Shown here: positions 1 through 64,000 of the stretch, in pieces
How the letters are laid out: every line of letters starts with the position of its first letter
Position numbering within the stretch: position 1 is the first letter of the stretch
Source of the DNA: Pseudomonadota bacterium
Lineage (GTDB): Bacteria; Pseudomonadota; Gammaproteobacteria; Burkholderiales; Methylophilaceae
Direction of reading: 5' to 3'
DNA length: 64,000 nucleotides
Assembly: GCA_029556915.1 (NCBI GenBank)
Contig: JAKQIT010000091.1
Coordinates: forward strand, 62,001 to 126,000
The notes under the pieces: generated by a model
Databases searched by the model: none
Told to the model about the DNA's origin: nothing
What the model saw: only the letters and a program-made list of their open reading frames with translations
Program-made: the position numbers and the translations under genes

Positions 1-354
1 CGCCGCTTTTGCAGCTAATTGCTCATTTTTTTGTTGTTGACTATCAATCGCTACTAAAGTGGAAGTTGCTTGAGCATCCTCTTTTTCTCTATCTTTTGCG
101 CTCAACCCTTGCGTAGTAGCTTTTGGTGCCTCTGCCTGCAGCATTTGGCGCAAATGAGGTGCGCTTGTTTTGTGCTCATTTTCAGCTGGTTTTTGATTGG
201 TTTGTTGCGCTGATTGCGTTTGTTTTTTTAATAAGGTTTGAAAAGCATGGGGCACTTGTGCGGCTTCCGCACTGGCATTAGGTTGTTGGTCAACCCCATT
301 CGACTTATTCACTGGTGCAACTGTAGGCGTCACTGTTGATAATTTTTGCATCAT
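1..354 (-). CDS. fliK: Flagellar hook-length control protein FliK, N-terminal fragment
   Basis: Seen: an open frame from ATGATG at 352-354 running off the window's left edge (118 codons). The protein is rich in Gln, Ala, Thr and Lys with no clear fold, as the N-terminal half of FliK usually is. GGAG lies about seven bases before the first ATG. It is the last visible gene of fliFGHIJK, 39 bp after fliJ. Family knowledge: FliK is a secreted molecular ruler that ends hook growth and switches export to filament substrates through FlhB. The name rests on position and composition, because the conserved C-terminal domain is outside the window. Confidence 0.75.
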   Translation of the reverse strand, partial: MMQKLSTVTPTVAPVNKSNGVDQQPNASAEAAQVPHAFQTLLKKQTQSAQQTNQKPAENEHKTSAPHLRQMLQAEAPKATTQGLSAKDREKEDAQATSTLVAIDSQQQKNEQLAAKAA

Positions 355-393
355 ACTTTACTCCAATCCATCTTAAAATTTATCGCTATCACA

Positions 394-837
394 TTACTTT
401 TTATGGCTTGCACGCATGGCAAACTCATCACTTTCTTTTTGGGCCTTTTTGTTGGCGGCCTGATGCATTTTCTTGTCAGACCGTGTTGTTAATACCTCAT
501 AAGACAATTTTTTACGCTGGCAGGCTTGCCACAATTGCTTTTGTACGGTCACTTGATATTGTGCAGAAACCAACACATCTTTTTGCCCGCTTAAGGCTTG
601 GTCTAACTTAGCCATAAAATGATGAAAATTTTGGTGCGCCTCAGCATTCATGCCGCTTTCAAGCGTTTTACTCAAATTTGCCAAATAATCCTGACGGTAC
701 TGAGTCAACATATCGTATTTACTTTGTGCTTCGCTCGCATTTTTCATGGCTTTAGCTAAAGCTTCCGTTGCGATGTCCACCTCTTTACCAGCTGTTTCGC
801 CCAGCATTTTTAGCACATTTTTAGAAATATTCGCCAT
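394..837 (-). CDS. fliJ: Flagellar export chaperone/ATPase stalk protein FliJ
   Basis: 147 residues, the usual FliJ length, almost wholly charged and helical with heptad-like spacing and no membrane segment, so a two-helix coiled coil is expected. FliJ sits as a stalk in the FliI hexamer, contacts FlhA, and couples ATP hydrolysis to flagellar export. It lies between fliI (17 bp upstream) and fliK (39 bp downstream), the standard order. Low sequence conservation is normal for this family; assignment rests on length, coiled-coil character and operon position. The ribosome site is weak, so translation may be coupled to fliI. Confidence 0.85.
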   Translation of the reverse strand: MANISKNVLKMLGETAGKEVDIATEALAKAMKNASEAQSKYDMLTQYRQDYLANLSKTLESGMNAEAHQNFHHFMAKLDQALSGQKDVLVSAQYQVTVQKQLWQACQRKKLSYEVLTTRSDKKMHQAANKKAQKESDEFAMRASHKK

Positions 838-853
838 ATCTATTTATTCGTTA

Positions 854-2284
854 TCAATCACCTAAAATGCCCTCTAAGGCGTTTAAGCTATCATTAAATC
901 CCGCACATTCTGAAATATCTTGCTGTAAAAATGCTTCAACCACTTCATGCTTAGCTATCGCTTGGTCTAGCACAGTGTCGCTACCTGCTTCATACGCACC
1001 CACGTTAATTAAATCAATACTGCGCATATAGCGCGAATTCATCTGTTTTAATTTACGCGCCAGTTTTTGGTGTTTTTGGCTGGTAATATTGTGCATGGCG
1101 CGGCTAATAGACTGTTCAATATCAATGGCTGGGTAGTGCCCACTTTCTGCCAAACTGCGACTTAATACAATATGCCCATCTAAAATCGCCCGTGCCGCAT
1201 CGGCAATCGGGTCTTGCTGGTCATCACCTTCAGTTAACACGGTGTAAAACGCGGTAATTGACCCCTCACCGCGCATGCCGTTACCAGTGCGCTCAACTAA
1301 GGCTGGTAGTTTTGCAAATACGGAAGGTGGGTATCCTTTGGTTGCTGGAGGCTCACCAATAGCGAGTGCAATTTCACGCTGCGCCATCGCATAACGGGTG
1401 AGTGAATCCATAATCAACAATACATTTTTACCTTGGTTTCTGAAGCTTTCAGCAATCGTGGTGGCATAGTTAGCCCCTTGTAATCGCATTAACGCTGAGG
1501 CATCTGCAGGGGCAGCCACCACCACTGATCGCGCCAACCCTTCTTCACCCAAAATATGCTCGATAAACTCTTTTACCTCGCGCCCCCGCTCACCAATTAA
1601 ACCGACCACAATCACATCAGCTGTTGTGTAACGCGCCATCATGCCAAGCAAGACACTCTTACCCACGCCAGAACCCGCAAATAAACCCATGCGTTGACCA
1701 CGCCCAACGGTGAGCATGGCGTTAATGGCGCGCACGCCAACATCTAACGTTTCTTCAATCGGTGCGCGTAAAAGCGGGTTAATTGGGCGCGCACTTAACG
1801 GCGCACTTTTACTGGAAACGATTTTGCCTAAGTTATCTAATGGATTGCCTGCACCATCCACCACGCGGCCTAATAAATCTTCTCCTACCGGCAAATGTCT
1901 TGCGCGGTCTGTCACCCTGCGGCGCGGCGGATTGGCATGATGTGGCTTTGGCAATGCTTCTGCCACTTCCAACGCAAACACTTTGGCACCCGGCACAACA
2001 CCGTCCACGCTACTTTGCGGCATGAGTAATAGCACATCACCATCAAACCCTACCACTTCAGCTTCTACTCTACGCCCTTCCGCCAGTGGCACATAACATG
2101 CACAACCAATCGGCAATTGAATACCAACGGCCTCCATCACTAAGCCTGTGAGCTTGGTGATACGACCAGCAATTTCAACAGGCTCAATAATGCGCAAAAT
2201 CTCACGGCAATCGCGCATATAATCATGCCATCGCTGCTGGTGAATATTAGGGGTGCTTTCAAGTATTGTGCCTGTGGTTTGCAT
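854..2284 (-). CDS. fliI: Flagellum-specific ATPase FliI
   Basis: F1-beta-like ATPase that energises the flagellar type III export apparatus at the cytoplasmic face of the basal body. The P-loop GSGVGKS is near residues 204-210, followed by the conserved [14 protein letters not shown] and [25 protein letters not shown] blocks. The longest frame begins at a TTG at 2299; I prefer the ATG at 2284 because it overlaps the fliH stop as TAATG, a classic translational-coupling junction, giving 476 aa. Fourth gene of fliFGHIJK. FliH regulates it and FliJ forms its central stalk. Confidence 0.95.
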
Positions 2285-2940
2285 TACGGTAGCAGCCAAT
2301 CATTTTTTTGTGCCAACGCTTCGGTAATTCTCTTCCAGCGCAAAGCATTGGTAGCATCAATTTGGTTAGCACCAGTTTCTACCAAACAGCCACCACGCTC
2401 AATATTGCTGTCTTCTTGCACTTGCCATTCTTGGCTCAGTAGTTCTTCTGCCAAGTAGTCACGCAAAATTCGCGCATCATCATGATGTACCAAAATTCTG
2501 GCCGGTTTTTGCACGCTCGGTAGATAATGAATGGCATCCATGACCAACGGTAAAATGATGGAAGGATCCACGTTGAGTTTGATTTTCAACATCGATTTAG
2601 CAATATCCAGCGCAAGTGCAAGCACGTCTTCTGCAATTTGCTCATCTTTTTTTTCTAGCGCAGCATTAAAATTTTGCATCAATTGCATAAATGCCTGTTT
2701 TTCTGCTCCGGCCTGCTCTCTGGCTTTAGCCATACCTACTGTAAAACCTTCTTGAATCCCTTTTTCAAACGCTTCTTTACGCGCATTTTCTAAAATTTTA
2801 GACAACACATTTGCGTCAGATATATTTTTTTCTGACTTAGGTTTTAAGGTACGCGTTTGCCCTAAATCATCGACAAATGATGACATTTCCCAGCGTTCGT
2901 AGGCGGTTTGCTGCTCTTTTGGGGTTGCAAAACTCGTCAT
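2284..2940 (-). CDS. fliH: Flagellar assembly protein FliH
   Basis: 218 residues. The central part (about 45-110) is a charged Ala/Glu/Lys helix, and the C-terminal half resembles the V/F-type ATPase E-subunit-like domain (for example the [14 protein letters not shown] stretch). FliH binds FliI, holds it inactive until docking, and links it to the C ring through FliN. The gene sits 15 bp after fliG and overlaps the fliI start codon by one base. The assignment is firm from position plus domain character; the N-terminal 45 residues are variable. Confidence 0.9.
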
Positions 2941-2955
2941 TATGCATCTCGCCTT

Positions 2956-3954
2956 TTACACATATTGGTCATCGCCGCCTTTGCCCGCCAGCATAATTTG
3001 ACCTTCATCCACTAAGCGACGCACAATTTGCAGAATTTGTTTCTGTTGCGCTTCCACTTCAGAAAGTTTCACTGGGCCTTTAGATTCCAAGTCTTCACGC
3101 ATCATTTCAGCTGCACGAGATGACATGTTTTTAAAGATTTTTTCGCGCATTTCTTCGGTGGTACCTTTGAGCGCCACAATTAATGTTTCAGATTGCACCT
3201 CACGTAGTAATGCTTGAATACCTTTGTCGTCCACATCCATGATGTTGTCAAATACAAACATTTCATCCATGATTTGCTGCGCCATGTCTTCGTCGTAACT
3301 TTTTAAGCCTTCCATCAAAGCGGCTTCTTTTTCACCACCCATAAAGTTCATAATCTCTGCCGCCACTTTAATGCCGCCCATATTTTGCTTTTTAAGGTTT
3401 TCGTTACCAGTTAATAACTTGGTCATCACATCATTGAGCTCACGCAAGGCGATTGGCTTAACGCCATCTAAAGTAGCGATTCTTAGCATGACATCTTGGC
3501 GTAAGCGCTCAGTAAAAAAACCTACAATTTCAGCCGCTTGATCTGGCTCTAAATGCACTAAAATTGTTGCCACAATTTGCGGATGTTCATTTTTAATTAA
3601 ATCTGCCACGCTTTGCGCATCCATCCATTTAAGGCTTTCAATACCGCTGGCATCGCTTGATTGCAAAATGCGATTGAGTAAATTAGAGGCTTTATCATCG
3701 CCTAATGCTTTGGTCAGCACAGAGCGAATATACTCATCTGAATCTAGCCCAAAAGTGCTGCTTTGTTCAGCTTCTAACATAAATTCACTCAGTGCAGATT
3801 CAAGCTGGTCATGCCCAACTGCCTTCATGGTAGCCATGGCGGCGCCCAACTTTTGCACCTCTTTTGGGCCAAGGTATTTCATCACCTCGGCAGCTTCATC
3901 TTCACCTAACGCCAACATCAATACGGCACTTCTCATTATTCCTGCATCACTCAT
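2956..3954 (-). CDS. fliG: Flagellar motor switch protein FliG
   Basis: 332 residues, the family norm. Middle-domain EHPQ motif (LIKNEHPQIVATILVHL) near residues 125-140, and a charged C-terminal domain with the torque-helix region (FVFDNIMDVDDKGIQALLREV). FliG forms the top of the cytoplasmic C ring, attaches to FliF and interacts with the stator MotA to produce torque and switch direction. Its start overlaps the fliF stop by four bases (ATGA), indicating coupled translation in the fliF operon. Confidence 0.97.
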   Translation of the reverse strand: MSDAGIMRSAVLMLALGEDEAAEVMKYLGPKEVQKLGAAMATMKAVGHDQLESALSEFMLEAEQSSTFGLDSDEYIRSVLTKALGDDKASNLLNRILQSSDASGIESLKWMDAQSVADLIKNEHPQIVATILVHLEPDQAAEIVGFFTERLRQDVMLRIATLDGVKPIALRELNDVMTKLLTGNENLKKQNMGGIKVAAEIMNFMGGEKEAALMEGLKSYDEDMAQQIMDEMFVFDNIMDVDDKGIQALLREVQSETLIVALKGTTEEMREKIFKNMSSRAAEMMREDLESKGPVKLSEVEAQQKQILQIVRRLVDEGQIMLAGKGGDDQYV

Positions 3955-5597
3955 GCTTTTGACTCATTTCCGCTCGTCCAATTTGAAACAACGCTTGCTA
4001 CAATACGTGGATTATCTTTAGCCATTTGTTTTGCGGCCAACAAATTTTGCTCATATGCAGGCGTATTAGCACCAGATTGGTTGCTAATCGTCACCACCGC
4101 ATCTTCTTGTTCACCAGATGGCGCAGCCAACAATTGGGGTGACGGTGCTGTTAGTTTATTCAACATCGGTTTTATGGCGCGTTTATATAACATCATCAGC
4201 ACAATAACGCCGACTAAGAACCGTAACGCATCTTTTCCGTACTCAATCACTTCAGGGTTTTTCCACATAGGCACCTCCGCTAGTTTTTCAACAGGATTTT
4301 CAGCAAACGAGCTATTAACAACGGTCAATGAGTCACCACGCTCTCTGTTAAAGCCCATGGCTTGCATAGCTAGGTCGTTGATTTGCGTTTTTTCTGCAGC
4401 GGTCAATGGCCTATATGTCACCTTGCCTTTAGCATCCACCACTTGCATATTATTAACAACCACCGCTACATTAATGCGTTTAATGCCGCCCATCGGCTGT
4501 TGCGTGTAGCGAATCGTTTTATCTACTTCAAAATTGGTCGTGGTATTTTTTTGGCTATTGATAGGCGTTGCTTCAGCCGCCGCGGTGCCAGTCGCTGCAC
4601 TTCCTTCAGTCACTAGCGGCGCTGTTGCAACGCCTGGTGGTTGATTAGACAGCGCACCAGGTACGCCAGCTGCAGCCCCACCATTGCTAGTTTGCGATTC
4701 ACTATTTTGCAAGCTACGAATCGCCGTATCTTCCGGTTTTTGGTTAGGTTTGTAGGTTTCAGCAGCTTGCTCAATGGAAGCGAAATCGATATCTACACTT
4801 GATTCAGCACGTACATTGTTCTCACCTACAATTGGGGCGATAATCGACTCAACGCGTTTGGTAATACTCGCCTGCATATCTTCGATATATTTAATTTGCG
4901 TAGCGTCCAGTTGATTAGTTCCCGTCTTTTTAGAAGTGTCAGATAGCAAGTTGCCATTTTGATCCACCACAGTTACATTGGATGCAGGTAAATTAGGCAC
5001 GCTACTGGCCACCAAGTGCACAATTGCGCCCACTTGTTGTTGGTCTAAACTGCGTCCTGCCCGTAAGCTCAGTAACACAGAAGCCGTAGGTTTAAGCTGG
5101 TCACGCACAAATACGGTAGATTTTGGAATCGCCAAATGAATTTTAGCGCCTTCCACCGCGCTGATAGACTGCACGCTACGCTCTAACTCACCTTCTAAAG
5201 CGCGTTGGAAGTTCACTTGCTCAACAAATTGCGAAACACCAAATTTTTGATTTTCTAATAACTCAAAACCTGCATTACCCCCTTTGGGTAAGCCATCCGC
5301 CGCAAGTTTTAATCTCGCTTGATGCACTTGTCCCGCAGGCACTAAAATCGCCATGCCTCCATCAGAAAACTTATAAGGCACATTCATTTTTTCAAGCTCG
5401 GCAACAATCGCACCACCGTCTTTATCTGAGTAATTGGAGTATAAAATGCGATAATCAGGTTGTTGGCTCCATAACCAAAACACCACCATGACCGCAACCA
5501 CTGCAGCGATGCCCGCAACAAGCATCAGCTTATTGCCTATCGGTGAAAAACCACCAGTCATCGTTGCTTGGTTTGTTAGGGCTGCATCAGCTGCCAT
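3951..5597 (-). CDS. fliF: Flagellar MS-ring protein FliF
   Basis: 548 residues. Two membrane segments: about 24-45 (LMLVAGIAAVVAVMVVFWLW) and about 459-475 (ALRFLVGVIVLMMLYKRA). Between them lies the large periplasmic part with ring-building motifs (e.g. YSNYSDKDGGAIVAELEKMNVPYK). The cytoplasmic C-terminus binds FliG. FliF oligomerises into the MS ring, the base on which the motor and export gate assemble. First gene of the leftward fliFGHIJK operon; fliE is transcribed divergently from the other side of a 255-bp intergenic region. Confidence 0.97.
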   Translation of the reverse strand: MAADAALTNQATMTGGFSPIGNKLMLVAGIAAVVAVMVVFWLWSQQPDYRILYSNYSDKDGGAIVAELEKMNVPYKFSDGGMAILVPAGQVHQARLKLAADGLPKGGNAGFELLENQKFGVSQFVEQVNFQRALEGELERSVQSISAVEGAKIHLAIPKSTVFVRDQLKPTASVLLSLRAGRSLDQQQVGAIVHLVASSVPNLPASNVTVVDQNGNLLSDTSKKTGTNQLDATQIKYIEDMQASITKRVESIIAPIVGENNVRAESSVDIDFASIEQAAETYKPNQKPEDTAIRSLQNSESQTSNGGAAAGVPGALSNQPPGVATAPLVTEGSAATGTAAAEATPINSQKNTTTNFEVDKTIRYTQQPMGGIKRINVAVVVNNMQVVDAKGKVTYRPLTAAEKTQINDLAMQAMGFNRERGDSLTVVNSSFAENPVEKLAEVPMWKNPEVIEYGKDALRFLVGVIVLMMLYKRAIKPMLNKLTAPSPQLLAAPSGEQEDAVVTISNQSGANTPAYEQNLLAAKQMAKDNPRIVASVVSNWTSGNESKA

Positions 5598-5852
5598 GTT
5601 TATTCTCCATTACCTGCAAAAAATCTCTTTTGTTAACTGTTTCCATGGGCTTGAATACATCCCATTGGCGGATGAATGTCTATTATGAACAAGTCAGGCA
5701 AATTCAATTTTTAGAATAGAGTGGTTTTCACTCGCTTATTTGCATCGCTTAGTAATAAAGCAACATGTTAAATTGTGCATCGTGATGAAATGCTTACACC
5801 CTGCCAGTCAAAATCTGCAAACGTGCTAGGCTTTTTAAAGATGGAGTACAAA
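5598..5852. promoter_or_regulatory. Divergent fliF / fliE promoter region
   Basis: 255-bp AT-rich region between the two flagellar operon starts. It contains two inverted repeats: CCATGGG ... CCCATTGG at 5643-5668 and GAGTG-gtttt-CACTC at 5719-5733. No convincing sigma-28 or sigma-54 promoter was found. The repeats are candidate binding sites for a flagellar master regulator, but I could not match them to a known box. Confidence 0.4.
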
Positions 5853-6209
5853 ATGAAAACAACCGGAATTGATTCTAGCCGCATTGAAGCGATGCTTGCG
5901 CAACTGAAAGCCGCCGCACAACGCCCTGAAACACAAGGGATAGGGGCACTTGTGGGTGAAACAAAAGCAAGCAACAATGCTAGCAAAGTAGATTTTTCAC
6001 AAGCCTTAAAAGCTTCGCTAGATAACGTTAATCAAGTGCAAAAAAGTGCCGAACAACTGGGCAAAAATTTTGCCATGGGCGATGATAGCGTGAGCTTGTC
6101 TGATGTGATGATTGCCAACCAAAAAGCGAATATTTCTTTTCAAGCCACCATACAAGTGCGCAACAAATTAGTGTCTGCATATCACGATATTATGAACATG
6201 CAAGTTTAA
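5853..6209 (+). CDS. fliE: Flagellar hook-basal body adaptor FliE
   Basis: 118 residues from the ATG at 5853, chosen because GGAG stands six bases upstream; a frame opening at 5775 would add an unrelated N-terminal extension. The C-terminal half carries the family signature (DDSVSLSDVMIANQKANISFQ, then QVRNKLVSAYHDIMNMQV). FliE joins the MS ring to the FlgB rod and is the first substrate through the export gate. The gene is alone on the plus strand, divergent from fliFGHIJK as in enterics, and is followed by a palindromic repeat. Confidence 0.95.
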   Translation: MKTTGIDSSRIEAMLAQLKAAAQRPETQGIGALVGETKASNNASKVDFSQALKASLDNVNQVQKSAEQLGKNFAMGDDSVSLSDVMIANQKANISFQATIQVRNKLVSAYHDIMNMQV

Positions 6210-6242
6210 GCGTTTTTTGCTTAAAACTTCGGCTAAAAATCG

Positions 6243-6312
6243 CCCGAGGATTTTTTATGCCTCTGCAAGCCTCATAGATACTGGCTTGCAGCGATGGTGA
6301 AATGATTTGTAT
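6243..6312 (+). repeat. Palindromic intergenic element, copy 1
   Basis: A-rich leader CCCGAGGATTTTTTATG, arms CTGCAAGCC / GGCTTGCAG, loop TCATAGATACT (orientation A), tail GGTGAAATGATTTGTATG. It lies between the convergent ends of fliE and the FlhB-like gene. Read on the minus strand it is a hairpin followed by a T-rich run, so it could act as a weak terminator. Confidence 0.85.
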
Positions 6313-6326
6313 GAAATAAAGGCGTT

Positions 6327-6623
6327 TTAAGCCGATATTGTTGACTGTGCTTTTTCTTCTTCTAAGCGGTAAATCCAAGCTAAAATTTCCGCAATCGCTA
6401 AGTATAATTCTGGTGGAATATGCGCGTCTAAATCTACCTGCATGAGCAAATTAACCAAGTCTTTTGATTCATGCACAAACACTTGGTGCTCTTTCGCTAG
6501 CGCAATAATTTGTTCGGCAATTGCACCCCGCCCTTTAGCCACCACTTTAGGCGCATAATCGCCTGCACCATAGCTTAACGCAATGGCTTGCTGATTCATC
6601 TGCACATGCGCTAAATTATTCAT
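6327..6623 (-). CDS. FlhB-like cytoplasmic-domain protein (FhlB/YscU_C type)
   Basis: 98 residues from the ATG at 6623, preceded by GTGGGG and overlapping the upstream stop; a start at 6644 would add seven residues. It resembles the C-terminal cytoplasmic domain of FlhB (ALSYGAGDYAPKVVAKGRGAIAEQIIALA, then VLVN-like DLVNLLMQVDLDAHIPPELYLAIAEILAW). There are no membrane segments, and the NPTH autocleavage motif of true FlhB is absent. Such stand-alone FlhB-C proteins can partly replace the FlhB C-domain in substrate switching in other bacteria. It is paired with the FliK-like gene, which suits that role. Confidence 0.85.
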   Translation of the reverse strand: MNNLAHVQMNQQAIALSYGAGDYAPKVVAKGRGAIAEQIIALAKEHQVFVHESKDLVNLLMQVDLDAHIPPELYLAIAEILAWIYRLEEEKAQSTISA

Positions 6624-7575
6624 ATTGCCCCACTGTAAGCGCATCTACAGTTTGCCCCTGCGCCACCATAGCAGCAAACAACTGTTGCCGTGCATTTTTA
6701 AAGGTGGCTAAAGTTGTAGCGTCTTGCGTCAATAAATTGATTTGTACCCGCCCCTCAACAATACCCACACGCGCAGACACTTTACCCAAATGCGGTAAAT
6801 GCAGAGTGATTTCACTCGAAACTGGGCGTGGTTGCGTATCTATTGGCGTTGTTTCATGTTCACCCTGACTTCTTGGCTCAACATAAACATCCCAGTCCAT
6901 CGCTTGGCCTTGCCAAACTTCGCCATGCCAAGATAAACGCTGATTTTCAAGCATCGCCAATTGCTGTGCTGGTAAAGTGCTGATGGTGGGATTAAGCGTA
7001 TTGTTATTCGGATTATTGACAACATTTTGCAGCTCTAATCGCACACTTTCAATACTGCGTTTGCCTGTCGCCACGTCAGCCAAATGTGCTTCATAAAACA
7101 AGCCACTATGTTGTACTGCTTGCTTTAAATCTTGGGTAAGTTGCGGTACATCTTTCGGATTTTGAGTCACCACCGACACTGCTTGAAAGCGTTCAGTTGA
7201 CCCAGCCTCTTCGGCCTGTTGAAGTATGCTACCTATCAGCTGACCCGCTGGGCTAATTGCTGTACTCGCATCACTGCCTGCCTGATTAGCAGATAGCAAG
7301 TAAAATGTAGGGGCTGGATTGGAGTGCATATAGCGCAACGTGAGCGTTTGGCCCTTTTGCACTTGTGCACCTAGCTCCATTTTGAGCAGTTTTCCATCCA
7401 CTTCAACCAATTGCGCGCCATTTTGTGCAGTAGCGGTGACTTTTCCTAAGTATTCTTGCCCTGCAATTAACTGATTAGCACGGCTTGTGAGCGCTTGAAG
7501 CGGATCGCCAATTTTTTCAACCGCTAAAATTTTAGCAATGGGTAAAACTGCTGAAATGTCGAGCGTTTTTAACAT
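6616..7575 (-). CDS. FliK-like hook-length control domain protein
   Basis: 319 residues with no signal peptide or membrane helix. The last ~90 residues (SSEITLHLPHLGKVSARVGIVEGRVQINLL..., then LATFKNARQQLFAAMVAQGQ) look like the FliK C-terminal Flg_hook domain: a beta-rich segment followed by a helix. The first part resembles an SH3/OB-like module (LIAGQEYLGKVTATAQNGAQLVEVDG). It is separate from the fliK at the left edge, so the cluster seems to encode two FliK-related proteins. The overlap with the FlhB-like gene suggests they act together in export-substrate specificity. Exact function unknown. Confidence 0.75.
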   Translation of the reverse strand: MLKTLDISAVLPIAKILAVEKIGDPLQALTSRANQLIAGQEYLGKVTATAQNGAQLVEVDGKLLKMELGAQVQKGQTLTLRYMHSNPAPTFYLLSANQAGSDASTAISPAGQLIGSILQQAEEAGSTERFQAVSVVTQNPKDVPQLTQDLKQAVQHSGLFYEAHLADVATGKRSIESVRLELQNVVNNPNNNTLNPTISTLPAQQLAMLENQRLSWHGEVWQGQAMDWDVYVEPRSQGEHETTPIDTQPRPVSSEITLHLPHLGKVSARVGIVEGRVQINLLTQDATTLATFKNARQQLFAAMVAQGQTVDALTVGQYE

Positions 7576-7604
7576 GGTTGATACCTGACATCAGCCATAC
7601 TTGG

Positions 7605-7928
7605 CTAATGTTTGTAAGCCTGCGAGAGTTTTTGTTCCATCTGATTACTATTCATTAGCGCATTGAGTTTTGCCATCCAAGGCGATACTAAATTGCGAAT
7701 TTCACGGTCATGCCCCAAAATGGTTTTAACACTGCTTAGTTTGCGCGCGAGTTCTTCTTCACTTAATGAATCTGAAGATTCAACTACCTTAATCATTTGT
7801 ACCAATTGCGCACAATTGCCTTCAAGTTCGGCCAATGTATCCCACTCTTGCTGCTTCGCGGCATTGAGCATACGGTTCATGATGCCCGCCACAGATTCAT
7901 ATAAAGCAACTGTATTTTGTGTTTCCAT
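7605..7928 (-). CDS. fliT: Flagellar protein FliT (FliD export chaperone)
   Basis: 107 residues, helical throughout and without membrane segments, matching FliT in size. It follows fliS by four bases in the common fliD-fliS-fliT order. Known role: FliT binds the FliD cap protein before export and in enterics also inhibits FlhDC. The family is poorly conserved; the call relies mainly on order and length together with the LEGNCAQLVQMIKVVE helical core. Its regulatory side role should not be assumed here. Confidence 0.85.
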   Translation of the reverse strand: METQNTVALYESVAGIMNRMLNAAKQQEWDTLAELEGNCAQLVQMIKVVESSDSLSEEELARKLSSVKTILGHDREIRNLVSPWMAKLNALMNSNQMEQKLSQAYKH

Positions 7929-7932
7929 TATG

Positions 7933-8388
7933 TTAAGCCCCTACTGTCATGGCGTGTTGATGGGTATAAGTAGGCGCACCATTGCCCACCTGCTGCGTTT
8001 GTTCAATGGCTTCCCAAGCACTTTTAAGCTCGGCTAATAGTTGAATTACCTCATTAATAATTTCAGGCTGGTTACGAATGTTTGCAATAGTTAAGCGATT
8101 ACTCATATACATATATAGCGCATCTAAGCTGTTGGCAATTTCGCCCCCCACTTTTTTATCCAAACTCATGCGTAATCCACTTTCAAGAATCATAATCGCT
8201 TTAGCGATCATGTCACTTTTCTTTTGAATATCTTGCTGCTGCATGTGTACAATCGCGCTTCGGCAAGCACTGATTGCGCCGTCATACAACATGATGATGA
8301 GTTTATTCGGGCTAGCAGCAAGTACGCCTGTTTCTAAGCCCATTTGCGCGTACATATTAACGCCTTTTCTTACTTGTCCAAACATCAT
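7933..8388 (-). CDS. fliS: Flagellin export chaperone FliS
   Basis: About 151 residues. Family signature GLETGVLAASPNKLIIMLYDGAI near the N-terminus, then four-helix-bundle segments ending ELKSAWEAIEQ. FliS binds the flagellin C-terminus and stops premature polymerisation in the cytoplasm. The first codon of the longest frame is TTG (8391). Two ATGs follow (8388 and 8385), spaced 5 and 8 bases from AAAGG; 8388 is given here. It starts 14 bp after fliD and lies just before fliT. Confidence 0.95.
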   Translation of the reverse strand: MMFGQVRKGVNMYAQMGLETGVLAASPNKLIIMLYDGAISACRSAIVHMQQQDIQKKSDMIAKAIMILESGLRMSLDKKVGGEIANSLDALYMYMSNRLTIANIRNQPEIINEVIQLLAELKSAWEAIEQTQQVGNGAPTYTHQHAMTVGA

Positions 8389-8402
8389 CAAAACCTTTCT
8401 TA

Positions 8403-10103
8403 TTAATTACTATTATTATTTGCATTAATTGCTGCTATTTGTTGCGTTAGGAAAGTGCTAGTGCTTTGCATACTGGAAATTACGGTATCTAACCGTGTAT
8501 ATTGTGCACGGTAGCGTGCTTCGATCGCGGTTAATCTTAGGTTAAGCGCATCTGCTTGTTTATCTAAGCGTGTTATTGAACTCTTAAAACCATCGGTTTT
8601 AGCAGCTAAAACACCATCGCTTTTTAGTAGCGTAGAAATTAAACCATCCAATTGTGAGGCATAGCCACGGGTAAAAGTCACCGTACCGCGGTCACCTAAC
8701 GCGCCGCCTAACACTTTGATGCTCAAGCCATCACTGGCATCCCCTGTAGCGCCCGTTAGGCTAAGCTTGTTGCCTGTTGCAGCAACGCCATTAATGGTGC
8801 CTGCAGCGTCAACTGTAGATGAGCCTAATTGCGATACATTGACGGCATAAGTGCCAGAGAGTGTTTTAGAAGTACTTCCAGAATAACTCACTAATGCATC
8901 AGAAGTTTTTGCACTTGCAGTAAATAGTGCGGCTAAATCATTGAAATTAGTATCTAATACTTTAGATAACTTTGCCTCATCTAAGGCTAATTTACCCGTA
9001 TTGAGAAACGATATACCAACTTGGGTTAATGTATTGACACTGTTAGTTGATTCGAGTGACTTTGTCATCACCGCTTTTACCTGTGTCATGACAGAACGCG
9101 CAGTTGCATCGCCTAATAACACGCCAGAAGATTTTCCAGTGCTGTCGTATTTTGTTAAATTGCGCAGCGTGTCATCTAACTTATTAAAAGCATCAACAAA
9201 GCTTTTAACCGATTCTTTAATTTTTTCTTTATCTGTTGCAACATCAAGACTTAGCGTGCTACCCGTGTTGACGCTGAGCAAGTTTAAAGTCACGCCCTCA
9301 ATTGCATCGGTAATTACATTGCTCGCTTTAGAAATGGCAATACCATCCACTTCAAATAAAGCATTTTTGGCGGCCTGCAACTGCGTTAAGTTTTTCCCTG
9401 CTCCGCTTACTGCTAATGGGTCATAAGCCAATTGGGATAAACCAGTCGCATCCTGTGAGTTACCATCGGCATCTGCCACAGAAATTTTTAAGCTGTTCAC
9501 TTCACCCGTATCTTTTGAGGTAATGACTAAGCGGTTAGTCGTTCCGTCATTTACAATAGCGGCACTCACACTTGAATTACTTGCATTAATCGCATCTCGC
9601 ACGCCTGATAAGGTATTATTTGCACTATTGATGTCGATGGTAATGTCAGTTTTGGCCGTATTTGGGGTAAAGCTGGCTGCAGCTACTGGGGTAGTGGTTG
9701 CCTCAGTAAACTTACCAAATGAAATAGTGAGTGTACCAGTGCCAACCACGTCTGTCGTGTTGGCGGTGCCAGCCATCACCAATTTTTGCGCTTTAGCTAA
9801 TTGATTGACTGTAACGCTGTATGAACCATTGGTTGCTTGGCCATTAGCTGTTGCAGTAAAAACTTTGGTGTCACCTGAGGTCACTGCTTGCGCATTAAAC
9901 TTTGTAGCATCTGACAAGGAGCTAATGGCTGTTTGAAAAGTTGATAATGCACTTTTCATCGAACCATAAGCAGATACTTTGGTTTCATAAGCCGTTTTTT
10001 GTTTAGTCAGGGCATTTAATGGCTGACGTTCTACCGACATTAAGCTAGATACAATGCCGCTAACATCTAGTCCAGAGCCGATTCCCGCTGATGTAATTGC
10101 CAT
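8403..10103 (-). CDS. fliD: Flagellar filament cap protein FliD (HAP2)
   Basis: 566 residues. N-terminal FliD_N motif (GIGSGLDVSGIVSSLM), a central low-complexity Thr/Ser/Ala-rich region that forms the D2/D3 head, and a C-terminal FliD_C region ending in a coiled helix (LNLRLTAIEARYRAQYTRLDTVISSMQSTSTFLTQQ). It caps the growing filament and folds incoming flagellin. First gene of a fliD-fliS-fliT-fliK-like-flhB-like run. The upstream gap to flaG is 81 bp, with no obvious sigma-28 site. Confidence 0.96.
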   Translation of the reverse strand: MAITSAGIGSGLDVSGIVSSLMSVERQPLNALTKQKTAYETKVSAYGSMKSALSTFQTAISSLSDATKFNAQAVTSGDTKVFTATANGQATNGSYSVTVNQLAKAQKLVMAGTANTTDVVGTGTLTISFGKFTEATTTPVAAASFTPNTAKTDITIDINSANNTLSGVRDAINASNSSVSAAIVNDGTTNRLVITSKDTGEVNSLKISVADADGNSQDATGLSQLAYDPLAVSGAGKNLTQLQAAKNALFEVDGIAISKASNVITDAIEGVTLNLLSVNTGSTLSLDVATDKEKIKESVKSFVDAFNKLDDTLRNLTKYDSTGKSSGVLLGDATARSVMTQVKAVMTKSLESTNSVNTLTQVGISFLNTGKLALDEAKLSKVLDTNFNDLAALFTASAKTSDALVSYSGSTSKTLSGTYAVNVSQLGSSTVDAAGTINGVAATGNKLSLTGATGDASDGLSIKVLGGALGDRGTVTFTRGYASQLDGLISTLLKSDGVLAAKTDGFKSSITRLDKQADALNLRLTAIEARYRAQYTRLDTVISSMQSTSTFLTQQIAAINANNNSN

Positions 10104-10184
10104 GTCTAAACTCCTATACCCACTACTATCAAAATATCAATTTTATAAACTTGATTACGTCAATATATGAAAAAACTTTACCTC

Positions 10185-10556
10185 TTAAGCGGTTTGTTTA
10201 ATCATTAAACCTTGTAATTTTCCCAATGTCTTTGACATCGCAATGACTTCTTCGTTGGGTATTTGTCTAAGCACTTTGTGTGTTGCCGTATCCACTACCT
10301 TAACGATGGTTCGATTTGTCTCTTGGTCTATCGAAAACTCAACAGATTGCAACGCTGGCGCCACGTGCTCATTAAGCATTTTGACGGCTTTAGATAATGC
10401 TGCTTCATCGATTAAAGCCGGCTTATTAGCAGCATCTGTCTTAGCTAAAGAATTAACAGACTCCTGGCCTCTAAACGCAAATGGGCTACCCGCATATTTT
10501 TGCGCTGTAGCCGTGGCATTAACTTTGTCGTAAACATCTAAACTATTGTTTAACAT
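10185..10556 (-). CDS. flaG: FlaG family flagellar protein
   Basis: 123 residues. The C-terminal two thirds carry the FlaG domain (LNEHVAPALQSVEFSIDQETNRTIVKVVDTATHKVLRQIPNEEVIAMSKTLGKLQGLM). FlaG influences filament length in several bacteria, but its biochemical role is not settled. It lies between fliC and fliD, the common position. A terminator hairpin sits between fliC and flaG only 14 bp before the start, so expression probably depends on read-through from the fliC promoter. Confidence 0.93.
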   Translation of the reverse strand: MLNNSLDVYDKVNATATAQKYAGSPFAFRGQESVNSLAKTDAANKPALIDEAALSKAVKMLNEHVAPALQSVEFSIDQETNRTIVKVVDTATHKVLRQIPNEEVIAMSKTLGKLQGLMIKQTA

Positions 10557-10571
10557 GATGTTATCCCTCTT

Positions 10572-10611
10572 TACAAAAACTTACAGGGCTTCAATCAACC
10601 CCGTAAGTTTC
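10572..10611 (-). terminator. Intrinsic terminator after fliC
   Basis: On the minus strand, stem AACTTACGGGG / CCCTGTAAGTT with a ten-base loop, followed by TTTTTGT. It starts about 23 bp after the fliC stop and ends about 15 bp before the flaG start, so it would keep flagellin transcript far above flaG/fliD transcript. Confidence 0.8.
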
Positions 10612-10633
10612 ATTTCATTTACTAAACTACCGA

Positions 10634-11461
10634 TTAACCTCTTAACAAAGCTAACACGCCGTTTGGTGCTGAGTTAGCTTGGGCTAACATAGCTGTACCT
10701 GCTTGTTGCAAGATTTGACCACGTGTCAAGTTTGCAGTTTCTGCGGCAAAGTCAGCATCCATAATACGAGATTTAGCAGCCGCTTGGTTTTCTGAAGAGA
10801 TTTGCAATGTGCTAATTACTGATTCAAAACGATTTTGTACAGCACCGTAAGTAGTACGCTCAGCGTTCACTTCAGTTAATGCTAGGTCAATTGCAGTAAT
10901 TGCTGCTTTAGAGTTCGCATTGGTGTCCACTTTAATTGTAGCGCCAGCAGCGATCGCTGTTTTTGCTGTTGCAGCTGTTAAGTCTGTACCTGAAACAGTG
11001 ATTTGGTCACCTGCAGCTGTACCAGCACCCACTTGGAATGTTTTTGAACCACCAGCCAATGTATTGCTACCGTTAAACATAGTGTTACCTGTTACACGTG
11101 TTACCTCAGCTTGTAGTGCTGAAAACTCAGCTGCTAAGCTAGCGTTGTCTGTTGTCACGTTAGAACCTTGAACCGCAATTTCACGCATACGTTGTAGTGA
11201 ATCTGTTAATGCACCTAAGCCGCCTTCAGCTGTTTGTGAGTATGAAATCGCGTCGTTAGCATTACGAATCGCTTGGTTAAAACCACGTACTTGTGCATCC
11301 ATTTTTGTTGCAACAGCTAAGCCAGAAGCGTCATCTTTTGCGCTGTTAACACGTAAGCCTGAAGACAAACGTTGAATAGATGTATTTAAGCTAGATTGTG
11401 AAGCGCTTAAGTTACGTTGTGTGTTTAATGATGCTAAGTTTGTATTAATTACTGCAGCCAT
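10634..11461 (-). CDS. fliC: Flagellin FliC
   Basis: 275 residues, short for a flagellin: conserved N-terminal D0/D1 (INTNLASLNTQRNLS, IQRLSSGLRVNSAKDDASGLA) and C-terminal D1/D0 (QISSENQAAAKSRIMDADFAAETANLTR, then MLAQANSAPNGVLALL) are complete, but the variable surface domain is only about 60 residues. Structural protein of the filament, exported with FliS. Only one flagellin gene is visible. A sigma-28 promoter is visible 87 bases upstream and a terminator follows, so it can be made as a monocistronic message. Confidence 0.98.
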   Translation of the reverse strand: MAAVINTNLASLNTQRNLSASQSSLNTSIQRLSSGLRVNSAKDDASGLAVATKMDAQVRGFNQAIRNANDAISYSQTAEGGLGALTDSLQRMREIAVQGSNVTTDNASLAAEFSALQAEVTRVTGNTMFNGSNTLAGGSKTFQVGAGTAAGDQITVSGTDLTAATAKTAIAAGATIKVDTNANSKAAITAIDLALTEVNAERTTYGAVQNRFESVISTLQISSENQAAAKSRIMDADFAAETANLTRGQILQQAGTAMLAQANSAPNGVLALLRG

Positions 11462-11547
11462 GATATATCTCCTAAAATTAAATAAAATTTAATGACACTT
11501 TACTGCTTTAGCGTTGCAACTTATTCAATTGCTTGGCAGTTAAAACT

Positions 11548-11575
11548 AATATCGGTAAGCGTTTTTGAAACTTTA
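11548..11575 (-). promoter_or_regulatory. Sigma-28 (FliA) promoter of fliC
   Basis: On the minus strand TAAA, then 15 bases, then ACCGATAT, against the consensus TAAA-N15-GCCGATAA. It differs at the first and last positions of the -10 box only. It lies 87 bases upstream of the fliC start codon, implying an untranslated leader of roughly 80 bases. Confidence 0.88.
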
Positions 11576-11880
11576 GGCTTATCTGTAACTATTTGTTTAG
11601 ATTTACCTTTTTTACAAAATCGCGAACTTTATTTGTTTATTGCCAATAAAGCAGCCCGATGAATCTTTTTCGGTGTCAGTAATTATTTCTTTAGGGTCAT
11701 GGTTAAAATTTATTTTTAATTTTAGAGATTTTCTGCAGCATATTTTGAGTATCTTCCTAGTAATTATCCCGCTGGCAGCGGTGATTTATTAGGCAACATC
11801 ATAGCCAAAAAAAAATTAAAATAAATGCAAAATACAGGGGGTAAAGTGGCTTAAATCGATATATTAAATAAGTGATTTTG
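11576..11880. other. AT-rich intergenic DNA between fliC promoter and repeat
   Basis: No ORF with a credible ribosome site and no RNA gene recognised. The only structure noted is a 13-nt perfect palindrome, CCGCTG-g-CAGCGG, at 11769-11781. Confidence 0.5.
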
Positions 11881-11950
11881 CTTAACTTCATTTAAGCACC
11901 TCTGCAAGCCTTATTCTATGCGGCTTACAGAGGCATTAAATTTTCTCGGG
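11881..11950 (-). repeat. Palindromic intergenic element, copy 2
   Basis: On the minus strand: CCCGAGAAAATTTAATGCC leader, arms CCTCTGTAAGCC / GGCTTGCAGAGG, loop GCATAGAATAA (orientation A, diverged 3' end), tail TGCTTAAATGAAG. It lies between the response-regulator gene and the fliC promoter region. Confidence 0.85.
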
Positions 11951-12065
11951 GAATTTTGGGGCGCTAAAACGCTTTGGCGAGCGTATGAATGACTAGCTAA
12001 CTTTTGCCAAGTAAAGTCTTCATAGGTGAACTGGAACAGTAAAAATTGATACGAAGTAGGTCATT

Positions 12066-12710
12066 TTAAGTATCAAGATTATTTTTAATCACATAATGCG
12101 TAATGTCGGCATTATGTTTCAACTGCATTTTTTCAAGCAATCGGGTGCGGTACATGCTCACTGTTTTGACTGAAAGCGATAATTTTTCGGCGATCTCACT
12201 CACCGACAGACCAGAAGCAATCATCGTGAGTGTTTGAAATTCGCGGTCTGATAATAACTCATGCGGCAACTTTTGCGTTTCGGTTTCCACATGGCTGGCG
12301 AGCACTTCTGCTACCTCTGGTGTGATATATTTTTTACCTTTGGCCACGGTTCGTATGGCATTTTCTAGCTCGTTTGATGCACTTTGCTTGCACAAATACC
12401 CTGAAGCTCCCGATTTTAAAGCGCGCACCGCGTATTGATCTTCTCGATACATCGACAGCATCAATACGCCAATTTTAGCGTTGTCTTTTTTAATGTATTT
12501 GAGCGCGTCAATACCGCTGCGATCTGGCAAAGCAATGTCTAACAACATCACATCAGCCTTTACTTGACCTGCAAACTTAATGGCCTCACTCGCATTTTTT
12601 GCTTCCGCCACCACTTCCATATCATCGGTAGCCATTAAAATTTGCTTAATACCTGCCCGTAAAATGGCATGGTCATCTGCAATAATAACTTTAATCTTTT
12701 GCTGATTCAT
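12066..12710 (-). CDS. NarL/FixJ-family response regulator
   Basis: 214 residues. N-terminal receiver domain with acidic pair DD (12-13), phospho-acceptor Asp58 (MLLDIALPDRSG) and Lys near 108 (LKSGASGYLCKQ). C-terminal LuxR-type helix-turn-helix at about 152-205 (LSDREFQTLTMIASGLSVSEIAEKLSLSVKTV). Cognate of the sensor kinase immediately upstream (45 bp). The target is unknown; the closeness to the flagellin and diguanylate cyclase genes makes motility or surface-behaviour genes reasonable candidates, but this is inference. Confidence 0.93.
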   Translation of the reverse strand: MNQQKIKVIIADDHAILRAGIKQILMATDDMEVVAEAKNASEAIKFAGQVKADVMLLDIALPDRSGIDALKYIKKDNAKIGVLMLSMYREDQYAVRALKSGASGYLCKQSASNELENAIRTVAKGKKYITPEVAEVLASHVETETQKLPHELLSDREFQTLTMIASGLSVSEIAEKLSLSVKTVSMYRTRLLEKMQLKHNADITHYVIKNNLDT

Positions 12711-12755
12711 TACTTCCCCTGATGCAGCACTTTAAGAGCCGCGATACTACACTTG

Positions 12756-13814
12756 TTACCCTATAGGCAAATTGACTTTTATCAAGGTACCCTTAGGTTT
12801 TACTTTTGTTATTGTTAATGCACCATGCTGCATCTCAATACGTTCTTTCATGCCATGCAGGCCAAAAGAGTTTGCCTTTAACTTATCTCTAGGCTTAATG
12901 CCCACACCATCATCACGAATGATGAGCTCAACGTGACAGTTTTCTCTGATGATATTGACTTCAACTTGTTTGGCATGCGCATGCTTGCCAATATTAGAGA
13001 GTGCTTCTTGAAAAATACGAAATAACGCCATCGACTGCTCTGAAGTCATCGCTATTTCAGATTGATTACTAAAAAAACTACAGGCAATGCCAGACTGCTT
13101 TTTAAATTCTTCTAGTTGCCAATCAATCGCATCAACAATACCTAAATCAAGCACGGTTGGCTTTAAATTATGTGAAATACGGTGAATGGCGTTAAAAGTA
13201 TTATCGACAATATCCTCTAAACCATGGGCTTGTGCCTTTAAATTAGCCTGATTTTCTTGCAGTTTGCCCATGATGTTAGACAAGCCAATTTTTATCACGG
13301 TTAAGTTTCCGCCTAAATCATCATGAATTTCGCGGGCAATTTTTGCCCGTTCTTCTTCTTTAATCGTTTCTAGGTGAGAAGTGAGCTCCGCTAGCTTACG
13401 GCGTGACTCTTCAATTTCTAATTTTTCTAGTTTACTATGCGTGATGTTCATCATCACACCACTCCATTGCACTAGATGATTCATCGAAACGCGGCGCGGA
13501 GTGGCGCGCAAGTTAATCCATTTAGTATCTTGCCAACCGTCAATCCAAACGCGTCCCTCCCAATTAGCAAAAGTCAATTTTTCTTGAGACTTTTGTAAAC
13601 GTTTAAATAAAGTGGCGCGCTCACGCACATTCATCATTTCTAAAAATTGCTGCGGATTGGCGAGTAAATCTTCAGGCGTGCGACCAAGCAGCGCTAGACA
13701 ACCATCACTTAAATAATCAAATACTAATTTGTTATCAGGCTTAATGTGAAATTGCACAACGAGCCCAGGAAAGCTGGATAAAGCAATTTGCAGGTTAAGC
13801 TCTTGATGGTTCAT
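12756..13814 (-). CDS. PAS-domain sensor histidine kinase (HisKA_3 type)
   Basis: 352 residues, no membrane segment, so a cytoplasmic sensor. PAS domain at about 10-125, short coiled linker, HisKA_3 dimerisation helix with His164 (EEERAKIAREIHDDLGGNLTVIK), then an HATPase domain with N box (ALSNIGKHAHA) and G boxes (DDGVGI, SFGLHGMKERIE). This architecture belongs to the NarX/UhpB/DegS group that pairs with NarL-type regulators, which fits the next gene. The signal is not evident: the PAS pocket shows no heme- or flavin-binding motif that I recognise. Confidence 0.93.
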   Translation of the reverse strand: MNHQELNLQIALSSFPGLVVQFHIKPDNKLVFDYLSDGCLALLGRTPEDLLANPQQFLEMMNVRERATLFKRLQKSQEKLTFANWEGRVWIDGWQDTKWINLRATPRRVSMNHLVQWSGVMMNITHSKLEKLEIEESRRKLAELTSHLETIKEEERAKIAREIHDDLGGNLTVIKIGLSNIMGKLQENQANLKAQAHGLEDIVDNTFNAIHRISHNLKPTVLDLGIVDAIDWQLEEFKKQSGIACSFFSNQSEIAMTSEQSMALFRIFQEALSNIGKHAHAKQVEVNIIRENCHVELIIRDDGVGIKPRDKLKANSFGLHGMKERIEMQHGALTITKVKPKGTLIKVNLPIG

Positions 13815-14142
13815 CGCCCTACCTCAATGCAAGTTTCATAAAAGTAGGTGTGAAGTGAAAAACTATTTTGAATGTAAATATATTGCGCTTTTTGCATTTG
13901 CTGCGCAGGTAAAGTAGCATAAATTTGATAATGAATTAACAATTTACCCTACCCCTAAATTTAATATTTACGTAATTTAAAGCGCAATCTTATACAAGAC
14001 TCCGTAAGAATCATTATGTACCAAATAGCGATAAATACAAGACTATTTGTAACAAAATATTACATTTAAAAGTGGAATTCATGAATTTACTTAGTTACCA
14101 ATAGGAATAGTTCAACTTGAAAACAATTCTCAAATCAAACAC
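13815..14142. other. Intergenic DNA upstream of the sensor kinase gene
   Basis: 328 bp of AT-rich DNA between the sensor kinase start and the end of the diguanylate cyclase gene. It must hold the kinase/regulator promoter. I see no copy of the palindromic element, no recognised riboswitch and no small ORF with a good ribosome site. Confidence 0.5.
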
Positions 14143-16080
14143 TTAGACAACTTCAACCCTTGCATCCAAATCAGCCTCAGTCATCACTTTATTTTTGCCG
14201 GTTTTTTTAGCCATATACATCGCTTGGTCGGCACGGTTGATTGCGGTCATTTGGTCTTCATCTTTTTTATACAGCGCAATACCAGCACTGAACGTAATCA
14301 GCAAACGCTCAGCGTTGGCAATAAAAAAGCGTTTGGTCAGCGTACGTTGCAAACGTGTTATCGCAATGTGCGCATCCGTAACATCGGTATCTGGCAATAA
14401 AATCACAAACTCTTCACCGCCAAACCGGCTAATCACATCGGTTGGTCGCAACGTTTCTTGAATCACTTGCGCCAAATGTTGTAATGCGCTATCGCCTGCT
14501 TGATGTCCATGCGTATCATTTAATTGTTTAAAGTTATCCACATCCAACATGGCAATGGTTAAATTACCACCAGTGCGATTCACCCGAGAAATTTCGCGCA
14601 CAATCGCATCATCTAGCCCTCGGCGATTTAACACACCAGTGAGTTGGTCAACGCGTACCACTTCGCTTAATTGCGTAAGTTCGTTTTGCAATTTTTTAAT
14701 TCGCTCTTGCGAAGTCATCACTTCATCACGCTGCGCAATCAACAATTCACGAGAATGCACAATGTCTGTTTGCATCACGTGCGTATCGTTCATTATGCCT
14801 TCGAGAATTTCGTTGATTTTATAAATATCATCGGTCTCGGACAGTAAATTTGAGTAATCTGAAATTTTTTCTTGGTAGTCACCACTGGTTTGCGACATGT
14901 GTGACAATCTATCCACAAATGTTGCCAGCATATTTTTAAACGCACTTCTTGCTTCTTGTAAACTATGTTTAATCATGCCTTGCTTAAAGATGATTTCTTT
15001 CAGGCTTTTTTCAGCGCTTTGAATTTGCGCTCTATCCAGCGGACTAGATAAAATGGTTTGAATCACCGCCACTTGACCGCGTAGCCATTGGTCTTCTGCG
15101 ACCAACTCTGAAATATTTTCCACCAACAACTTAAGCAAACTCATTAAATCATGGCGAATACCATGCTCGTTTGCGCCAATCACCTCAACACGCACTAATA
15201 GCGCCCTAAAATGTTTTGCCACTTGCTGCCACTCTTTAAACTTGCGCGCCTTTTCAGCCTCTTTCAGCAATTTCTGCGCTTCTATTTCAATATCAGGGTA
15301 ACCTTCTAATCGCGGAATCAATCCGTGCTTAAGTGACTGTTTATAAATATCTTTTAAAGTATTAAAAATCTCAAAGAGTTGCTTATTATCATGCGTTTCA
15401 ATTGCTTCTAGTTCCGCATCATCGCTAGCTGGGCTGTCGATTTGCTTATCATTTGCTTTTACCGTTGGTTGTGGCGACGTTGCAACGGTTTGACTACTAA
15501 CTAAATCACCTTCTACTAAAGCAATAGAAGTGGTCGCTTTTGGTAGTTCCGTTTCAAGCACTTCTACCATCGCACCATCGGTATTTTTACTTTCCAACTG
15601 CAACCATGTTTGCGCTAGCCCTTGAATTTTTTGTGCTAATTGCTCATCGTGACCAAACTTAATCAATACCCGTTCTAAGGTTTCTTTCTTTTTGGTTTCA
15701 TCCATCTCTACGTGCTTGGTATCCCACGCCCGTAATAAATCTCTAATTGCCACCGGCCATTGTTGTGACATGCCAACTTTTGCATCCATGCCATCCGCTA
15801 ATAATGCAGGTAACTCGTCCCACTGCTCTTGTTTGAGCATTTTTTCCCAACGGTTCAGCCAAGTGATTTGGGCAGTGGTTTCGCGCGGTAAGCCTTTTAG
15901 TGATTTTTGCATCGCATGATGCAATGTAGGTGCAACTTTAATGCCTGCAATTTCATGGTAAATCTCCTGATAGTTTTCAGGATTAGGCTCAACACGTCTT
16001 AGCGCCATTTGTTTAATGGTTTCGCGCGCCACGTCCACGGCGGATGGGGTTTTACTAGTTGTTTTTGGTTCGTTGGCCAT
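14143..16080 (-). CDS. Soluble GGDEF diguanylate cyclase
   Basis: 645 residues without membrane helices. The long N-terminal region is mostly helical and contains a coiled coil before the catalytic domain (about 440-480). The C-terminal GGDEF domain has an intact active site GGEEF near residues 553-557 and an inhibitory I-site RPTD exactly five residues before it, so it should make c-di-GMP and be product-inhibited. No REC, PAS or GAF domain is evident. It is a single gene with its own upstream region, next to a two-component pair and the flagellar cluster. Confidence 0.93.
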   Translation of the reverse strand: MANEPKTTSKTPSAVDVARETIKQMALRRVEPNPENYQEIYHEIAGIKVAPTLHHAMQKSLKGLPRETTAQITWLNRWEKMLKQEQWDELPALLADGMDAKVGMSQQWPVAIRDLLRAWDTKHVEMDETKKKETLERVLIKFGHDEQLAQKIQGLAQTWLQLESKNTDGAMVEVLETELPKATTSIALVEGDLVSSQTVATSPQPTVKANDKQIDSPASDDAELEAIETHDNKQLFEIFNTLKDIYKQSLKHGLIPRLEGYPDIEIEAQKLLKEAEKARKFKEWQQVAKHFRALLVRVEVIGANEHGIRHDLMSLLKLLVENISELVAEDQWLRGQVAVIQTILSSPLDRAQIQSAEKSLKEIIFKQGMIKHSLQEARSAFKNMLATFVDRLSHMSQTSGDYQEKISDYSNLLSETDDIYKINEILEGIMNDTHVMQTDIVHSRELLIAQRDEVMTSQERIKKLQNELTQLSEVVRVDQLTGVLNRRGLDDAIVREISRVNRTGGNLTIAMLDVDNFKQLNDTHGHQAGDSALQHLAQVIQETLRPTDVISRFGGEEFVILLPDTDVTDAHIAITRLQRTLTKRFFIANAERLLITFSAGIALYKKDEDQMTAINRADQAMYMAKKTGKNKVMTEADLDARVEVV

Positions 16081-16230
16081 AGGTCATCGTATTCACAAAA
16101 ATGGATTAAAGGTGTTCTTCTCATATTGTGTGATAAACCATTTCAATTCAATTCAAACTATAGCGCTATTTTTCTATCTCTATTTATCACTTTATTGCCA
16201 ATAAAAAATGAAAAGAATGTGCAAAAAACC

Positions 16231-16350
16231 GCCCGAGAGAAAAACAATGCCCTGCAAGCCGCATGGATACTGGCTTTCGCATTCGACTTAGTGCTTTAGC
16301 ACTTAGCGAGAATGGTGATGCCAAGCACTGGTACAGGGCAGCACTAAAGA
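16231..16350 (+). repeat. Palindromic intergenic element, copy 3 (long composite form)
   Basis: Leader GCCCGAGAGAAAAACAATG, CCCTGCAAGCC, loop GCATGGATACT (orientation A), then GGCTT is followed by a ~52-bp insertion before the closing CAGGGC. The insertion is itself a hairpin (CTTAGTGC / GCACTTAG core). The same insertion occurs in copy 4. Located between the exporter stop and the diguanylate cyclase start. Confidence 0.85.
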
Positions 16351-16413
16351 AGATGAATAAAAAATGTGTCTAAACTGAATATAAAACTTGCTGAATTTCT
16401 CAGCATCTTTTAG

Positions 16414-17610
16414 CTAGGATGAACTGACTGATTGCGCTTTCCAAAGCTGGGTATTGGTAACCATTAACCAGCCAAATATCAAGTAAGCCGCCATGACAAA
16501 CGCTAAGCCCAAAGGGGTAGCCCAAACCAATGGCACAATTAAACCTGCCGACACGGTAGATAAAAACATTTGCACAAATGCCTGACCTGAAGCCGCTGTG
16601 CCGCGAATTTTGGCATGGCGATCCAGTGCGGCGATAGACAAAATGGGCATCGCCAATGCCATGCCAATGTTAAATAATGCGATGGGTAAAATATTATAAA
16701 TAGGCTGAGCTGGTAAAAATTGGCAAATCGCAAGGTTAAGCAAAACCATCGCCGTCATCCACAAGTAAGCAGATTTCACCACCGTTTTATTGGCATACTG
16801 CCCCGCCACTTTTTTAGCCAGATAAGAACCGAGCACCATGCCGCACACGGTAGGCACAAATAAATAGCCATATTGTTGCGGATTCAAGCCAAGTAATTTA
16901 CCCAAAAACACCGGGCTAGCTAACACATACACAAAAAACCCTGCGAAATTTGCACCTGAACTTAAACAGAGTTTGGTGTATTCAGTATCGCTAAAAATAG
17001 TTTTGTAGCTCGCTAATACGTTGGGTACTGAAAGTTTGAGGCGTTTTTCTGCTGGCATGGTTTCTGGCAGATACTTTACCGCAGCCCATAAACTTAGCCC
17101 AGCGTAAATAGCCAAAAAGATAAAAATAGCTTGCCAATGTATGCCCAGTAATAGTCCACCGATGATAGGCGCTACGGCCGGAGCAATGCCAAATAGCATT
17201 TGCACTGTAGCCATTACGCGTTGTGCTTGAACCCCTTCAAAAAGATCGCGCACCATTGCGCGTGCAACCGTATTGCCTGCCCCGCCCGATGCACCCTGCA
17301 ATGCCCGAAAAAACCATAGCGTTTCTACGTTGGGCGCAAATGCGCAGCCAATGCTTGCCAGCACAAAAATTCCCAAACCCCATTGTATGGTGGCGATGCG
17401 GCCGATGCTATCTGAAATTGCGCCGTGCCATAAGGTCATCAAAGCATAGGGCAACAAATAAAAAGTAAGGCTTTGTTGAATATGCACATCACTTGTAGAA
17501 AAATCCGCGCCCATCGCGTGAAACGCGGGCAAATAAGTATCTATGGCAAAAGGGGCCAGTGCCGCTAAGGCAGCGAGAACGAAAACTAAGATGTTGGAAT
17601 GTGATTTCAA
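16414..17610 (-). CDS. Bcr/CflA-family multidrug exporter (MFS)
   Basis: 398 residues with about twelve hydrophobic segments. Family features: first-helix APFAIDTYLPAFHAMG, motif-A-like GAISDSIGR after helix 2, and FRALQGASGGAGNTVARAMVRDLF in the helix 4-5 region typical of Bcr/CflA drug:proton antiporters. An inner-membrane exporter of small molecules; the actual substrate cannot be read from sequence. It lies after pqqE, separated by that operon's terminator, so it is likely a separate unit. Confidence 0.9.
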   Translation of the reverse strand: MKSHSNILVFVLAALAALAPFAIDTYLPAFHAMGADFSTSDVHIQQSLTFYLLPYALMTLWHGAISDSIGRIATIQWGLGIFVLASIGCAFAPNVETLWFFRALQGASGGAGNTVARAMVRDLFEGVQAQRVMATVQMLFGIAPAVAPIIGGLLLGIHWQAIFIFLAIYAGLSLWAAVKYLPETMPAEKRLKLSVPNVLASYKTIFSDTEYTKLCLSSGANFAGFFVYVLASPVFLGKLLGLNPQQYGYLFVPTVCGMVLGSYLAKKVAGQYANKTVVKSAYLWMTAMVLLNLAICQFLPAQPIYNILPIALFNIGMALAMPILSIAALDRHAKIRGTAASGQAFVQMFLSTVSAGLIVPLVWATPLGLAFVMAAYLIFGWLMVTNTQLWKAQSVSSS

Positions 17611-17633
17611 GGGAGTCAGATATTATCTATCAA

Positions 17634-17660
17634 TAAAAAAGGCGCACAAGGGTGCGCCTA
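17634..17660 (-). terminator. Intrinsic terminator of the pqq operon
   Basis: On the minus strand stem GGCGCAC / GTGCGCC with a four-base loop, followed by TTTTTTATTG. It begins 20 bp after the pqqE stop and lies just before the exporter gene start. Confidence 0.9.
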
Positions 17661-17679
17661 GAATTATAACGGCTATTGG

Positions 17680-18864
17680 CTAAGGCAGTGCGTGAAACGC
17701 TGCCAATCGCTCTTGAAATTCACCCTCAAGCACTTTTTTAGAATTTTTATCGTTTCTAAAAATAATTGGCTGTGCCTGAAGCTGCGGGTTTTGCGCATTC
17801 ACAATCGCTTCATCAATCAAATGCCGATGCGGTGATTTGGTGCAAACAGGGTCAGCCGCTTCCGCGTCACCTGTGAGTAAGAAACTTTGGCAGCGGCAAC
17901 CACCTAAATCGTTTTCTTTTTCTGAGCAACTACGGCAAGGCTCTTTCATCCAGCTAGTACCTCGATATTGGTTAAACGCTGGGGAGTCTTTCCAAGTCCA
18001 GCCTAAATCGCTATCTTTCACGTTGGGGAACTGCATGTTTGGTAACGAACGCGCAGAGTGGCAAGGCAGCACATCGCCATTGGCGGTGACAATCATAAAT
18101 ACCTCACCCCAACCGTTCATGCATTTTTTGGGTCGGTCAGCAAAGTAATCTGGCACCACAAAAAATATCTTCATTTTGCCATCTACTTTGGCACGATATT
18201 CATTGGTGACACGCTCGGCCTCGTCCACCTGTGCTTTGGTGGGCATCAATTGGCTACGGTTAACGAGCGACCAGCCATAATATTGCGTATTCGCTAGCTC
18301 AATATAGTCCGCACCCAGTGCCTCGGCCATTTCGAGAATTTCTTTCATGTGACCAATGTTATAGCGGTGAATCACGACATTCAACACCATTGGGTAGCCA
18401 TGGCTTTTAATCATCGCCGCGACTTTTTTCTTGAGTTCAAACGTTTTGGTGTTAGTGATGAAGTTATTGATTTCTTCAGTAATATCATGCATTGAAAGCT
18501 GAATATGGTCTAAACCGCCGTCTTTAAATGCCTGAATACGTTTTTCAGTGAGGCCAACACCCGAAGTAATCAAATTGCTGTAATAGCCAAGTTTTTTCGC
18601 TTCAATAACAATATCTTCAATATCATCACGCAATAACGGCTCGCCACCTGAAATACCCAACTGAATGGCGCCAAGCTTACGGGCATCGCGCAAGGCTTGA
18701 ATCCACTGTTCAGTCGTCAGCTCATTTTTAGTGTGCTTATCGTAATCGGTTGGGTTATAGCAAAACGCACAATGCAAAGGGCAGCGATACGTCACCTCTG
18801 CTAATAGCCACAAAGGTTGTGTTTGTGTTGCACTTGCTGAAACGCCATTATTGACTTGTGCCAT
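17680..18864 (-). CDS. pqqE: PQQ biosynthesis radical SAM enzyme PqqE
   Basis: 394 residues. Radical SAM motif CPLHCAFC at residues 28-35 ligates the catalytic [4Fe-4S] cluster; a C-terminal SPASM region (CRSCSEKENDLGGCRCQ and a later Cys) binds auxiliary clusters. PqqE forms the carbon-carbon crosslink between Glu and Tyr of the PqqA peptide presented by PqqD, the first chemical step to pyrroloquinoline quinone. Last gene of pqqABCDE, 15 bp after pqqD, with a terminator downstream. PQQ is the cofactor of methanol and other alcohol/sugar dehydrogenases in the periplasm. Confidence 0.98.
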   Translation of the reverse strand: MAQVNNGVSASATQTQPLWLLAEVTYRCPLHCAFCYNPTDYDKHTKNELTTEQWIQALRDARKLGAIQLGISGGEPLLRDDIEDIVIEAKKLGYYSNLITSGVGLTEKRIQAFKDGGLDHIQLSMHDITEEINNFITNTKTFELKKKVAAMIKSHGYPMVLNVVIHRYNIGHMKEILEMAEALGADYIELANTQYYGWSLVNRSQLMPTKAQVDEAERVTNEYRAKVDGKMKIFFVVPDYFADRPKKCMNGWGEVFMIVTANGDVLPCHSARSLPNMQFPNVKDSDLGWTWKDSPAFNQYRGTSWMKEPCRSCSEKENDLGGCRCQSFLLTGDAEAADPVCTKSPHRHLIDEAIVNAQNPQLQAQPIIFRNDKNSKKVLEGEFQERLAAFHALP

Positions 18865-18879
18865 TTGGTTTACCTTTCT

Positions 18880-19167
18880 CTAGCTTACTTTTCTCAGCCA
18901 AGCCTTACCCACGGCCAAATCAAACATGCCCATAATATCTTCTTCAATATTAGGCGCATCAGGAAAAGTTGCTTTTAAATCTGCCACAATCTCGGCCACA
19001 GTGCATTTTCCATCAATGCGTTTGAGCACTTCTCCTGCGCCGCCGTTCAACTTTACCATGCCTTCAGGAAACAAAATCACGTAACATTGTTGCGCTTCTT
19101 CCCACTGAAAACGGTGATGCATGGCGATTGCATAAACATCTTGGTCGCGTATTGTATGTTGAACCAT
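18880..19167 (-). CDS. pqqD: PQQ peptide chaperone PqqD
   Basis: 95 residues, a small winged-helix RiPP-recognition element, with the characteristic VILFPEGMVKLNGGAGEVLKRIDGKCTVAEIV core. It binds the PqqA precursor peptide and delivers it to PqqE. It starts 12 bp after pqqC and is separate from it, unlike the fused PqqCD of some methylotrophs. Confidence 0.97.
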   Translation of the reverse strand: MVQHTIRDQDVYAIAMHHRFQWEEAQQCYVILFPEGMVKLNGGAGEVLKRIDGKCTVAEIVADLKATFPDAPNIEEDIMGMFDLAVGKAWLRKVS

Positions 19168-19179
19168 AATTGTCTTTTT

Positions 19180-19941
19180 TTATTTAATTTCAATAACTGG
19201 TTGGCGCAAATAGTCACGGCCTTCCACTTTAATATCTGCACATTGCAACATAATCGAATCCGCCATCACCCACAATACGTTCAACTTAAATTGCAAAATC
19301 TCTAATGCGCGTTCTTGCAGCTCGCGAGTGCGTCCAAAGTAATCTAGCGTAATCGCCAAGCCTTGCTCTACATCGCGACGCGCTTGAGTGAGGCGATTTT
19401 TAAAATATTGCATGCCTTCAGCGTTAATCCACGGGTACATATCTGGCCAAGAATCTATGCGTTGCTGGTGAATGTGCGGCGCAAAGAGTTCAGTCAAGCT
19501 AGAGCAAACGCTCTCTTGCCACGGGCGTTGTTTGGCAAAGTTGATGTACGCATCTACCGCAAACAAAGTGCCAGGCGCCACTAATTTGAGCGACATAATT
19601 TCGTCACGTGTCAGCCCTACTGCATGACCTAAATGAATCCAAGCTTCAATACCACCCTCGCCGCCTTCAGCAATATTACCACTGCCATCGTGGTCAAAAA
19701 TGCGTTGAATCCAGCCGCGACGCAATTCACGGTCTGGGCAATTAGATAAAATCGCCGCATCTTTCATCGGAATCGCAATTTGATAATAATAGCGATTAGC
19801 CACCCAGCTTTGCATTTGCGCTTGTGTTAATTTGCCTTCATACATCAGCACGTGTATCGGGTGATTAATATGATAACCCTTACCTTTTTCACGTAATTTT
19901 GCTTCAAATTCTTCTCTGCTCCAAGGGGCTAATGTCGTCAT
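19180..19941 (-). CDS. pqqC: Pyrroloquinoline-quinone synthase PqqC
   Basis: 253 residues, all-helical heme-oxygenase-like fold without cofactor. Conserved blocks include [22 protein letters not shown] and [19 protein letters not shown]. It catalyses the final ring closure and eight-electron oxidation of AHQQ to PQQ using oxygen. It comes third in the operon; the 180-bp gap to pqqB is filled by a long composite palindromic element, an unusual interruption within this operon. Confidence 0.97.
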
Positions 19942-19994
19942 TTTTTACTCTCTTTTTTCAATATCAAATACTTAAAAATTCAGCCAAATTTTCT

Positions 19995-20116
19995 ATTACT
20001 TCTTTTCGATGCTCTGTACCAGTTCTTGGCATCACCATTCTCGCTAAGTGCCAAAGCACTAAGTCGAATGCGAAAGCCTCATGGTTACTGGCTTGCAGAG
20101 GCGTTATTTTTTCTCG
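19995..20116 (-). repeat. Palindromic intergenic element, copy 4 (long composite form, inside pqq operon)
   Basis: On the minus strand: CGAGAAAAAATAACG leader, CCTCTGCAAGCC, loop AGTAACCATGA (orientation B), GGCTT, then the same ~52-bp inserted hairpin as copy 3, then ACAGAGC. It lies between pqqB and pqqC, six bases after the pqqB stop, so it is probably transcribed as part of the operon mRNA. Confidence 0.85.
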
Positions 20117-20121
20117 TACAT

Positions 20122-21048
20122 TTAAAGCACGATATCCATGCCATCAAACGCCACCTCAATTCCGTGCTTGGTGAGTGTTGCGCGCTCAGCAGAATCTTCA
20201 CGCAAAATCGGGTTGGTGTTGTTAATATGAATCAGCACTTTGCGCACTTTTTTGTCCGTGCCAAACTTGTCTAAATCTTCAATCATACCGTGCTCGCCTG
20301 ATTGTGGATTATGGCCAATGCTACGCGCGGTTTTTGTCATGAGCCCTAAATCAATCATTTCCGTGTCTGTCCAAAACGTGCCATCTACCATGATGCAATC
20401 CGCTTGATGCATCAACACTGGTAAATGTGGTTCAATTTCGGCCAAACCAGGCGAATACCAGCACTTTTTACCGGTCGAGATTTCTTCAATCAGCACACCA
20501 ATGGTATCGCCCGCTTGCGGATTATTGCGGTGTGGCGAATATGGCGGTGCAGCACTTTTGAGCGCAACCGTTGTAAATTTTAAATTGGGCACATTGGGAA
20601 TGCTAAAGCTGGTTTTGCCATCAATTGGTACTTGATGGTGATTAATGCCGCAATAATGCCCCAGAATATTCAATATCTGGTTACCTGAAGTTAAATCGCC
20701 ATACACTTGCTCGGTACAATAAATCTCGCGCTTCACCGTGCCTTCACGCAACATAAACAAGCCAGTCGTGTGGTCAATTTGTGCGTCAATCAGCACAATC
20801 GCTTGAATACCCGTATCGCGCACGGCCCGTGCAGGCTGTAGCGCGGGGAAATCTTGAACTTGTTGTAGCACATCGGGTGACGCATTAAACAACACCCAGT
20901 CAACACCATTGCTACTCACACAAATAGAAGATTGGGTGCGCTTGGTGGCTTTAATGGTACCTTTACGCAGACCGTCGCAGTTAAAACAATTACAATTCCA
21001 CTGTGGAAAACCACCCCCTGCGCCTGCGCCTAAAACATGTATATGCAT
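20122..21048 (-). CDS. pqqB: PQQ biosynthesis hydroxylase PqqB
   Basis: 308 residues, metallo-beta-lactamase-like fold. The N-terminus VLGAGAGGGFPQWNCNCFNC is the PqqB signature, and internal IDAQIDHTTGLF replaces the usual HxHxDH metal motif. PqqB is reported to hydroxylate the tyrosine moiety of the crosslinked Glu-Tyr intermediate. It is separated from pqqA by a terminator hairpin, so it depends on read-through or processing. Confidence 0.97.
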   Translation of the reverse strand: MHIHVLGAGAGGGFPQWNCNCFNCDGLRKGTIKATKRTQSSICVSSNGVDWVLFNASPDVLQQVQDFPALQPARAVRDTGIQAIVLIDAQIDHTTGLFMLREGTVKREIYCTEQVYGDLTSGNQILNILGHYCGINHHQVPIDGKTSFSIPNVPNLKFTTVALKSAAPPYSPHRNNPQAGDTIGVLIEEISTGKKCWYSPGLAEIEPHLPVLMHQADCIMVDGTFWTDTEMIDLGLMTKTARSIGHNPQSGEHGMIEDLDKFGTDKKVRKVLIHINNTNPILREDSAERATLTKHGIEVAFDGMDIVL

Positions 21049-21102
21049 TTGATTTTACAATTCTTTTTTTACTAATTAACCAACTTAAAATAACGCGTCT
21101 AT

Positions 21103-21133
21103 AAAAAAAGGCTGTTTTTCAACAGCCTTTTTA
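21103..21133 (-). terminator. Terminator between pqqA and pqqB
   Basis: Symmetric hairpin: AAAGGCTGTT / AACAGCCTTT around a short loop, flanked by A and T runs so it can work on both strands. It is 30 bp downstream of the pqqA stop and 55 bp before pqqB. Partial termination would give excess pqqA transcript over the enzyme genes. Confidence 0.85.
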
Positions 21134-21163
21134 TAAAAAGCCAAAAGGCTAATTATTGTTAAC

Positions 21164-21235
21164 TTATTTATTCATTACGTACATTGTTACTTCAAAGCCA
21201 AAACGCATTTCAGTAGCTGCTGGAGTTGTCCACAT
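21164..21235 (-). CDS. pqqA: PQQ precursor peptide PqqA
   Basis: 23-residue ORF: MWTTPAATEMRFGFEVTMYV then MNK. It has the defining E-x3-Y pair (Glu15, Tyr19 by my count from the initiator Met), which becomes the PQQ skeleton, within the conserved FEVTMY. AAAGGAAA provides the ribosome site eight or so bases upstream. First gene of the leftward pqqABCDE operon. Confidence 0.97.
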   Translation of the reverse strand: MWTTPAATEMRFGFEVTMYVMNK

Positions 21236-21420
21236 GATAAATTTCCTTTTTTAGATTAGTTAAGTAATTTCGCTGTTGCTACTGTTATTGAGTTGCCACA
21301 ACGTGAGACGCATTGTGCGCCACATTTGCCACTTGCAACACCGCAAACTTACCTAATAAGCACTAAGTAAATTCATGATGAATGACTCGCTTAACTCACT
21401 AAAAAGCCTATTTTTAATAG

Positions 21421-21487
21421 CAATATCATTTCACCTCCTCTGGAAGCCTCATCCAGACTGGCTTACAGCGGTATAATTTTCTCTCGG
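21421..21487 (-). repeat. Palindromic intergenic element, copy 5
   Basis: On the minus strand: CCGAGAGAAAATTATACC leader, arms GCTGTAAGCC / GGCTTCCAG, loop AGTCTGGATGA (orientation B), tail AGGAGGTGAAATGATATTG. Between the aroG-type gene end and the pqqA promoter region. Confidence 0.85.
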
Positions 21488-21533
21488 AGAGAAATAAGTT
21501 AATATAACTAAAAAATATATTGATAAAAAAACG

Positions 21534-22601
21534 CTATTTTTTGCGGCGATTTTGGACTGCTTGCGCGAGCATTTCAAGTTGTGTCACAGTATCTTCCCAA
21601 CTTAAACAAGCATCGGTGATGGATTGCCCATACACCAAATCACAGCCTGGCGCGTGGTCTTGACGCCCTTCTTTTAAATGCGATTCTATCATCACGCCGA
21701 TAATACGCTGATCGCCAGCAGAAAGTTGTGTGGCAATATCGCGAGCAACGTCTTTTTGGCGTCGAAAATCTTTACTGCTGTTGGCATGGCTGCAATCTAT
21801 CATCAAAATAGGTTTGAGTTTAGCCTCAGCAAGCTGTTTGCAGACTTCTTCCACATGTGCAGCGTCAAAATTGGGCTCTTTGCCACCGCGTAAAATCACG
21901 TGGCAATCTTCATTGCCGGAGGTTGAGAAAATCGCCGCCGTGCCTTCTTTGGTAAAAGATAAAAAGTGATGCGGGCTAGCTGCAGTTTTAATTGCATCAA
22001 TCGCTACTTTTACGCCACCGTCGGTGCCGTTTTTAAACCCCACTGGGCAAGATAAGCCTGAAGATAGCTCGCGATGCACTTGCGATTCTGTTGTACGCGC
22101 ACCAATCGCGCCCCAGCTTACTAGGTCGGCTGTGTATTGCGGGGTGATGGTGTCTAAAAACTCCGCCCCAGCTGGCATGCCAATTTCATTCACATCCAGC
22201 AAAAACTTGCGGGCAATAGATAAACCTTCGTTAATTTGGTAGCTACCATCCAAATGTGGGTCGTTGATGAGCCCTTTCCAGCCTACAGTAGTGCGCGGTT
22301 TTTCAAAGTAAACGCGCATCACAATCAGCAAGTCATCTTTCAGTGCTTGTTTTACTTGCAACAAACGATTGGCGTATTCCATACCCGCTTTAGTGTCGTG
22401 AATTGAGCAAGGCCCAACCACCACGAGCAAGCGGTCATCTTGACCATGTAAAATGCGGTGTATCGCCTCACGGGTGGCCAAAATATTTTGGGTAGACTCG
22501 CTACTTTCTTTGCATCGCGCAAGCAACTCTACAGGTGGAATTAGCGGTTTAATGTCGCGAATGCGAACATCATCCGTCGCTAATTTTTCATATTGGGTCA
22601 T
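21534..22601 (-). CDS. aroG: 3-deoxy-7-phosphoheptulonate synthase (DAHP synthase, class I)
   Basis: 355 residues, the length of the AroF/G/H family. Motifs: VVGPCSIHD (PEP site), MRVYFEKPRTTVGWKGLINDP, SWGAIGARTTESQ, and IDCSHANSSKD (metal/substrate site). Condenses phosphoenolpyruvate and erythrose 4-phosphate, the first step of the shikimate pathway. It is 11 bp downstream of hisC and near pheA, making an aromatic amino-acid cluster. Which aromatic amino acid feeds back on it cannot be told from inspection; the paralogue letter is therefore tentative. Confidence 0.95.
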   Translation of the reverse strand: MTQYEKLATDDVRIRDIKPLIPPVELLARCKESSESTQNILATREAIHRILHGQDDRLLVVVGPCSIHDTKAGMEYANRLLQVKQALKDDLLIVMRVYFEKPRTTVGWKGLINDPHLDGSYQINEGLSIARKFLLDVNEIGMPAGAEFLDTITPQYTADLVSWGAIGARTTESQVHRELSSGLSCPVGFKNGTDGGVKVAIDAIKTAASPHHFLSFTKEGTAAIFSTSGNEDCHVILRGGKEPNFDAAHVEEVCKQLAEAKLKPILMIDCSHANSSKDFRRQKDVARDIATQLSAGDQRIIGVMIESHLKEGRQDHAPGCDLVYGQSITDACLSWEDTVTQLEMLAQAVQNRRKK

Positions 22602-22612
22602 CGGTTGTATCT

Positions 22613-23707
22613 CTACTTTAAAATTTCTTCAAGCACTGCTAAAAAGCGTGCATTTTCGCTGAATAAGCCCACGCTCACCCGTAGATATTCAGGCATTTCA
22701 TAGTTGGCTATGGGTCGCACAATTACGCCCTTTTGCAATAATTGTTGATTCACTTGCGCAGCATTTTTAACTTTAAAGCTGACAAAATTAGCAAATGATG
22801 GAATGAAATCTAGCCCCAGTTTTTTTAAGCCTTGTGTTAATTGCGTCATCCCCGCTTGGTTAACCGCGTAGCTACGTGCGACAAAATCATCATCGACAAT
22901 ACTAGCCACCGCTGCGGCTTGCGCCAGACTATTCACATTAAAAGGTTGACGCACGCGATTAAGCATATCGGCCACATCGGCGTGCATTAAGCCAAACCCG
23001 ACGCGCAAACCAGCCAAACCGTATGCCTTAGAAAAAGTGCGGGAAATCATCAGGTTTTCAAACTCGCCTAGCCATGCAATTGCCTCAGATTTGTGCTCAG
23101 CAGGCAAATACTCATCATAAGCCTCATCTAACATCACCAACACATTGCTCGGCACTTGCTTTAAAAAGGCTTTTAATACGTCTTTAGCAATTAAAGTACC
23201 TGTTGGGTTATTGGGGTTGGCAATAAATATCAACCGCGTTTTGGGTGTAATGGCTTTGAGCATGGCGGCTAAATCATGGCCGAAGTCTTTAGCTGGTACT
23301 ACAACACCTGTGGCGCCCACGGCTTGCGTTACCAAGGGATAAACAGCAAAAGCGTGTTGAGAATAAATTGCCTCACATCCTGCATGCAAAAATGCGCGTG
23401 CTGCAAGCTCTAAAATATCATTTGAGCCATTACCAAACACTAATTGATTAGCGGCAACATTAAATTTTTTTGCTACTGCATCGCGCAAGGCAAAACTGTT
23501 ACCATCAGGATAGCGGGCAATATCAGCAATTGCGTCTTCCACGGCCATGAGTGCTTTAGGACTCATACCTAATGGATTTTCATTAGAAGCTAATTTAACA
23601 ATATCGGCCTCGTTTAGACCCATCTCTCTGGCAAGCTCAGAAATGGGCTTGCCCCCTTGATAAGGGGCAATGGCTTGAATATAACTTGGCGCTAAATTTT
23701 TAAGCAT
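22613..23707 (-). CDS. hisC: Histidinol-phosphate / aromatic aminotransferase HisC
   Basis: 364 residues, PLP fold-type I. SNENPLG near the N-terminus, NPNNPTG, LDEAYDEY, and SRTFSKAYGLAGLRVG with the Schiff-base lysine. The family uses histidinol phosphate, but copies located next to pheA and DAHP synthase often serve phenylalanine/tyrosine synthesis, and this one is not in a his operon, so an aromatic role is likely. It is followed 11 bp later by the DAHP synthase gene. Confidence 0.93.
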   Translation of the reverse strand: MLKNLAPSYIQAIAPYQGGKPISELAREMGLNEADIVKLASNENPLGMSPKALMAVEDAIADIARYPDGNSFALRDAVAKKFNVAANQLVFGNGSNDILELAARAFLHAGCEAIYSQHAFAVYPLVTQAVGATGVVVPAKDFGHDLAAMLKAITPKTRLIFIANPNNPTGTLIAKDVLKAFLKQVPSNVLVMLDEAYDEYLPAEHKSEAIAWLGEFENLMISRTFSKAYGLAGLRVGFGLMHADVADMLNRVRQPFNVNSLAQAAAVASIVDDDFVARSYAVNQAGMTQLTQGLKKLGLDFIPSFANFVSFKVKNAAQVNQQLLQKGVIVRPIANYEMPEYLRVSVGLFSENARFLAVLEEILK

Positions 23708-23770
23708 AAACTAAACACTTTAAATAAAAATGCGGCTTGCAGCCGCCTTACTAACATTTTAACATAGAGG

Positions 23771-23905
23771 TCTTTGTAAAAATACTTATTGGGGATGAAG
23801 TGCAAGGCGCACGGAGCAGAAGAAGCGGAGTGTACACGAAGTACATGAGCATTCTGAGCACCGCGCAACGCCGCAATTCACCACAAGAAGTGTTTTTAAA
23901 AGACT
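23771..23905. repeat. Long hairpin repeat, copy A (GTACATGAG family)
   Basis: A ~135-nt imperfect palindrome between hisC and the diguanylate cyclase gene. Core: GGCGCACGGAGCAGAA ... GGAGTGTACAC / GTACATGAGCATTCTGAGCACCG ... CGCC. Outer arms (from GTCTTTGTAAAAATACTT on the left, AAGTGTTTTTAAAAGAC on the right) are also complementary but do not resemble the arms of the second copy at 53877-53993. Confidence 0.8.
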
Positions 23906-23908
23906 TCT

Positions 23909-25069
23909 CTACTTGGCCATTGCAATACCAGACTTACCACTTAACTTCACTTGATACATGGCGTGGTCGGCCTTTTCTATCATATCTAACGGTGTAACGC
24001 CAACATAAGGAAACAAGCAAGCGCCCACACTAGCAGATAAAGTCGTACTGACCACTTTGCCACTCAATTTATAAGGTTTACTCAGCCTACGCAGTAATTT
24101 ATGCCCAAAAGCTAAGGCCTGTTCTTTATTTTTAATGTCTCTTGCCAACACAAAAAACTCATCGCCCGATAATCGAGCAACGGTGTCTGTTGCTCGAATA
24201 GCTGCTTTTAAGCGATTACTGGCTTCTAATAATACGGCATCGCCAATCGCATGACCGTAAGTGTCGTTGATAATTTTAAAGTTATCCAAATCTAAAAAGT
24301 AACCAACACAAAACTGATTGTTACGACTCGCATCCAAAATAACTTGGTCAATGCGGTCAAGCAATAATAATCGGTTTGGCAGCCCGGTGAGTTCATCATG
24401 CATAGAGCGCTCGCGGTGAACATAGCGTTCACGGTCTAACTCTTTCTCTCGCAAAAACAATGATCGATCACTTTTTTCTCCAATGTATCCTGAAAAAATA
24501 GAGATACTAAAAGCTGCTATAAGTACAATCAGATAGCTAATCGCCTCGTGCAGTGGAAACGAAAAAAGTGCAAAAAACGAAACAACAGAAATAACAACAA
24601 TTGCGAAGGTTGCAAAAAATGCACAAGCAAAATTTAACACATAAAAAGCATGCACCCAAAAAAGCAGTAACAATAAGCCGGTAAAATAATAAGGAAAGAG
24701 CTGCTGCTCAATCAACGTCATTTTCCATAGCAAACTTACAGCACTTAGCAGTAATGCAAAAGTTAGAATGGCTTGGTGATATTTTCTAAACACCCTAAAA
24801 AAAGTTAGGGTAAAGATAAACAAAATAGTAAAAGTGGTGGCAGAGCGAATAACGGTGATTTGCCCCAATAACTGTTGTGGCGCAAGCAAGTAATCTAAAA
24901 TGCCATAAAGTTCATACATCATCGCGATGAGCAACAAAGCTAGACGAGACTGCGTGAGTACGCGCGGCATGATATGCTTTTTATAATGGGCTTCAAGTCG
25001 CGCATTATAAAATTGCAGCGATAAGTTGCTCCATAAATTATCGCTTAATAATGTTGCACTAAGTGGCAT
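23909..25069 (-). CDS. Membrane-anchored GGDEF diguanylate cyclase
   Basis: 386 residues. About six hydrophobic segments fill residues 35-195, then a coiled linker and a GGDEF domain. The active-site motif reads SGDEF (near residues 301-305) rather than GGDEF; the first-position change is found in some active cyclases. The I-site RATD lies five residues before it. Ser-variant motif and intact I-site suggest a working, product-inhibited enzyme, but this is not certain. It follows pheA by 33 bp within an otherwise biosynthetic run. Confidence 0.92.
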   Translation of the reverse strand: MPLSATLLSDNLWSNLSLQFYNARLEAHYKKHIMPRVLTQSRLALLLIAMMYELYGILDYLLAPQQLLGQITVIRSATTFTILFIFTLTFFRVFRKYHQAILTFALLLSAVSLLWKMTLIEQQLFPYYFTGLLLLLFWVHAFYVLNFACAFFATFAIVVISVVSFFALFSFPLHEAISYLIVLIAAFSISIFSGYIGEKSDRSLFLREKELDRERYVHRERSMHDELTGLPNRLLLLDRIDQVILDASRNNQFCVGYFLDLDNFKIINDTYGHAIGDAVLLEASNRLKAAIRATDTVARLSGDEFFVLARDIKNKEQALAFGHKLLRRLSKPYKLSGKVVSTTLSASVGACLFPYVGVTPLDMIEKADHAMYQVKLSGKSGIAMAK

Positions 25070-25102
25070 AGTGAGTGAGTTCTGATAGTAAAAGCGCTAC
25101 AC

Positions 25103-26185
25103 CTAAACCACAGCCATTGGATATGAACCCAATACCTTTACAAAGGCTGCACGCTGACTAATCATACTTAAGGCAGAACGCACCATTGCATCTTGATGAT
25201 GACCTTCAATATCTACAAAAAACACATATTCCCAAACACCCGTTTTTGATGGGCGAGATTCAAATTTTGTCATGCTAACACCATGCTCAGCTAGCGGGGA
25301 AAGCAGAGAAACTACAGCACCAGGGGCATTTTTAGTGGCCATGACAAGCGATGTTTTGTCTTGCCCAGATGGCGCAACATCGTGTTTACCCAACACTAAA
25401 AAACGAGTGGTATTTTTTGGGTCATCTTCAATATTTTCGGCCAACACATTTAGACCAAATAACTCCGCCGCACGCTTGCTAGCAATGGCAGCCGCAAATG
25501 TACCATCAGCTGAGACTAATTCATGAATCATCTGCGCCGCACGCGCATTGCTAGTAACGGCCTCACGTGCTGCATTAGGCAAAGTTTTACTTAACCATTC
25601 GTGACATTGTGCCAAAGACTGCGCATGAGAAAAAATATGTGAAATTTGCGTAATATCTGTTTGCTGCGAGAGTAAACAATGGTGAATTGGTAAGGTTACT
25701 TCACCACAAATTTTTAATGGACTCGTCAGCAATAAATCTAAAGTTAACCCAATCGCGCCTTCAGTAGAGTTTTCTACTGGCACAACACCATAATCCGCCT
25801 GTCCGGCCTCAATGGTACGAAAAACCTCATCAATTGAGCCACACACCACTGCACCACAACCTAAGCCAAACTGCTTAAGAGCAGCCTCTTCAGAATAGGT
25901 ACCAAGCGGACCTAAAAATGCAATAGAAAGCGCTTTTTCAAGCGCTCGACAATTAGACATCACACTACGAAATATATTACTCACAGCTTCATTTGAAAGC
26001 GGCCCAGCATTATTAGCCTGCAAACGGCGCAACACCTGCGCTTCACGCTCTGGACGATATATCACACCATCATCTTTTAAGCCACCAATTGCACGCGCAA
26101 GTTTTGCGCGCTCGTTCACAAGTTTGAGCACTTGTTCATCAATTGCATCTATTTGATCGCGATGTTGTTTTAGCTGTTCTGACAT
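25103..26185 (-). CDS. pheA: Bifunctional chorismate mutase / prephenate dehydratase (P-protein)
   Basis: 360 residues. AroQ chorismate mutase at about 1-85 (RDQIDAIDEQVLKLVNERAKLARAIG), prephenate dehydratase at about 90-270 (FLGPLGTYSEEAA, VPVENSTEGAIG, and TRF near NTTRFLVLG), C-terminal ACT domain at about 280-360 with the ESRP regulatory motif (TKFESRPSK) that binds phenylalanine. Converts chorismate to phenylpyruvate. It follows serC by about 50 bp in the classic gyrA-serC-pheA-hisC order. Confidence 0.97.
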   Translation of the reverse strand: MSEQLKQHRDQIDAIDEQVLKLVNERAKLARAIGGLKDDGVIYRPEREAQVLRRLQANNAGPLSNEAVSNIFRSVMSNCRALEKALSIAFLGPLGTYSEEAALKQFGLGCGAVVCGSIDEVFRTIEAGQADYGVVPVENSTEGAIGLTLDLLLTSPLKICGEVTLPIHHCLLSQQTDITQISHIFSHAQSLAQCHEWLSKTLPNAAREAVTSNARAAQMIHELVSADGTFAAAIASKRAAELFGLNVLAENIEDDPKNTTRFLVLGKHDVAPSGQDKTSLVMATKNAPGAVVSLLSPLAEHGVSMTKFESRPSKTGVWEYVFFVDIEGHHQDAMVRSALSMISQRAAFVKVLGSYPMAVV

Positions 26186-26236
26186 TATTATAAATTTTAA
26201 TAATCAATAAGTTATATATTTAAATTAAAGTAAAAG

Positions 26237-27313
26237 TTAATGACTTTTCTCAAACGCTTTCATATAGCTTACTAAGGCCTGCACACCTTCAATCGGCATC
26301 GCGTTATAAATGCTTGCGCGCAAACCTCCCACACTACGATGTCCTTTGAGTTGTAATAGGCCTTGCTCTGTTGCTCCTTTTAAAAATGCATCATTGAGAG
26401 ACTCATCTTTCAAAAAGAAAGGAATATTCATGCGCGAGCGATTACCAACAGCGACTTTATTGATATAAAAATTAGTGCTATCAATGGCATCATAAAGTAA
26501 TTGTGCTTTTGCAATATTCACCTTTTCTATAGCCTCAACACCACCTTGCGCTAACTGCCACTCAAACACCAAACCCGCAATGTAGATACTATAAGTGGGT
26601 GGCGTGTTTATCATGCTTTGATTTTCAGCTTGTACTTTCCAATTCAGTACAGCAGGCGTGAGCGGTGAGGCCTTGCCTAATAAATCTTCGCGCACCACCA
26701 CGATACACAAACCCGCTGGGCCAATGTTTTTTTGGGCACCTGCATAAATCACACCGTACTGGCTCACATCTACTGGGCGTGACAGGATGTGCGACGACAT
26801 ATCTGCCACAATCGGCACGCCATGCGCATCAGGCAAATCAACAAATTCAACCCCTTGTAAAGTTTCATTGGTGCAAATATGCAAGTAAGCTGCATTACGA
26901 TTGAGCTTCGATGTTGAAAAGTCTGGTACGTAGGTGAAATGCTCAGTCTCTGTGTTTATCACTACGTTAATATCACCATAAGCGCGAGCATCCTCAACAC
27001 TTCGCTTACTCCAGCCACCCGTAATAGCATAATCAGCACTTTTTCCGTTGAGTAAATTCAATGGAATCGCAGCATTTTGTGCTATTGCACCACCTTGCAA
27101 AAACAACACCTTGTAGTTACTTGGCACATTTAGCAACTTGCGGAAATCGTTTTCTGTTTTCTCTAAAATACTCAAAAACTCTTTACCACGGTGCGACATT
27201 TCCATCACACTCATGCCCGAGCCATGCCAATCGAGCATTTCGGCTTGTGCGCGTTGAAGTACAGGCTTAGGCAATACTGCTGGGCCAGCAGAAAAATTGT
27301 AAATCTGCGTCAT
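26237..27313 (-). CDS. serC: Phosphoserine aminotransferase SerC
   Basis: 358 residues, complete. N-terminal YNFSAGPAVLPKPVL, SGMSVMEMSHR, and the PLP-lysine region YAGAQKNIGPAGLC; C-terminal HRSVGGLRASIYNAM. Makes phosphoserine from 3-phosphohydroxypyruvate and glutamate, and can also act in pyridoxal-phosphate synthesis. Starts three bases after the gyrA stop, so probably cotranscribed. Confidence 0.98.
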   Translation of the reverse strand: MTQIYNFSAGPAVLPKPVLQRAQAEMLDWHGSGMSVMEMSHRGKEFLSILEKTENDFRKLLNVPSNYKVLFLQGGAIAQNAAIPLNLLNGKSADYAITGGWSKRSVEDARAYGDINVVINTETEHFTYVPDFSTSKLNRNAAYLHICTNETLQGVEFVDLPDAHGVPIVADMSSHILSRPVDVSQYGVIYAGAQKNIGPAGLCIVVVREDLLGKASPLTPAVLNWKVQAENQSMINTPPTYSIYIAGLVFEWQLAQGGVEAIEKVNIAKAQLLYDAIDSTNFYINKVAVGNRSRMNIPFFLKDESLNDAFLKGATEQGLLQLKGHRSVGGLRASIYNAMPIEGVQALVSYMKAFEKSH

Positions 27314-27316
27314 AGA

Positions 27317-29860
27317 TTACTCTTCGTCATCCGTCTCAACGATTTTCTCAAGGCCAGAAAGTTTTTCACCTTCACCCAAGTTAATCAAGGTCACGCCCTG
27401 TGCGACACGTCCCATGTCTCTGATTTCTTTTACGCGGGTGCGAATGAGCACACCACCTGTAGTAATAAGCATAATTTCATCTTCTTCATTCACCAATTTA
27501 GCTGCAACCACATTACCGTTGCGCTCACTTACGGCTATGGCTTTAACGCCTTGCGTACCGCGACCTGAGTGACGGAAATCGGCCAGAATAGTACGCTTAC
27601 CATAGCCATTTTCAGTTGCGACTAACACCGTTTGTTGGTCATTATCGGCAATCAGCAATGAGAGCACTTGTTGTTTAGCCGCTAATTTCATACCGCGCAC
27701 ACCACGCGTTGCCCTGCCCATTTGGCGCACTTCATCTTCGCTAAACCAAACAGCTTTACCACCATCTGAAATCAACACAATATCATTTTGACCATTGGTC
27801 ACTTCTGCACCAATCAAATAATCGCCATCATCTAAATTAATTGCGATGATGCCCGATTTACGTGGGTTAGCAAACTCTGTGAGTGCAGTTTTCTTCACAG
27901 TGCCTTGTGCTGTTGCCATGAATATAAAGTGATTTTCATCAAACTCTTTTACTGAAAGAATGGCGTTAATTTTTTCGCCTTCCTCAAGTGGGAACAAGTT
28001 GACAATCGGCTTGCCACGGCCAGTGCGGCTACCTTGTGGCACTTCATACACTTTTAGCCAATACACGCGACCACGGCTGCTGAAGCATAAAATGTAATCA
28101 TGCGTATTGGCCACAAACATTTTATCAATAAAGTCATCTTCTTTAGTGGCAGCAGCTTGCTTGCCTCTGCCACCACGGCGTTGCGCGCGATACTCTTCAA
28201 GTGGTTGAGATTTAACATATCCCGTGTGTGAAAGCGTTACGACCACATCGGTTGGCGTGATTAAATCTTCCAGCGATAAATCTTGCGCATTCACCACAAT
28301 TTCACTGCGACGTTTATCGCCAAATTGTTTACGTATTTCGGTCAACTCATCGGTAATAATAGCGGTTACGCGGGCTGGTGTAGCTAATATATCGAGTAAA
28401 TCAGCAATAATATCCATCACCTCTTTGTATTCAGTGACAATTTTATCTTGCTCTAGGCCTGTTAAGCGTTGCAAGCGCATTTGCAAGATTTCTTGCGCCT
28501 GAATATCACTCAATTTATAACCATTGGGCGTTAAACCAAAGTTGACATCCAAACCTTCAGGCCGCGCCGCTTCCATCGCCGCGCGTTTAAGCATTTCTTC
28601 TACCACAGGGGATTTCCATGCTTTCGCCATCAAATCCACTTTAGCTTCTGGTGGCGTTGGAGCAGCTTTAATAATGGCAATCATTTCATCCACGTTCGCC
28701 AGGGCAACAGCTAAACCTTCTAGCACATGTCCACGCGCGCGAGCTTTTTTCAGTTCAAATACAGTGCGACGTGTCACCACTTCACGGCGGTGGCGTAAGA
28801 ACGCCTCCAACATTTGTTTTAAGTTTAACAAACGTGGTTGACCGTCCATCAAAGCCACCATGTTCATACCAAAGGTGTCTTGTAATTGGGTTTGTTTGTA
28901 GAGATTGTTTAAAATAACCTCAGGAATCTCACCGCGTTTAAGCTCAATCACTACGCGCATGCCTGATTTATCAGACTCGTCACGTAAATCTGAGATACCT
29001 TCAATTTTCTTCTCGTTGACGAGTTCTGCAATTTTCTCAACGAATGTTTTTTTGTTCACTTGGTATGGCAATTCGTCCACTACCAACATTTGGCGACTGC
29101 CTTTTTCCATATCTTCCACATGGGTGCGTCCACGCATTACCACGCGACCACGACCCGTGCGGTAGCCCTCTTTAACACCTACTGTGCCATAAATAATGCC
29201 AGCAGTAGGAAAATCTGGTGCAGGCACTAGTTCAATCAATTCTTCAATGCCTGTTTCGGGGTCTTTGAGCAAAGCAAAGCAGGCATCCAGCACTTCATTC
29301 AAATTATGTGGCGGAATGTTAGTTGCCATCCCCACCGCAATACCTGAGCTACCGTTGATGAGCAAGTTAGGAATGCGCGCGGGCATAATGAGTGGCTCAT
29401 GCTCGCTACCATCGTAGTTAGGGCCAAAATCCACCGTTTCTTTATCAATATCAGCGAGCAATTCATGGGCGATTTTCGCCATACGGATTTCGGTATAACG
29501 CATTGCCGCCGCATTATCACCATCCACAGAGCCAAAGTTACCTTGGCCATCCACCAACATGTAGCGCAAGCTAAAATCCTGCGCCATACGCACTATCGTG
29601 TCATATACCGCGGTGTCGCCATGCGGGTGATATTTACCAATCACATCGCCGACAATACGGGCGGATTTTTTATAAGGTTTGTTGTAGTCGTTGGAGAGCT
29701 CGTGCATGGCAAATAGCACGCGTCTATGCACTGGTTTTAAGCCATCGCGCACATCGGGTAACGCCCTGCCTACAATCACGCTCATGGCGTAATCAAGGTA
29801 GCTACGGCGCATTTCATCTTCTAAACTAATCGGCAGGGTTTCTTTAGCGAATTGATCCAT
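27317..29860 (-). CDS. gyrA: DNA gyrase subunit A
   Basis: 847 residues. N-terminal breakage-reunion domain with catalytic Tyr122 ([10 protein letters not shown]); residues at the quinolone region are Thr83 and Asp87 ([14 protein letters not shown]), a wild-type combination in several groups. Coiled tower, then the C-terminal beta-pinwheel beginning with the GyrA box QRRGGRG that wraps DNA for negative supercoiling, which separates it from ParC. No intein or frameshift. Promoter in the 29861-30026 gap. Together with serC and pheA it forms a conserved betaproteobacterial run. Confidence 0.99.
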
Positions 29861-30026
29861 TTTTGCTCTTTATTTTTGAATAAAACTAACGCGAGATTTT
29901 AACACGATTAACGCATTATGGGCTTGTTAATATGGTCAGACGACCTTACTTTAATGCCAGAATTAAACTGCAAAATCAAATACAAAAAATAACGAAATTA
30001 TCATTTTTGATAGTGTCTATTTTTGT

Positions 30027-30096
30027 CCGAGAAAAAAATATGCCTCTGCAAGCCAGTATCCATGCGGCTTACAGAGCATTAAAATGATATGTTGTG
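30027..30096 (+). repeat. Palindromic intergenic element, copy 6
   Basis: CCGAGAAAAAAATATG leader, arms CTCTGCAAGCC / GGCTTACAGAG, loop AGTATCCATGC (orientation B, the exact reverse complement of the commonest loop), tail ATTAAAATGATATGTTG. Lies 61 bp after the oxyR stop, before the gyrA promoter. Confidence 0.87.
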
Positions 30097-30156
30097 AAAA
30101 TAGTGCTTTTAACAGTAATTTTTTGTTGAACTTTACAAATAAAAAATACATGGGAT

Positions 30157-31068
30157 TTATGATGGATTGTTCACCACTTTCATGTAGTTGGAGCCAATCG
30201 CTTTAATCGCATCCGCAATAATTTCAACCGCTTCAACGCGCGCAAAACTTTTGCGCCAAGCAATCGCAATACGTCTTGTCGGCGCGGGATGGGTAAATGG
30301 AATCACCTTAATGAGCGGGTTATGGTAACGTTCAGCCGTAGCCGAGCATGGCAACACGGTGATGCCTAAATTTGAAGCCACCATATTACGAATGGTTTCT
30401 AAAGAGTTGCCTTGCAACACTTCGCCTTTGCGAGCAAGATTTGGACAAGCTTCTGCCACTTGGTTGCTAAAACAATGGCCGCTATTGAGTAAAAGCACTT
30501 TTTCTTCTGCCAACTCTTCAGGTTTGATGTAGTTACGCACTGCCCAGTGGTGATTAACTGGCACCACCACATCAAACTCTTCATCATATAAAGCTTGGTA
30601 TTGCACACCCGCCAAATCAAATGGCAACGCAATAATGGCGGCGTCAATCACACCGTTGCGCAGTTGCGTTTCTAAGTTAGCGGTTAAATTTTCTTCTACT
30701 TCAAGGGGCATGTCAGGCGCAGTTTTACGCAAAATGGGAATAATTTCAGGCAACAAATACGGGCCAATGGAATGAATCATGCCCAGCTTAAATGTGCCGA
30801 TAAGTTGATTTTTGCCTAGCTCAGCTAATTGCTTAATGCGCCCTGCTTCTTCTAATACTTTTGCTGCCTGCTCAATAATTTTTGCGCCAATTTCTGTAGC
30901 ACTTACATCGGTACGGCTACGCTCAAAAATACTGATATTAAGTTCGTCTTCCAGTTTTTTAATGGCTAGACTTAAGGCGGGCTGTGTAACAAAGCATTTT
31001 TCTGCCGCGCGCCTAAAATTGCGCTCTTGCGCTACTGCGACAATAAATTTAAGTTCAGTTAATGTCAT
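30157..31068 (-). CDS. oxyR: Peroxide-sensing LysR-type regulator OxyR
   Basis: 303 residues. N-terminal LysR winged helix (ELKFIVAVAQERNFRRAAEKCFVTQPALS), C-terminal substrate-binding-like domain. The redox pair Cys199 and Cys208 (NSGHCFSNQVAEACPN) occurs at the same numbering and eight-residue spacing as in E. coli OxyR, so it should form the peroxide-induced disulfide and activate target promoters. Divergent from katG, its usual target, across a 254-bp region. Confidence 0.96.
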   Translation of the reverse strand: MTLTELKFIVAVAQERNFRRAAEKCFVTQPALSLAIKKLEDELNISIFERSRTDVSATEIGAKIIEQAAKVLEEAGRIKQLAELGKNQLIGTFKLGMIHSIGPYLLPEIIPILRKTAPDMPLEVEENLTANLETQLRNGVIDAAIIALPFDLAGVQYQALYDEEFDVVVPVNHHWAVRNYIKPEELAEEKVLLLNSGHCFSNQVAEACPNLARKGEVLQGNSLETIRNMVASNLGITVLPCSATAERYHNPLIKVIPFTHPAPTRRIAIAWRKSFARVEAVEIIADAIKAIGSNYMKVVNNPS

Positions 31069-31220
31069 TATTAAGCTTTAGATTAAGATAATCAGCATTG
31101 TATTTCAATAAATATTATTTATCAATAAAATAAAAACATACAATTATACTAATAAAAAAAATAATACTAGAATTCAATCATGCATCGAGTCACGATGTTG
31201 ATTGAAAGGAGGCAAGTGAA
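31069..31220. promoter_or_regulatory. oxyR-katG divergent control region
   Basis: Very AT-rich. For the plus strand a TATACT -10 lies at 31145-31150 with a poor -35 (TCAATA, 17-bp spacing), as expected for an activator-dependent promoter. OxyR tetramer sites (ATAG-N7-CTAT type) are degenerate and I cannot place one with certainty; 31085-31125 is the likely zone. A strong inverted repeat at 31173-31206 lies downstream of the -10. Confidence 0.55.
31173..31206. other. 34-nt inverted repeat in the katG leader
   Basis: TTCAATCA-tg-CATCG, five-base loop, CGATG-t-TGATTGAA. It starts about 23 bp after the -10 and ends one base before the AAGGAGG ribosome site of the small ORF, so it is either an operator or an RNA hairpin next to the ribosome site. 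Confidence 0.7.
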
Positions 31221-31307
31221 ATGTGGTGGAAAGCATTACTAGAGTCATTGCCAATAGAGACAATTTTGGCGCTATTGGCAGATTATGCGATAGCTAATTC
31301 AAACTAA
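31221..31307 (+). CDS. Small ORF of 28 codons upstream of katG
   Basis: ATG at 31221, preceded eight bases earlier by an excellent AAGGAGG, stop TAA at 31305-31307, 15 bp before the katG start. The peptide begins MWWKALLESLPIETILALLA and ends with DYAIANSN; it is hydrophobic in the middle with two acidic residues, a possible membrane-associated microprotein or a leader peptide. No family recognised. It would be in the same message as katG. The strong ribosome site is the main evidence that it is translated. Confidence 0.6.
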   Translation: MWWKALLESLPIETILALLADYAIANSN

Positions 31308-33491
<2,184 letters not shown>

Positions 33492-33513
33492 ATCACAACG
33501 CAAGTCTAAAATG

Positions 33514-33549
33514 TCGGACATTTGGCGAGTTCAAATGTCCGATTTTTTT
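33514..33549 (+). terminator. Intrinsic terminator of katG
   Basis: Perfect 11-bp stem TCGGACATTTG / CAAATGTCCGA, seven-base loop, then TTTTTTTG. It starts 23 bp after the katG stop. Confidence 0.95.
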
Positions 33550-33723
33550 GTGGATTGAAAGCCAGAAAAAACCCGCATATTACTGCGAGAAATTTTTATA
33601 CCCTTACAAACGGCTTGCGGATGCGGATTCCAGAGCTATGGTAAAGATGTTGTATAAAAAACGGAGCAAAAAGCCCCGCTTTTATTATACTTTTGCGTTA
33701 CTCAAAACAAGCCATATATCAAG

Positions 33724-34014
33724 CTATTTATCAAATTTGGATTTCGCTTCGTTAAACGTTGTTTTAAGTGTGTCCCAGATGGATTCACCACCTTTTTTAA
33801 TTTCTTCCCAGGCTTCTTCAGCAGCATCTTGCAACTCAGAAACCTTACCTTCGGCCTCAGTTTTTTTTGCTTTGAGTTCGGCAATTTGTTCAGCATACTT
33901 ATCTTTTAACTCAGCTTTAGCCAAATTAGCCTGCACTTCCAATTCGTCAATATCGGTACTCCACTCATCCAGTTGTGCTTTTAATTTTGCTACGTATTCG
34001 TCTTTTGTACTCAT
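33724..34014 (-). CDS. Small coiled-coil protein of unknown function
   Basis: 96 residues, no Cys, no signal peptide or membrane segment. Residues 5-75 are an uninterrupted Lys/Glu/Ala/Leu-rich helix with heptad character (DELEVQANLAKAELKDKYAEQ), ending in an amphipathic stretch (SIWDTLKTTFNEAKSKF). Similar small coiled-coil proteins occur widely in proteobacteria and are sometimes stress-linked, but no function is established that I can name. GGAGA lies just before the ATG. It lies 42 bp upstream of the metZ 3' end, reading in the same direction. Confidence 0.8.
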   Translation of the reverse strand: MSTKDEYVAKLKAQLDEWSTDIDELEVQANLAKAELKDKYAEQIAELKAKKTEAEGKVSELQDAAEEAWEEIKKGGESIWDTLKTTFNEAKSKFDK

Positions 34015-34055
34015 TTTGCTTCTCCTTAATTAGTGACTAGCTGTAAGACAACAGA

Positions 34056-35237
34056 TTATTTCAATAGTGCCAAATCGGCCTTCAAATCTTCCACATGTTC
34101 CAAACCTACCGCAATTCTAACCAGACTATCTTTAATGCCCGCTTCTGCGCGCGCTTCGGCTGAAACGCGACTGTGCGTAGTTGTGGCTGGGTGCGTGATG
34201 GTACTTTTCGCATCCCCCAAATTAGCGGTAATTGAAATTAACTTAGTCGCGTCAATCAATGCCCACGCCGCCTCTTGCTCAGTTTGGCCTGCTTTGGTTT
34301 TTACTTCAAAACTCACAATACCACCGCCACTGAGTTGCTGCTTCATCGCCAAGGCGTGTTGTGGGTGAGACGCCAAACCAGGGTAATACACACGCGCCAC
34401 TTGCGGCTGCGCTTCTAACCAAGTGGCAAGCTCAAGCGCACGTTTTGAATGGGCTTCCATGCGAACATGTAAAGTTTCTAACCCTTTTAAAAACACCCAT
34501 GCGTTAAACGCGCTCATGGTCACGCCTGCGGTGCGCAAAAAACCATACACCGGCTCCATCAAGACTTTTCTACCCAACACCGCGCCACCTAAGCATCTGC
34601 CCTGCCCGTCAATATATTTTGTTGCGGAATGAATAATAATATCTGCGCCCAAATCTAATGGGCGCTGAATGGCAGGTGTACAAAAGCAATTATCCACCAC
34701 CAAATGTGCGCCTGCACGATGTGCAATATCTGCCAGCGCTTGAATATCGCACACTTCTGTAAGCGGATTGGATGGCGTTTCTACAAAAAACAATTTGGTT
34801 TTTGCTGTCACTGCTGTTTGCCACGCGTTCACATCAGTAAGTGAAACAAATGTTACCTCTAAGCCCCAACGTTTTAAAATATTACTAAACAACTGTACAG
34901 TCGTGCCAAAAATACTGCGCGAAGCTACCACATGGTCACCCGCACTACATAAAGCCATGACACAAGCTAAAATCGCTGACATACCGCTAGATGTCGCCAC
35001 GCATTGCTCTGCACCTTCTAAGGCGGCCAATTTATTTTGAAATACGGTCACGGTAGGGTTGGTAAAACGTGAATAAATATTACCCGGCTCAGTACCGCCA
35101 AAACGAGCAGCAGCTTGCGCGGCGCTGGTAAAACGAAAGCTCGAGTTTAAAAATAAGGCCTCAGAATTCTCACCATAAGGTGTCGCTTCGCTGCCAGCAC
35201 GCACGGCTAAAGTTTCTGGATAGTATTGGTTTGTCAT
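34056..35237 (-). CDS. metZ: O-succinylhomoserine sulfhydrylase MetZ
   Basis: 393 residues, Cys/Met metabolism PLP enzyme. YSRFTNPTV, SSGMSAILA, and the PLP-lysine motif HSATKYIDGQGRCLGG are intact. It makes homocysteine directly from O-succinylhomoserine and sulfide. Position downstream of purF is the standard betaproteobacterial location for metZ, which decides it against metB or metC. Expression appears to be controlled by the SAM-II-like riboswitch and terminator directly upstream. Confidence 0.95.
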   Translation of the reverse strand: MTNQYYPETLAVRAGSEATPYGENSEALFLNSSFRFTSAAQAAARFGGTEPGNIYSRFTNPTVTVFQNKLAALEGAEQCVATSSGMSAILACVMALCSAGDHVVASRSIFGTTVQLFSNILKRWGLEVTFVSLTDVNAWQTAVTAKTKLFFVETPSNPLTEVCDIQALADIAHRAGAHLVVDNCFCTPAIQRPLDLGADIIIHSATKYIDGQGRCLGGAVLGRKVLMEPVYGFLRTAGVTMSAFNAWVFLKGLETLHVRMEAHSKRALELATWLEAQPQVARVYYPGLASHPQHALAMKQQLSGGGIVSFEVKTKAGQTEQEAAWALIDATKLISITANLGDAKSTITHPATTTHSRVSAEARAEAGIKDSLVRIAVGLEHVEDLKADLALLK

Positions 35238-35262
35238 TGCATTCTCATTTCATTTGGGCATT

Positions 35263-35302
35263 AAAAAACCCGTAATAGCGAATTAGCTAAAACGGGTTTT
35301 TT
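35263..35302 (-). terminator. Riboswitch-controlled terminator before metZ
   Basis: On the minus strand stem AAAAAACCCGT / ACGGGTTTTTT with an 18-nt loop, ending 25 bases before the metZ ATG. The sequence TTTAGCT at 35285-35291 overlaps its loop side and is complementary to AGCTAAA (35313-35319) at the 3' end of the aptamer, giving a competing antiterminator pairing. Confidence 0.88.
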
Positions 35303-35310
35303 GTTAACTC

Positions 35311-35383
35311 GCTTTAGCTGTATTTATTATGCGCCCGCAAGCTGAGAAGACCTTGTTTAAGTTAAGTCACTCAAATCAGCGCA
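35311..35383 (-). promoter_or_regulatory. SAM-II-type riboswitch aptamer upstream of metZ
   Basis: Minus strand: P1 strands TGCGC (35379-35383) and GCGCA (35330-35334); conserved TGATTTG (35372-35378); an inserted small hairpin GAG.GAC / GTC..CTC in the first loop; CTTGC; then AATAAATACAGCTAAAG (35312-35328). This order and wording match the SAM-II fold (GCGCUGAUUU ... GCAAGCGCG ... GAUAAAUGUAGCUAAA in a well-studied example). SAM binding would hold AGCTAAA in the pseudoknot and let the terminator form. Covariance scoring was not possible here. Confidence 0.82.
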
Positions 35384-35388
35384 ACTTC

Positions 35389-35417
35389 ATGTTATGCCTA
35401 TTAGGCTTTGAGGTCAA
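35389..35417 (-). promoter_or_regulatory. Sigma-70 promoter of metZ
   Basis: On the minus strand TTGACC, 17-bp spacer, TAACAT. The predicted start falls at the first bases of the SAM-II aptamer stem, consistent with a leader RNA that begins with the riboswitch. Confidence 0.75.
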
Positions 35418-35445
35418 GAAAAAATTTTAAAAAACTTAAAATTTC

Positions 35446-35515
35446 GCCCGAGAAAAAATCATCGCCCCGCTAGACCCATCCACAAGCCATTTGCAGGTAG
35501 GCAAAAAGATGTTGG
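35446..35515 (+). repeat. Palindromic intergenic element, copy 7 (degenerate)
   Basis: GCCCGAGAAAAAATCATCG leader is well kept; the hairpin is decayed (CCCGCTAGACCCATCCACAA, then GCCATTTGCAGG) and the tail is AAAAAGATGTTGGG. Lies 40 bp after the stop of the 722-aa gene. Confidence 0.65.
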
Positions 35516-35554
35516 GCTTAAAACATAGGCGCTATACGTTTCTACTATTGCGCC

Positions 35555-37723
35555 CTAAGCAGGCTGAATAGTCACACCCAAACTTGCAGTAATTTCTAAT
35601 AAAGTGGTTTTGTCAACATCACGCACAAAGCAAATTTTATAGGAGTCATCTTCTGGGGCAAACAAAAATAAATGCACGCCATTTTTTTGTGCATAACGGC
35701 CGGCGGCGGCGATTCCTTCGTTAATCGATTCACCATTGTCATTAGCGTTCCACTCAAAGCCGTCCAAGGCATCTATCCAGTCAGCTAAATCACTAATGGC
35801 ATCGGTGTCTTTCCAGTCCACATGTCTGGCAAAGCCTCTACTCCTAACCTCCTCAAATACCAAAATCACCAACTTAGCCAAAACGGATTGATGTTCTTTG
35901 ACGGACCAATTCTCTGAATCATGTGGATCATCTTCCGGGTCATCTTCTACTTTATTCAGATAGGTGTTTATGCTGTTGCAAATGGCGGCGGCGGTCGCTT
36001 CATCACCCAAAGATAAACAGTAGCTTAGGCTATAAAGAGTATCCCACGGGTCTGCGTTTAAAATATCCTGCTTAGTTATAGGGCGATACGTGATGCTTTC
36101 TCCACTAAACATTTTCTTTAGATGTAACTGAAAATCTGCTACGGACATATCACGCTTGACTAGTTCGCCATCAAAAGACATTAACCACATATAGTCTTCG
36201 TGCATGACGATGACGCAGTCATTGACCACTTTAATTTCACCTATTAAATGTGCATGATGCACCACATAAGGCGTAGCACACACAAGTTCGCCATTGGTTT
36301 TATAAATGCTTGGGCATAAATTGAAATCCAAGGCCAGCAAACGATCCTTTTGATACACTTTTGGTTGGTGTACCCCACCTATTAACAAATATTGGCACGG
36401 GATAATTTCTTTACCGGTGTTATCTATCACACCATATCGTAAACGCTTTTCACCACCGAGCGAGCTGGTATATGTCCTAGAGGCATCAAACTTGCTCACT
36501 AAAGCCAGTTTTTTACTTTTGCTAAATTCGCTGATAGATTCATATTGATTGGCTGGGATTAATACGAGTCCATCAAAGTTCATCAGGCCTGCGAATGTTC
36601 TTTGATTAGTTTCGCCATCGTAAAAAACATAGTTGGGTTGACTATAATGTAAATAACCATCTTCACTATATTCCACACCTCCAGTACCCGCTACAAGCAC
36701 AGATAAATCAGGCAGGTGCACGATATAACTGTCATCATATTTTTCATGTTCGATATAGTTTCTAATGATATTGGCCACCCTAGGCGAATGTATAAATAAA
36801 CCAGTATTTTTCAGAACGGGCGTCATTTGCACACCGTTTACGTCAAAAAGTACGGAATTGTGTTCTATTGTTTTATGCGTTTTTAAATCGCTGTCCCAGT
36901 ATGCCGCCACCAGCCAGCCATAGAGCGTTTCGTTTTGGTCACTATATCTGCTAGTATCATGAATATAATTCATGCCTAATGTGAGCGGCACTAGCCAGCG
37001 ACCATAGGGAGTCACCACACCGACAGCAGCAGATTCTTTAGACTCGCCCTTTTTTCGCACCACATAGGCCGGAATATGCCTAAGCCACCCATCTACACTG
37101 TCATCATAATTTTTATCTTCAAGTTCTACCAATCCCTGCAGCAATGGATTGTCAGAAATCGGCTCATAATCCATATTGTTTTTCCTAGCAATCACTTCTG
37201 TTGACCAGTAGCCGAATGATTGTTGCCAATGATTTAGCAATTGTGCAATAGGGGCTTGCAAATGCTCAGGCGTACTTTGTGATAAAGCCTTTTCTAAATT
37301 TTCTGCTTTTGCTTTTAATTCAGCTAAATACGCATTATAGGTTTTTTTTGTTTGTTCTTTTTCTGCTATGCTTGACCACACATCAAGTGCTAAATAGGCG
37401 TGTTGCGTTGCCATCAACAACTTATCTATATGCGCTAATGGTGTTAGCAACTGTGGATAGACCTGAACGGCTAACTTATAAAAAACTTGCCAGCGCTGTT
37501 GTGCTTTTGCAGTTTCAACCACCAAAGCTTTATTTGTTCCAGGCTCGAGATAAACTGCAAATGGTGTGGCTGTGGCATCGCCCCCAAGTAATAATAAAAA
37601 CAAATCTGGAATGGTTAAAAACCACTCGGCTAACCCCGCTATATTGGAACCGTCATCAGCATAATAATCATCAGATTCCGTAGGAAAACTGGCGATAGAA
37701 AACAAAACGGTGTGTTTAATCAT
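35555..37723 (-). CDS. WG-repeat-like protein of unknown function (722 aa)
   Basis: 722 residues, acidic, no signal peptide or clear membrane segment. The N-terminal ~200 residues are helical. At least two segments resemble WG beta-repeats (VVTPYGRWLVPL near 230, YGVIDNTGKEIIPCQY near 430). The last ~150 residues (VDWKDTDAISDLADWIDALDGFEW, then LFLFAPEDDSYKICFV) look like a separate compact alpha/beta domain. WG-repeat proteins are often of unknown role. Placed between purF and metZ, which are normally adjacent, and bracketed by two palindromic elements: an accessory insertion. Confidence 0.75.
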   Translation of the reverse strand: MIKHTVLFSIASFPTESDDYYADDGSNIAGLAEWFLTIPDLFLLLLGGDATATPFAVYLEPGTNKALVVETAKAQQRWQVFYKLAVQVYPQLLTPLAHIDKLLMATQHAYLALDVWSSIAEKEQTKKTYNAYLAELKAKAENLEKALSQSTPEHLQAPIAQLLNHWQQSFGYWSTEVIARKNNMDYEPISDNPLLQGLVELEDKNYDDSVDGWLRHIPAYVVRKKGESKESAAVGVVTPYGRWLVPLTLGMNYIHDTSRYSDQNETLYGWLVAAYWDSDLKTHKTIEHNSVLFDVNGVQMTPVLKNTGLFIHSPRVANIIRNYIEHEKYDDSYIVHLPDLSVLVAGTGGVEYSEDGYLHYSQPNYVFYDGETNQRTFAGLMNFDGLVLIPANQYESISEFSKSKKLALVSKFDASRTYTSSLGGEKRLRYGVIDNTGKEIIPCQYLLIGGVHQPKVYQKDRLLALDFNLCPSIYKTNGELVCATPYVVHHAHLIGEIKVVNDCVIVMHEDYMWLMSFDGELVKRDMSVADFQLHLKKMFSGESITYRPITKQDILNADPWDTLYSLSYCLSLGDEATAAAICNSINTYLNKVEDDPEDDPHDSENWSVKEHQSVLAKLVILVFEEVRSRGFARHVDWKDTDAISDLADWIDALDGFEWNANDNGESINEGIAAAGRYAQKNGVHLFLFAPEDDSYKICFVRDVDKTTLLEITASLGVTIQPA

Positions 37724-37819
37724 GGGGGCTATCTTTCAATTTGTTTATTCAGCTTTGTTGCTGCAAACTTCGACAAATCAATACCAAAATTAATGGACTT
37801 AATTGATTCAAAAAAGCTT

Positions 37820-37884
37820 CGAGAGAAATTGGATGCCTCGCAAGCCGCATGGATACTGGCTTGCAGGGCAGGTGTTCTGATATG
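37820..37884 (+). repeat. Palindromic intergenic element, copy 8
   Basis: CGAGAGAAATTGGATG leader, arms CCTCGCAAGCC / GGCTTGCAGGG, loop GCATGGATACT (orientation A), tail CAGGTGTTCTGATATG. Lies between the purF stop (61 bp) and the start of the 722-aa gene. Confidence 0.87.
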
Positions 37885-37945
37885 TACGATAAATGAGTCT
37901 TTATTATGCAAAATAAGTAGGCATTTTTTAACGATAGCTTGTTTA

Positions 37946-39481
37946 TTATTCTGCAACTTCCTCGGCACTTTCAATCAAGTTTAAATCCATTTGTGTGCTT
38001 GAGTTTGCTGGCTTTTGCTTTTTATTTACATCACCACGCGCAGTTTCTATGGCAGCTAAATAAGCTTCATTGATGTCACCTGTGACGTATTCGCCATTAA
38101 AACATGAGCAGTCAAAGTTTTTGATTTGAGGGTTACTCAATTTGATATCACGCACTAAATCATCTAAGTCTTGATAAATCAGCGCGTCTGCACCAATTTC
38201 TTGGCAAATTTCTTCATCAGTACGTCCGGTGGCAAGTAGTTCATCACGACTGGGCATATCAATACCATATACATTGGGAAAGCGCACTGGTGGTGCAGCC
38301 GAAGCAAAATAGACTTTGTTAGCGCCAGCATCGCGCGCCATTTGCACAATTTGCTGAGAAGTGGTTCCACGCACGATTGAGTCGTCAACCAGCAAAACAT
38401 TCTTGCCTTTAAATTCGATACCAATCGGATTTAATTTTTGACGTACAGATTTTTTACGCAAGGCCTGACCAGGCATAATAAATGTGCGACCGATATAACG
38501 GTTTTTAATAAAGCCTTCACGATAGTCCAAACCTAAAGCAATACCAACTTGCAATGCGCTTGGGCGGCTAGTATCTGGAATCGGAATGACCACATCAATT
38601 TGCTTATCCGCCCATTCGCGCTTGATTTTTTCAGCCAAGCTTTTACCCATATCCAGACGGGTTTGATACACCGAAACGTCATCAATAACCGAATCTGGGC
38701 GCGCTAAATAGACATATTCAAAAATACACGGGTTAAGTTTTGCGTTGGCATCACAATGACGACTAAAAAACTGACCGTTCATGTCAATAAACACCGCCTC
38801 ACCAGGCGCCACATCGCGCACCAGCGTAAAGCCTAATACATCTAAAGCCACACTTTCTGAAGCTACAATGTACTCGGTGCCTTTATCCGTTTCTTGTTTA
38901 CCAATCACCAATGGCCGGATTCCGTTGGAATCACGAAATGCAAGTAAGCCAAAATTAGCAATCATCGCTACCACCGCATAAGCACCCTTACAACGCTTGT
39001 GCACGCCTGATACCGCGTCAAACACCATATCTGTGTTTAGCACAGCATTGGCTGCGGTTTTTTCAATTTCATGCGCCAATACGTTTAACAACACTTCGGA
39101 ATCAGAGCTCGTGTTAATGTGCCTTAAATCAAGCTTAAACATTTCTTCTTTTAGTTGTGCAGAGTTGGTGAGATTGCCATTGTGGCCCAGCACAATACCA
39201 AATGGTGAGTTCACATAAAAAGGCTGTGCTTCAGCTGCACTCGATGAACCAGCAGTTGGGTAGCGTACATGACCTATGCCAACATTGCCCACCAAATTAC
39301 GCATGTGGCGCGTGTGAAAAACATCTTTCACCAAGCCATTATTCTTGTGCATGTAAAAAGTGTTGCCATCGGTAGTCACAATCCCCGCAGCGTCTTGCCC
39401 ACGGTGCTGTAACACCAATAAACCATCGTAAAGTAATTGATTAACTGGGTTTTTACCGACTATGCCTATGATTCCGCACAT
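37946..39481 (-). CDS. purF: Amidophosphoribosyltransferase PurF
   Basis: 511 residues. Cys2 after the initiator Met (MCGIIGIVG) is the glutaminase nucleophile; the PRPP-binding motif [18 protein letters not shown] lies in the C-terminal phosphoribosyltransferase domain. First committed step of purine synthesis: PRPP plus glutamine to phosphoribosylamine. It follows cvpA by 28 bp. The C-terminal tail after [13 protein letters not shown] is polar and variable. Confidence 0.98.
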
Positions 39482-39509
39482 GAAAATGCCTTAAATTGAA
39501 TTTTAAAAT

Positions 39510-40001
39510 TTATTCGTACTTGATATGTTTGGCAATACCTTCAGGTACCCAAGGTAATAATTTAATCACTAATGCCTCAATCGGCGAGCTAAACATCGCA
39601 TTACGCCAACGCTCATCTTTAGGGATGTCAGTTAAACCCGCCAAAAATACAATGATGCATACAATCAACATCCCTCTAGCAAAGCCAAAAAATCCACCAA
39701 GTAAGCGATTTAGCCAACCTAAGCCTATTTTTTTAAAAATTGTGGTCAGTGCAATGGCCAGCAAACTGGTCACTAAAAACGTTGCCACGAACAAAGTAAT
39801 AAACGAGGCAAATATGCGTAAAGACTCAGTAGGTATTTCAGCTGGCATAAGAGGTGCTAACTGGCTTGCATAAGTCCGCGCCACGATAAAAGCCGCAAAC
39901 CAACCTAAAATAGAAAGCACCTCAGCTAACAAACCTCGCATCATGCTGATGACAATTGACAATCCTAGTATTACTAACACGGCATAATCAAATATGGTCA
40001 T
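39510..40001 (-). CDS. cvpA: CvpA family membrane protein
   Basis: 163 residues with about four hydrophobic segments and the family N-terminus FDYAVLVILGLSIVISMMRGLLAEVLSI. Named for its need in colicin V production in E. coli; its normal job is unclear. It is regularly cotranscribed with purF, as here (28 bp). Confidence 0.95.
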   Translation of the reverse strand: MTIFDYAVLVILGLSIVISMMRGLLAEVLSILGWFAAFIVARTYASQLAPLMPAEIPTESLRIFASFITLFVATFLVTSLLAIALTTIFKKIGLGWLNRLLGGFFGFARGMLIVCIIVFLAGLTDIPKDERWRNAMFSSPIEALVIKLLPWVPEGIAKHIKYE

Positions 40002-40018
40002 TTAACGTAATTTTGCCT

Positions 40019-40741
40019 TTATTTGTTGGTAATAACCATGCCTGTCATGCCATGACTATTTAGGCTGGTAAGTGCATCTGCAGCCTCTTGCCTTGAGCTA
40101 TATTTTCCTAAACGCAAGCGAATTTTCTCCCCTTTTGGGGTAGTGATTTTTTCTGTTCTACTATTAAAACCTGCAGATTTTAACTTTGCTTGCAGTTGTG
40201 CCACATTAGCAGGGTCTGAATATACGCCAATTTGAATGGTAAAGTCGCCTTTTGTTGAAGGGTTTGTTTCAGCCGATTTTGCATTAACTGGCTTCACTTC
40301 TGCTTGCTTTACTTCCTCTGGCTTAAATTCTTGTTGTTTAACCTCAGTCGGCTTAGCGTCAATAGACAGTTGCGCGATTGGTTTGACTTCCTCAGGTTTT
40401 GCAGTTTCTGCTTTAACCACCACCGCTTCAACAGGCGTTGCCACATTTTCAGGCAAAGGATTAACAGGCACTTCTAGTGTTTGGTTAGCAACGGGAACGC
40501 TTTCTGGCATTATTGTTGCTGAACTACTTGGCTGAGTGATCTCTGTGCCACTCACTGCGGTTTCAGCGTTTGGCATTGAAATCAAAATTTCTTCTTTAGG
40601 CGTTTCTGGCACTGCACGATCTTTAATAATCATGGGCAAAATGATGATCATCAACAGCACTAGTGCAATTGCCCCTACGAGTCGGCGGCGAGCGCGTTTT
40701 TTTAACTCCAACGCTTTATCATCTTGTAATTCTGGAGGCAT
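40019..40741 (-). CDS. dedD: DedD-like SPOR-domain cell-division protein
   Basis: 240 residues. Cytoplasmic N-terminus rich in Arg/Lys, one membrane helix (LVGAIALVLLMIIILPMI, about 21-38), a long Pro/Glu/Lys/Val-rich linker with irregular repeats (KPEEVKP, QAEVKPV), and a C-terminal SPOR domain at about 167-240 (DFTIQIGVYSDPANVAQLQAKL ... RLRLGKYSSRQEAADAL). SPOR domains bind denuded septal peptidoglycan, placing it at the division site. Standard neighbour of folC and cvpA. Confidence 0.92.
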   Translation of the reverse strand: MPPELQDDKALELKKRARRRLVGAIALVLLMIIILPMIIKDRAVPETPKEEILISMPNAETAVSGTEITQPSSSATIMPESVPVANQTLEVPVNPLPENVATPVEAVVVKAETAKPEEVKPIAQLSIDAKPTEVKQQEFKPEEVKQAEVKPVNAKSAETNPSTKGDFTIQIGVYSDPANVAQLQAKLKSAGFNSRTEKITTPKGEKIRLRLGKYSSRQEAADALTSLNSHGMTGMVITNK

Positions 40742-40768
40742 TGCGTTATTCCTTCAAAGTGAGTTACA

Positions 40769-42079
40769 TCAAGATTTTACTACGCCAGCGCTTTGCATCA
40801 CCGCTGATACCGTAAAAAACGAACCAAACGCGATTATTTTATCATTTTCGTGCGTATCTTTACAGGCTTCTATATCAGCACATGCTTGTGCAAATGCCTG
40901 TGTTATTGTATCAAACTGATAAATGATTGCTGACGGGTTTAAAGTAGCTATATGTTTCGCTAATGTAGCGGCTCTTGCACCACGCACATGGTCTATATTG
41001 GCGACATACCAAACATCGATTTCATTTTTTACCGCTGCAATTACACCATGTATATCTTTATCTGCCAGCATTGCAAATACAGCATAGGTTTTTGCACCAG
41101 ATTGTCGGTGAGCCTTTAAATTTTCCGCCAGCGCAATTGCCGCATGAGGATTATGCGCGACATCTAATATCACCTGAAAATGCTGTTCAGGTGGACGATT
41201 AAGCGTTTGAAAACGCCCAGCTAAAACAACTTGCTGCATTGCACCGGCGATGGCTATTTCTTTAACAGGCAGCTTAAGTTGTAAAGCCTCAACAGCTGAA
41301 ATTGCACAGGCTGCATTGCTAAGCTGATAATCGCCTTTTAATGCGGGTTGCGGCAATGTATATCGTACTTGACCAAACATTGAGAACTGCCAAAGCCCAT
41401 GCGCTGATTGATAGTCAAAATCTTGCTTAATACATTTAAAATCAGCTTTTATATGGTTAGCATGCGCTACCAAACTGGCGGGCGGGTGGGCATCACCGCA
41501 TATTGCGGGGGTATTGGCACGATAAACGCCCGCTTTTTCAAAACCAATTTCCTCACGCGTATCGCCCAAAAATTCTTGGTGGTCTAAATCTACACTGGTG
41601 ACTATCGCACAGTCTGGTTCAAATGCATTTACTGCATCTAATCTACCGCCCAAACCAATTTCTAAAATAACTACATCTAGCTTGGTCTGCACAAAATGCC
41701 AGATTGCGGCAAGCGTCCCCACCTCAAAATAAGTAAGTGCAATTACATCATCTTGGTTTCTAGCGCCATCTACTACAGCAAAAGCCTTGCATAAGTCAGC
41801 ATCGCTGGCTTCCACGCCATTTACTTTGACGCGCTCGTTGTAACGCAATAAATGCGGGGATGAGTAACTCCCCACCTGATACCCAGCCTGCTGATAAATT
41901 TGCGCTAACATTGCGCAAGTAGAACCTTTGCCATTGGTGCCAGCGACTGTAATAATGGAAAATGTTGGTTGAAGATTTAAGCGCTCGACCATGCGCTTCA
42001 CCCGCTCTAAACCCATCGCAATTGCTTTGGGGTGCAAACTTTCAATATAGCTTAGCCAAGCAGGTAAATCTTTGGGCAT
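40769..42079 (-). CDS. folC: Bifunctional folylpolyglutamate / dihydrofolate synthase FolC
   Basis: 436 residues, Mur-ligase family. P-loop VAGTNGKGSTCAML near 43-56, then SSPHLLRYNERVKVNG, EIGLGGRLDAVN, TSVDLDHQEFLG and the C-terminal ILDVAHNPHAA. Adds glutamate to dihydropteroate and folates. It is 13 bp downstream of accD. Confidence 0.97.
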   Translation of the reverse strand: MPKDLPAWLSYIESLHPKAIAMGLERVKRMVERLNLQPTFSIITVAGTNGKGSTCAMLAQIYQQAGYQVGSYSSPHLLRYNERVKVNGVEASDADLCKAFAVVDGARNQDDVIALTYFEVGTLAAIWHFVQTKLDVVILEIGLGGRLDAVNAFEPDCAIVTSVDLDHQEFLGDTREEIGFEKAGVYRANTPAICGDAHPPASLVAHANHIKADFKCIKQDFDYQSAHGLWQFSMFGQVRYTLPQPALKGDYQLSNAACAISAVEALQLKLPVKEIAIAGAMQQVVLAGRFQTLNRPPEQHFQVILDVAHNPHAAIALAENLKAHRQSGAKTYAVFAMLADKDIHGVIAAVKNEIDVWYVANIDHVRGARAATLAKHIATLNPSAIIYQFDTITQAFAQACADIEACKDTHENDKIIAFGSFFTVSAVMQSAGVVKS

Positions 42080-42092
42080 GTGGAGAAGTAAA

Positions 42093-42956
42093 TTAAGCCG
42101 CCGCAGGCAAACGCATTAAATTCGACAATATGCCAGCAATCCGACTTCGCATCTCGCGGCGATCAACAATCAAATCAATCGCACCATGTTCTAACAAAAA
42201 CTCAGCGCGCTGAAAACCTTCAGGCAGCGTTTCGCGCACGGTTTGCTCAATCACACGCGGACCCGCAAAACCAATTAAGGCCTGTGGCTCAGCCACAATG
42301 ACATCGCCCAACATTGCGAAACTTGCTGAAACTCCGCCCATTGTTGGGTCAGTCAATACCGAAATAAAAGGCAAACCCGCTTTGCTTAATTGCGTTAACA
42401 CCGCACTGGTTTTAGCCATTTGCATGAGTGAAAACAAACCTTCTTGCATACGTGCGCCACCACTGGCCGAAATGCACACAAACGCCATTTTATTATCAAT
42501 TGCTGTTTGCACTCCGCGCACAAATCGTTCACCCACTACCGAACCCATGGAGCCGCCCATGAATTTAAACTCAAATGATGCCACCACCACAGGCACACCT
42601 TTCATGGTGCCTTGGACCACAATCAGCGCATCTTTTTCAGCAACAGATTTTTGCGATTCTTTAATCCGATCTACGTAACTTTTGCTATCGTTAAATTTAA
42701 GCGGGTCTATAGGTTGTACGCCTGCACCAATTTCAAATTGGCCTTCAGCATCAAGCAACAAGTCAATCCGCGCACGCGCACCCATGCGGTTGTGATGGCC
42801 ACATTTTGGGCAAACTTGGGCATTTTCATCTAAATCTTTATGATAAAGTGCAGATTGACATGAGGGACATTTCTCCCACAGCCCTTCAGGTACAGATTGT
42901 TTTGCGCGCCCGACAACACTTTTAATTTTTTGCGGTAATTGATTTAGCCAGCCCAT
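42093..42956 (-). CDS. accD: Acetyl-CoA carboxylase carboxyltransferase subunit beta
   Basis: 287 residues. N-terminal four-Cys zinc ribbon ([20 protein letters not shown] ... C), then the crotonase-like domain with [19 protein letters not shown] and [20 protein letters not shown]. With AccA it transfers the carboxyl group from biotin to acetyl-CoA, giving malonyl-CoA for fatty-acid synthesis. Position between trpA and folC is conserved in betaproteobacteria. Confidence 0.98.
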
Positions 42957-43003
42957 ATTAACCCCTTTATTACTTTAAAATTAATTGCTATTTTAGCTTA
43001 TGA

Positions 43004-43810
43004 TTATTTTTTTGATGCATCTACTGCAGCTTTTAGTTCATCCATCAGCGCGGCTACATTGCTCAACAAATTAGCATCGGTTGAACCTTCAATCGTCAAC
43101 ACCATGCGGCTGCCAACAACCACGGCATCGGCTATTTCTGCTGTAGCTTTTGCGGTGGCAGCATCACGCACCCCAAAGCCAACGCCCACTGGTAAATCTG
43201 TTTGCTTACGTATTGAAGCTACACGCTGCGACACTTCGACGATATCCAAATTTTTAGCGCCCGTGACACCTTTAAGTGAAACATAATACACAAAACCACT
43301 GGCTTGCTTGATAATTAAATCAACACGGCTTGGCTCTGTGGTGGGCGACAATAAAAACACAGGGTCTATGTCAAGTGCGCGTAGTGCTTTTACATAATCG
43401 CCGCACTCTTCTGGCGGATAATCTACAGTAATTACCCCATCCACATCGGCCGCTTTAGCACGTTCAGCAAATGCTAAATAGCCAATCGCCTCAATCGGAT
43501 TGGCATAGCCCATCAAAATTATCGGTGTTTTTTGGTCAGCTTGACGAAAAGATTTCACCATCTCAAATACTTTGCTCAAGCCAACCTTATGCGCCAAAGC
43601 ACGCTCGCTGGCACGCTGTATCACCGGGCCATCTGCCATCGGGTCAGAAAATGGAATGCCCAACTCTATCATGTCAGCACCATGTGCCACCAAGGTATGC
43701 ATTAGGTTTACCGTATGGTTTGGGTGCGGGTCGCCAGCGGTAATATAAGGGACTAAAGCAACTTTACCCTGCGACTTTAAAACTGAAAATACGGTTTGAA
43801 TGCGTGACAT
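43004..43810 (-). CDS. trpA: Tryptophan synthase alpha chain
   Basis: 268 residues from the ATG at 43810 (MSRIQTVFSVLK), matching the family length; an ATG at 43843 would add eleven unconserved residues. Catalytic Glu in MIELGIPFSDPMADGPVIQ and Asp in VDGVITVDYPPEE are present. Cleaves indole-3-glycerol phosphate and channels indole to TrpB. In related genomes it directly follows trpB; here a PEP-CTERM gene and two palindromic elements lie between, so it must have its own promoter near 43811-43920. Confidence 0.97.
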   Translation of the reverse strand: MSRIQTVFSVLKSQGKVALVPYITAGDPHPNHTVNLMHTLVAHGADMIELGIPFSDPMADGPVIQRASERALAHKVGLSKVFEMVKSFRQADQKTPIILMGYANPIEAIGYLAFAERAKAADVDGVITVDYPPEECGDYVKALRALDIDPVFLLSPTTEPSRVDLIIKQASGFVYYVSLKGVTGAKNLDIVEVSQRVASIRKQTDLPVGVGFGVRDAATAKATAEIADAVVVGSRMVLTIEGSTDANLLSNVAALMDELKAAVDASKK

Positions 43811-43920
43811 ACGATTAATTCTTATAAGTTTCTTTAAAAGCATGAATTGTACTATTTTTAAGCCTAGCAGATAAGCAATTATTACGCTAAAAATGCGTAA
43901 AATATTTAGCTACTTTTTCT

Positions 43921-43988
43921 CCGAGAAAAAGTTATGCCTCTGCAAGCCGCATGCAGACTGGCTTGCAGGCCTGCTCAAAAGATATATT
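43921..43988 (+). repeat. Palindromic intergenic element, copy 9
   Basis: CCGAGAAAAAGTTATG leader, arms CCTCTGCAAGCC / GGCTTGCAGG, loop GCATGCAGACT (orientation A), tail CTCAAAAGATATATT. Between trpA and the PEP-CTERM gene's terminator. Confidence 0.85.
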
Positions 43989-44002
43989 TAGAAAAAGCAA
44001 AC

Positions 44003-44032
44003 AAAAAAGCCATTGCGTTGCAATGGCTTTTG
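44003..44032 (-). terminator. Intrinsic terminator of the PEP-CTERM gene
   Basis: Stem AAAGCCATTGC / GCAATGGCTTT with a three-base loop and flanking A/T runs on both sides; on the minus strand TTTTTTGTT follows. It starts 18 bp after the stop codon and may be bidirectional. Confidence 0.9.
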
Positions 44033-44049
44033 GCATATTAACAATTAAC

Positions 44050-44616
44050 TTAAGCGGCTTTGCGGCGGCGTGCAGAAAACCCTACCAAACCTAAACCCAA
44101 TAACATCATGGCATACGTTTCTGGCTCAGGCACTGAAGCTACATTAAAGTCTGGGTAGGTGATTGTTGAAAAGTTAAAACCGCTATTTGAAACCAAGGTA
44201 AAGTTTAACCCTCTGTTAAACGTACCATAACCTGCTGGGTCAGTAATAGAGTCAGCAATCGACATATTTAAACCATTGGTCGTAAAGTGCGCAATATTGT
44301 AGGTTGCGCCAGTTGTTGCAAATGAAATACCACCCAACGTTGCAAAATAAGGCGTGGTAGTTGTTGGGATGATAAATTTGTTATCCGCAGCTGCGTATGG
44401 TGACAAGCCGGTGATAGCCGCACCGTTGATATTGCCTGTAACCGTTTTAATTTTACCGTTGTTAAGCGTGGTGAAATCTAGCAAACCAGTATCAATTTTT
44501 ACACCGCTGGCATTGTAGCTTGCAAACGTAAATGTATAGTTGGCCGCATGGGCTGTTGATACAGAAACCAACAAGGCAGCGGTCAAAGCAAACATTTTTA
44601 ACACTAAATTTTTCAT
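44050..44616 (-). CDS. PEP-CTERM sorting-domain exported protein
   Basis: 188 residues. Signal peptide at about 1-24 (MKNLVLKMFALTAALLVSVS, ending AHA), a Gly/Thr/Asn-rich beta-type body, and a C-terminal PEP-CTERM anchor at about 161-188 (VPEPETYAMMLLGLGLVGFSARRR). Such proteins are processed by an EpsH/exosortase and tied to exopolysaccharide. No exosortase gene is in this window. A sigma-54 promoter precedes it, which agrees with PrsK/PrsR-RpoN control known for PEP-CTERM genes. Function of the body is unknown. Confidence 0.93.
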   Translation of the reverse strand: MKNLVLKMFALTAALLVSVSTAHAANYTFTFASYNASGVKIDTGLLDFTTLNNGKIKTVTGNINGAAITGLSPYAAADNKFIIPTTTTPYFATLGGISFATTGATYNIAHFTTNGLNMSIADSITDPAGYGTFNRGLNFTLVSNSGFNFSTITYPDFNVASVPEPETYAMMLLGLGLVGFSARRRKAA

Positions 44617-44648
44617 ACCAACGCTTTCTATCCAATCACATTTTTAAA

Positions 44649-44669
44649 AATGCCATCACTTTTGGCATT
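44649..44669 (-). other. Hairpin in the leader of the PEP-CTERM gene
   Basis: Minus strand AATGCC / GGCATT with a nine-base loop, followed by TTTTAAAA. It lies just after the predicted sigma-54 start, so it would be at the 5' end of the mRNA as a stability or attenuation structure. Confidence 0.55.
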
Positions 44670-44685
44670 CCACTGATTCTGTAAT

Positions 44686-44702
44686 TGCAAAAGCCGTGCC
44701 AA
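44686..44702 (-). promoter_or_regulatory. Sigma-54 (RpoN) promoter of the PEP-CTERM gene
   Basis: Minus strand TTGGCACGGCTTTTGCA, an exact fit to the -24/-12 consensus TGGCACG-N4-TTGCA. It lies 70-86 bp upstream of the start codon. Confidence 0.9.
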
Positions 44703-44750
44703 GTTAAAAAGCACATTTAGGGCGTTTTTCTGAGCATTTTTCGCGTATTT

Positions 44751-44846
44751 TTGTCAAAAATTGAACAATACATGTTGAAAACTCTGACAATACGATGAAA
44801 TTTCAACTTTTTTCTCGTCAATTTTATTGAGAAAAGTTAGAAATTT
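44751..44846. promoter_or_regulatory. Inverted repeats upstream of the sigma-54 promoter (candidate enhancer)
   Basis: Three nested or adjacent inverted repeats: TTGTCA (44751-44756) with TGACAA (44785-44790); TTGAACA / TGTTGAA at 44761-44779; and a long pair AAATTTC-AACTTTTTTCTC / GAGAAAAGTTAGAAATTT at 44798-44846. All are 50-160 bp upstream of the promoter, where sigma-54 activators bind. Confidence 0.6.
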
Positions 44847-44908
44847 TTAAAGTGGAATTGCGGTAAAAATTGGATGAAAAAAACGGGGAAAATGCCAGAA
44901 AAATACTG

Positions 44909-44974
44909 CGAGAGATTTTGATGCCTCTGCAAGCCGCATGGATACTGGCTTACAGAGGAGGTCAAATGATGTTG
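44909..44974 (+). repeat. Palindromic intergenic element, copy 10
   Basis: CGAGAGATTTTGATG leader, arms CCTCTGCAAGCC / GGCTTACAGAGG, loop GCATGGATACT (orientation A), tail AGGTCAAATGATGTTG. 29 bp after the trpB stop. Confidence 0.88.
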
Positions 44975-45003
44975 TTAGTTTTTTACTAATTTAAGAAGGT
45001 TTT

Positions 45004-46221
45004 TTACAGCGTAATATTCGCCAATTTTGCGACGGTGTTGATGTCTTTATCCCCACGTCCAGACAAATTCACCAAAATGATTTCATCTTTACGCATGGTT
45101 TTGGCCATTTTTTCTGCGTGCGCCAAGGCGTGGCTGGATTCCAGCGCCGGAATAATCCCTTCGGTACGGCATAAATTGTGAAATGCCGCCATCGCTTCAT
45201 CATCGGTAATCGCCACATATTCTGCGCGGTGAATGTCTTTTAGCCAAGCATGCTCTGGGCCTACGCCTGGGTAATCCAAGCCAGCGGAAATTGAATGTGT
45301 TTCGATGATATTGCCATCAGCATCTTGCATTAAATAGGTGCGGTTACCGTGCAACACGCCTACTGGGCTGTTTGCCGTTAGGGGTGCTGCATGCATGCCC
45401 GTTTCTAAGCCATGGCCTGCTGCCTCTACCCCAATCAGCCTTACATTGGGCACATCAATATAAGGGTAAAAAATACCCATCGCGTTTGAGCCGCCACCCA
45501 CACAAGCCACCACCGCATCAGGCTGACGACCGACCATTTCCATCATTTGCACTTTGGCTTCGTTACCAATCACTGCTTGAAAATCTCGCACCATCATTGG
45601 GTAAGGATGCGGACCTGCCACAGTACCAATAATATAAAACGTCGTTTCAATATTGGTGACCCAATCGCGCATGGCTTCATTGAGCGCATCCTTGAGGGTT
45701 TTAGAACCGCTTTCTACCGGCACAACCGTTGCGCCTAGCAGCTTCATTCTAAATACGTTCGGGGCTTGGCGTTTCACATCCTCGCTACCCATATACACTA
45801 CACATTCCAAACCCAACCGGGCCGCAATTGTCGCAGTTGCAACCCCATGCTGACCTGCACCGGTTTCGGCAATCACTCGCGGCTTACCCATACGTTTGGC
45901 GAGCAAGGCTTGACCAATCGTGTTGTTCACCTTATGCGCACCGGTATGGTTTAAGTCTTCACGCTTTAAAAAAATTTGCGCGCCACCAATTTTGTTAGAT
46001 AAACGCTCAGCATGGTAAATCGGGCTGGGGCGACCAACAAAGTGTTTTAAATCATACGCATACTCCGCCAAAAAGGCAGGGTCGTTACGGTATTTTTCAT
46101 ACATCACGCGCAATTCTTCTAAAGCTTCTACCAAAGTTTCGGCCACAAATGTGCCGCCAAATTGCCCAAAATGCCCACGTGCATCCGGCATGTTATATAA
46201 CTGCATTATTTCACTCTCCAA
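45004..46221 (-). CDS. trpB: Tryptophan synthase beta chain
   Basis: 405 residues, TrpB1 type. PLP lysine in [18 protein letters not shown], Glu in [13 protein letters not shown], phosphate-binding GGGSNAMG. Condenses indole with serine. An optional upstream start MESEIM is used here; starting at MQLYNMP four codons later is also possible. Follows trpF by nine bases; trpA is displaced by an accessory gene. Confidence 0.97.
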
Positions 46222-46230
46222 TAAATCCGA

Positions 46231-46845
46231 TTATTGATAAACCTGCTGCATAAAAGCTGCAATTTTAGCTGCATCTTTAATGCCTTTTGTGGCCTCTACT
46301 CCGCCACTCACATCTACGGCGTATGGGTTAACCTGTTCAATCGCCTGCAATACATTTTGTGCATTAAGACCCCCAGCTAATATGAAAGGTTTAGTTAAGT
46401 GTTTAGGAATCAAGTTCCAATCAAATACTTGCCCTGTGCCGCCCGCCACACCTTCAGCATAAGTGTCGAGTAGCAACGCTTTAGCTTGGTTAAAGTCTTG
46501 CGCGCACTGCAACAAATTAGTCTCAGGTTTTACCCGAATAGCCTTAAGATAAGGCAGACCAAACTGCGCACATTCTTCGGGAGTTTCATCCCCGTGAAAC
46601 TGCAGCATATCTAAGCTAACCGTTGAAAGCACGGAATTAATATCGCGTTTATCGGCGTTTACGAATAAACCAACAACACTTACAAAAGCAGGTATTTTAC
46701 TCACTATTTCAATGGCCTGCGCTATATTCACATTGCGTGGGCTAGGTGCATAAAACACCAAACCAATCGCGTCTGCACCGTGCTGTACAGCGCAAAGCGC
46801 ATCCTCAACACGCGTAATGCCGCAAATTTTTACTCTAGTTCTCAT
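46231..46845 (-). CDS. trpF: Phosphoribosylanthranilate isomerase
   Basis: 204 residues, TIM barrel. N-terminal [12 protein letters not shown] with catalytic Cys, [13 protein letters not shown], and C-terminal [16 protein letters not shown] phosphate loop. Third step of tryptophan synthesis from anthranilate. Starts 11 bp downstream of truA. Confidence 0.97.
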
Positions 46846-46856
46846 AACATATAATT

Positions 46857-47639
46857 TTACAGCAAAACTGTTAGTTTCTCAGGCAAATCTGGTAAACCCC
46901 ACTTCGCATCATAGCTAACTGAGGTTAGATATAAACCCTTTGGTGAAAATGTTGGTGGAGATAAGATACGATTACGTTTTTGCAATAAATCTTGAATATA
47001 GCTTGGTGGATGTGCGCCCTTACCAATGTAAATCAATGCGCCAATCATATTACGCACTTGATGATGCAAAAATGCGTTTGCTGAAAAATCAAAAATAAAG
47101 TATCGCCCCTCTTGGTGCACTTCGGCTTTTGTTATAGTGCGAATTGGCGATTTTGCTTGACATTGCGCTGCACGAAATGCACTAAAGTCATGTTCCCCAA
47201 CTAAATAACGCATTGCCTCTTGCATTGCCGCTATATCAAGCGGCAAGTGATACCAACCCGCATGATCGGCCATGAGTGCGGATTCCACAGGTGCGTTATA
47301 AAGTACATATTGATACGAACGGCTACGTGCTGAAAATCGCGCATGAAAATCATCCGCCACTTCACGCGCCCACTGCACCCGCACAGTGGACGGCAAATGC
47401 GCATTGACGCCGCGCACCCAGGCAGAAAGTGGTCGCTCAACCTGCGCTTCAAAATGTACCACCTGCCCTAAGGCATGTACGCCTGTATCAGTACGCCCTG
47501 CTGCATGTACACGAATAGCATGTTGGGCAATACGCGCAATGGCCAACTCCAGCGCATCTTGTACACCGCTTTTGTCTAGCTGGCTTTGCCAGCCAAAAAA
47601 CGGTGTACCGTCATAAGAAATGCCTAGCGAAATTTTCAT
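46857..47639 (-). CDS. truA: tRNA pseudouridine(38-40) synthase TruA
   Basis: 260 residues. Catalytic Asp in [18 protein letters not shown], then [13 protein letters not shown] and [17 protein letters not shown]. Makes pseudouridine in the anticodon arm. Start overlaps the stop of the upstream membrane-protein gene by four bases (ATGA). Confidence 0.98.
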
Positions 47640-48259
47640 TGATTAAATTGAAAAAAGAGCATTGATAAAACAGTAGTGAGTAAGATAAGGATTGCAAACT
47701 TATCGCTCCACTTCAACTGCAACTGTTGAATTTCTACAGGCTTTTCATTATTAATATCCATTGGTTGATGCAATAACTGTAAAAAATGTACGTTGACTTT
47801 AGATTGGGTAGCGATTTCCTCTGCATATTCGAGCGTTAAATATAATCTAGCGGCAAATCGTTCCACTTTAAGACCAAACAACTTAAGCGGTAAGAGTAAG
47901 TAATAAAGTGCCGCTAGTAACTCTTCTTTTTTACTGGTTAAAACGAGTAAATGTAGGCACGCAACTGCCGCACACAAACGGGCAGCCTGCATAACTCCCG
48001 CATTAAAACCTTCAAATGTTGGTTTGAATGGACCTGGAAAATTCATCATATATTCTCCAGGCGTGCTTAGCGCATAAATCAGCAATAGAGATAGCCATAA
48101 CCATCGCATTCTTTTTAAAATTCGCAAAAACTGGCTATTTTTCACCAACATTGCAAGCACACTAACAATCATGCATAGCACTAAAACCAACTCAGCATTT
48201 AGTGTGTTAATGATAAGCAAAAATGCGATTAAAAAAATTATTTTAATAAGAGCGTGCAA
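47636..48259 (-). CDS. CbiQ/EcfT-like membrane protein
   Basis: 207 residues, hydrophobic: about four to five helices (LIKIIFLIAFLLIINTL, LVLVLCMIVSVLAML, WLWLSLLLIYAL, ...), a cytoplasmic stretch, and a C-terminal helix (FAILILLTTVLSMLFF). The middle section (GVMQAARLCAAVACLHLLVLTSKKEELLAALYYLLLPLKLFG) resembles the T component of energy-coupling-factor vitamin/metal transporters. No ATPase (EcfA) or S component is nearby. Translationally coupled to truA. The transport role is an inference. Confidence 0.7.
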   Translation of the reverse strand: MHALIKIIFLIAFLLIINTLNAELVLVLCMIVSVLAMLVKNSQFLRILKRMRWLWLSLLLIYALSTPGEYMMNFPGPFKPTFEGFNAGVMQAARLCAAVACLHLLVLTSKKEELLAALYYLLLPLKLFGLKVERFAARLYLTLEYAEEIATQSKVNVHFLQLLHQPMDINNEKPVEIQQLQLKWSDKFAILILLTTVLSMLFFQFNQ

Positions 48260-48306
48260 GGTTTACGATGCCAAGTATATGATGAAATTAATAACGTCAT
48301 TCTATC

Positions 48307-48331
48307 AATAAAAAAGCCGAGCAGTTGCTCG
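48307..48331 (-). terminator. Intrinsic terminator after fimV
   Basis: Minus strand stem AAGCCGAGC / GCTCGGCTT with a four-base loop followed by TTTTATTG, 28 bp after the fimV stop. Confidence 0.92.
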
Positions 48332-48358
48332 GCTTGTTCATGTGCATCACTTAAATGA

Positions 48359-51286
48359 TTAAGCGATACTGTCCAATAATTTTTGAGCGCGTTGTTTTTG
48401 AGAAGCTCCGCCTTCTTTTAAAACCTCTTCAAGTAACTCTCGTGCACCGATTTTATCATCCATATCCATATACACTGCTACCAAATCCAACTTAATTTCA
48501 ACATCAGGTGGCTCAACACCTGTTGATGCAAATGCAGCTTCTGGCGCGTCATTTTGTCCTAAACTTGGCTGAATTGTCGGGGCATCTAAGTCAAGGTTAA
48601 TTGAAGATAAATCTAATGCAGGTGCAAGCGGCTCATTTACTGTAGGCAAATCGGCCACTTCAGCAGCCTCACCAAAATGAATGTCTGGCAAGCTTTCAGA
48701 AGGGAGTTCAAAGGTAAAGTCTGAAACATCCTCTTTACTTGCACTCTCACTTGCCACCTCTGCAACTGGGGTACTTGGCAATTCAAAATCTAAAGCAAAG
48801 TCCAATGTTTCAACTGGTGCTAAGTTAACCTCAGCTTCTACTGAATTAGAAACTAGGTCAGATGTAGGCAAATCAAGCGATGGCAAGTCATCAGCAATAT
48901 TAAGCGCGTTAAATTGCAATGGCTCATCTGCAACTAAATCAGGCGCACTAGTATTTTCTGCTGTTTCAAATTTTTCACCAATTTCAAAATCCATTAAATT
49001 ACTGTCATTTTCATTTGCAGCGATAACAGGCTCAGGGGTAAACTCCGTAATTGTACTTGCACCGATGTCTAGCACATCTTCATTAGCCAACTCTGAAAAA
49101 TCAATATCTTGCGGACTTTCTATATCAGATAAATCTACAACATTAGCCGGTAAATCTAAATCATTTGACGTTGGCTTATCATCATCTAAAGAAAAGTCTA
49201 TATCATTGCTCTCAGCCGCAAGTGCATTTACTGCAGGTAGCGATTCATCAGCAGCGCCAAGTACATCAGAAAAATCCATATCATCAGAAGCCAAAACAGT
49301 AGCTGCTGTAGCCGCTACACTAATTTTGCTCAAATCATAAAGTGGATTATCTGGTTCTAACTTCGCGCCCAACGTGGCCACTTTAGCCCAAACTGGATCA
49401 TCCGCACCTAATGTGGTGTATAACTCGCCAGCTATTGTTTCAAAAGAGGCAGCGTCTTTATTATCTACATAAATTTCTAAAAGCTTTAAATGTAACTCAT
49501 AGCGTTTAGGCTCTTTTAAAATAGCATCTTTTAATATCTCTTCGGCTTGCGAACCACGTCCGTAAGCCATGTAAACTTCAGCTTCGGCAATAGGATCCAC
49601 ATCATTGGTATCAATCATGCCACCATCAACACTTTGTGCAAAATCCGTTAGGAACGATGTATCTGAAGTACTGGTATTGCTGGTTGTATTACCAAATACT
49701 GTATTAGCGCGCAAACCGCCTGAAGTAAGTATTCCGCGCTCAAAACTATCTAAATTTTTCTTACGCTTATTACGTAAGAACATCCAGCCTGCTCCGAGCA
49801 GCGCTAAACCTAAGCCACCACCAATTAATGGTAAGTTGTTGTCACCTGACATCAAGCCATCAATAAAACTTGGCTCCTCTGCTGGCACATCCACTGGCAT
49901 AGCGGGTGGAACAACTGGTTTTTGTTCAACAACGGGCTCTTGTTTTGGCTCTTCCACTTTAACTTCAGGCACTGCAACTGTTGTTGCAGAAGCATCTACA
50001 GGTAAAGCCACTGACGTAGCTGAAGCATCAGCAACTGCTGGAGTTTCAACTTTCGCATCAGTTTTTACCTCTTCAACGGTACCAGAAACTGCAGGTAGTG
50101 TAGCTGAAGCGGCTGCGTTTTGTTTTTCAGATAAAGTCTGGTTTTTTAAATCCAGCACCTTTTTCATGTCGTTAATTTGACTTTCTAACTGAGCAGCTCT
50201 CTCTTGCCCTTCTTTAAGAGATTTTTCTTGCGCTACCGTTTCTTCTTGTAGCGCAACCAGTTTATCGTCAACACTCTTAACACCTTTTTCACCAGCCGAA
50301 AGTTTAACGACATCTTGAGAACCTGTTTTTGCAGCTGCCGCTTTATCTTCTGCGGTTGTAATTTTTCCAGTTGAGGTTTGCTTCTCTTCGGTATCGCTTG
50401 TGGCAACTGAGTTTGCAACAGTTTTCGCCATTGAATTGCGATAAGCGTTCCAATTATTTGAGTGCGCACGCACAACTTGTTTTGCTTGACTGTTACTGAC
50501 TGAAGTCAAGCTTTCTTTGGTAGGCACTTTAATAATTTGCCCTACCTTTAAGCGATTAATATTCCCCTTAATAAACGCATCTTGATTTGCCGCATATAGG
50601 CCCGCAAGCATTTGATCTAAACTGACACCCTCGACTTGCATTTCCTTCGCAATTGAAGTTAATGTGTCACCACTTTTTGTGGTTGTCTCTTGTGCATCAG
50701 CCGCCACTTCAACGGCCAAATCAAGCTTGGGTTTAGTATCAGTGCGTTTCTTTTTATATTTTTTTAGCTTTTTTGTGCTCGTTTTTTTAGCTTCGCTTTG
50801 CGTGGCTGATGCTAATGGCACAGCCTCGGAATCTGACACATTTGGTGAAACAACATCTACGGTCTCACTCACCACTTCAGCAGGCTTGTATGTAGGCGGA
50901 TCAAGCAATACCGTGTACTCACGCTGCAACTGTCCACCATCCCAATCCATTTGAATAATCATATCCAAATAGGGGTCTTTAATAGGTTCACTGCTGCGTA
51001 GCTTTAAAACCGATTTTCCACTGCCGCTGTTAACTAGTTCTACTTTAATATTATTGTGCACACCAAGTCGTGTTACACCTTGAGCGGCAAAGGCCTCTTC
51101 TGGTGCTATTGATGCTGCTATTGTCGCTAACTCTTGTGGCGTAGCAATCACTTCAATTTCCGCCCTAAGCGGCTCACCCAAGCTGGATTGGGTATTTAAT
51201 TTACCTAAGCCTGCAGCGTAAATAGAAAGCGGCGTAAGTGCCATGCACACAGCCAGAGAAATTTGCTTTATTTTAGATTTTTGCAC
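48359..51286 (-). CDS. fimV: FimV-type pilus/polar assembly protein
   Basis: 975 residues. Signal peptide (1-24, ending IYAA), FimV N-terminal domain with GLGKLNTQSSLGEPLRAEIEV, LysM peptidoglycan-binding module at about 203-258, coiled coil at about 350-390, one membrane helix near 488-505 (LPLIGGGLGLALLGAGWMFL), a long acidic Asp/Ser/Leu-rich cytoplasmic region, and the C-terminal FimV domain (KLDLVAVYMDMDDKIGARELLEEVLKEG). It helps assemble type IV pilus secretins and polar machinery in other bacteria. A single leftward gene with a terminator. Confidence 0.95.
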   Translation of the reverse strand: MQKSKIKQISLAVCMALTPLSIYAAGLGKLNTQSSLGEPLRAEIEVIATPQELATIAASIAPEEAFAAQGVTRLGVHNNIKVELVNSGSGKSVLKLRSSEPIKDPYLDMIIQMDWDGGQLQREYTVLLDPPTYKPAEVVSETVDVVSPNVSDSEAVPLASATQSEAKKTSTKKLKKYKKKRTDTKPKLDLAVEVAADAQETTTKSGDTLTSIAKEMQVEGVSLDQMLAGLYAANQDAFIKGNINRLKVGQIIKVPTKESLTSVSNSQAKQVVRAHSNNWNAYRNSMAKTVANSVATSDTEEKQTSTGKITTAEDKAAAAKTGSQDVVKLSAGEKGVKSVDDKLVALQEETVAQEKSLKEGQERAAQLESQINDMKKVLDLKNQTLSEKQNAAASATLPAVSGTVEEVKTDAKVETPAVADASATSVALPVDASATTVAVPEVKVEEPKQEPVVEQKPVVPPAMPVDVPAEEPSFIDGLMSGDNNLPLIGGGLGLALLGAGWMFLRNKRKKNLDSFERGILTSGGLRANTVFGNTTSNTSTSDTSFLTDFAQSVDGGMIDTNDVDPIAEAEVYMAYGRGSQAEEILKDAILKEPKRYELHLKLLEIYVDNKDAASFETIAGELYTTLGADDPVWAKVATLGAKLEPDNPLYDLSKISVAATAATVLASDDMDFSDVLGAADESLPAVNALAAESNDIDFSLDDDKPTSNDLDLPANVVDLSDIESPQDIDFSELANEDVLDIGASTITEFTPEPVIAANENDSNLMDFEIGEKFETAENTSAPDLVADEPLQFNALNIADDLPSLDLPTSDLVSNSVEAEVNLAPVETLDFALDFELPSTPVAEVASESASKEDVSDFTFELPSESLPDIHFGEAAEVADLPTVNEPLAPALDLSSINLDLDAPTIQPSLGQNDAPEAAFASTGVEPPDVEIKLDLVAVYMDMDDKIGARELLEEVLKEGGASQKQRAQKLLDSIA

Positions 51287-51390
51287 AGCGATTCCTTGAT
51301 GAAACTATATTGGCAAATATTAAAATAACATCAATTAGTTAGCTATGCAAGCTGAGAATGCACTTTACGAACATTCTTAACATTTTTAGA

Positions 51391-51429
51391 GTGCAAGTGT
51401 TTGCTATTTTTGCAACAACACACTTGCAG
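51391..51429. other. Hairpin between asd and fimV
   Basis: TGCAAGTGT / ACACTTGCA perfect nine-base arms with a nested TTGC / GCAA pair inside. A T-run follows on the plus strand only, so for the leftward asd transcript it is not a standard intrinsic terminator; it may protect the asd 3' end or block plus-strand reading. Confidence 0.55.
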
Positions 51430-51438
51430 TATTTTTGA

Positions 51439-52551
51439 TTACTTCTCGATTAAAATCCGCAACATACGGCGCAAGGGCTCAGCTGCGCCCCAAAGCAATT
51501 GATCACCTACAGTGAAAGCTGAAAGGTAATCATTGCCCATCGCCAATTTGCGCAATCTACCAACCGGAGTGACTAATTTTCCAGTGACAAAAGCAGGGGT
51601 AAGTTCGCGCATACTTACTTCGCGTTCATTGGGAATGACTTTTGCCCACGGGTTAGCATCCGCTAACATTTGGGTAATTTCATCCAGTGGCACATCTTTT
51701 TTAAGCTTAATCGTTAATGCTTGAGAGTGACAACGCATTGCACCAATACGAACGCACAACCCGTCAATTACAATCGGGTTATTTTCACTGTCTAGAATTT
51801 TATTTGTCTCTACGCCACCTTTCCACTCTTCCTTACTTTGACCATTACCTAAATCTTTATCTATCCAAGGGATTAAGCTACCAGCCAAAGGCACCCCAAA
51901 CTGAGAGGTAGGAAAGTTATCATCACGCAAGGTGCCTGCAATGGTGCGGTCAATATCTAAAATAGCCGAGGCTGGGTCTGCTAGCAATGCGCTTGCTGCA
52001 AAATGCGCTTCACCCATTTGCTTGAGCAATTCACGCATATTTTGCGCACCCGCGCCAGAAGCCGCTTGGTAGGTCATAGAAGTTGCCCACTCCACCAAAT
52101 CCGCTTTAAACAAGCCATTTAACGCCATTAACATGAGCGAGACCGTGCAGTTGCCACCTACCCAATTATTAATGCCCTTTTGCATCGCGTTTTTAATCAC
52201 GTGCATATTGACTGGGTCAAGCACAATGACTGCGTCTTTTTCCATGCGCAAAGTTGAAGCTGCATCTACCCAATGCCCAGTCCATCCTGCGTTGCGCAAT
52301 TTTGGAAAAATCTCACTGGTGTAATCGCCACCTTGGCACGAAATAATCGCATCCATATTTTTTAAGGCATTGATGTCTTTGGCATCAAGCAGTGCCGGCG
52401 TCTCTTTGCCTACATTCGGACCTTTGCCACCCACTTGTGATGTGGTAAAAAATTGCGGCTCAATCAAAGCAAAATCATTTTCTTCCAACATGCGCTGCAT
52501 GAGTACACTACCCACCATGCCACGCCAACCAATAAAACCGACTTTTAACAT
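51439..52551 (-). CDS. asd: Aspartate-semialdehyde dehydrogenase
   Basis: 370 residues, the gram-negative long form. N-terminal NADP loop [18 protein letters not shown], catalytic Cys in [17 protein letters not shown], and downstream His in [17 protein letters not shown]. Reduces aspartyl phosphate to the semialdehyde for lysine, methionine and threonine. In the conserved leuB-asd-fimV order, with a small lipoprotein gene just upstream. Confidence 0.97.
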
Positions 52552-52574
52552 TTCTTTTCCAATACCTACTGTAT

Positions 52575-52694
52575 TTATTGAGTTGATTTTTGCACGGCTT
52601 CACCCGCTTTTTCAATATCTTTTCCTACCCCATGCACAGTGTTACATGCACATAGCATTAACGCCAACGTCATACTAATCAAATATTTTGACAT
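52575..52694 (-). CDS. Entericidin (EcnA/EcnB)-like small lipoprotein
   Basis: 39 residues. Signal with lipobox ending LMLCAC (lipidated Cys expected at position 15 or 17; the LCAC form makes Cys17 with Ala at -1 the likelier), then [20 protein letters not shown], a close match to the entericidin pattern CNTxxGxGKDIxKxGExV. AGGAGG eight bases before the ATG. Entericidins are envelope lipoproteins linked to stationary-phase lysis/antidote balance in enterics; the role here is untested. Lies 23 bp upstream of asd on the same strand, so probably cotranscribed. Confidence 0.88.
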
Positions 52695-52766
52695 ACTGCC
52701 TCCTAATTAATGGTTAGATATTCTTTACTCAGAGCTAGTTACATTTTCAGAGCGATGCTTTTGCTT

Positions 52767-53837
52767 TTACATTGCAGCCACAATTTGATCACCCATTTCT
52801 GAGCATGATACACGCTTCATGCCAGCTTCATAAATGTCGCCTGTGCGATAGCCAGCCGCTAACACTTTCTTAATTGCATTTTCAATACGCACCGCTGCAG
52901 CTTCGTTGTCAAAAGTATAACGCAACATCATGGCAGCAGAAAGTATGGTCGCAATGGGGTTAGCTAAGTTTTTACCTGCAATGTCTGGAGCTGAACCGTG
53001 TGATGGCTCATACAAGCCTTTTTTGGTTTCGTTCAATGAAGCTGAAGCCAACATACCGATAGAGCCGGTCAACATAGAAGCTTCATCAGACAAGATGTCA
53101 CCAAAAATGTTTCCCGTTACCATCACGTCAAATTGTTTAGGGTTACGGATTAACTGCATCGCAGCGTTATCCACATACATGTGGCTTAACTCAACCTCTG
53201 GGTACTCTTTCGCCACGTCGATAACGATTTCTTTCCAGAACTCAGTGGTTTCAAGTACGTTGGCTTTATCTACTGAACATAGTTTTTTGCCACGTTTCAT
53301 GGCAATACCAAACGCCACATGTGCAATACGGCGCACTTCTGATTCGCTGTACACCATGGTATTAAAGCCTTCGCGCTCACCCTTTTCGTTCGTGCGCATA
53401 CCGCGTGGTTGACCAAAGTACACATCGCCAGTTAACTCACGCACAATCATAATATCCAAGCCTGCAACCACTTCTGGTTTAAGTGTAGAAGCGTTAGCCA
53501 ATTCCGGGTAAAGAACAGCTGGGCGCAAATTTGCGAACAAACCTAAGTCTTTACGAATACCCAACAAGCCGCGCTCTGGGCGCAATGGACGATCTAAATT
53601 GTCATATTGTGGGCCACCAACTGCACCAAGCAATACCGCATCCGCCGCACGACAGATTTTTTGCGTAAACTCTGGGTATGGATGACCGAACTGGTCATAA
53701 GCCTGACCGCCTAAAGGCGCTTCAGTAAACTCCATTGCCATACCTTCTCTTTGTAACACTTCAAGCACGCGCAAAGCCTGTTTGATAATTTCTGGGCCGA
53801 TGCCATCACCAGGTAATACTGCAATTTTCATTGTCAT
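52767..53837 (-). CDS. leuB: 3-isopropylmalate dehydrogenase
   Basis: 356 residues. [10 protein letters not shown] at the N-terminus, [40 protein letters not shown] and the [11 protein letters not shown] / [14 protein letters not shown] nucleotide region. Oxidative decarboxylation step of leucine synthesis. AAGGA eight bases before the first ATG supports the MTMKIAV start. Separated from leuD by a long hairpin repeat. Confidence 0.98.
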
Positions 53838-53876
53838 TTAATTTATCCTTCAAAAATATAATGTTAGCAATCACTA

Positions 53877-53993
53877 AAACCGTAGCGAGTAGCTGATAAT
53901 CAAGGCGCACGGAGCACAGAAACCGGAATGTACATTGAGTACATGAGGATTTCGAGCACCGCGTAACGCCGAGTATCAGTTACACAGTAGGTT
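53877..53993. repeat. Long hairpin repeat, copy B (GTACATGAG family)
   Basis: A 117-nt imperfect palindrome that ends directly at the leuD stop codon. Core matches copy A: GGCGCACGGAGCA ... GTACATTGAGTACATGAG ... GAGCACCGCGTAACGCC. Outer arms AAACCGTAGCGAGTAGCTGATA and TATCAGTTACACAGTAGG-TTT are mutually complementary but unrelated to copy A's arms. Confidence 0.8.
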
Positions 53994-54632
53994 TCAAGCA
54001 AACAACCAAGGTTGGCTTGTTTTATGTTTTACTTCAAACGCCTTAATTTCATCTGCATGCATTAAGGTCAAGCCAATTTCATCCAAGCCATTCAACAGGC
54101 AATGCTTGCGATGTGGCGTGATATCAAAGCCAAATGTCTTACCTGAAGGCAAAGTTACCGTTTGCGAAGGTAAATCCACATTGAGTTTATAACCTTCAGT
54201 TGCTTCACACGCTTTAAACAATTCATCAACGATTGCCGCATCAGCCACAATTGGCAAAATGCCATTTTTATAGCAATTGCTAAAGAAAATATCAGCAAAA
54301 CTTGGTGCAATAATCACGCGGAAGCCATAGTCCTCAATCGCCCATGGTGCGTGCTCACGGCTTGAGCCGCACCCAAAGTTTTCACGCGCTAATAATACTT
54401 GTGCGCCTTGATAACGTGCTTGGTTGAGTACAAACTCTTTGTTTAGTGGGCGTGTGCTGCAATCCATGCCTGGCTCACCATAATTGGTGTAACGCCATTC
54501 ATCAAACAAATACGGACCGAAGCCTGAACGTTTAATAGATTTCAAAAATTGTTTTGGGATAATTGCATCAGTATCAACGTTTGCGCGGTCAACAGGGCAA
54601 GCTAATCCGTTTAATGTCGTAAATGCTTTCAT
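53994..54632 (-). CDS. leuD: 3-isopropylmalate dehydratase small subunit
   Basis: 212 residues, aconitase swivel domain: [22 protein letters not shown] and [20 protein letters not shown]. Forms isopropylmalate isomerase with LeuC. Twelve bases after leuC. Confidence 0.98.
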
Positions 54633-54644
54633 ATTGCTCTCCTC

Positions 54645-56051
54645 TTATATACTACGCACGTCAACAAAATGACCTGCAATCGCCGCGGCAGCTGCCATTT
54701 CTGGGCTGACTAAATGGGTACGTCCGCCAGGGCCTTGGCGACCTTCAAAGTTACGGTTTGAAGTTGATGCACAACGCTCACCTGCGCTCAAGCGGTCAGC
54801 ATTCATCGCTAAACACATTGAGCAACCTGGCTCACGCCACTCAAAACCAGCTTCAATAAACACTTTATCTAAACCTTCTGCTTCTGCTTGGCGTTTTACT
54901 TGACCTGAGCCAGGCACCACCAAGGCTAACGCAATACTGCCAGCCACCTTTTTGCCTTTGGCAACACTCGCCGCCGCACGCAAATCTTCTATACGAGAAT
55001 TGGTGCAAGAGCCAATAAAAATCTTGTCCAACTTGATTTGTTCAATGGGCGTATTTGCAGTTAAGCCCATATATTTAAGCGCGTTTTCAATGCTGGTACG
55101 CTTGGTTGCATCCGCTTCTTTGGCTGGATCTGGCACCGTTGCGCCAATCGGCAACACCTGCTCTGGCGACGTACCCCAAGTCACTTGTGGGGCGATTTCA
55201 GCACCTTTAAACTCAATCACGGTGTCGTAAGTTGCATCTGCGTCCGATTTTAAAGTATTCCAATAAGCCACAGCTTTTGCCCAATTCTCACCTTTAGGCG
55301 CATACAAACGGCCCTCTAAGTAGGCAAACGTCTTTTCGTCTGGCGCAATAATGCCAGCACGCGCACCTGCTTCAATCGCCATATTACAAATCGTCATGCG
55401 GCCTTCCATAGAAAGATTGCGAATCACTTCGCCACCAAATTCAATGGCATAACCAGTTCCGCCAGCAGTACCAATACGACCAATCACAGCCAAAGCCACA
55501 TCTTTTGCAGTTACGCCTTTACCTAACTGACCATCCACTTTCACCAACATGCGCTTAGATTTTTTGGCGATTAAGGTTTGTGTCGCCATCACGTGCTCAA
55601 CCTCTGAGGTGCCAATACCATGCGCCAAGGCACCAAAAGCACCATGCGTAGAAGTATGGCTATCACCGCACACTACCGTCATGCCTGGTAACGTTGTACC
55701 GTTTTCAGGGCCAATCACATGGATAATGCCTTGGTTAGCATGCTTGAATGGGAAGTAAACCAATGCACCCGTTTCTTTAATGTTGGCATCTAAGGTTTCA
55801 ACCTGTAAACGTGAAATGGGGTCTTCAATACCTTTATCCCAATCTTTTGTTGGCGTATTGTGGTCAGGGTTTGCCACAAGCGTGTCAGCACGCCAAGGTT
55901 TACGACCCGCCAAACGCAAGCCTTCAAACGCTTGCGGGCTAGTCACTTCATGTACTAAATGACGGTCAATATAAATCAAACATGTTCCATCTGCATCCTC
56001 ACGAACAACGTGTGAATCCCATAATTTATCGTAAAGCGTTTTTGCCGCCAT
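54645..56051 (-). CDS. leuC: 3-isopropylmalate dehydratase large subunit
   Basis: 468 residues. [4Fe-4S] ligands: Cys in [14 protein letters not shown] and the pair in [13 protein letters not shown]; also [29 protein letters not shown]. Isomerises 2- to 3-isopropylmalate, and with CimA in this genome may also act on citramalate. First gene of the leuCDB run. The 144-bp gap to the divergent regulator must hold its promoter; no leader peptide of Leu codons was seen. Confidence 0.98.
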
Positions 56052-56195
56052 AATTACTCCTTAAAAGGCTAATATTTAAACACTGATATTTACAAAGTTG
56101 CTGCATTCTAATGTAAGTCTGATACCTGAACAAGGCTATATGTTATACTAGTACAAAGACTAACAGGATAACGCAAGATAGGCTTTTCAAATCTT
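56052..56195. promoter_or_regulatory. Divergent leuC / helix-turn-helix regulator promoter region
   Basis: 144 bp. On the plus strand, TTGTTC-like and TATACT sequences (near 56127-56160) could serve the regulator gene. No terminator or leucine leader was seen. Confidence 0.4.
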
Positions 56196-56993
56196 ATGGA
56201 TACAAGACGCAAAGAACTCGCAGAATTTTTACAAGCCATGCGGCAGCGCGGCGTGCCAGAAGCCTTTGGTTTTCCATCAGGGGCACGCAGACGCACACAA
56301 GGTTTACGACGTGAAGAAGTCGCTCAACTCGCCAACATTAGCGCCACGTGGTACACGTGGATTGAACAAGGCCGCGAAGTGAACGTGTCAGCCGAGGCGT
56401 TAGACAGATTAGCACTTGCGCTCAAATTATCAAAATCAGAACGAACCTATTTATTTGACATGGCCGACAGGCGCGACCCACAAGCCCATATTAACGAAGC
56501 CGACACCGCGCCAGAAACCTTAATCAACATGCTAGAAAGCATACAAATCCCCGCGTACATTATGGGACGCACGTGGGATTTACTCGCTTGGAACCAACCC
56601 GCCGAGACTTTATTTTACGGCTGGCTGGATAACTGGCAAGAGTCAGCAAACCCAAATTTACTGCGCTATGTATTTATGCACCCACAAGCCAAACAATTTG
56701 TGGTGAATTGGGAACTACGCGCACGAAGGCTGGTAGCAGAATTTCGCGCCGATTGCCGCAGCCGCCTTGAAGAACCCGCCCTACAAAAACTTGTTAATGA
56801 ACTAACACTTGCCAACCCAGAATTTGACCGCTTTTGGAAACAACACGACGTGTTAGAAAGACAAGGCGGCCAACGCGAATTTAACCACCCAAAACTCGGC
56901 TTAATCAGCTACCAACAAGTTACTTTGAGGCCAGTAGAACAAGAACAACTTAAGCTGGTTTTACTGCAACCAGAAGCAATAATTAGTGCTTAA
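56196..56993 (+). CDS. XRE-family regulator with MmyB-like ligand domain
   Basis: 265 residues. N-terminal helix-turn-helix at about 10-70 (GLRREEVAQLANISATWYTWIEQGREVNVSAEALDRLALAL), then an MmyB-like ligand-binding domain (DLLAWNQPAETLFYGW, RYVFMHPQAKQFVVNWELRARRLVAEFRAD, HPKLGLISYQQVTL). MmyB-type proteins are thought to sense fatty-acid or related ligands; target genes are unknown. Transcribed away from leuC and immediately followed by a palindromic element. Confidence 0.9.
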   Translation: MDTRRKELAEFLQAMRQRGVPEAFGFPSGARRRTQGLRREEVAQLANISATWYTWIEQGREVNVSAEALDRLALALKLSKSERTYLFDMADRRDPQAHINEADTAPETLINMLESIQIPAYIMGRTWDLLAWNQPAETLFYGWLDNWQESANPNLLRYVFMHPQAKQFVVNWELRARRLVAEFRADCRSRLEEPALQKLVNELTLANPEFDRFWKQHDVLERQGGQREFNHPKLGLISYQQVTLRPVEQEQLKLVLLQPEAIISA

Positions 56994-56998
56994 AAATG

Positions 56999-57068
56999 CC
57001 CCGAGAGATTTTTATGCCTCTGGAAGCCGCATGGATACTGGCTTACAGAGGTGGTGCAATGATATGTT
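56999..57068 (+). repeat. Palindromic intergenic element, copy 11
   Basis: CCCGAGAGATTTTTATG leader, arms CCTCTGGAAGCC / GGCTTACAGAGG, loop GCATGGATACT (orientation A), tail TGGTGCAATGATATGTTG. Starts five bases after the regulator's stop. Confidence 0.88.
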
Positions 57069-57186
57069 GAATTTTAAACTAATTATAGCGAAATTTTTAG
57101 AGCGATTTAAGCACACCCTATTGCGCCGAAATTAAGACTTTTCTACGGTGAATTATGCAATCAATTCGCCCTACGCGGGCTAGCAC

Positions 57187-57216
57187 CGTCATTCCGATGC
57201 AAGTCGGAATCCAGTG
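57187..57216. repeat. Short dispersed repeat-like palindrome (CGTCATTCCGA...TCGGAATCCAG)
   Basis: CGTCATTCCGATGCAAGTCGGAATCCAG: arms ATTCCGA / TCGGAAT. It resembles a small palindrome scattered in many bacterial genomes (GTCATTCC ... GGAATCC). Single copy in this window. Confidence 0.5.
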
Positions 57217-57261
57217 ACTTTGCACTTTGTAGCGCAAACGATTGCGCCTAACGAGTTGGTT

Positions 57262-57768
57262 TTAGTTTTCAGGCACATCTTCAAGCTCGATGTTCCAAAC
57301 ACGGACACGCTCGAGCTTTGCAATCTTGGCTAGTTCAGCATCTGTAGTAGCAAGAATCACACGAGAGTCACCAGATAGCACGCTGAAGTATCCAAACTTA
57401 ATGCTGTCTAACTGAAAGGCATCTGAAAAATCGAGGCCTGTTCTATCAACTAACGCACGCACTCTTTGAAAATGCACTGGTTCCAGAAAATCTTTGTCTT
57501 GTACCCAGCCTGCACGTGTCGCACCCCCAAACCACGCTGTCAATGAACTGCAAGCTTTTCGATATGAATCTCGATTAAGCTTTTGCTGGAACTTCCATTT
57601 AGATTTGAGGATGTTCATAGCCTCGAAGTAGCAAAATGGAGTTGTATATTTCAGTGAAATTGTTTTCCATCTTTGACGAACTACTGTTGATCTCGGCTCA
57701 TCTGAAAAGACAGCAACTAAAACTGAAGCATCAACCAACATTGCAGTAGCAGCATCAGATTTTGTCAT
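57262..57768 (-). CDS. PIN-domain protein (VapC-like), no antitoxin seen
   Basis: 168 residues. PIN-like pattern: Asp in MLVDASVLVAVF near 13, Glu in CYFEAMNILK near 49, Asp in GLDFSDAFQLDSIKFG near 116, and Asp/Thr in ATTDAELAKIAK near 147. These four acidic positions would bind the metal of a ribonuclease. Usual partner VapB (a small DNA-binding protein) is not visible; instead the start overlaps the cimA stop by four bases (ATGA). Could be a solitary VapC or a housekeeping PIN nuclease. Confidence 0.82.
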   Translation of the reverse strand: MTKSDAATAMLVDASVLVAVFSDEPRSTVVRQRWKTISLKYTTPFCYFEAMNILKSKWKFQQKLNRDSYRKACSSLTAWFGGATRAGWVQDKDFLEPVHFQRVRALVDRTGLDFSDAFQLDSIKFGYFSVLSGDSRVILATTDAELAKIAKLERVRVWNIELEDVPEN

Positions 57769-59366
57769 GTTTTCTGTAAAGACTGAATATACATTAGTTT
57801 ATATTCCACAGCATCCTTCAACGCCAACCAAGAGGCTTCAATAATATCCGTTGAAACACCTATGGTCGTCCAGCTTTGTTGCTGGTCGGTGGATTCAATA
57901 ATCACGCGCACTTTAGCGGCTGTGGCTTGGCTGCTATCCAATACACGCACTTTGTAATCCACCAATTTAATCTCGTTAATAGCTGGGTAAAATTGCTCAA
58001 GTGCTTTGCGCATGGCTTTGTCGAGCGCGTTGACAGGGCCATCGCCTTGCGCGGTGGCGTTAGCATCTCTACCGTTTACATTCACGTGGATAGTGGCGGA
58101 TGAGTTTAGACCATCGGCAGAGGGTTCAAAAATGCTGACGTTGTATTGCTTGAGGCTAAAAAATGGCACAAATTTGCCTAGCAGTTTGTGCACCAGCAAA
58201 TCAAACGAACTTTCTGCACCTTCAAACTGATAACCTTCGTGCTCTAAGGCTTTGAGTTGCTCTAACACGCGAATCGTGTCGGGCGAGTCTTTGGTCAGGC
58301 TTGGTTCAATTTGCTGTAGTTTGTTCAGCAAAGCGCCCCGCCCTGCGACTTCAGAAACCAAAATATGGCGGATATTGCCGACTTGTTCAGGGTTGATATG
58401 CTCGTACGAAATGGGGTTTTTGTTGACCGCATCAATATGCATACCGCCTTTGTGTGAAAACGCATCATCACCCACATAAGGCGCTTTGTCGTTAAACGGC
58501 ATATTGGCAACTTCACTTACAAAGCGTGCCACATGCGTAAGTGATGTAATATTTTCTGATGGGATGCAGTTTAAGCCCAGTTTTAATTGCAAATTAGGGA
58601 TGATGGAGACCAAATTGGCATTGCCACAACGCTCGCCTATGCCGTTCATCGTACCTTGCACTTGCGTGGCACCTGCCTGTACGGCAGCCACAGAGTTGGC
58701 TACTGCCATATCGCAATCATTATGGCAATGAATACCAATTTGCACACCACTTGATTGAACAGAGCCAAATTGTGCGACGACTTTTTGCGTGATTTCGAAA
58801 ATCTCGTTAGGGAAAGTGCCGCCATTGGTATCACACAAGGCAAGCACGTCAGCACCCGCATCAGCAGCGGCTTGTAGGGTTGCCAGCGCGTATTGTGCAT
58901 TGGCCTTATAGCCATCGTAAAAATGCTCGGCATCAAACACCACTTCTTTACCCTGCTGCTTTAAATAGGCAATGGTGTCGGCAATCATGGCTAAATTTTC
59001 TTCTAGCGTGGTGCGCAAAATATCGGTGACTTGGTAATCCCAACTTTTACCAAAAATCGCCACAGCCTGTGTATTGGCGCTTAATAAAGAACGTAGATTT
59101 TTGTCATCTGCCGCTTTGATACCAATGCGACGCGTGCTGCCAAAAGCAATAATTTTGGCATTTTGAAGTTGAAGTTCAGACACGCGCTTAAAAAATTCTA
59201 AATCTTTAGGATTAGAGCCTGGATTGCCCGCCTCAATATAGCCAATGCCTAGCGCGTCTAGTTCTTTAACAATTTTAAGCTTATCTTCCACCGTAAATGA
59301 GACGCCTTGCGCTTGTGCGCCATCGCGCAAGGTAGAATCGTAAGCCGTGACTTTAGTTTGCTGCAT
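57765..59366 (-). CDS. cimA: (R)-citramalate synthase CimA
   Basis: 533 residues, DRE-TIM metallolyase: N-terminal YDSTLRDGAQAQGVSFTVEDKLKI, HCHNDCDMAVANSVAAVQAGATQVQGTMNGIGERCGNANL, and a C-terminal LeuA-like allosteric domain (about 400-533). The long N-terminal sequence and the DRDGAQA-type active site favour citramalate over isopropylmalate synthase. It makes citramalate from pyruvate and acetyl-CoA, the pyruvate route to isoleucine. Its stop overlaps the PIN gene start. Confidence 0.92.
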   Translation of the reverse strand: MQQTKVTAYDSTLRDGAQAQGVSFTVEDKLKIVKELDALGIGYIEAGNPGSNPKDLEFFKRVSELQLQNAKIIAFGSTRRIGIKAADDKNLRSLLSANTQAVAIFGKSWDYQVTDILRTTLEENLAMIADTIAYLKQQGKEVVFDAEHFYDGYKANAQYALATLQAAADAGADVLALCDTNGGTFPNEIFEITQKVVAQFGSVQSSGVQIGIHCHNDCDMAVANSVAAVQAGATQVQGTMNGIGERCGNANLVSIIPNLQLKLGLNCIPSENITSLTHVARFVSEVANMPFNDKAPYVGDDAFSHKGGMHIDAVNKNPISYEHINPEQVGNIRHILVSEVAGRGALLNKLQQIEPSLTKDSPDTIRVLEQLKALEHEGYQFEGAESSFDLLVHKLLGKFVPFFSLKQYNVSIFEPSADGLNSSATIHVNVNGRDANATAQGDGPVNALDKAMRKALEQFYPAINEIKLVDYKVRVLDSSQATAAKVRVIIESTDQQQSWTTIGVSTDIIEASWLALKDAVEYKLMYIQSLQKT

Positions 59367-59406
59367 TATCTATTTCTTTATTATTATTGATGAGAAAAGG
59401 CGTTGG

Positions 59407-59901
59407 TTAATCTCTAAAATTGCCAAATTGCAGCGGAAAATCCGTCACATTTTTTTTGCAAAACGCAATCGCCTCTTGCAGCACATCACGCTTTGCGCCA
59501 TTCACGCGCACCGTGTCGCCCTGAATGCTGGCTTGCACTTTCATGCCAGAATCCTTAAGCAGTTTCACAATGCGCTTGGCTAAATCGCTATCAATACCCG
59601 CGCGAATTTTAAGCTCCTGCTTCACCTTGTTACCACCCACTTTTTGCACATCTTTATGCTCTAAGCGTTTAGATGAATCAGGTTCTTTTTTCTCCATGGC
59701 AGGCAATAAAATATCTTTAATTTGGTCAAGCTGAAAATCGTTGTCGCCCAACAAGGTAATTAAATTGTCTTTTTCATTGAGTTCAACTTTGGCAGACGTG
59801 CCTTTAAAGTCGTAACGGTTGGTAATTTGCTTACCGGCAGTATCCACAGCGTTTTTCAACGCCACCATATCCACTTCAGAACTAATATCAAATGAAGGCA
59901 T
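59407..59901 (-). CDS. yajQ: YajQ family protein
   Basis: 164 residues, two alpha/beta (RRM-like) halves. Family N-terminus PSFDISSEVDMVALKNAVDTAGKQITNRYDFKGTSAKVEL and C-terminus IQGDTVRVNGAKRDVLQEAIAFCKKN are complete. A YajQ protein of Xanthomonas binds c-di-GMP and works with a LysR regulator; whether that holds here is unknown. Two diguanylate cyclases occur in the same window. Confidence 0.96.
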   Translation of the reverse strand: MPSFDISSEVDMVALKNAVDTAGKQITNRYDFKGTSAKVELNEKDNLITLLGDNDFQLDQIKDILLPAMEKKEPDSSKRLEHKDVQKVGGNKVKQELKIRAGIDSDLAKRIVKLLKDSGMKVQASIQGDTVRVNGAKRDVLQEAIAFCKKNVTDFPLQFGNFRD

Positions 59902-59930
59902 AAAAACCCTTTCAATTTATGCTATTTTTC

Positions 59931-60000
59931 GCTCGAGAGAAAATCATGCCTCTGCAAGCCAGTAACCATGCGGCTTCCAGAGCACCACTCAGGATGTTGT
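59931..60000 (+). repeat. Palindromic intergenic element, copy 12
   Basis: GCTCGAGAGAAAATCATG leader, arms CTCTGCAAGCC / GGCTTCCAGAG, loop AGTAACCATGC (orientation B), tail CACCACTCAGGATGTTG. Eight bases after the ppnP stop; on the minus strand it is a hairpin followed by TTTTCTCTC and may terminate ppnP. Confidence 0.86.
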
Positions 60001-60007
60001 GCGATTT

Positions 60008-60319
60008 TTATTCAAAATGACAAACGTAATCGACTGTTTCTGTCACTTCAATTTCAAATGAAGAATTGCCGGGAACTGTAAATTTTTCGCCCGCTTTATA
60101 GGTTTTCCAAGCAGTTTCACCTGATAGTCGCACATTACAAACACCAGCATTAATTTCCATTAATTCAGGTGCAGCGGTGTTAAAAGTTAATTGACTTGGA
60201 AATATCACGCCGATGGTGCTACGCGTTCCGTTAGGAAACATCACGGTGTGGCTCACACATTTACCATCAAAATAAATATTAGCCTTCTTTTTTACGCTAA
60301 CGTTGTCGAATTGTGCCAT
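60008..60319 (-). CDS. ppnP: Pyrimidine/purine nucleoside phosphorylase PpnP (YaiE/DUF1255)
   Basis: 103 residues from the ATG at 60319 ([20 protein letters not shown]), the family length; an upstream start at 60346 adds nine residues. Cupin fold signature [37 protein letters not shown]-like and [19 protein letters not shown]. Phosphorolysis of several nucleosides. Confidence 0.95.
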
Positions 60320-60387
60320 TTGCTTGCGCTTTCTATAGATAATCAAAAGGTTATTATCGCAGAAAAGGTACGCGCAACCAAGTGCGG

Positions 60388-60406
60388 GCGAGGCATTTAG
60401 CCTCGC
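60388..60406. other. Hairpin between rfbC and ppnP
   Basis: GCGAGGC-ATTTA-GCCTCGC, perfect 7-bp stem, 47 bp after the rfbC stop. No T-run on the minus strand and a T-rich run on the plus strand; possibly a weak terminator or 3' stabiliser. Confidence 0.5.
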
Positions 60407-60452
60407 TCATTTTAGGTTTTATTACGGGGTTTTAGGTGAAAGTGCAATACGC

Positions 60453-60998
60453 TTAAGCAAAAAGCTCAGCTTCTTGCAGCAATTTTGCTTGGCTATCTTT
60501 AGCAGATAGCAAAGGGGCTGATGTGCTCGGCCACTGAATGCCAATCGTGGGGTCGTTCCAGATAATGCTGCGCTCATGAGCAGGCGCATAGTAATCTGTT
60601 GTTTTATATAAAAATTCTGCCGTATCGCTCAGCACTAAAAAACCGTGGGCAAAGCCTTCTGGTATCCAGAGTTGGCGTTTATTTTCAGCAGAAAGTTCTA
60701 CAGCAACATGCTTGCCAAACGTGGGCGAGCTTTTACGAATATCCACCGCAACATCAAGCACCGCACCTTGCGTTACGCGCACCAACTTGCCTTGTGGTTG
60801 TTGAATTTGATAATGCAAACCACGCAACACATTTTTGGCCGATTTACTATGGTTATCTTGTACAAACTGTACTTTTCGACCAATCGCCTCTTCAAATTTT
60901 GCTAGACTAAAACTCTCAAAGAAAAAACCACGGTCATCCCCAAAAACTTTGGGTTCTACTATGATGACTTCTGGAATATGGGTTTTAATGAAATTCAA
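60453..60998 (-). CDS. rfbC: dTDP-4-dehydrorhamnose 3,5-epimerase
   Basis: 181 residues. [18 protein letters not shown], catalytic His in [19 protein letters not shown], and [14 protein letters not shown] with [17 protein letters not shown]. Third step to dTDP-L-rhamnose for O-antigen or capsule. Its start overlaps the rfbA stop by four bases (ATGA). Confidence 0.98.
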
Positions 60999-61882
60999 AA
61001 TGGCATACCTTCTTTAAGTAGGCGCATTAAATATTGCCCATAGCCATTTTTTGCTAAAGGCTGGGCTAGCTTTTCTAACTGCTCAGCACTGATTAAGCCT
61101 TTGCGGTAGGCAATTTCTTCAGGGCAACATACTTTTAAGCCTTGGCGATGTTCGATGGTTTGAATAAAGTTGCTGGCTTCAATGAGGCTTTCGTGCGTGC
61201 CCGTATCTAACCATGCATAACCGCGCCCCATGATTTCTACGTTTAACGCATCTCGCTCAAGATAAATACGATTTAAATCGGTAATTTCCAACTCACCGCG
61301 CGTGGAGGGCTTAAGATTTGCCGCAAGCTTTGTTACATTATTATCGTAAAAATATAAGCCTGTCACCGCGTAATTACTTTTAGGTTTTGCCGGTTTTTCT
61401 TCCAAACTTGTTGCTTTACCCTGCTTATTAAAATCAACTACGCCATAACGCTCAGGATCATTTACATGATAGGCAAATACCGTAGCGCCCTCTTCTCGCA
61501 ACATTGCCTGCTCAAGTTGCTTGTGCAAATCGTGACCGTAAAAAATATTGTCCCCCAGCACCAATGCGCTTGAGTGATTACCTATAAATTCTTTACCAAT
61601 AATAAATGCTTGCGCCAAACCATCAGGGCTCGGCTGCACGGCATACTGCAAGTTCAGCCCCCAATCACTGCCATCACCCAATAATTGCTGAAAACGCGGC
61701 GTATCTTGCGGAGTTGATATGATCAAAATATCTTTGATACCCGCCAGCATCAGCGTGCTGAGCGGATAGTAAATCATGGGTTTATCATAAATTGGTAGTA
61801 GCTGTTTTGAAACCACTCGGGTCACAGGATGCAGCCTTGTGCCAGAGCCGCCAGCAAGAATAATACCTTTGCGTTGCATCAT
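60995..61882 (-). CDS. rfbA: Glucose-1-phosphate thymidylyltransferase
   Basis: 295 residues. [16 protein letters not shown] nucleotidyltransferase loop, [24 protein letters not shown], and [10 protein letters not shown]-like [12 protein letters not shown]. Converts dTTP and glucose-1-phosphate to dTDP-glucose, the first step to dTDP-rhamnose. Middle gene of rfbDAC, 45 bp downstream of rfbD. Confidence 0.98.
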
Positions 61883-61927
61883 TTTTTGTTTCTCTTTAAT
61901 TGGTTAACGTTATTTTAACAGTCTTTT

Positions 61928-62818
61928 TTACAAAATTTCTGTGAGCATTCTAGTCACGCCTATTTGCCAGTGCGGCAATTGCAAATTAAAAGTGGTTTTT
62001 AACTTATCCGTATTTAAGCGTGAATTTAATGGCCGAGTAGCAGGAGTAGGAAACGCTGAAGTGGGCACAGCTTTAATTGCATCTACAGGCACTTTTATTT
62101 CAACGCCATTTTGCCTTGCATATTCGATGACAAATTTTGCATATTCATGCCAAGAGGTTTCTCCACCTGCAACCAAATGATACAAACCACTCACGTCGGC
62201 ACTTTGCAAAGCAGTTCTGATGGCATGCGCAGTAACATCCGCTAATAAATCTGCCCCAGTGGGTGCTCCAATTTGGTCATTAATAACATTTAATAATTCA
62301 CGCTCTTTAGCTAACTTCAGCATAGTTTTAGCAAAGTTGCCACCACGCGCGGCATACACCCAACTGGTGCGAAATATTAAATGCTTGCAGCCAGAAGCAA
62401 TAATGGCTGCTTCACCAGCCAATTTACTTTTTCCATAGACGCTTAACGGTGCAGTAGCATCCGTTTCTTGCCGTGGTTGATTTCCACTGCCATCAAACAC
62501 ATAATCTGTGGAGTAATGCACCAGCCAAGCACCACTTCGCTTTGCTTCTTGCGCCATCACTTCTACCGCAGAAGCATTTAACGTATGCGCAAATTCAGGT
62601 TCACTTTCAGCTTTATCCACCGCTGTATGCGCAGCCGCATTAACAATTACATCTGGCGCAACGGTCTGGATGGTTTTTGCAATACCTGCCAAATCATTTA
62701 AGTCGCCACACATTACTCGGTCACTCACATCAAGTGCCACTACCTCACCCAGAGGGGCAAGACTGCGTTGTAACTCCCAACCTACTTGACCATTTTTGCC
62801 GAACAAAAGAATTTTCAT
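61928..62818 (-). CDS. rfbD: dTDP-4-dehydrorhamnose reductase
   Basis: 296 residues. Nucleotide loop GKNGQVGWELQRSL, and the SDR YxxxK pair in SVYGKSKLAGEAAI, with STDYVFDGSG before it. Last step to dTDP-L-rhamnose. First of the leftward rfbDAC run; rfbB (the 4,6-dehydratase), normally just upstream, is not between it and the divergent mrp gene. Confidence 0.97.
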   Translation of the reverse strand: MKILLFGKNGQVGWELQRSLAPLGEVVALDVSDRVMCGDLNDLAGIAKTIQTVAPDVIVNAAAHTAVDKAESEPEFAHTLNASAVEVMAQEAKRSGAWLVHYSTDYVFDGSGNQPRQETDATAPLSVYGKSKLAGEAAIIASGCKHLIFRTSWVYAARGGNFAKTMLKLAKERELLNVINDQIGAPTGADLLADVTAHAIRTALQSADVSGLYHLVAGGETSWHEYAKFVIEYARQNGVEIKVPVDAIKAVPTSAFPTPATRPLNSRLNTDKLKTTFNLQLPHWQIGVTRMLTEIL

Positions 62819-63007
62819 ATGATATTTTAAGTACTTTTAAATAACTTCACCAACAAAGAAATGAAATTTAACAATCATCCTTTTTTTATAAACCACGTTT
62901 ACTCCGCGAGAGCTACTTTATACTCGCTTAAAAAAAACATCACAATAGCTCTTTTTGGTCAGTCGTTCAGCTAAAATGGCAGTTTAACTTAAATATTAAG
63001 ATATTTT
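62819..63007. promoter_or_regulatory. Divergent rfbD / mrp promoter region
   Basis: 189 bp, AT-rich. It contains the small inverted repeat GCGAG ... CTCGC (62906-62927). No further element identified. Confidence 0.4.
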
Positions 63008-64000
63008 ATGACCATCACCGAGTTACTCATTCAAAGCAGCTTAAAGCTGTGCATAGACCCCAACACAGGAAAAGACTTTATTTCTAGCAAATCTGTTAGA
63101 AACATTCAAATCTCTGGCAACAATGTGCGGCTTGACATCATATTGGGTTACCCTGCCAATAGTGTTTTTGCGCACGTTAAGGCCGTGGTAGAAAATCATC
63201 TTAAAACGGTTGATGGCATTGGTGAAGTTGATGTCAATGTAGTGAGTAAAATTGTTGCCCATAAAGCGCAGCAAGGCGTCACCTTATTGCCTAACGTTAA
63301 AAACATCATTGCAGTTGCTTCTGGCAAAGGTGGTGTGGGAAAATCAACGACATCTGTAAATCTGGCTTTAGCCTTAGCGGCTGAAGGCGCAAGCGTGGGC
63401 TTGCTGGATGCAGATATTTACGGCCCCAGCCAACCACAAATGCTTGGTATTAGTGGCCGCCCAGAAAGCACAGATGGCAAAAGCATGGAACCTATGCAAG
63501 CGCATGGCATACAGGCCATGAGCATTGGCTTTTTGATTGACAACGACACGCCAATGGTGTGGCGCGGCCCGATGGTGACTGGCGCGCTAGAGCAGTTATT
63601 GCGTGATACTAAATGGAAAGATTTAGACTACTTAGTGATTGACTTACCGCCAGGCACGGGTGATATTCAACTCACACTGGCGCAAAAAATTCCGGTCACT
63701 GGCGCAATTATTGTCACCACGCCGCAAGATATTGCTCTGCTCGATGCACGTAAAGGCTTAAAAATGTTTGAAAAAGTCGGCATTCCTATTTTAGGTATTG
63801 TTGAAAACATGAGTACGCACATTTGTAGTAACTGTGGGCATGAAGAGCATATCTTTGGCGCCGGTGGTGGCGAAGTGATGGCGAAAGATTACAAAGTGGA
63901 TTTACTAGGATGTTTACCGCTAGATATCAACATTCGCATGCAAGTCGATAGCGGAAAACCTACCGTGATCGCCGATCCTAATAGCAAAGTTGCCAACATT
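63008..64000 (+). CDS. apbC: Mrp/ApbC family Fe-S cluster carrier ATPase (3' end outside window)
   Basis: 331 codons to the window edge, nearly complete. N-terminal MIP18/DUF59-like region (about 1-90), then the deviant P-loop VASGKGGVGKSTTSVNLALALA near 103-124, DADIYGPSQPQML, DYLVIDLPPGTGDIQLTLAQ, and a CxxC pair (HICSNCGHEEHIFG) that holds a bridging Fe-S cluster in the dimer. Delivers Fe-S clusters to target proteins. ATG at 63008 chosen from the conserved N-terminal length; usually next to metG in betaproteobacteria, which is not visible here. Confidence 0.97.
   Translation, partial: MTITELLIQSSLKLCIDPNTGKDFISSKSVRNIQISGNNVRLDIILGYPANSVFAHVKAVVENHLKTVDGIGEVDVNVVSKIVAHKAQQGVTLLPNVKNIIAVASGKGGVGKSTTSVNLALALAAEGASVGLLDADIYGPSQPQMLGISGRPESTDGKSMEPMQAHGIQAMSIGFLIDNDTPMVWRGPMVTGALEQLLRDTKWKDLDYLVIDLPPGTGDIQLTLAQKIPVTGAIIVTTPQDIALLDARKGLKMFEKVGIPILGIVENMSTHICSNCGHEEHIFGAGGGEVMAKDYKVDLLGCLPLDINIRMQVDSGKPTVIADPNSKVANI

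Follow-up and report, generated by a model that had tools for sequence, protein, structure and literature searches.

SAM-II riboswitches (Rfam RF00521, SAM_alpha) are the closest described relatives of the element reported here, and published accounts place them in more than one proteobacterial lineage. A Bordetella SAM-II appears in a figure legend of Corbino 2005 (PMC1273637), SAM-II elements with terminators were described in alpha- and betaproteobacteria by Barrick 2007 (PMC2258182), and the SAM-II of S. meliloti metZ is predicted to act via a terminator (PMC9373788). PMC3764141 describes which residues make up the triples of the SAM pocket in the 2QWY structure. Leyn 2014 (PMC4239095) found SAM_alpha in no groups but Rhizobiales and Rhodobacterales; from 34 metX and metZ leaders the study described a further, new element, metXZ, and left its ligand open. 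Another candidate, Bp2_Cand287_SIPHT, was reported to precede methionine genes in most genomes, its neighbors including purF, metZ, and metX, and a cis-acting role in methionine metabolism was proposed for it (Khoo 2012, PMC3521395). Finally, SAM-II long loops (RF01726) are tabulated for Bacteroidetes and marine samples (PMC2864571).

The locus considered here lies on the minus strand of the window, by which we mean the whole 64,000-nucleotide stretch of DNA analyzed, and immediately precedes metZ (34056..35237), the gene that would be under its control. The metZ product is an O-succinylhomoserine sulfhydrylase (NCBIfam NF006003, 694.9 bits against a cut-off of 522), and its closest named relatives among the best 80 matches listed belong to Methylotenera, Methylophilus, and other Methylophilaceae, so that the window presumably comes from this family, in keeping with a betaproteobacterial host. 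We hold with high confidence that the metZ leader is a SAM-II-type SAM riboswitch working as a transcriptional OFF switch; SAM as its ligand, the OFF direction of control, and the role of its additional hairpin, P3, are what we infer from the features described below.

Read on the minus strand, the leader begins with a −35 box, TTGACC (35412..35417), recognized from the sequence and from family copies, and, after a 17-nt spacer, a −10 box, TAACAT (35389..35394), so placed that transcription would be expected to start a few nucleotides 5′ of P1. The P1 5′ strand UGCGCU (35378..35383) pairs with GGCGCA (35330..35335), and the loop thereby closed opens with the L1 core GAUUU (35373..35377; GAUUUG at 35377-35372), which is conserved within and beyond the class and which we take to be positions 8-12 of 2QWY. 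A lineage-specific insert of 29 nt (35344..35372), which forms hairpin P3, GAG.GAC...GUC..CUC, then separates L1 from the 5′ strand of P2, AGCUUGC (35337..35343, with CUUGC at 35341-35337). Downstream of P1, L3 (UAAUAAAUACA, 35319..35329), assigned from the sequence and the joint alignment described below, leads into the P2 3′ strand GCUAAAGC with a possible outer P2 strand, GAG (35308..35318); by sequence reading, AAUAAAUACAGCUAAAG extends down to 35312. Antiterminator strand A, AGCUAAAGCG (35310..35319), overlaps the P2 3′ strand, and antiterminator strand B, CGUUUUAGCU (35285..35294), overlaps the 5′ arm of an intrinsic terminator, AAAAAACCCGU...ACGGGUUUUUU with six U (35263..35302), whose end lies 25 nt from the metZ ATG (35237). 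The preliminary description had named the promoter, the aptamer stem, TGATTTG, CTTGC, the extra hairpin in the first loop, the terminator, and its 25-bp distance from metZ, and all of these are present where it put them; the complementarity it noticed between the aptamer tail and the terminator loop proved longer than claimed, with 10 contiguous pairs, one of them G-U. The 138-nt leader folds better than 200 of 200 shuffles (z −3.6). In the family, 50 of 87 matched rows, two of which (L020 and L033) are not leaders, carry a strict −35/−10 pattern, and 33 of the remaining 37 retain TTGAC.

With SAM-II (RF00521; S. meliloti metZ, A. tumefaciens metA) the leader shares P1, an H-type P2, GAUUUG, UUGC, and GCUAAA, as well as a promoter directly 5′ of P1 and a terminator ahead of a methionine gene. 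It differs in the 29-nt P3 insert, in scoring below the gathering cut-off, and, by eye, in an outer P2 that is shorter than in many GC-rich SAM-II copies beyond the class. The leader is SAM-II-like in every structural feature tested and misses only Rfam's numerical cut-off. Since betaproteobacterial SAM-II elements with terminators were in print by 2007, it is a variant rather than a new class. The earlier statement that SAM-II is mainly alphaproteobacterial likewise needs qualification, given those published copies and the 36 of 200 Burkholderiales genomes in which SAM_alpha exceeds its cut-off.

The window contains no match to any Rfam family at or above the gathering score of that family. 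When 701 bases were scanned, SAM_alpha matched the window copy over the correct interval and strand at 17.3 bits (E 0.24) against a cut-off of 36, so the SAM-II covariance test fails when taken alone, and the SAM-V model gives no match at E ≤ 10. The SAM_alpha match is the best of 13 genome-wide at E ≤ 10, but it is no proof, since such weak matches also occur in 14 of 14 control genomes at that threshold. The preliminary description had regarded the lack of a significant covariance score as evidence against its reading; of the two models it named, SAM-II falls in the right place under its cut-off and SAM-V is silent, and with Rfam's model that argument misfires at 17.3 bits, probably because of the insert together with divergence from the Rfam seed. 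Identity with SAM-II long loops, which are alike in having enlarged loops (judged by name alone, with a P3-like hairpin possible there), was rejected, as RF01726 has no match in the window or, at E ≤ 1, in 20 family loci.

Scores of SAM_alpha across those 20 family loci suggest that the insert is probably one reason for the low score and divergence another. At E ≤ 1 the model returns a row in 12 loci: 36.9 bits for L149, which has a 6-nt insert and is the only one over the cut-off, 25 to 32 bits for inserts of 7 to 19 nt, and 20 to 22 bits for inserts of 30 to 42 nt. A rule by which longer inserts lower the Rfam score is not clean and was dropped, as the divergent L164 reaches 21.2 bits with an insert of merely 5 nt, and L161, also with 5 nt, has no row. 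The eight loci lacking a row at E ≤ 1 have inserts of 5 to 37 nt and include, besides L161, L115 and L135 (17 nt) and L123 (19 nt).

A covariance model drawn from outside the family recognizes the element readily. This model, R1, comprises 30 elements (26 first and four second copies) from 29 loci in other Burkholderiales families, with the window excluded, and its E-values are rough because its calibration was short. It replaced an exact pattern, TGATTTGA..GCTTGC..GCTAAAG, which was found in three of 274 genomes of the class, the window's own included, and was too strict because other aligned betaproteobacterial copies read CGATTT. On the window copy, R1 scores 43.6 bits (E 2.1e-11), the next match being 9.6 bits. 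Of 25 Rfam-recognized SAM-II loci that lie beyond the window's class and are presumably from Alphaproteobacteria, it also finds 23 at E ≤ 0.1 (22 at E ≤ 3e-4). In the family, R1 matches 86 of the 90 metZ leaders examined (E ≤ 0.01), the four missed being L119, L146, L148, and L162; these leaders were drawn from 99 genomes with a metZ match, and a row internal to metZ (L022:1585-1631) was left out of the count. Of 80 loci with names, not all of which include much sequence upstream, R1 matches 73 at E ≤ 0.001, with L203 cut short and L202 weak. Among 200 Burkholderiales genomes, SAM_alpha occurs in 91 at E ≤ 0.01, 36 of them over the Rfam cut-off, and R1 in 154 at E ≤ 0.001, a number that takes in 29 genomes that supplied R1; the comparison of 154 with 36 points to many Burkholderiales copies being overlooked by the Rfam model for SAM-II. 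Together with the covariation of P1 and P2, these matches uphold the original assignment to the SAM-II type.

That covariation was assessed in a joint alignment of 58 sequences from the window, its family, other Burkholderiales, and copies beyond the class, which contains many R1 training elements and was fitted to R1 and hence to P1. In this alignment 99.7% of the P1 cells are paired, and four of the five P1 pairs change on both sides, counts that lean towards P1 because the alignment was fitted to it. In the family alone P1 is paired in 99.5%, with one-sided changes only relative to the commonest pair and none on both sides; it varies at its inner end (UG 34, UA 20, CG 19) and at the next pair (UG 4). 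Pseudoknot P2, which is absent from the model, is paired in 85.7% of the joint alignment. Its inner four pairs are invariant in the 52 rows with letters. The outer pairs 29-115 and 30-114, formed in 31 of 40 and 38 of 52 rows, occur as six standard pair types apiece, and pairing is lost in 25 of 52 rows at 33-112 and in 14 of 52 at 34-111. The covariation score of 0.247, against 0.098 for shuffles, was equaled in none of 500 shuffles and fell to at most 0.086 after slides of 1-3 columns; pairs changed on both sides were equaled in 66 of 500 shuffles and further pair types in 14 of 500. Rows with long inserts are gapped in the columns of the P2 5′ strand and were excluded for P2, among them the window row, where this strand is displaced by the insert; the P2 pairs of the window copy can be seen by eye.

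Gene context in related genomes is of the kind expected for a SAM sensor, in view of the metX, metK, metH, metN-like, and metZ-like neighbors. Ten proteins encoded downstream of the element in other genomes were compared with family models: metX, metK, a member of the cystathionine gamma-synthase family, and a threonine ammonia-lyase exceed their family cut-offs, two are metH, incomplete at the locus end, two are MetN-like ATPases below the MetN cut-off, and two short ORFs have no family match. By eye, metZ-like and additional metK ORFs also lie downstream in related genomes. In the window, likewise, the element stands upstream of a methionine gene, metZ, with a plausible expression platform between them.

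The alternative that survives best, though we consider it quite unlikely, is that the betaproteobacterial metX/metZ leader is a SAM-II relative that has kept the fold and shifted its ligand, for example to SAH or methionine. The literature search yielded zero ligand data for the betaproteobacterial copies, and Leyn 2014, as noted, left the ligand of metXZ open. One metZ leader of the family, L129:327-407, reads GCAAAA for GCTAAA. It is the sole exception among the 86 family aptamers, and its change would hit the U that we take to be U44, thought to face the SAM adenine. Against a shifted ligand, GATTT, TTGC, and GCTAAA are all intact in the other 85, and the pocket letters GAUUU, UUGC, and GCUAA(A) are present in the window copy, where every pocket residue of 2QWY can be found if we assume the numbering from which we mapped them. 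Moreover, one family copy and 36 of 200 genomes of the order exceed the Rfam SAM-II cut-off.

Under a SAM-II mechanism, the transcript would begin directly 5′ of P1, and P1 (UGCGCU/GGCGCA) would close a loop containing L1 (GAUUUG) and hairpin P3. With SAM bound, the tail GCUAAAGC would pair with AGCUUGC in the P1 loop to form P2, with L1 in the P2 groove; while the tail is so held, the terminator at 35302-35263 could form and metZ would be silenced. When SAM is absent, the tail AGCUAAAGCG would instead pair with CGUUUUAGCU of the emerging terminator 5′ arm, and metZ would be transcribed. The SAM-bound P2 and the antiterminator are predicted to be mutually exclusive because AGCUAAAGCG belongs both to the P2 3′ strand and to the antiterminator. 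A leader with an altered CGUUUUAGC, in which the antiterminator is broken and the terminator kept, would be expected to terminate constitutively.

The terminator and antiterminator had been described as exclusive folds, and they are so in the sequence and in folding of the nascent RNA. When the RNA is taken to start at 35388 and is lengthened 4 nt at a time, with pseudoknots outside the model, P1, P3, and the 10-bp antiterminator make up the best fold at 104-116 nt, and the terminator prevails from 120 nt. The full-length minimum-energy fold, again with pseudoknots outside the model, breaks P1 and pairs AGCUUGC with GCGAGUU, which counts against the aptamer. Across the family, complementarity of at least 8 bp for the antiterminator occurs in 74 of 80 leaders and is missing in six, 67 of the 80 reach p ≤ 0.05 against shuffles, and all 80 have a run of at least five T within 75 nt. 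Seven of the 87 matched rows were left out of this count after failing the P1 check, of which L161, L163, L164, L167, and L168 are terminator-less copies and L020 and L033 are the rows that are not leaders. In 32 elements of other Burkholderiales, the 8-bp antiterminator was found in six (three at p ≤ 0.05) and the T run in 22. The expression wiring thus differs between lineages, given an antiterminator in 74 of 80 family leaders and six of 32 in other Burkholderiales.

Variation in the expression platform is also visible within the family. In genus g15, with genomes near 1.3 Mb, five of nine leaders (the five terminator-less copies just named) are compact and, by eye, devoid of a terminator, and in these a Shine-Dalgarno-like CTGAGGA adjoins GCTAAA. 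They probably control translation, so that members of one family apparently differ in platform, a transcriptional one having given way to a translational one. In L093, L100, and L106, the 5′ P2 strand UCAGCUUGC may act as an antiterminator with GCAAGCUGA; the terminator loop of these three and of L099 contains GCAAGCTGA or GCGAGCTGA, a 9-bp complement of UCAGCUUGC, and a different antiterminator wiring is possible there.

A second alternative, which we judge very improbable, is that the locus holds no riboswitch and is either a terminator free of regulation or, as RF02424 (Bp2_287) implies, a gene for a small RNA. RF02424 does match the window at 35277-35347, on the strand opposite metZ, with 20.6 bits (E 0.023) against a cut-off of 70, and a terminated leader may persist as a small RNA (cf. 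S. meliloti RZ, PMC9373788). In a set of 200 genomes taken to be Burkholderiales, the model matches 64 at E ≤ 0.01, one of them over the cut-off. At its best 30 loci (L079-L108), however, a GATTT..TTGC..GCTAAA core lies opposite the match strand in 30 of 30, and a genuine sRNA family was rejected on that basis; at L082, L089, and L095 the pattern caught a second tandem copy and R1 caught the copy beneath the RF02424 match, which in L082 reads AATTT. The promoter, the terminator U-run, and the gene in the window are all on the riboswitch strand, and the pseudoknot and antiterminator are conserved. The metZ leader resembles Bp2_287 in its type of locus, ahead of methionine genes, and departs from it in that the Rfam model sits on the opposite strand at all 30 loci. 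Bp2_287 in Rfam is very probably an antisense reading of the betaproteobacterial SAM-II leader, which is new as far as the searched literature goes, and the RF02424 entry may need correction.

Tandem SAM-II-like copies were seen at several loci, namely L108 (1533-1591 and 1630-1688), L101 (1564-1621 and 1376-1449), L082 (1549-1605 and 1415-1473), genomes G629 and G587 (L089, L095), L074, and L078. By eye, a terminator-like hairpin lies 3′ of the first copy in L108, L101, L074, and L078. In L082, L089, and L095 the second copy is ahead of a short ORF (MFDCYLDE...).

That the leader could be a SAM-V riboswitch, which has pocket residues in common with SAM-II (PMC2704228), is hardly credible and was rejected, as the SAM-V model is silent at E ≤ 10 in the 701-base scan and SAM-V, as described in the same paper, is without the final 3′ pairing element, the counterpart of which here is the outer P2 pairs.

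Returning to the SAM-II reading, the betaproteobacterial metXZ element is very probably the same riboswitch, judging from genes, lineage, and anatomy. It shares the genes, the lineage (three Methylophilales metZ leaders), and a pseudoknot with terminator, and it differs in that region 3 has no partner in the published pairing model, which joins region 1 to 4 and region 2 to 6 (PMC4239095). Our literature search, with thin coverage of subscription journals, found no paper equating metXZ with SAM-II, and Leyn 2014 was the sole result for metXZ together with RNA. Equating the two would give a published orphan element a ligand hypothesis.

The feature that sets the Methylophilaceae leaders apart is the insert. 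The segment from GATTT to AGCTTGC spans 5 to 42 nt in 58 distinct forms among 85 family leaders, and 72 of the 85 leaders (49 of the 58 forms) have inserts of 14 nt or more with GAG at the start and CTC at the end; other inserts covary at their ends, for example GAAAT...ATTTC in L145. P3 alone in the window copy folds no better than shuffles (p 0.287), single inserts rarely outdo their own shuffles, and the case for P3 therefore relies on a between-group test, in which inserts of at least 19 nt were used with one representative per cluster. When halves were permuted among the 13 insert clusters, equal stability was reached in one of 20000 permutations and equal cross pairs in none of 20000. 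Much of the P3 energy comes from a few strong-stem clusters; the native mean is no better than chimeras in clusters 11 and 12 and hardly better in clusters 8 and 10. On this between-group evidence, Methylophilaceae carry a lineage-specific P3 at the L1/P2 turn, new as far as the searched literature shows. Since P3 is missing in compact copies, both in the family and elsewhere in Burkholderiales, it was most simply gained within Methylophilaceae.

Insertions were also seen elsewhere. In L073:1449-1525 (G309, another family of the class), the L1/P2 turn of a SAM-II-like copy is likewise interrupted, by an insert unrelated to P3, which suggests that this turn took insertions more than once. L079, L086, L105, L107, and L101:1376-1449 have an insert that is hairpin-like by eye in L3 and not at the L1/P2 turn.

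The GAG and CTC of the insert and the GAG of the tail occur together in 43 of 58 distinct insert-tail pairs, a further six GAG...CTC pairs having been misscored at an earlier GCTAAA, and CTC thus has two possible partners. CUC would pair with either the P3 GAG or the tail GAG (outer P2), and the tail may leave for the antiterminator. A tentative and rather doubtful extension of our reading is that the metZ leaders of Methylophilaceae are a SAM-II subclass of their own, with P3 at the far end of the pseudoknot helix and sharing one strand with it, a three-way exchange among P3, the outer P2, and the antiterminator, and a regulatory P3. If this were true, such an exchange would serve to adjust the response to SAM or make it sharper, and P3 would be regulatory rather than a neutral insert. 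The series of inserts from 5 to 42 nt within a single family offers a natural experiment in which a small pseudoknot aptamer acquires a new domain.
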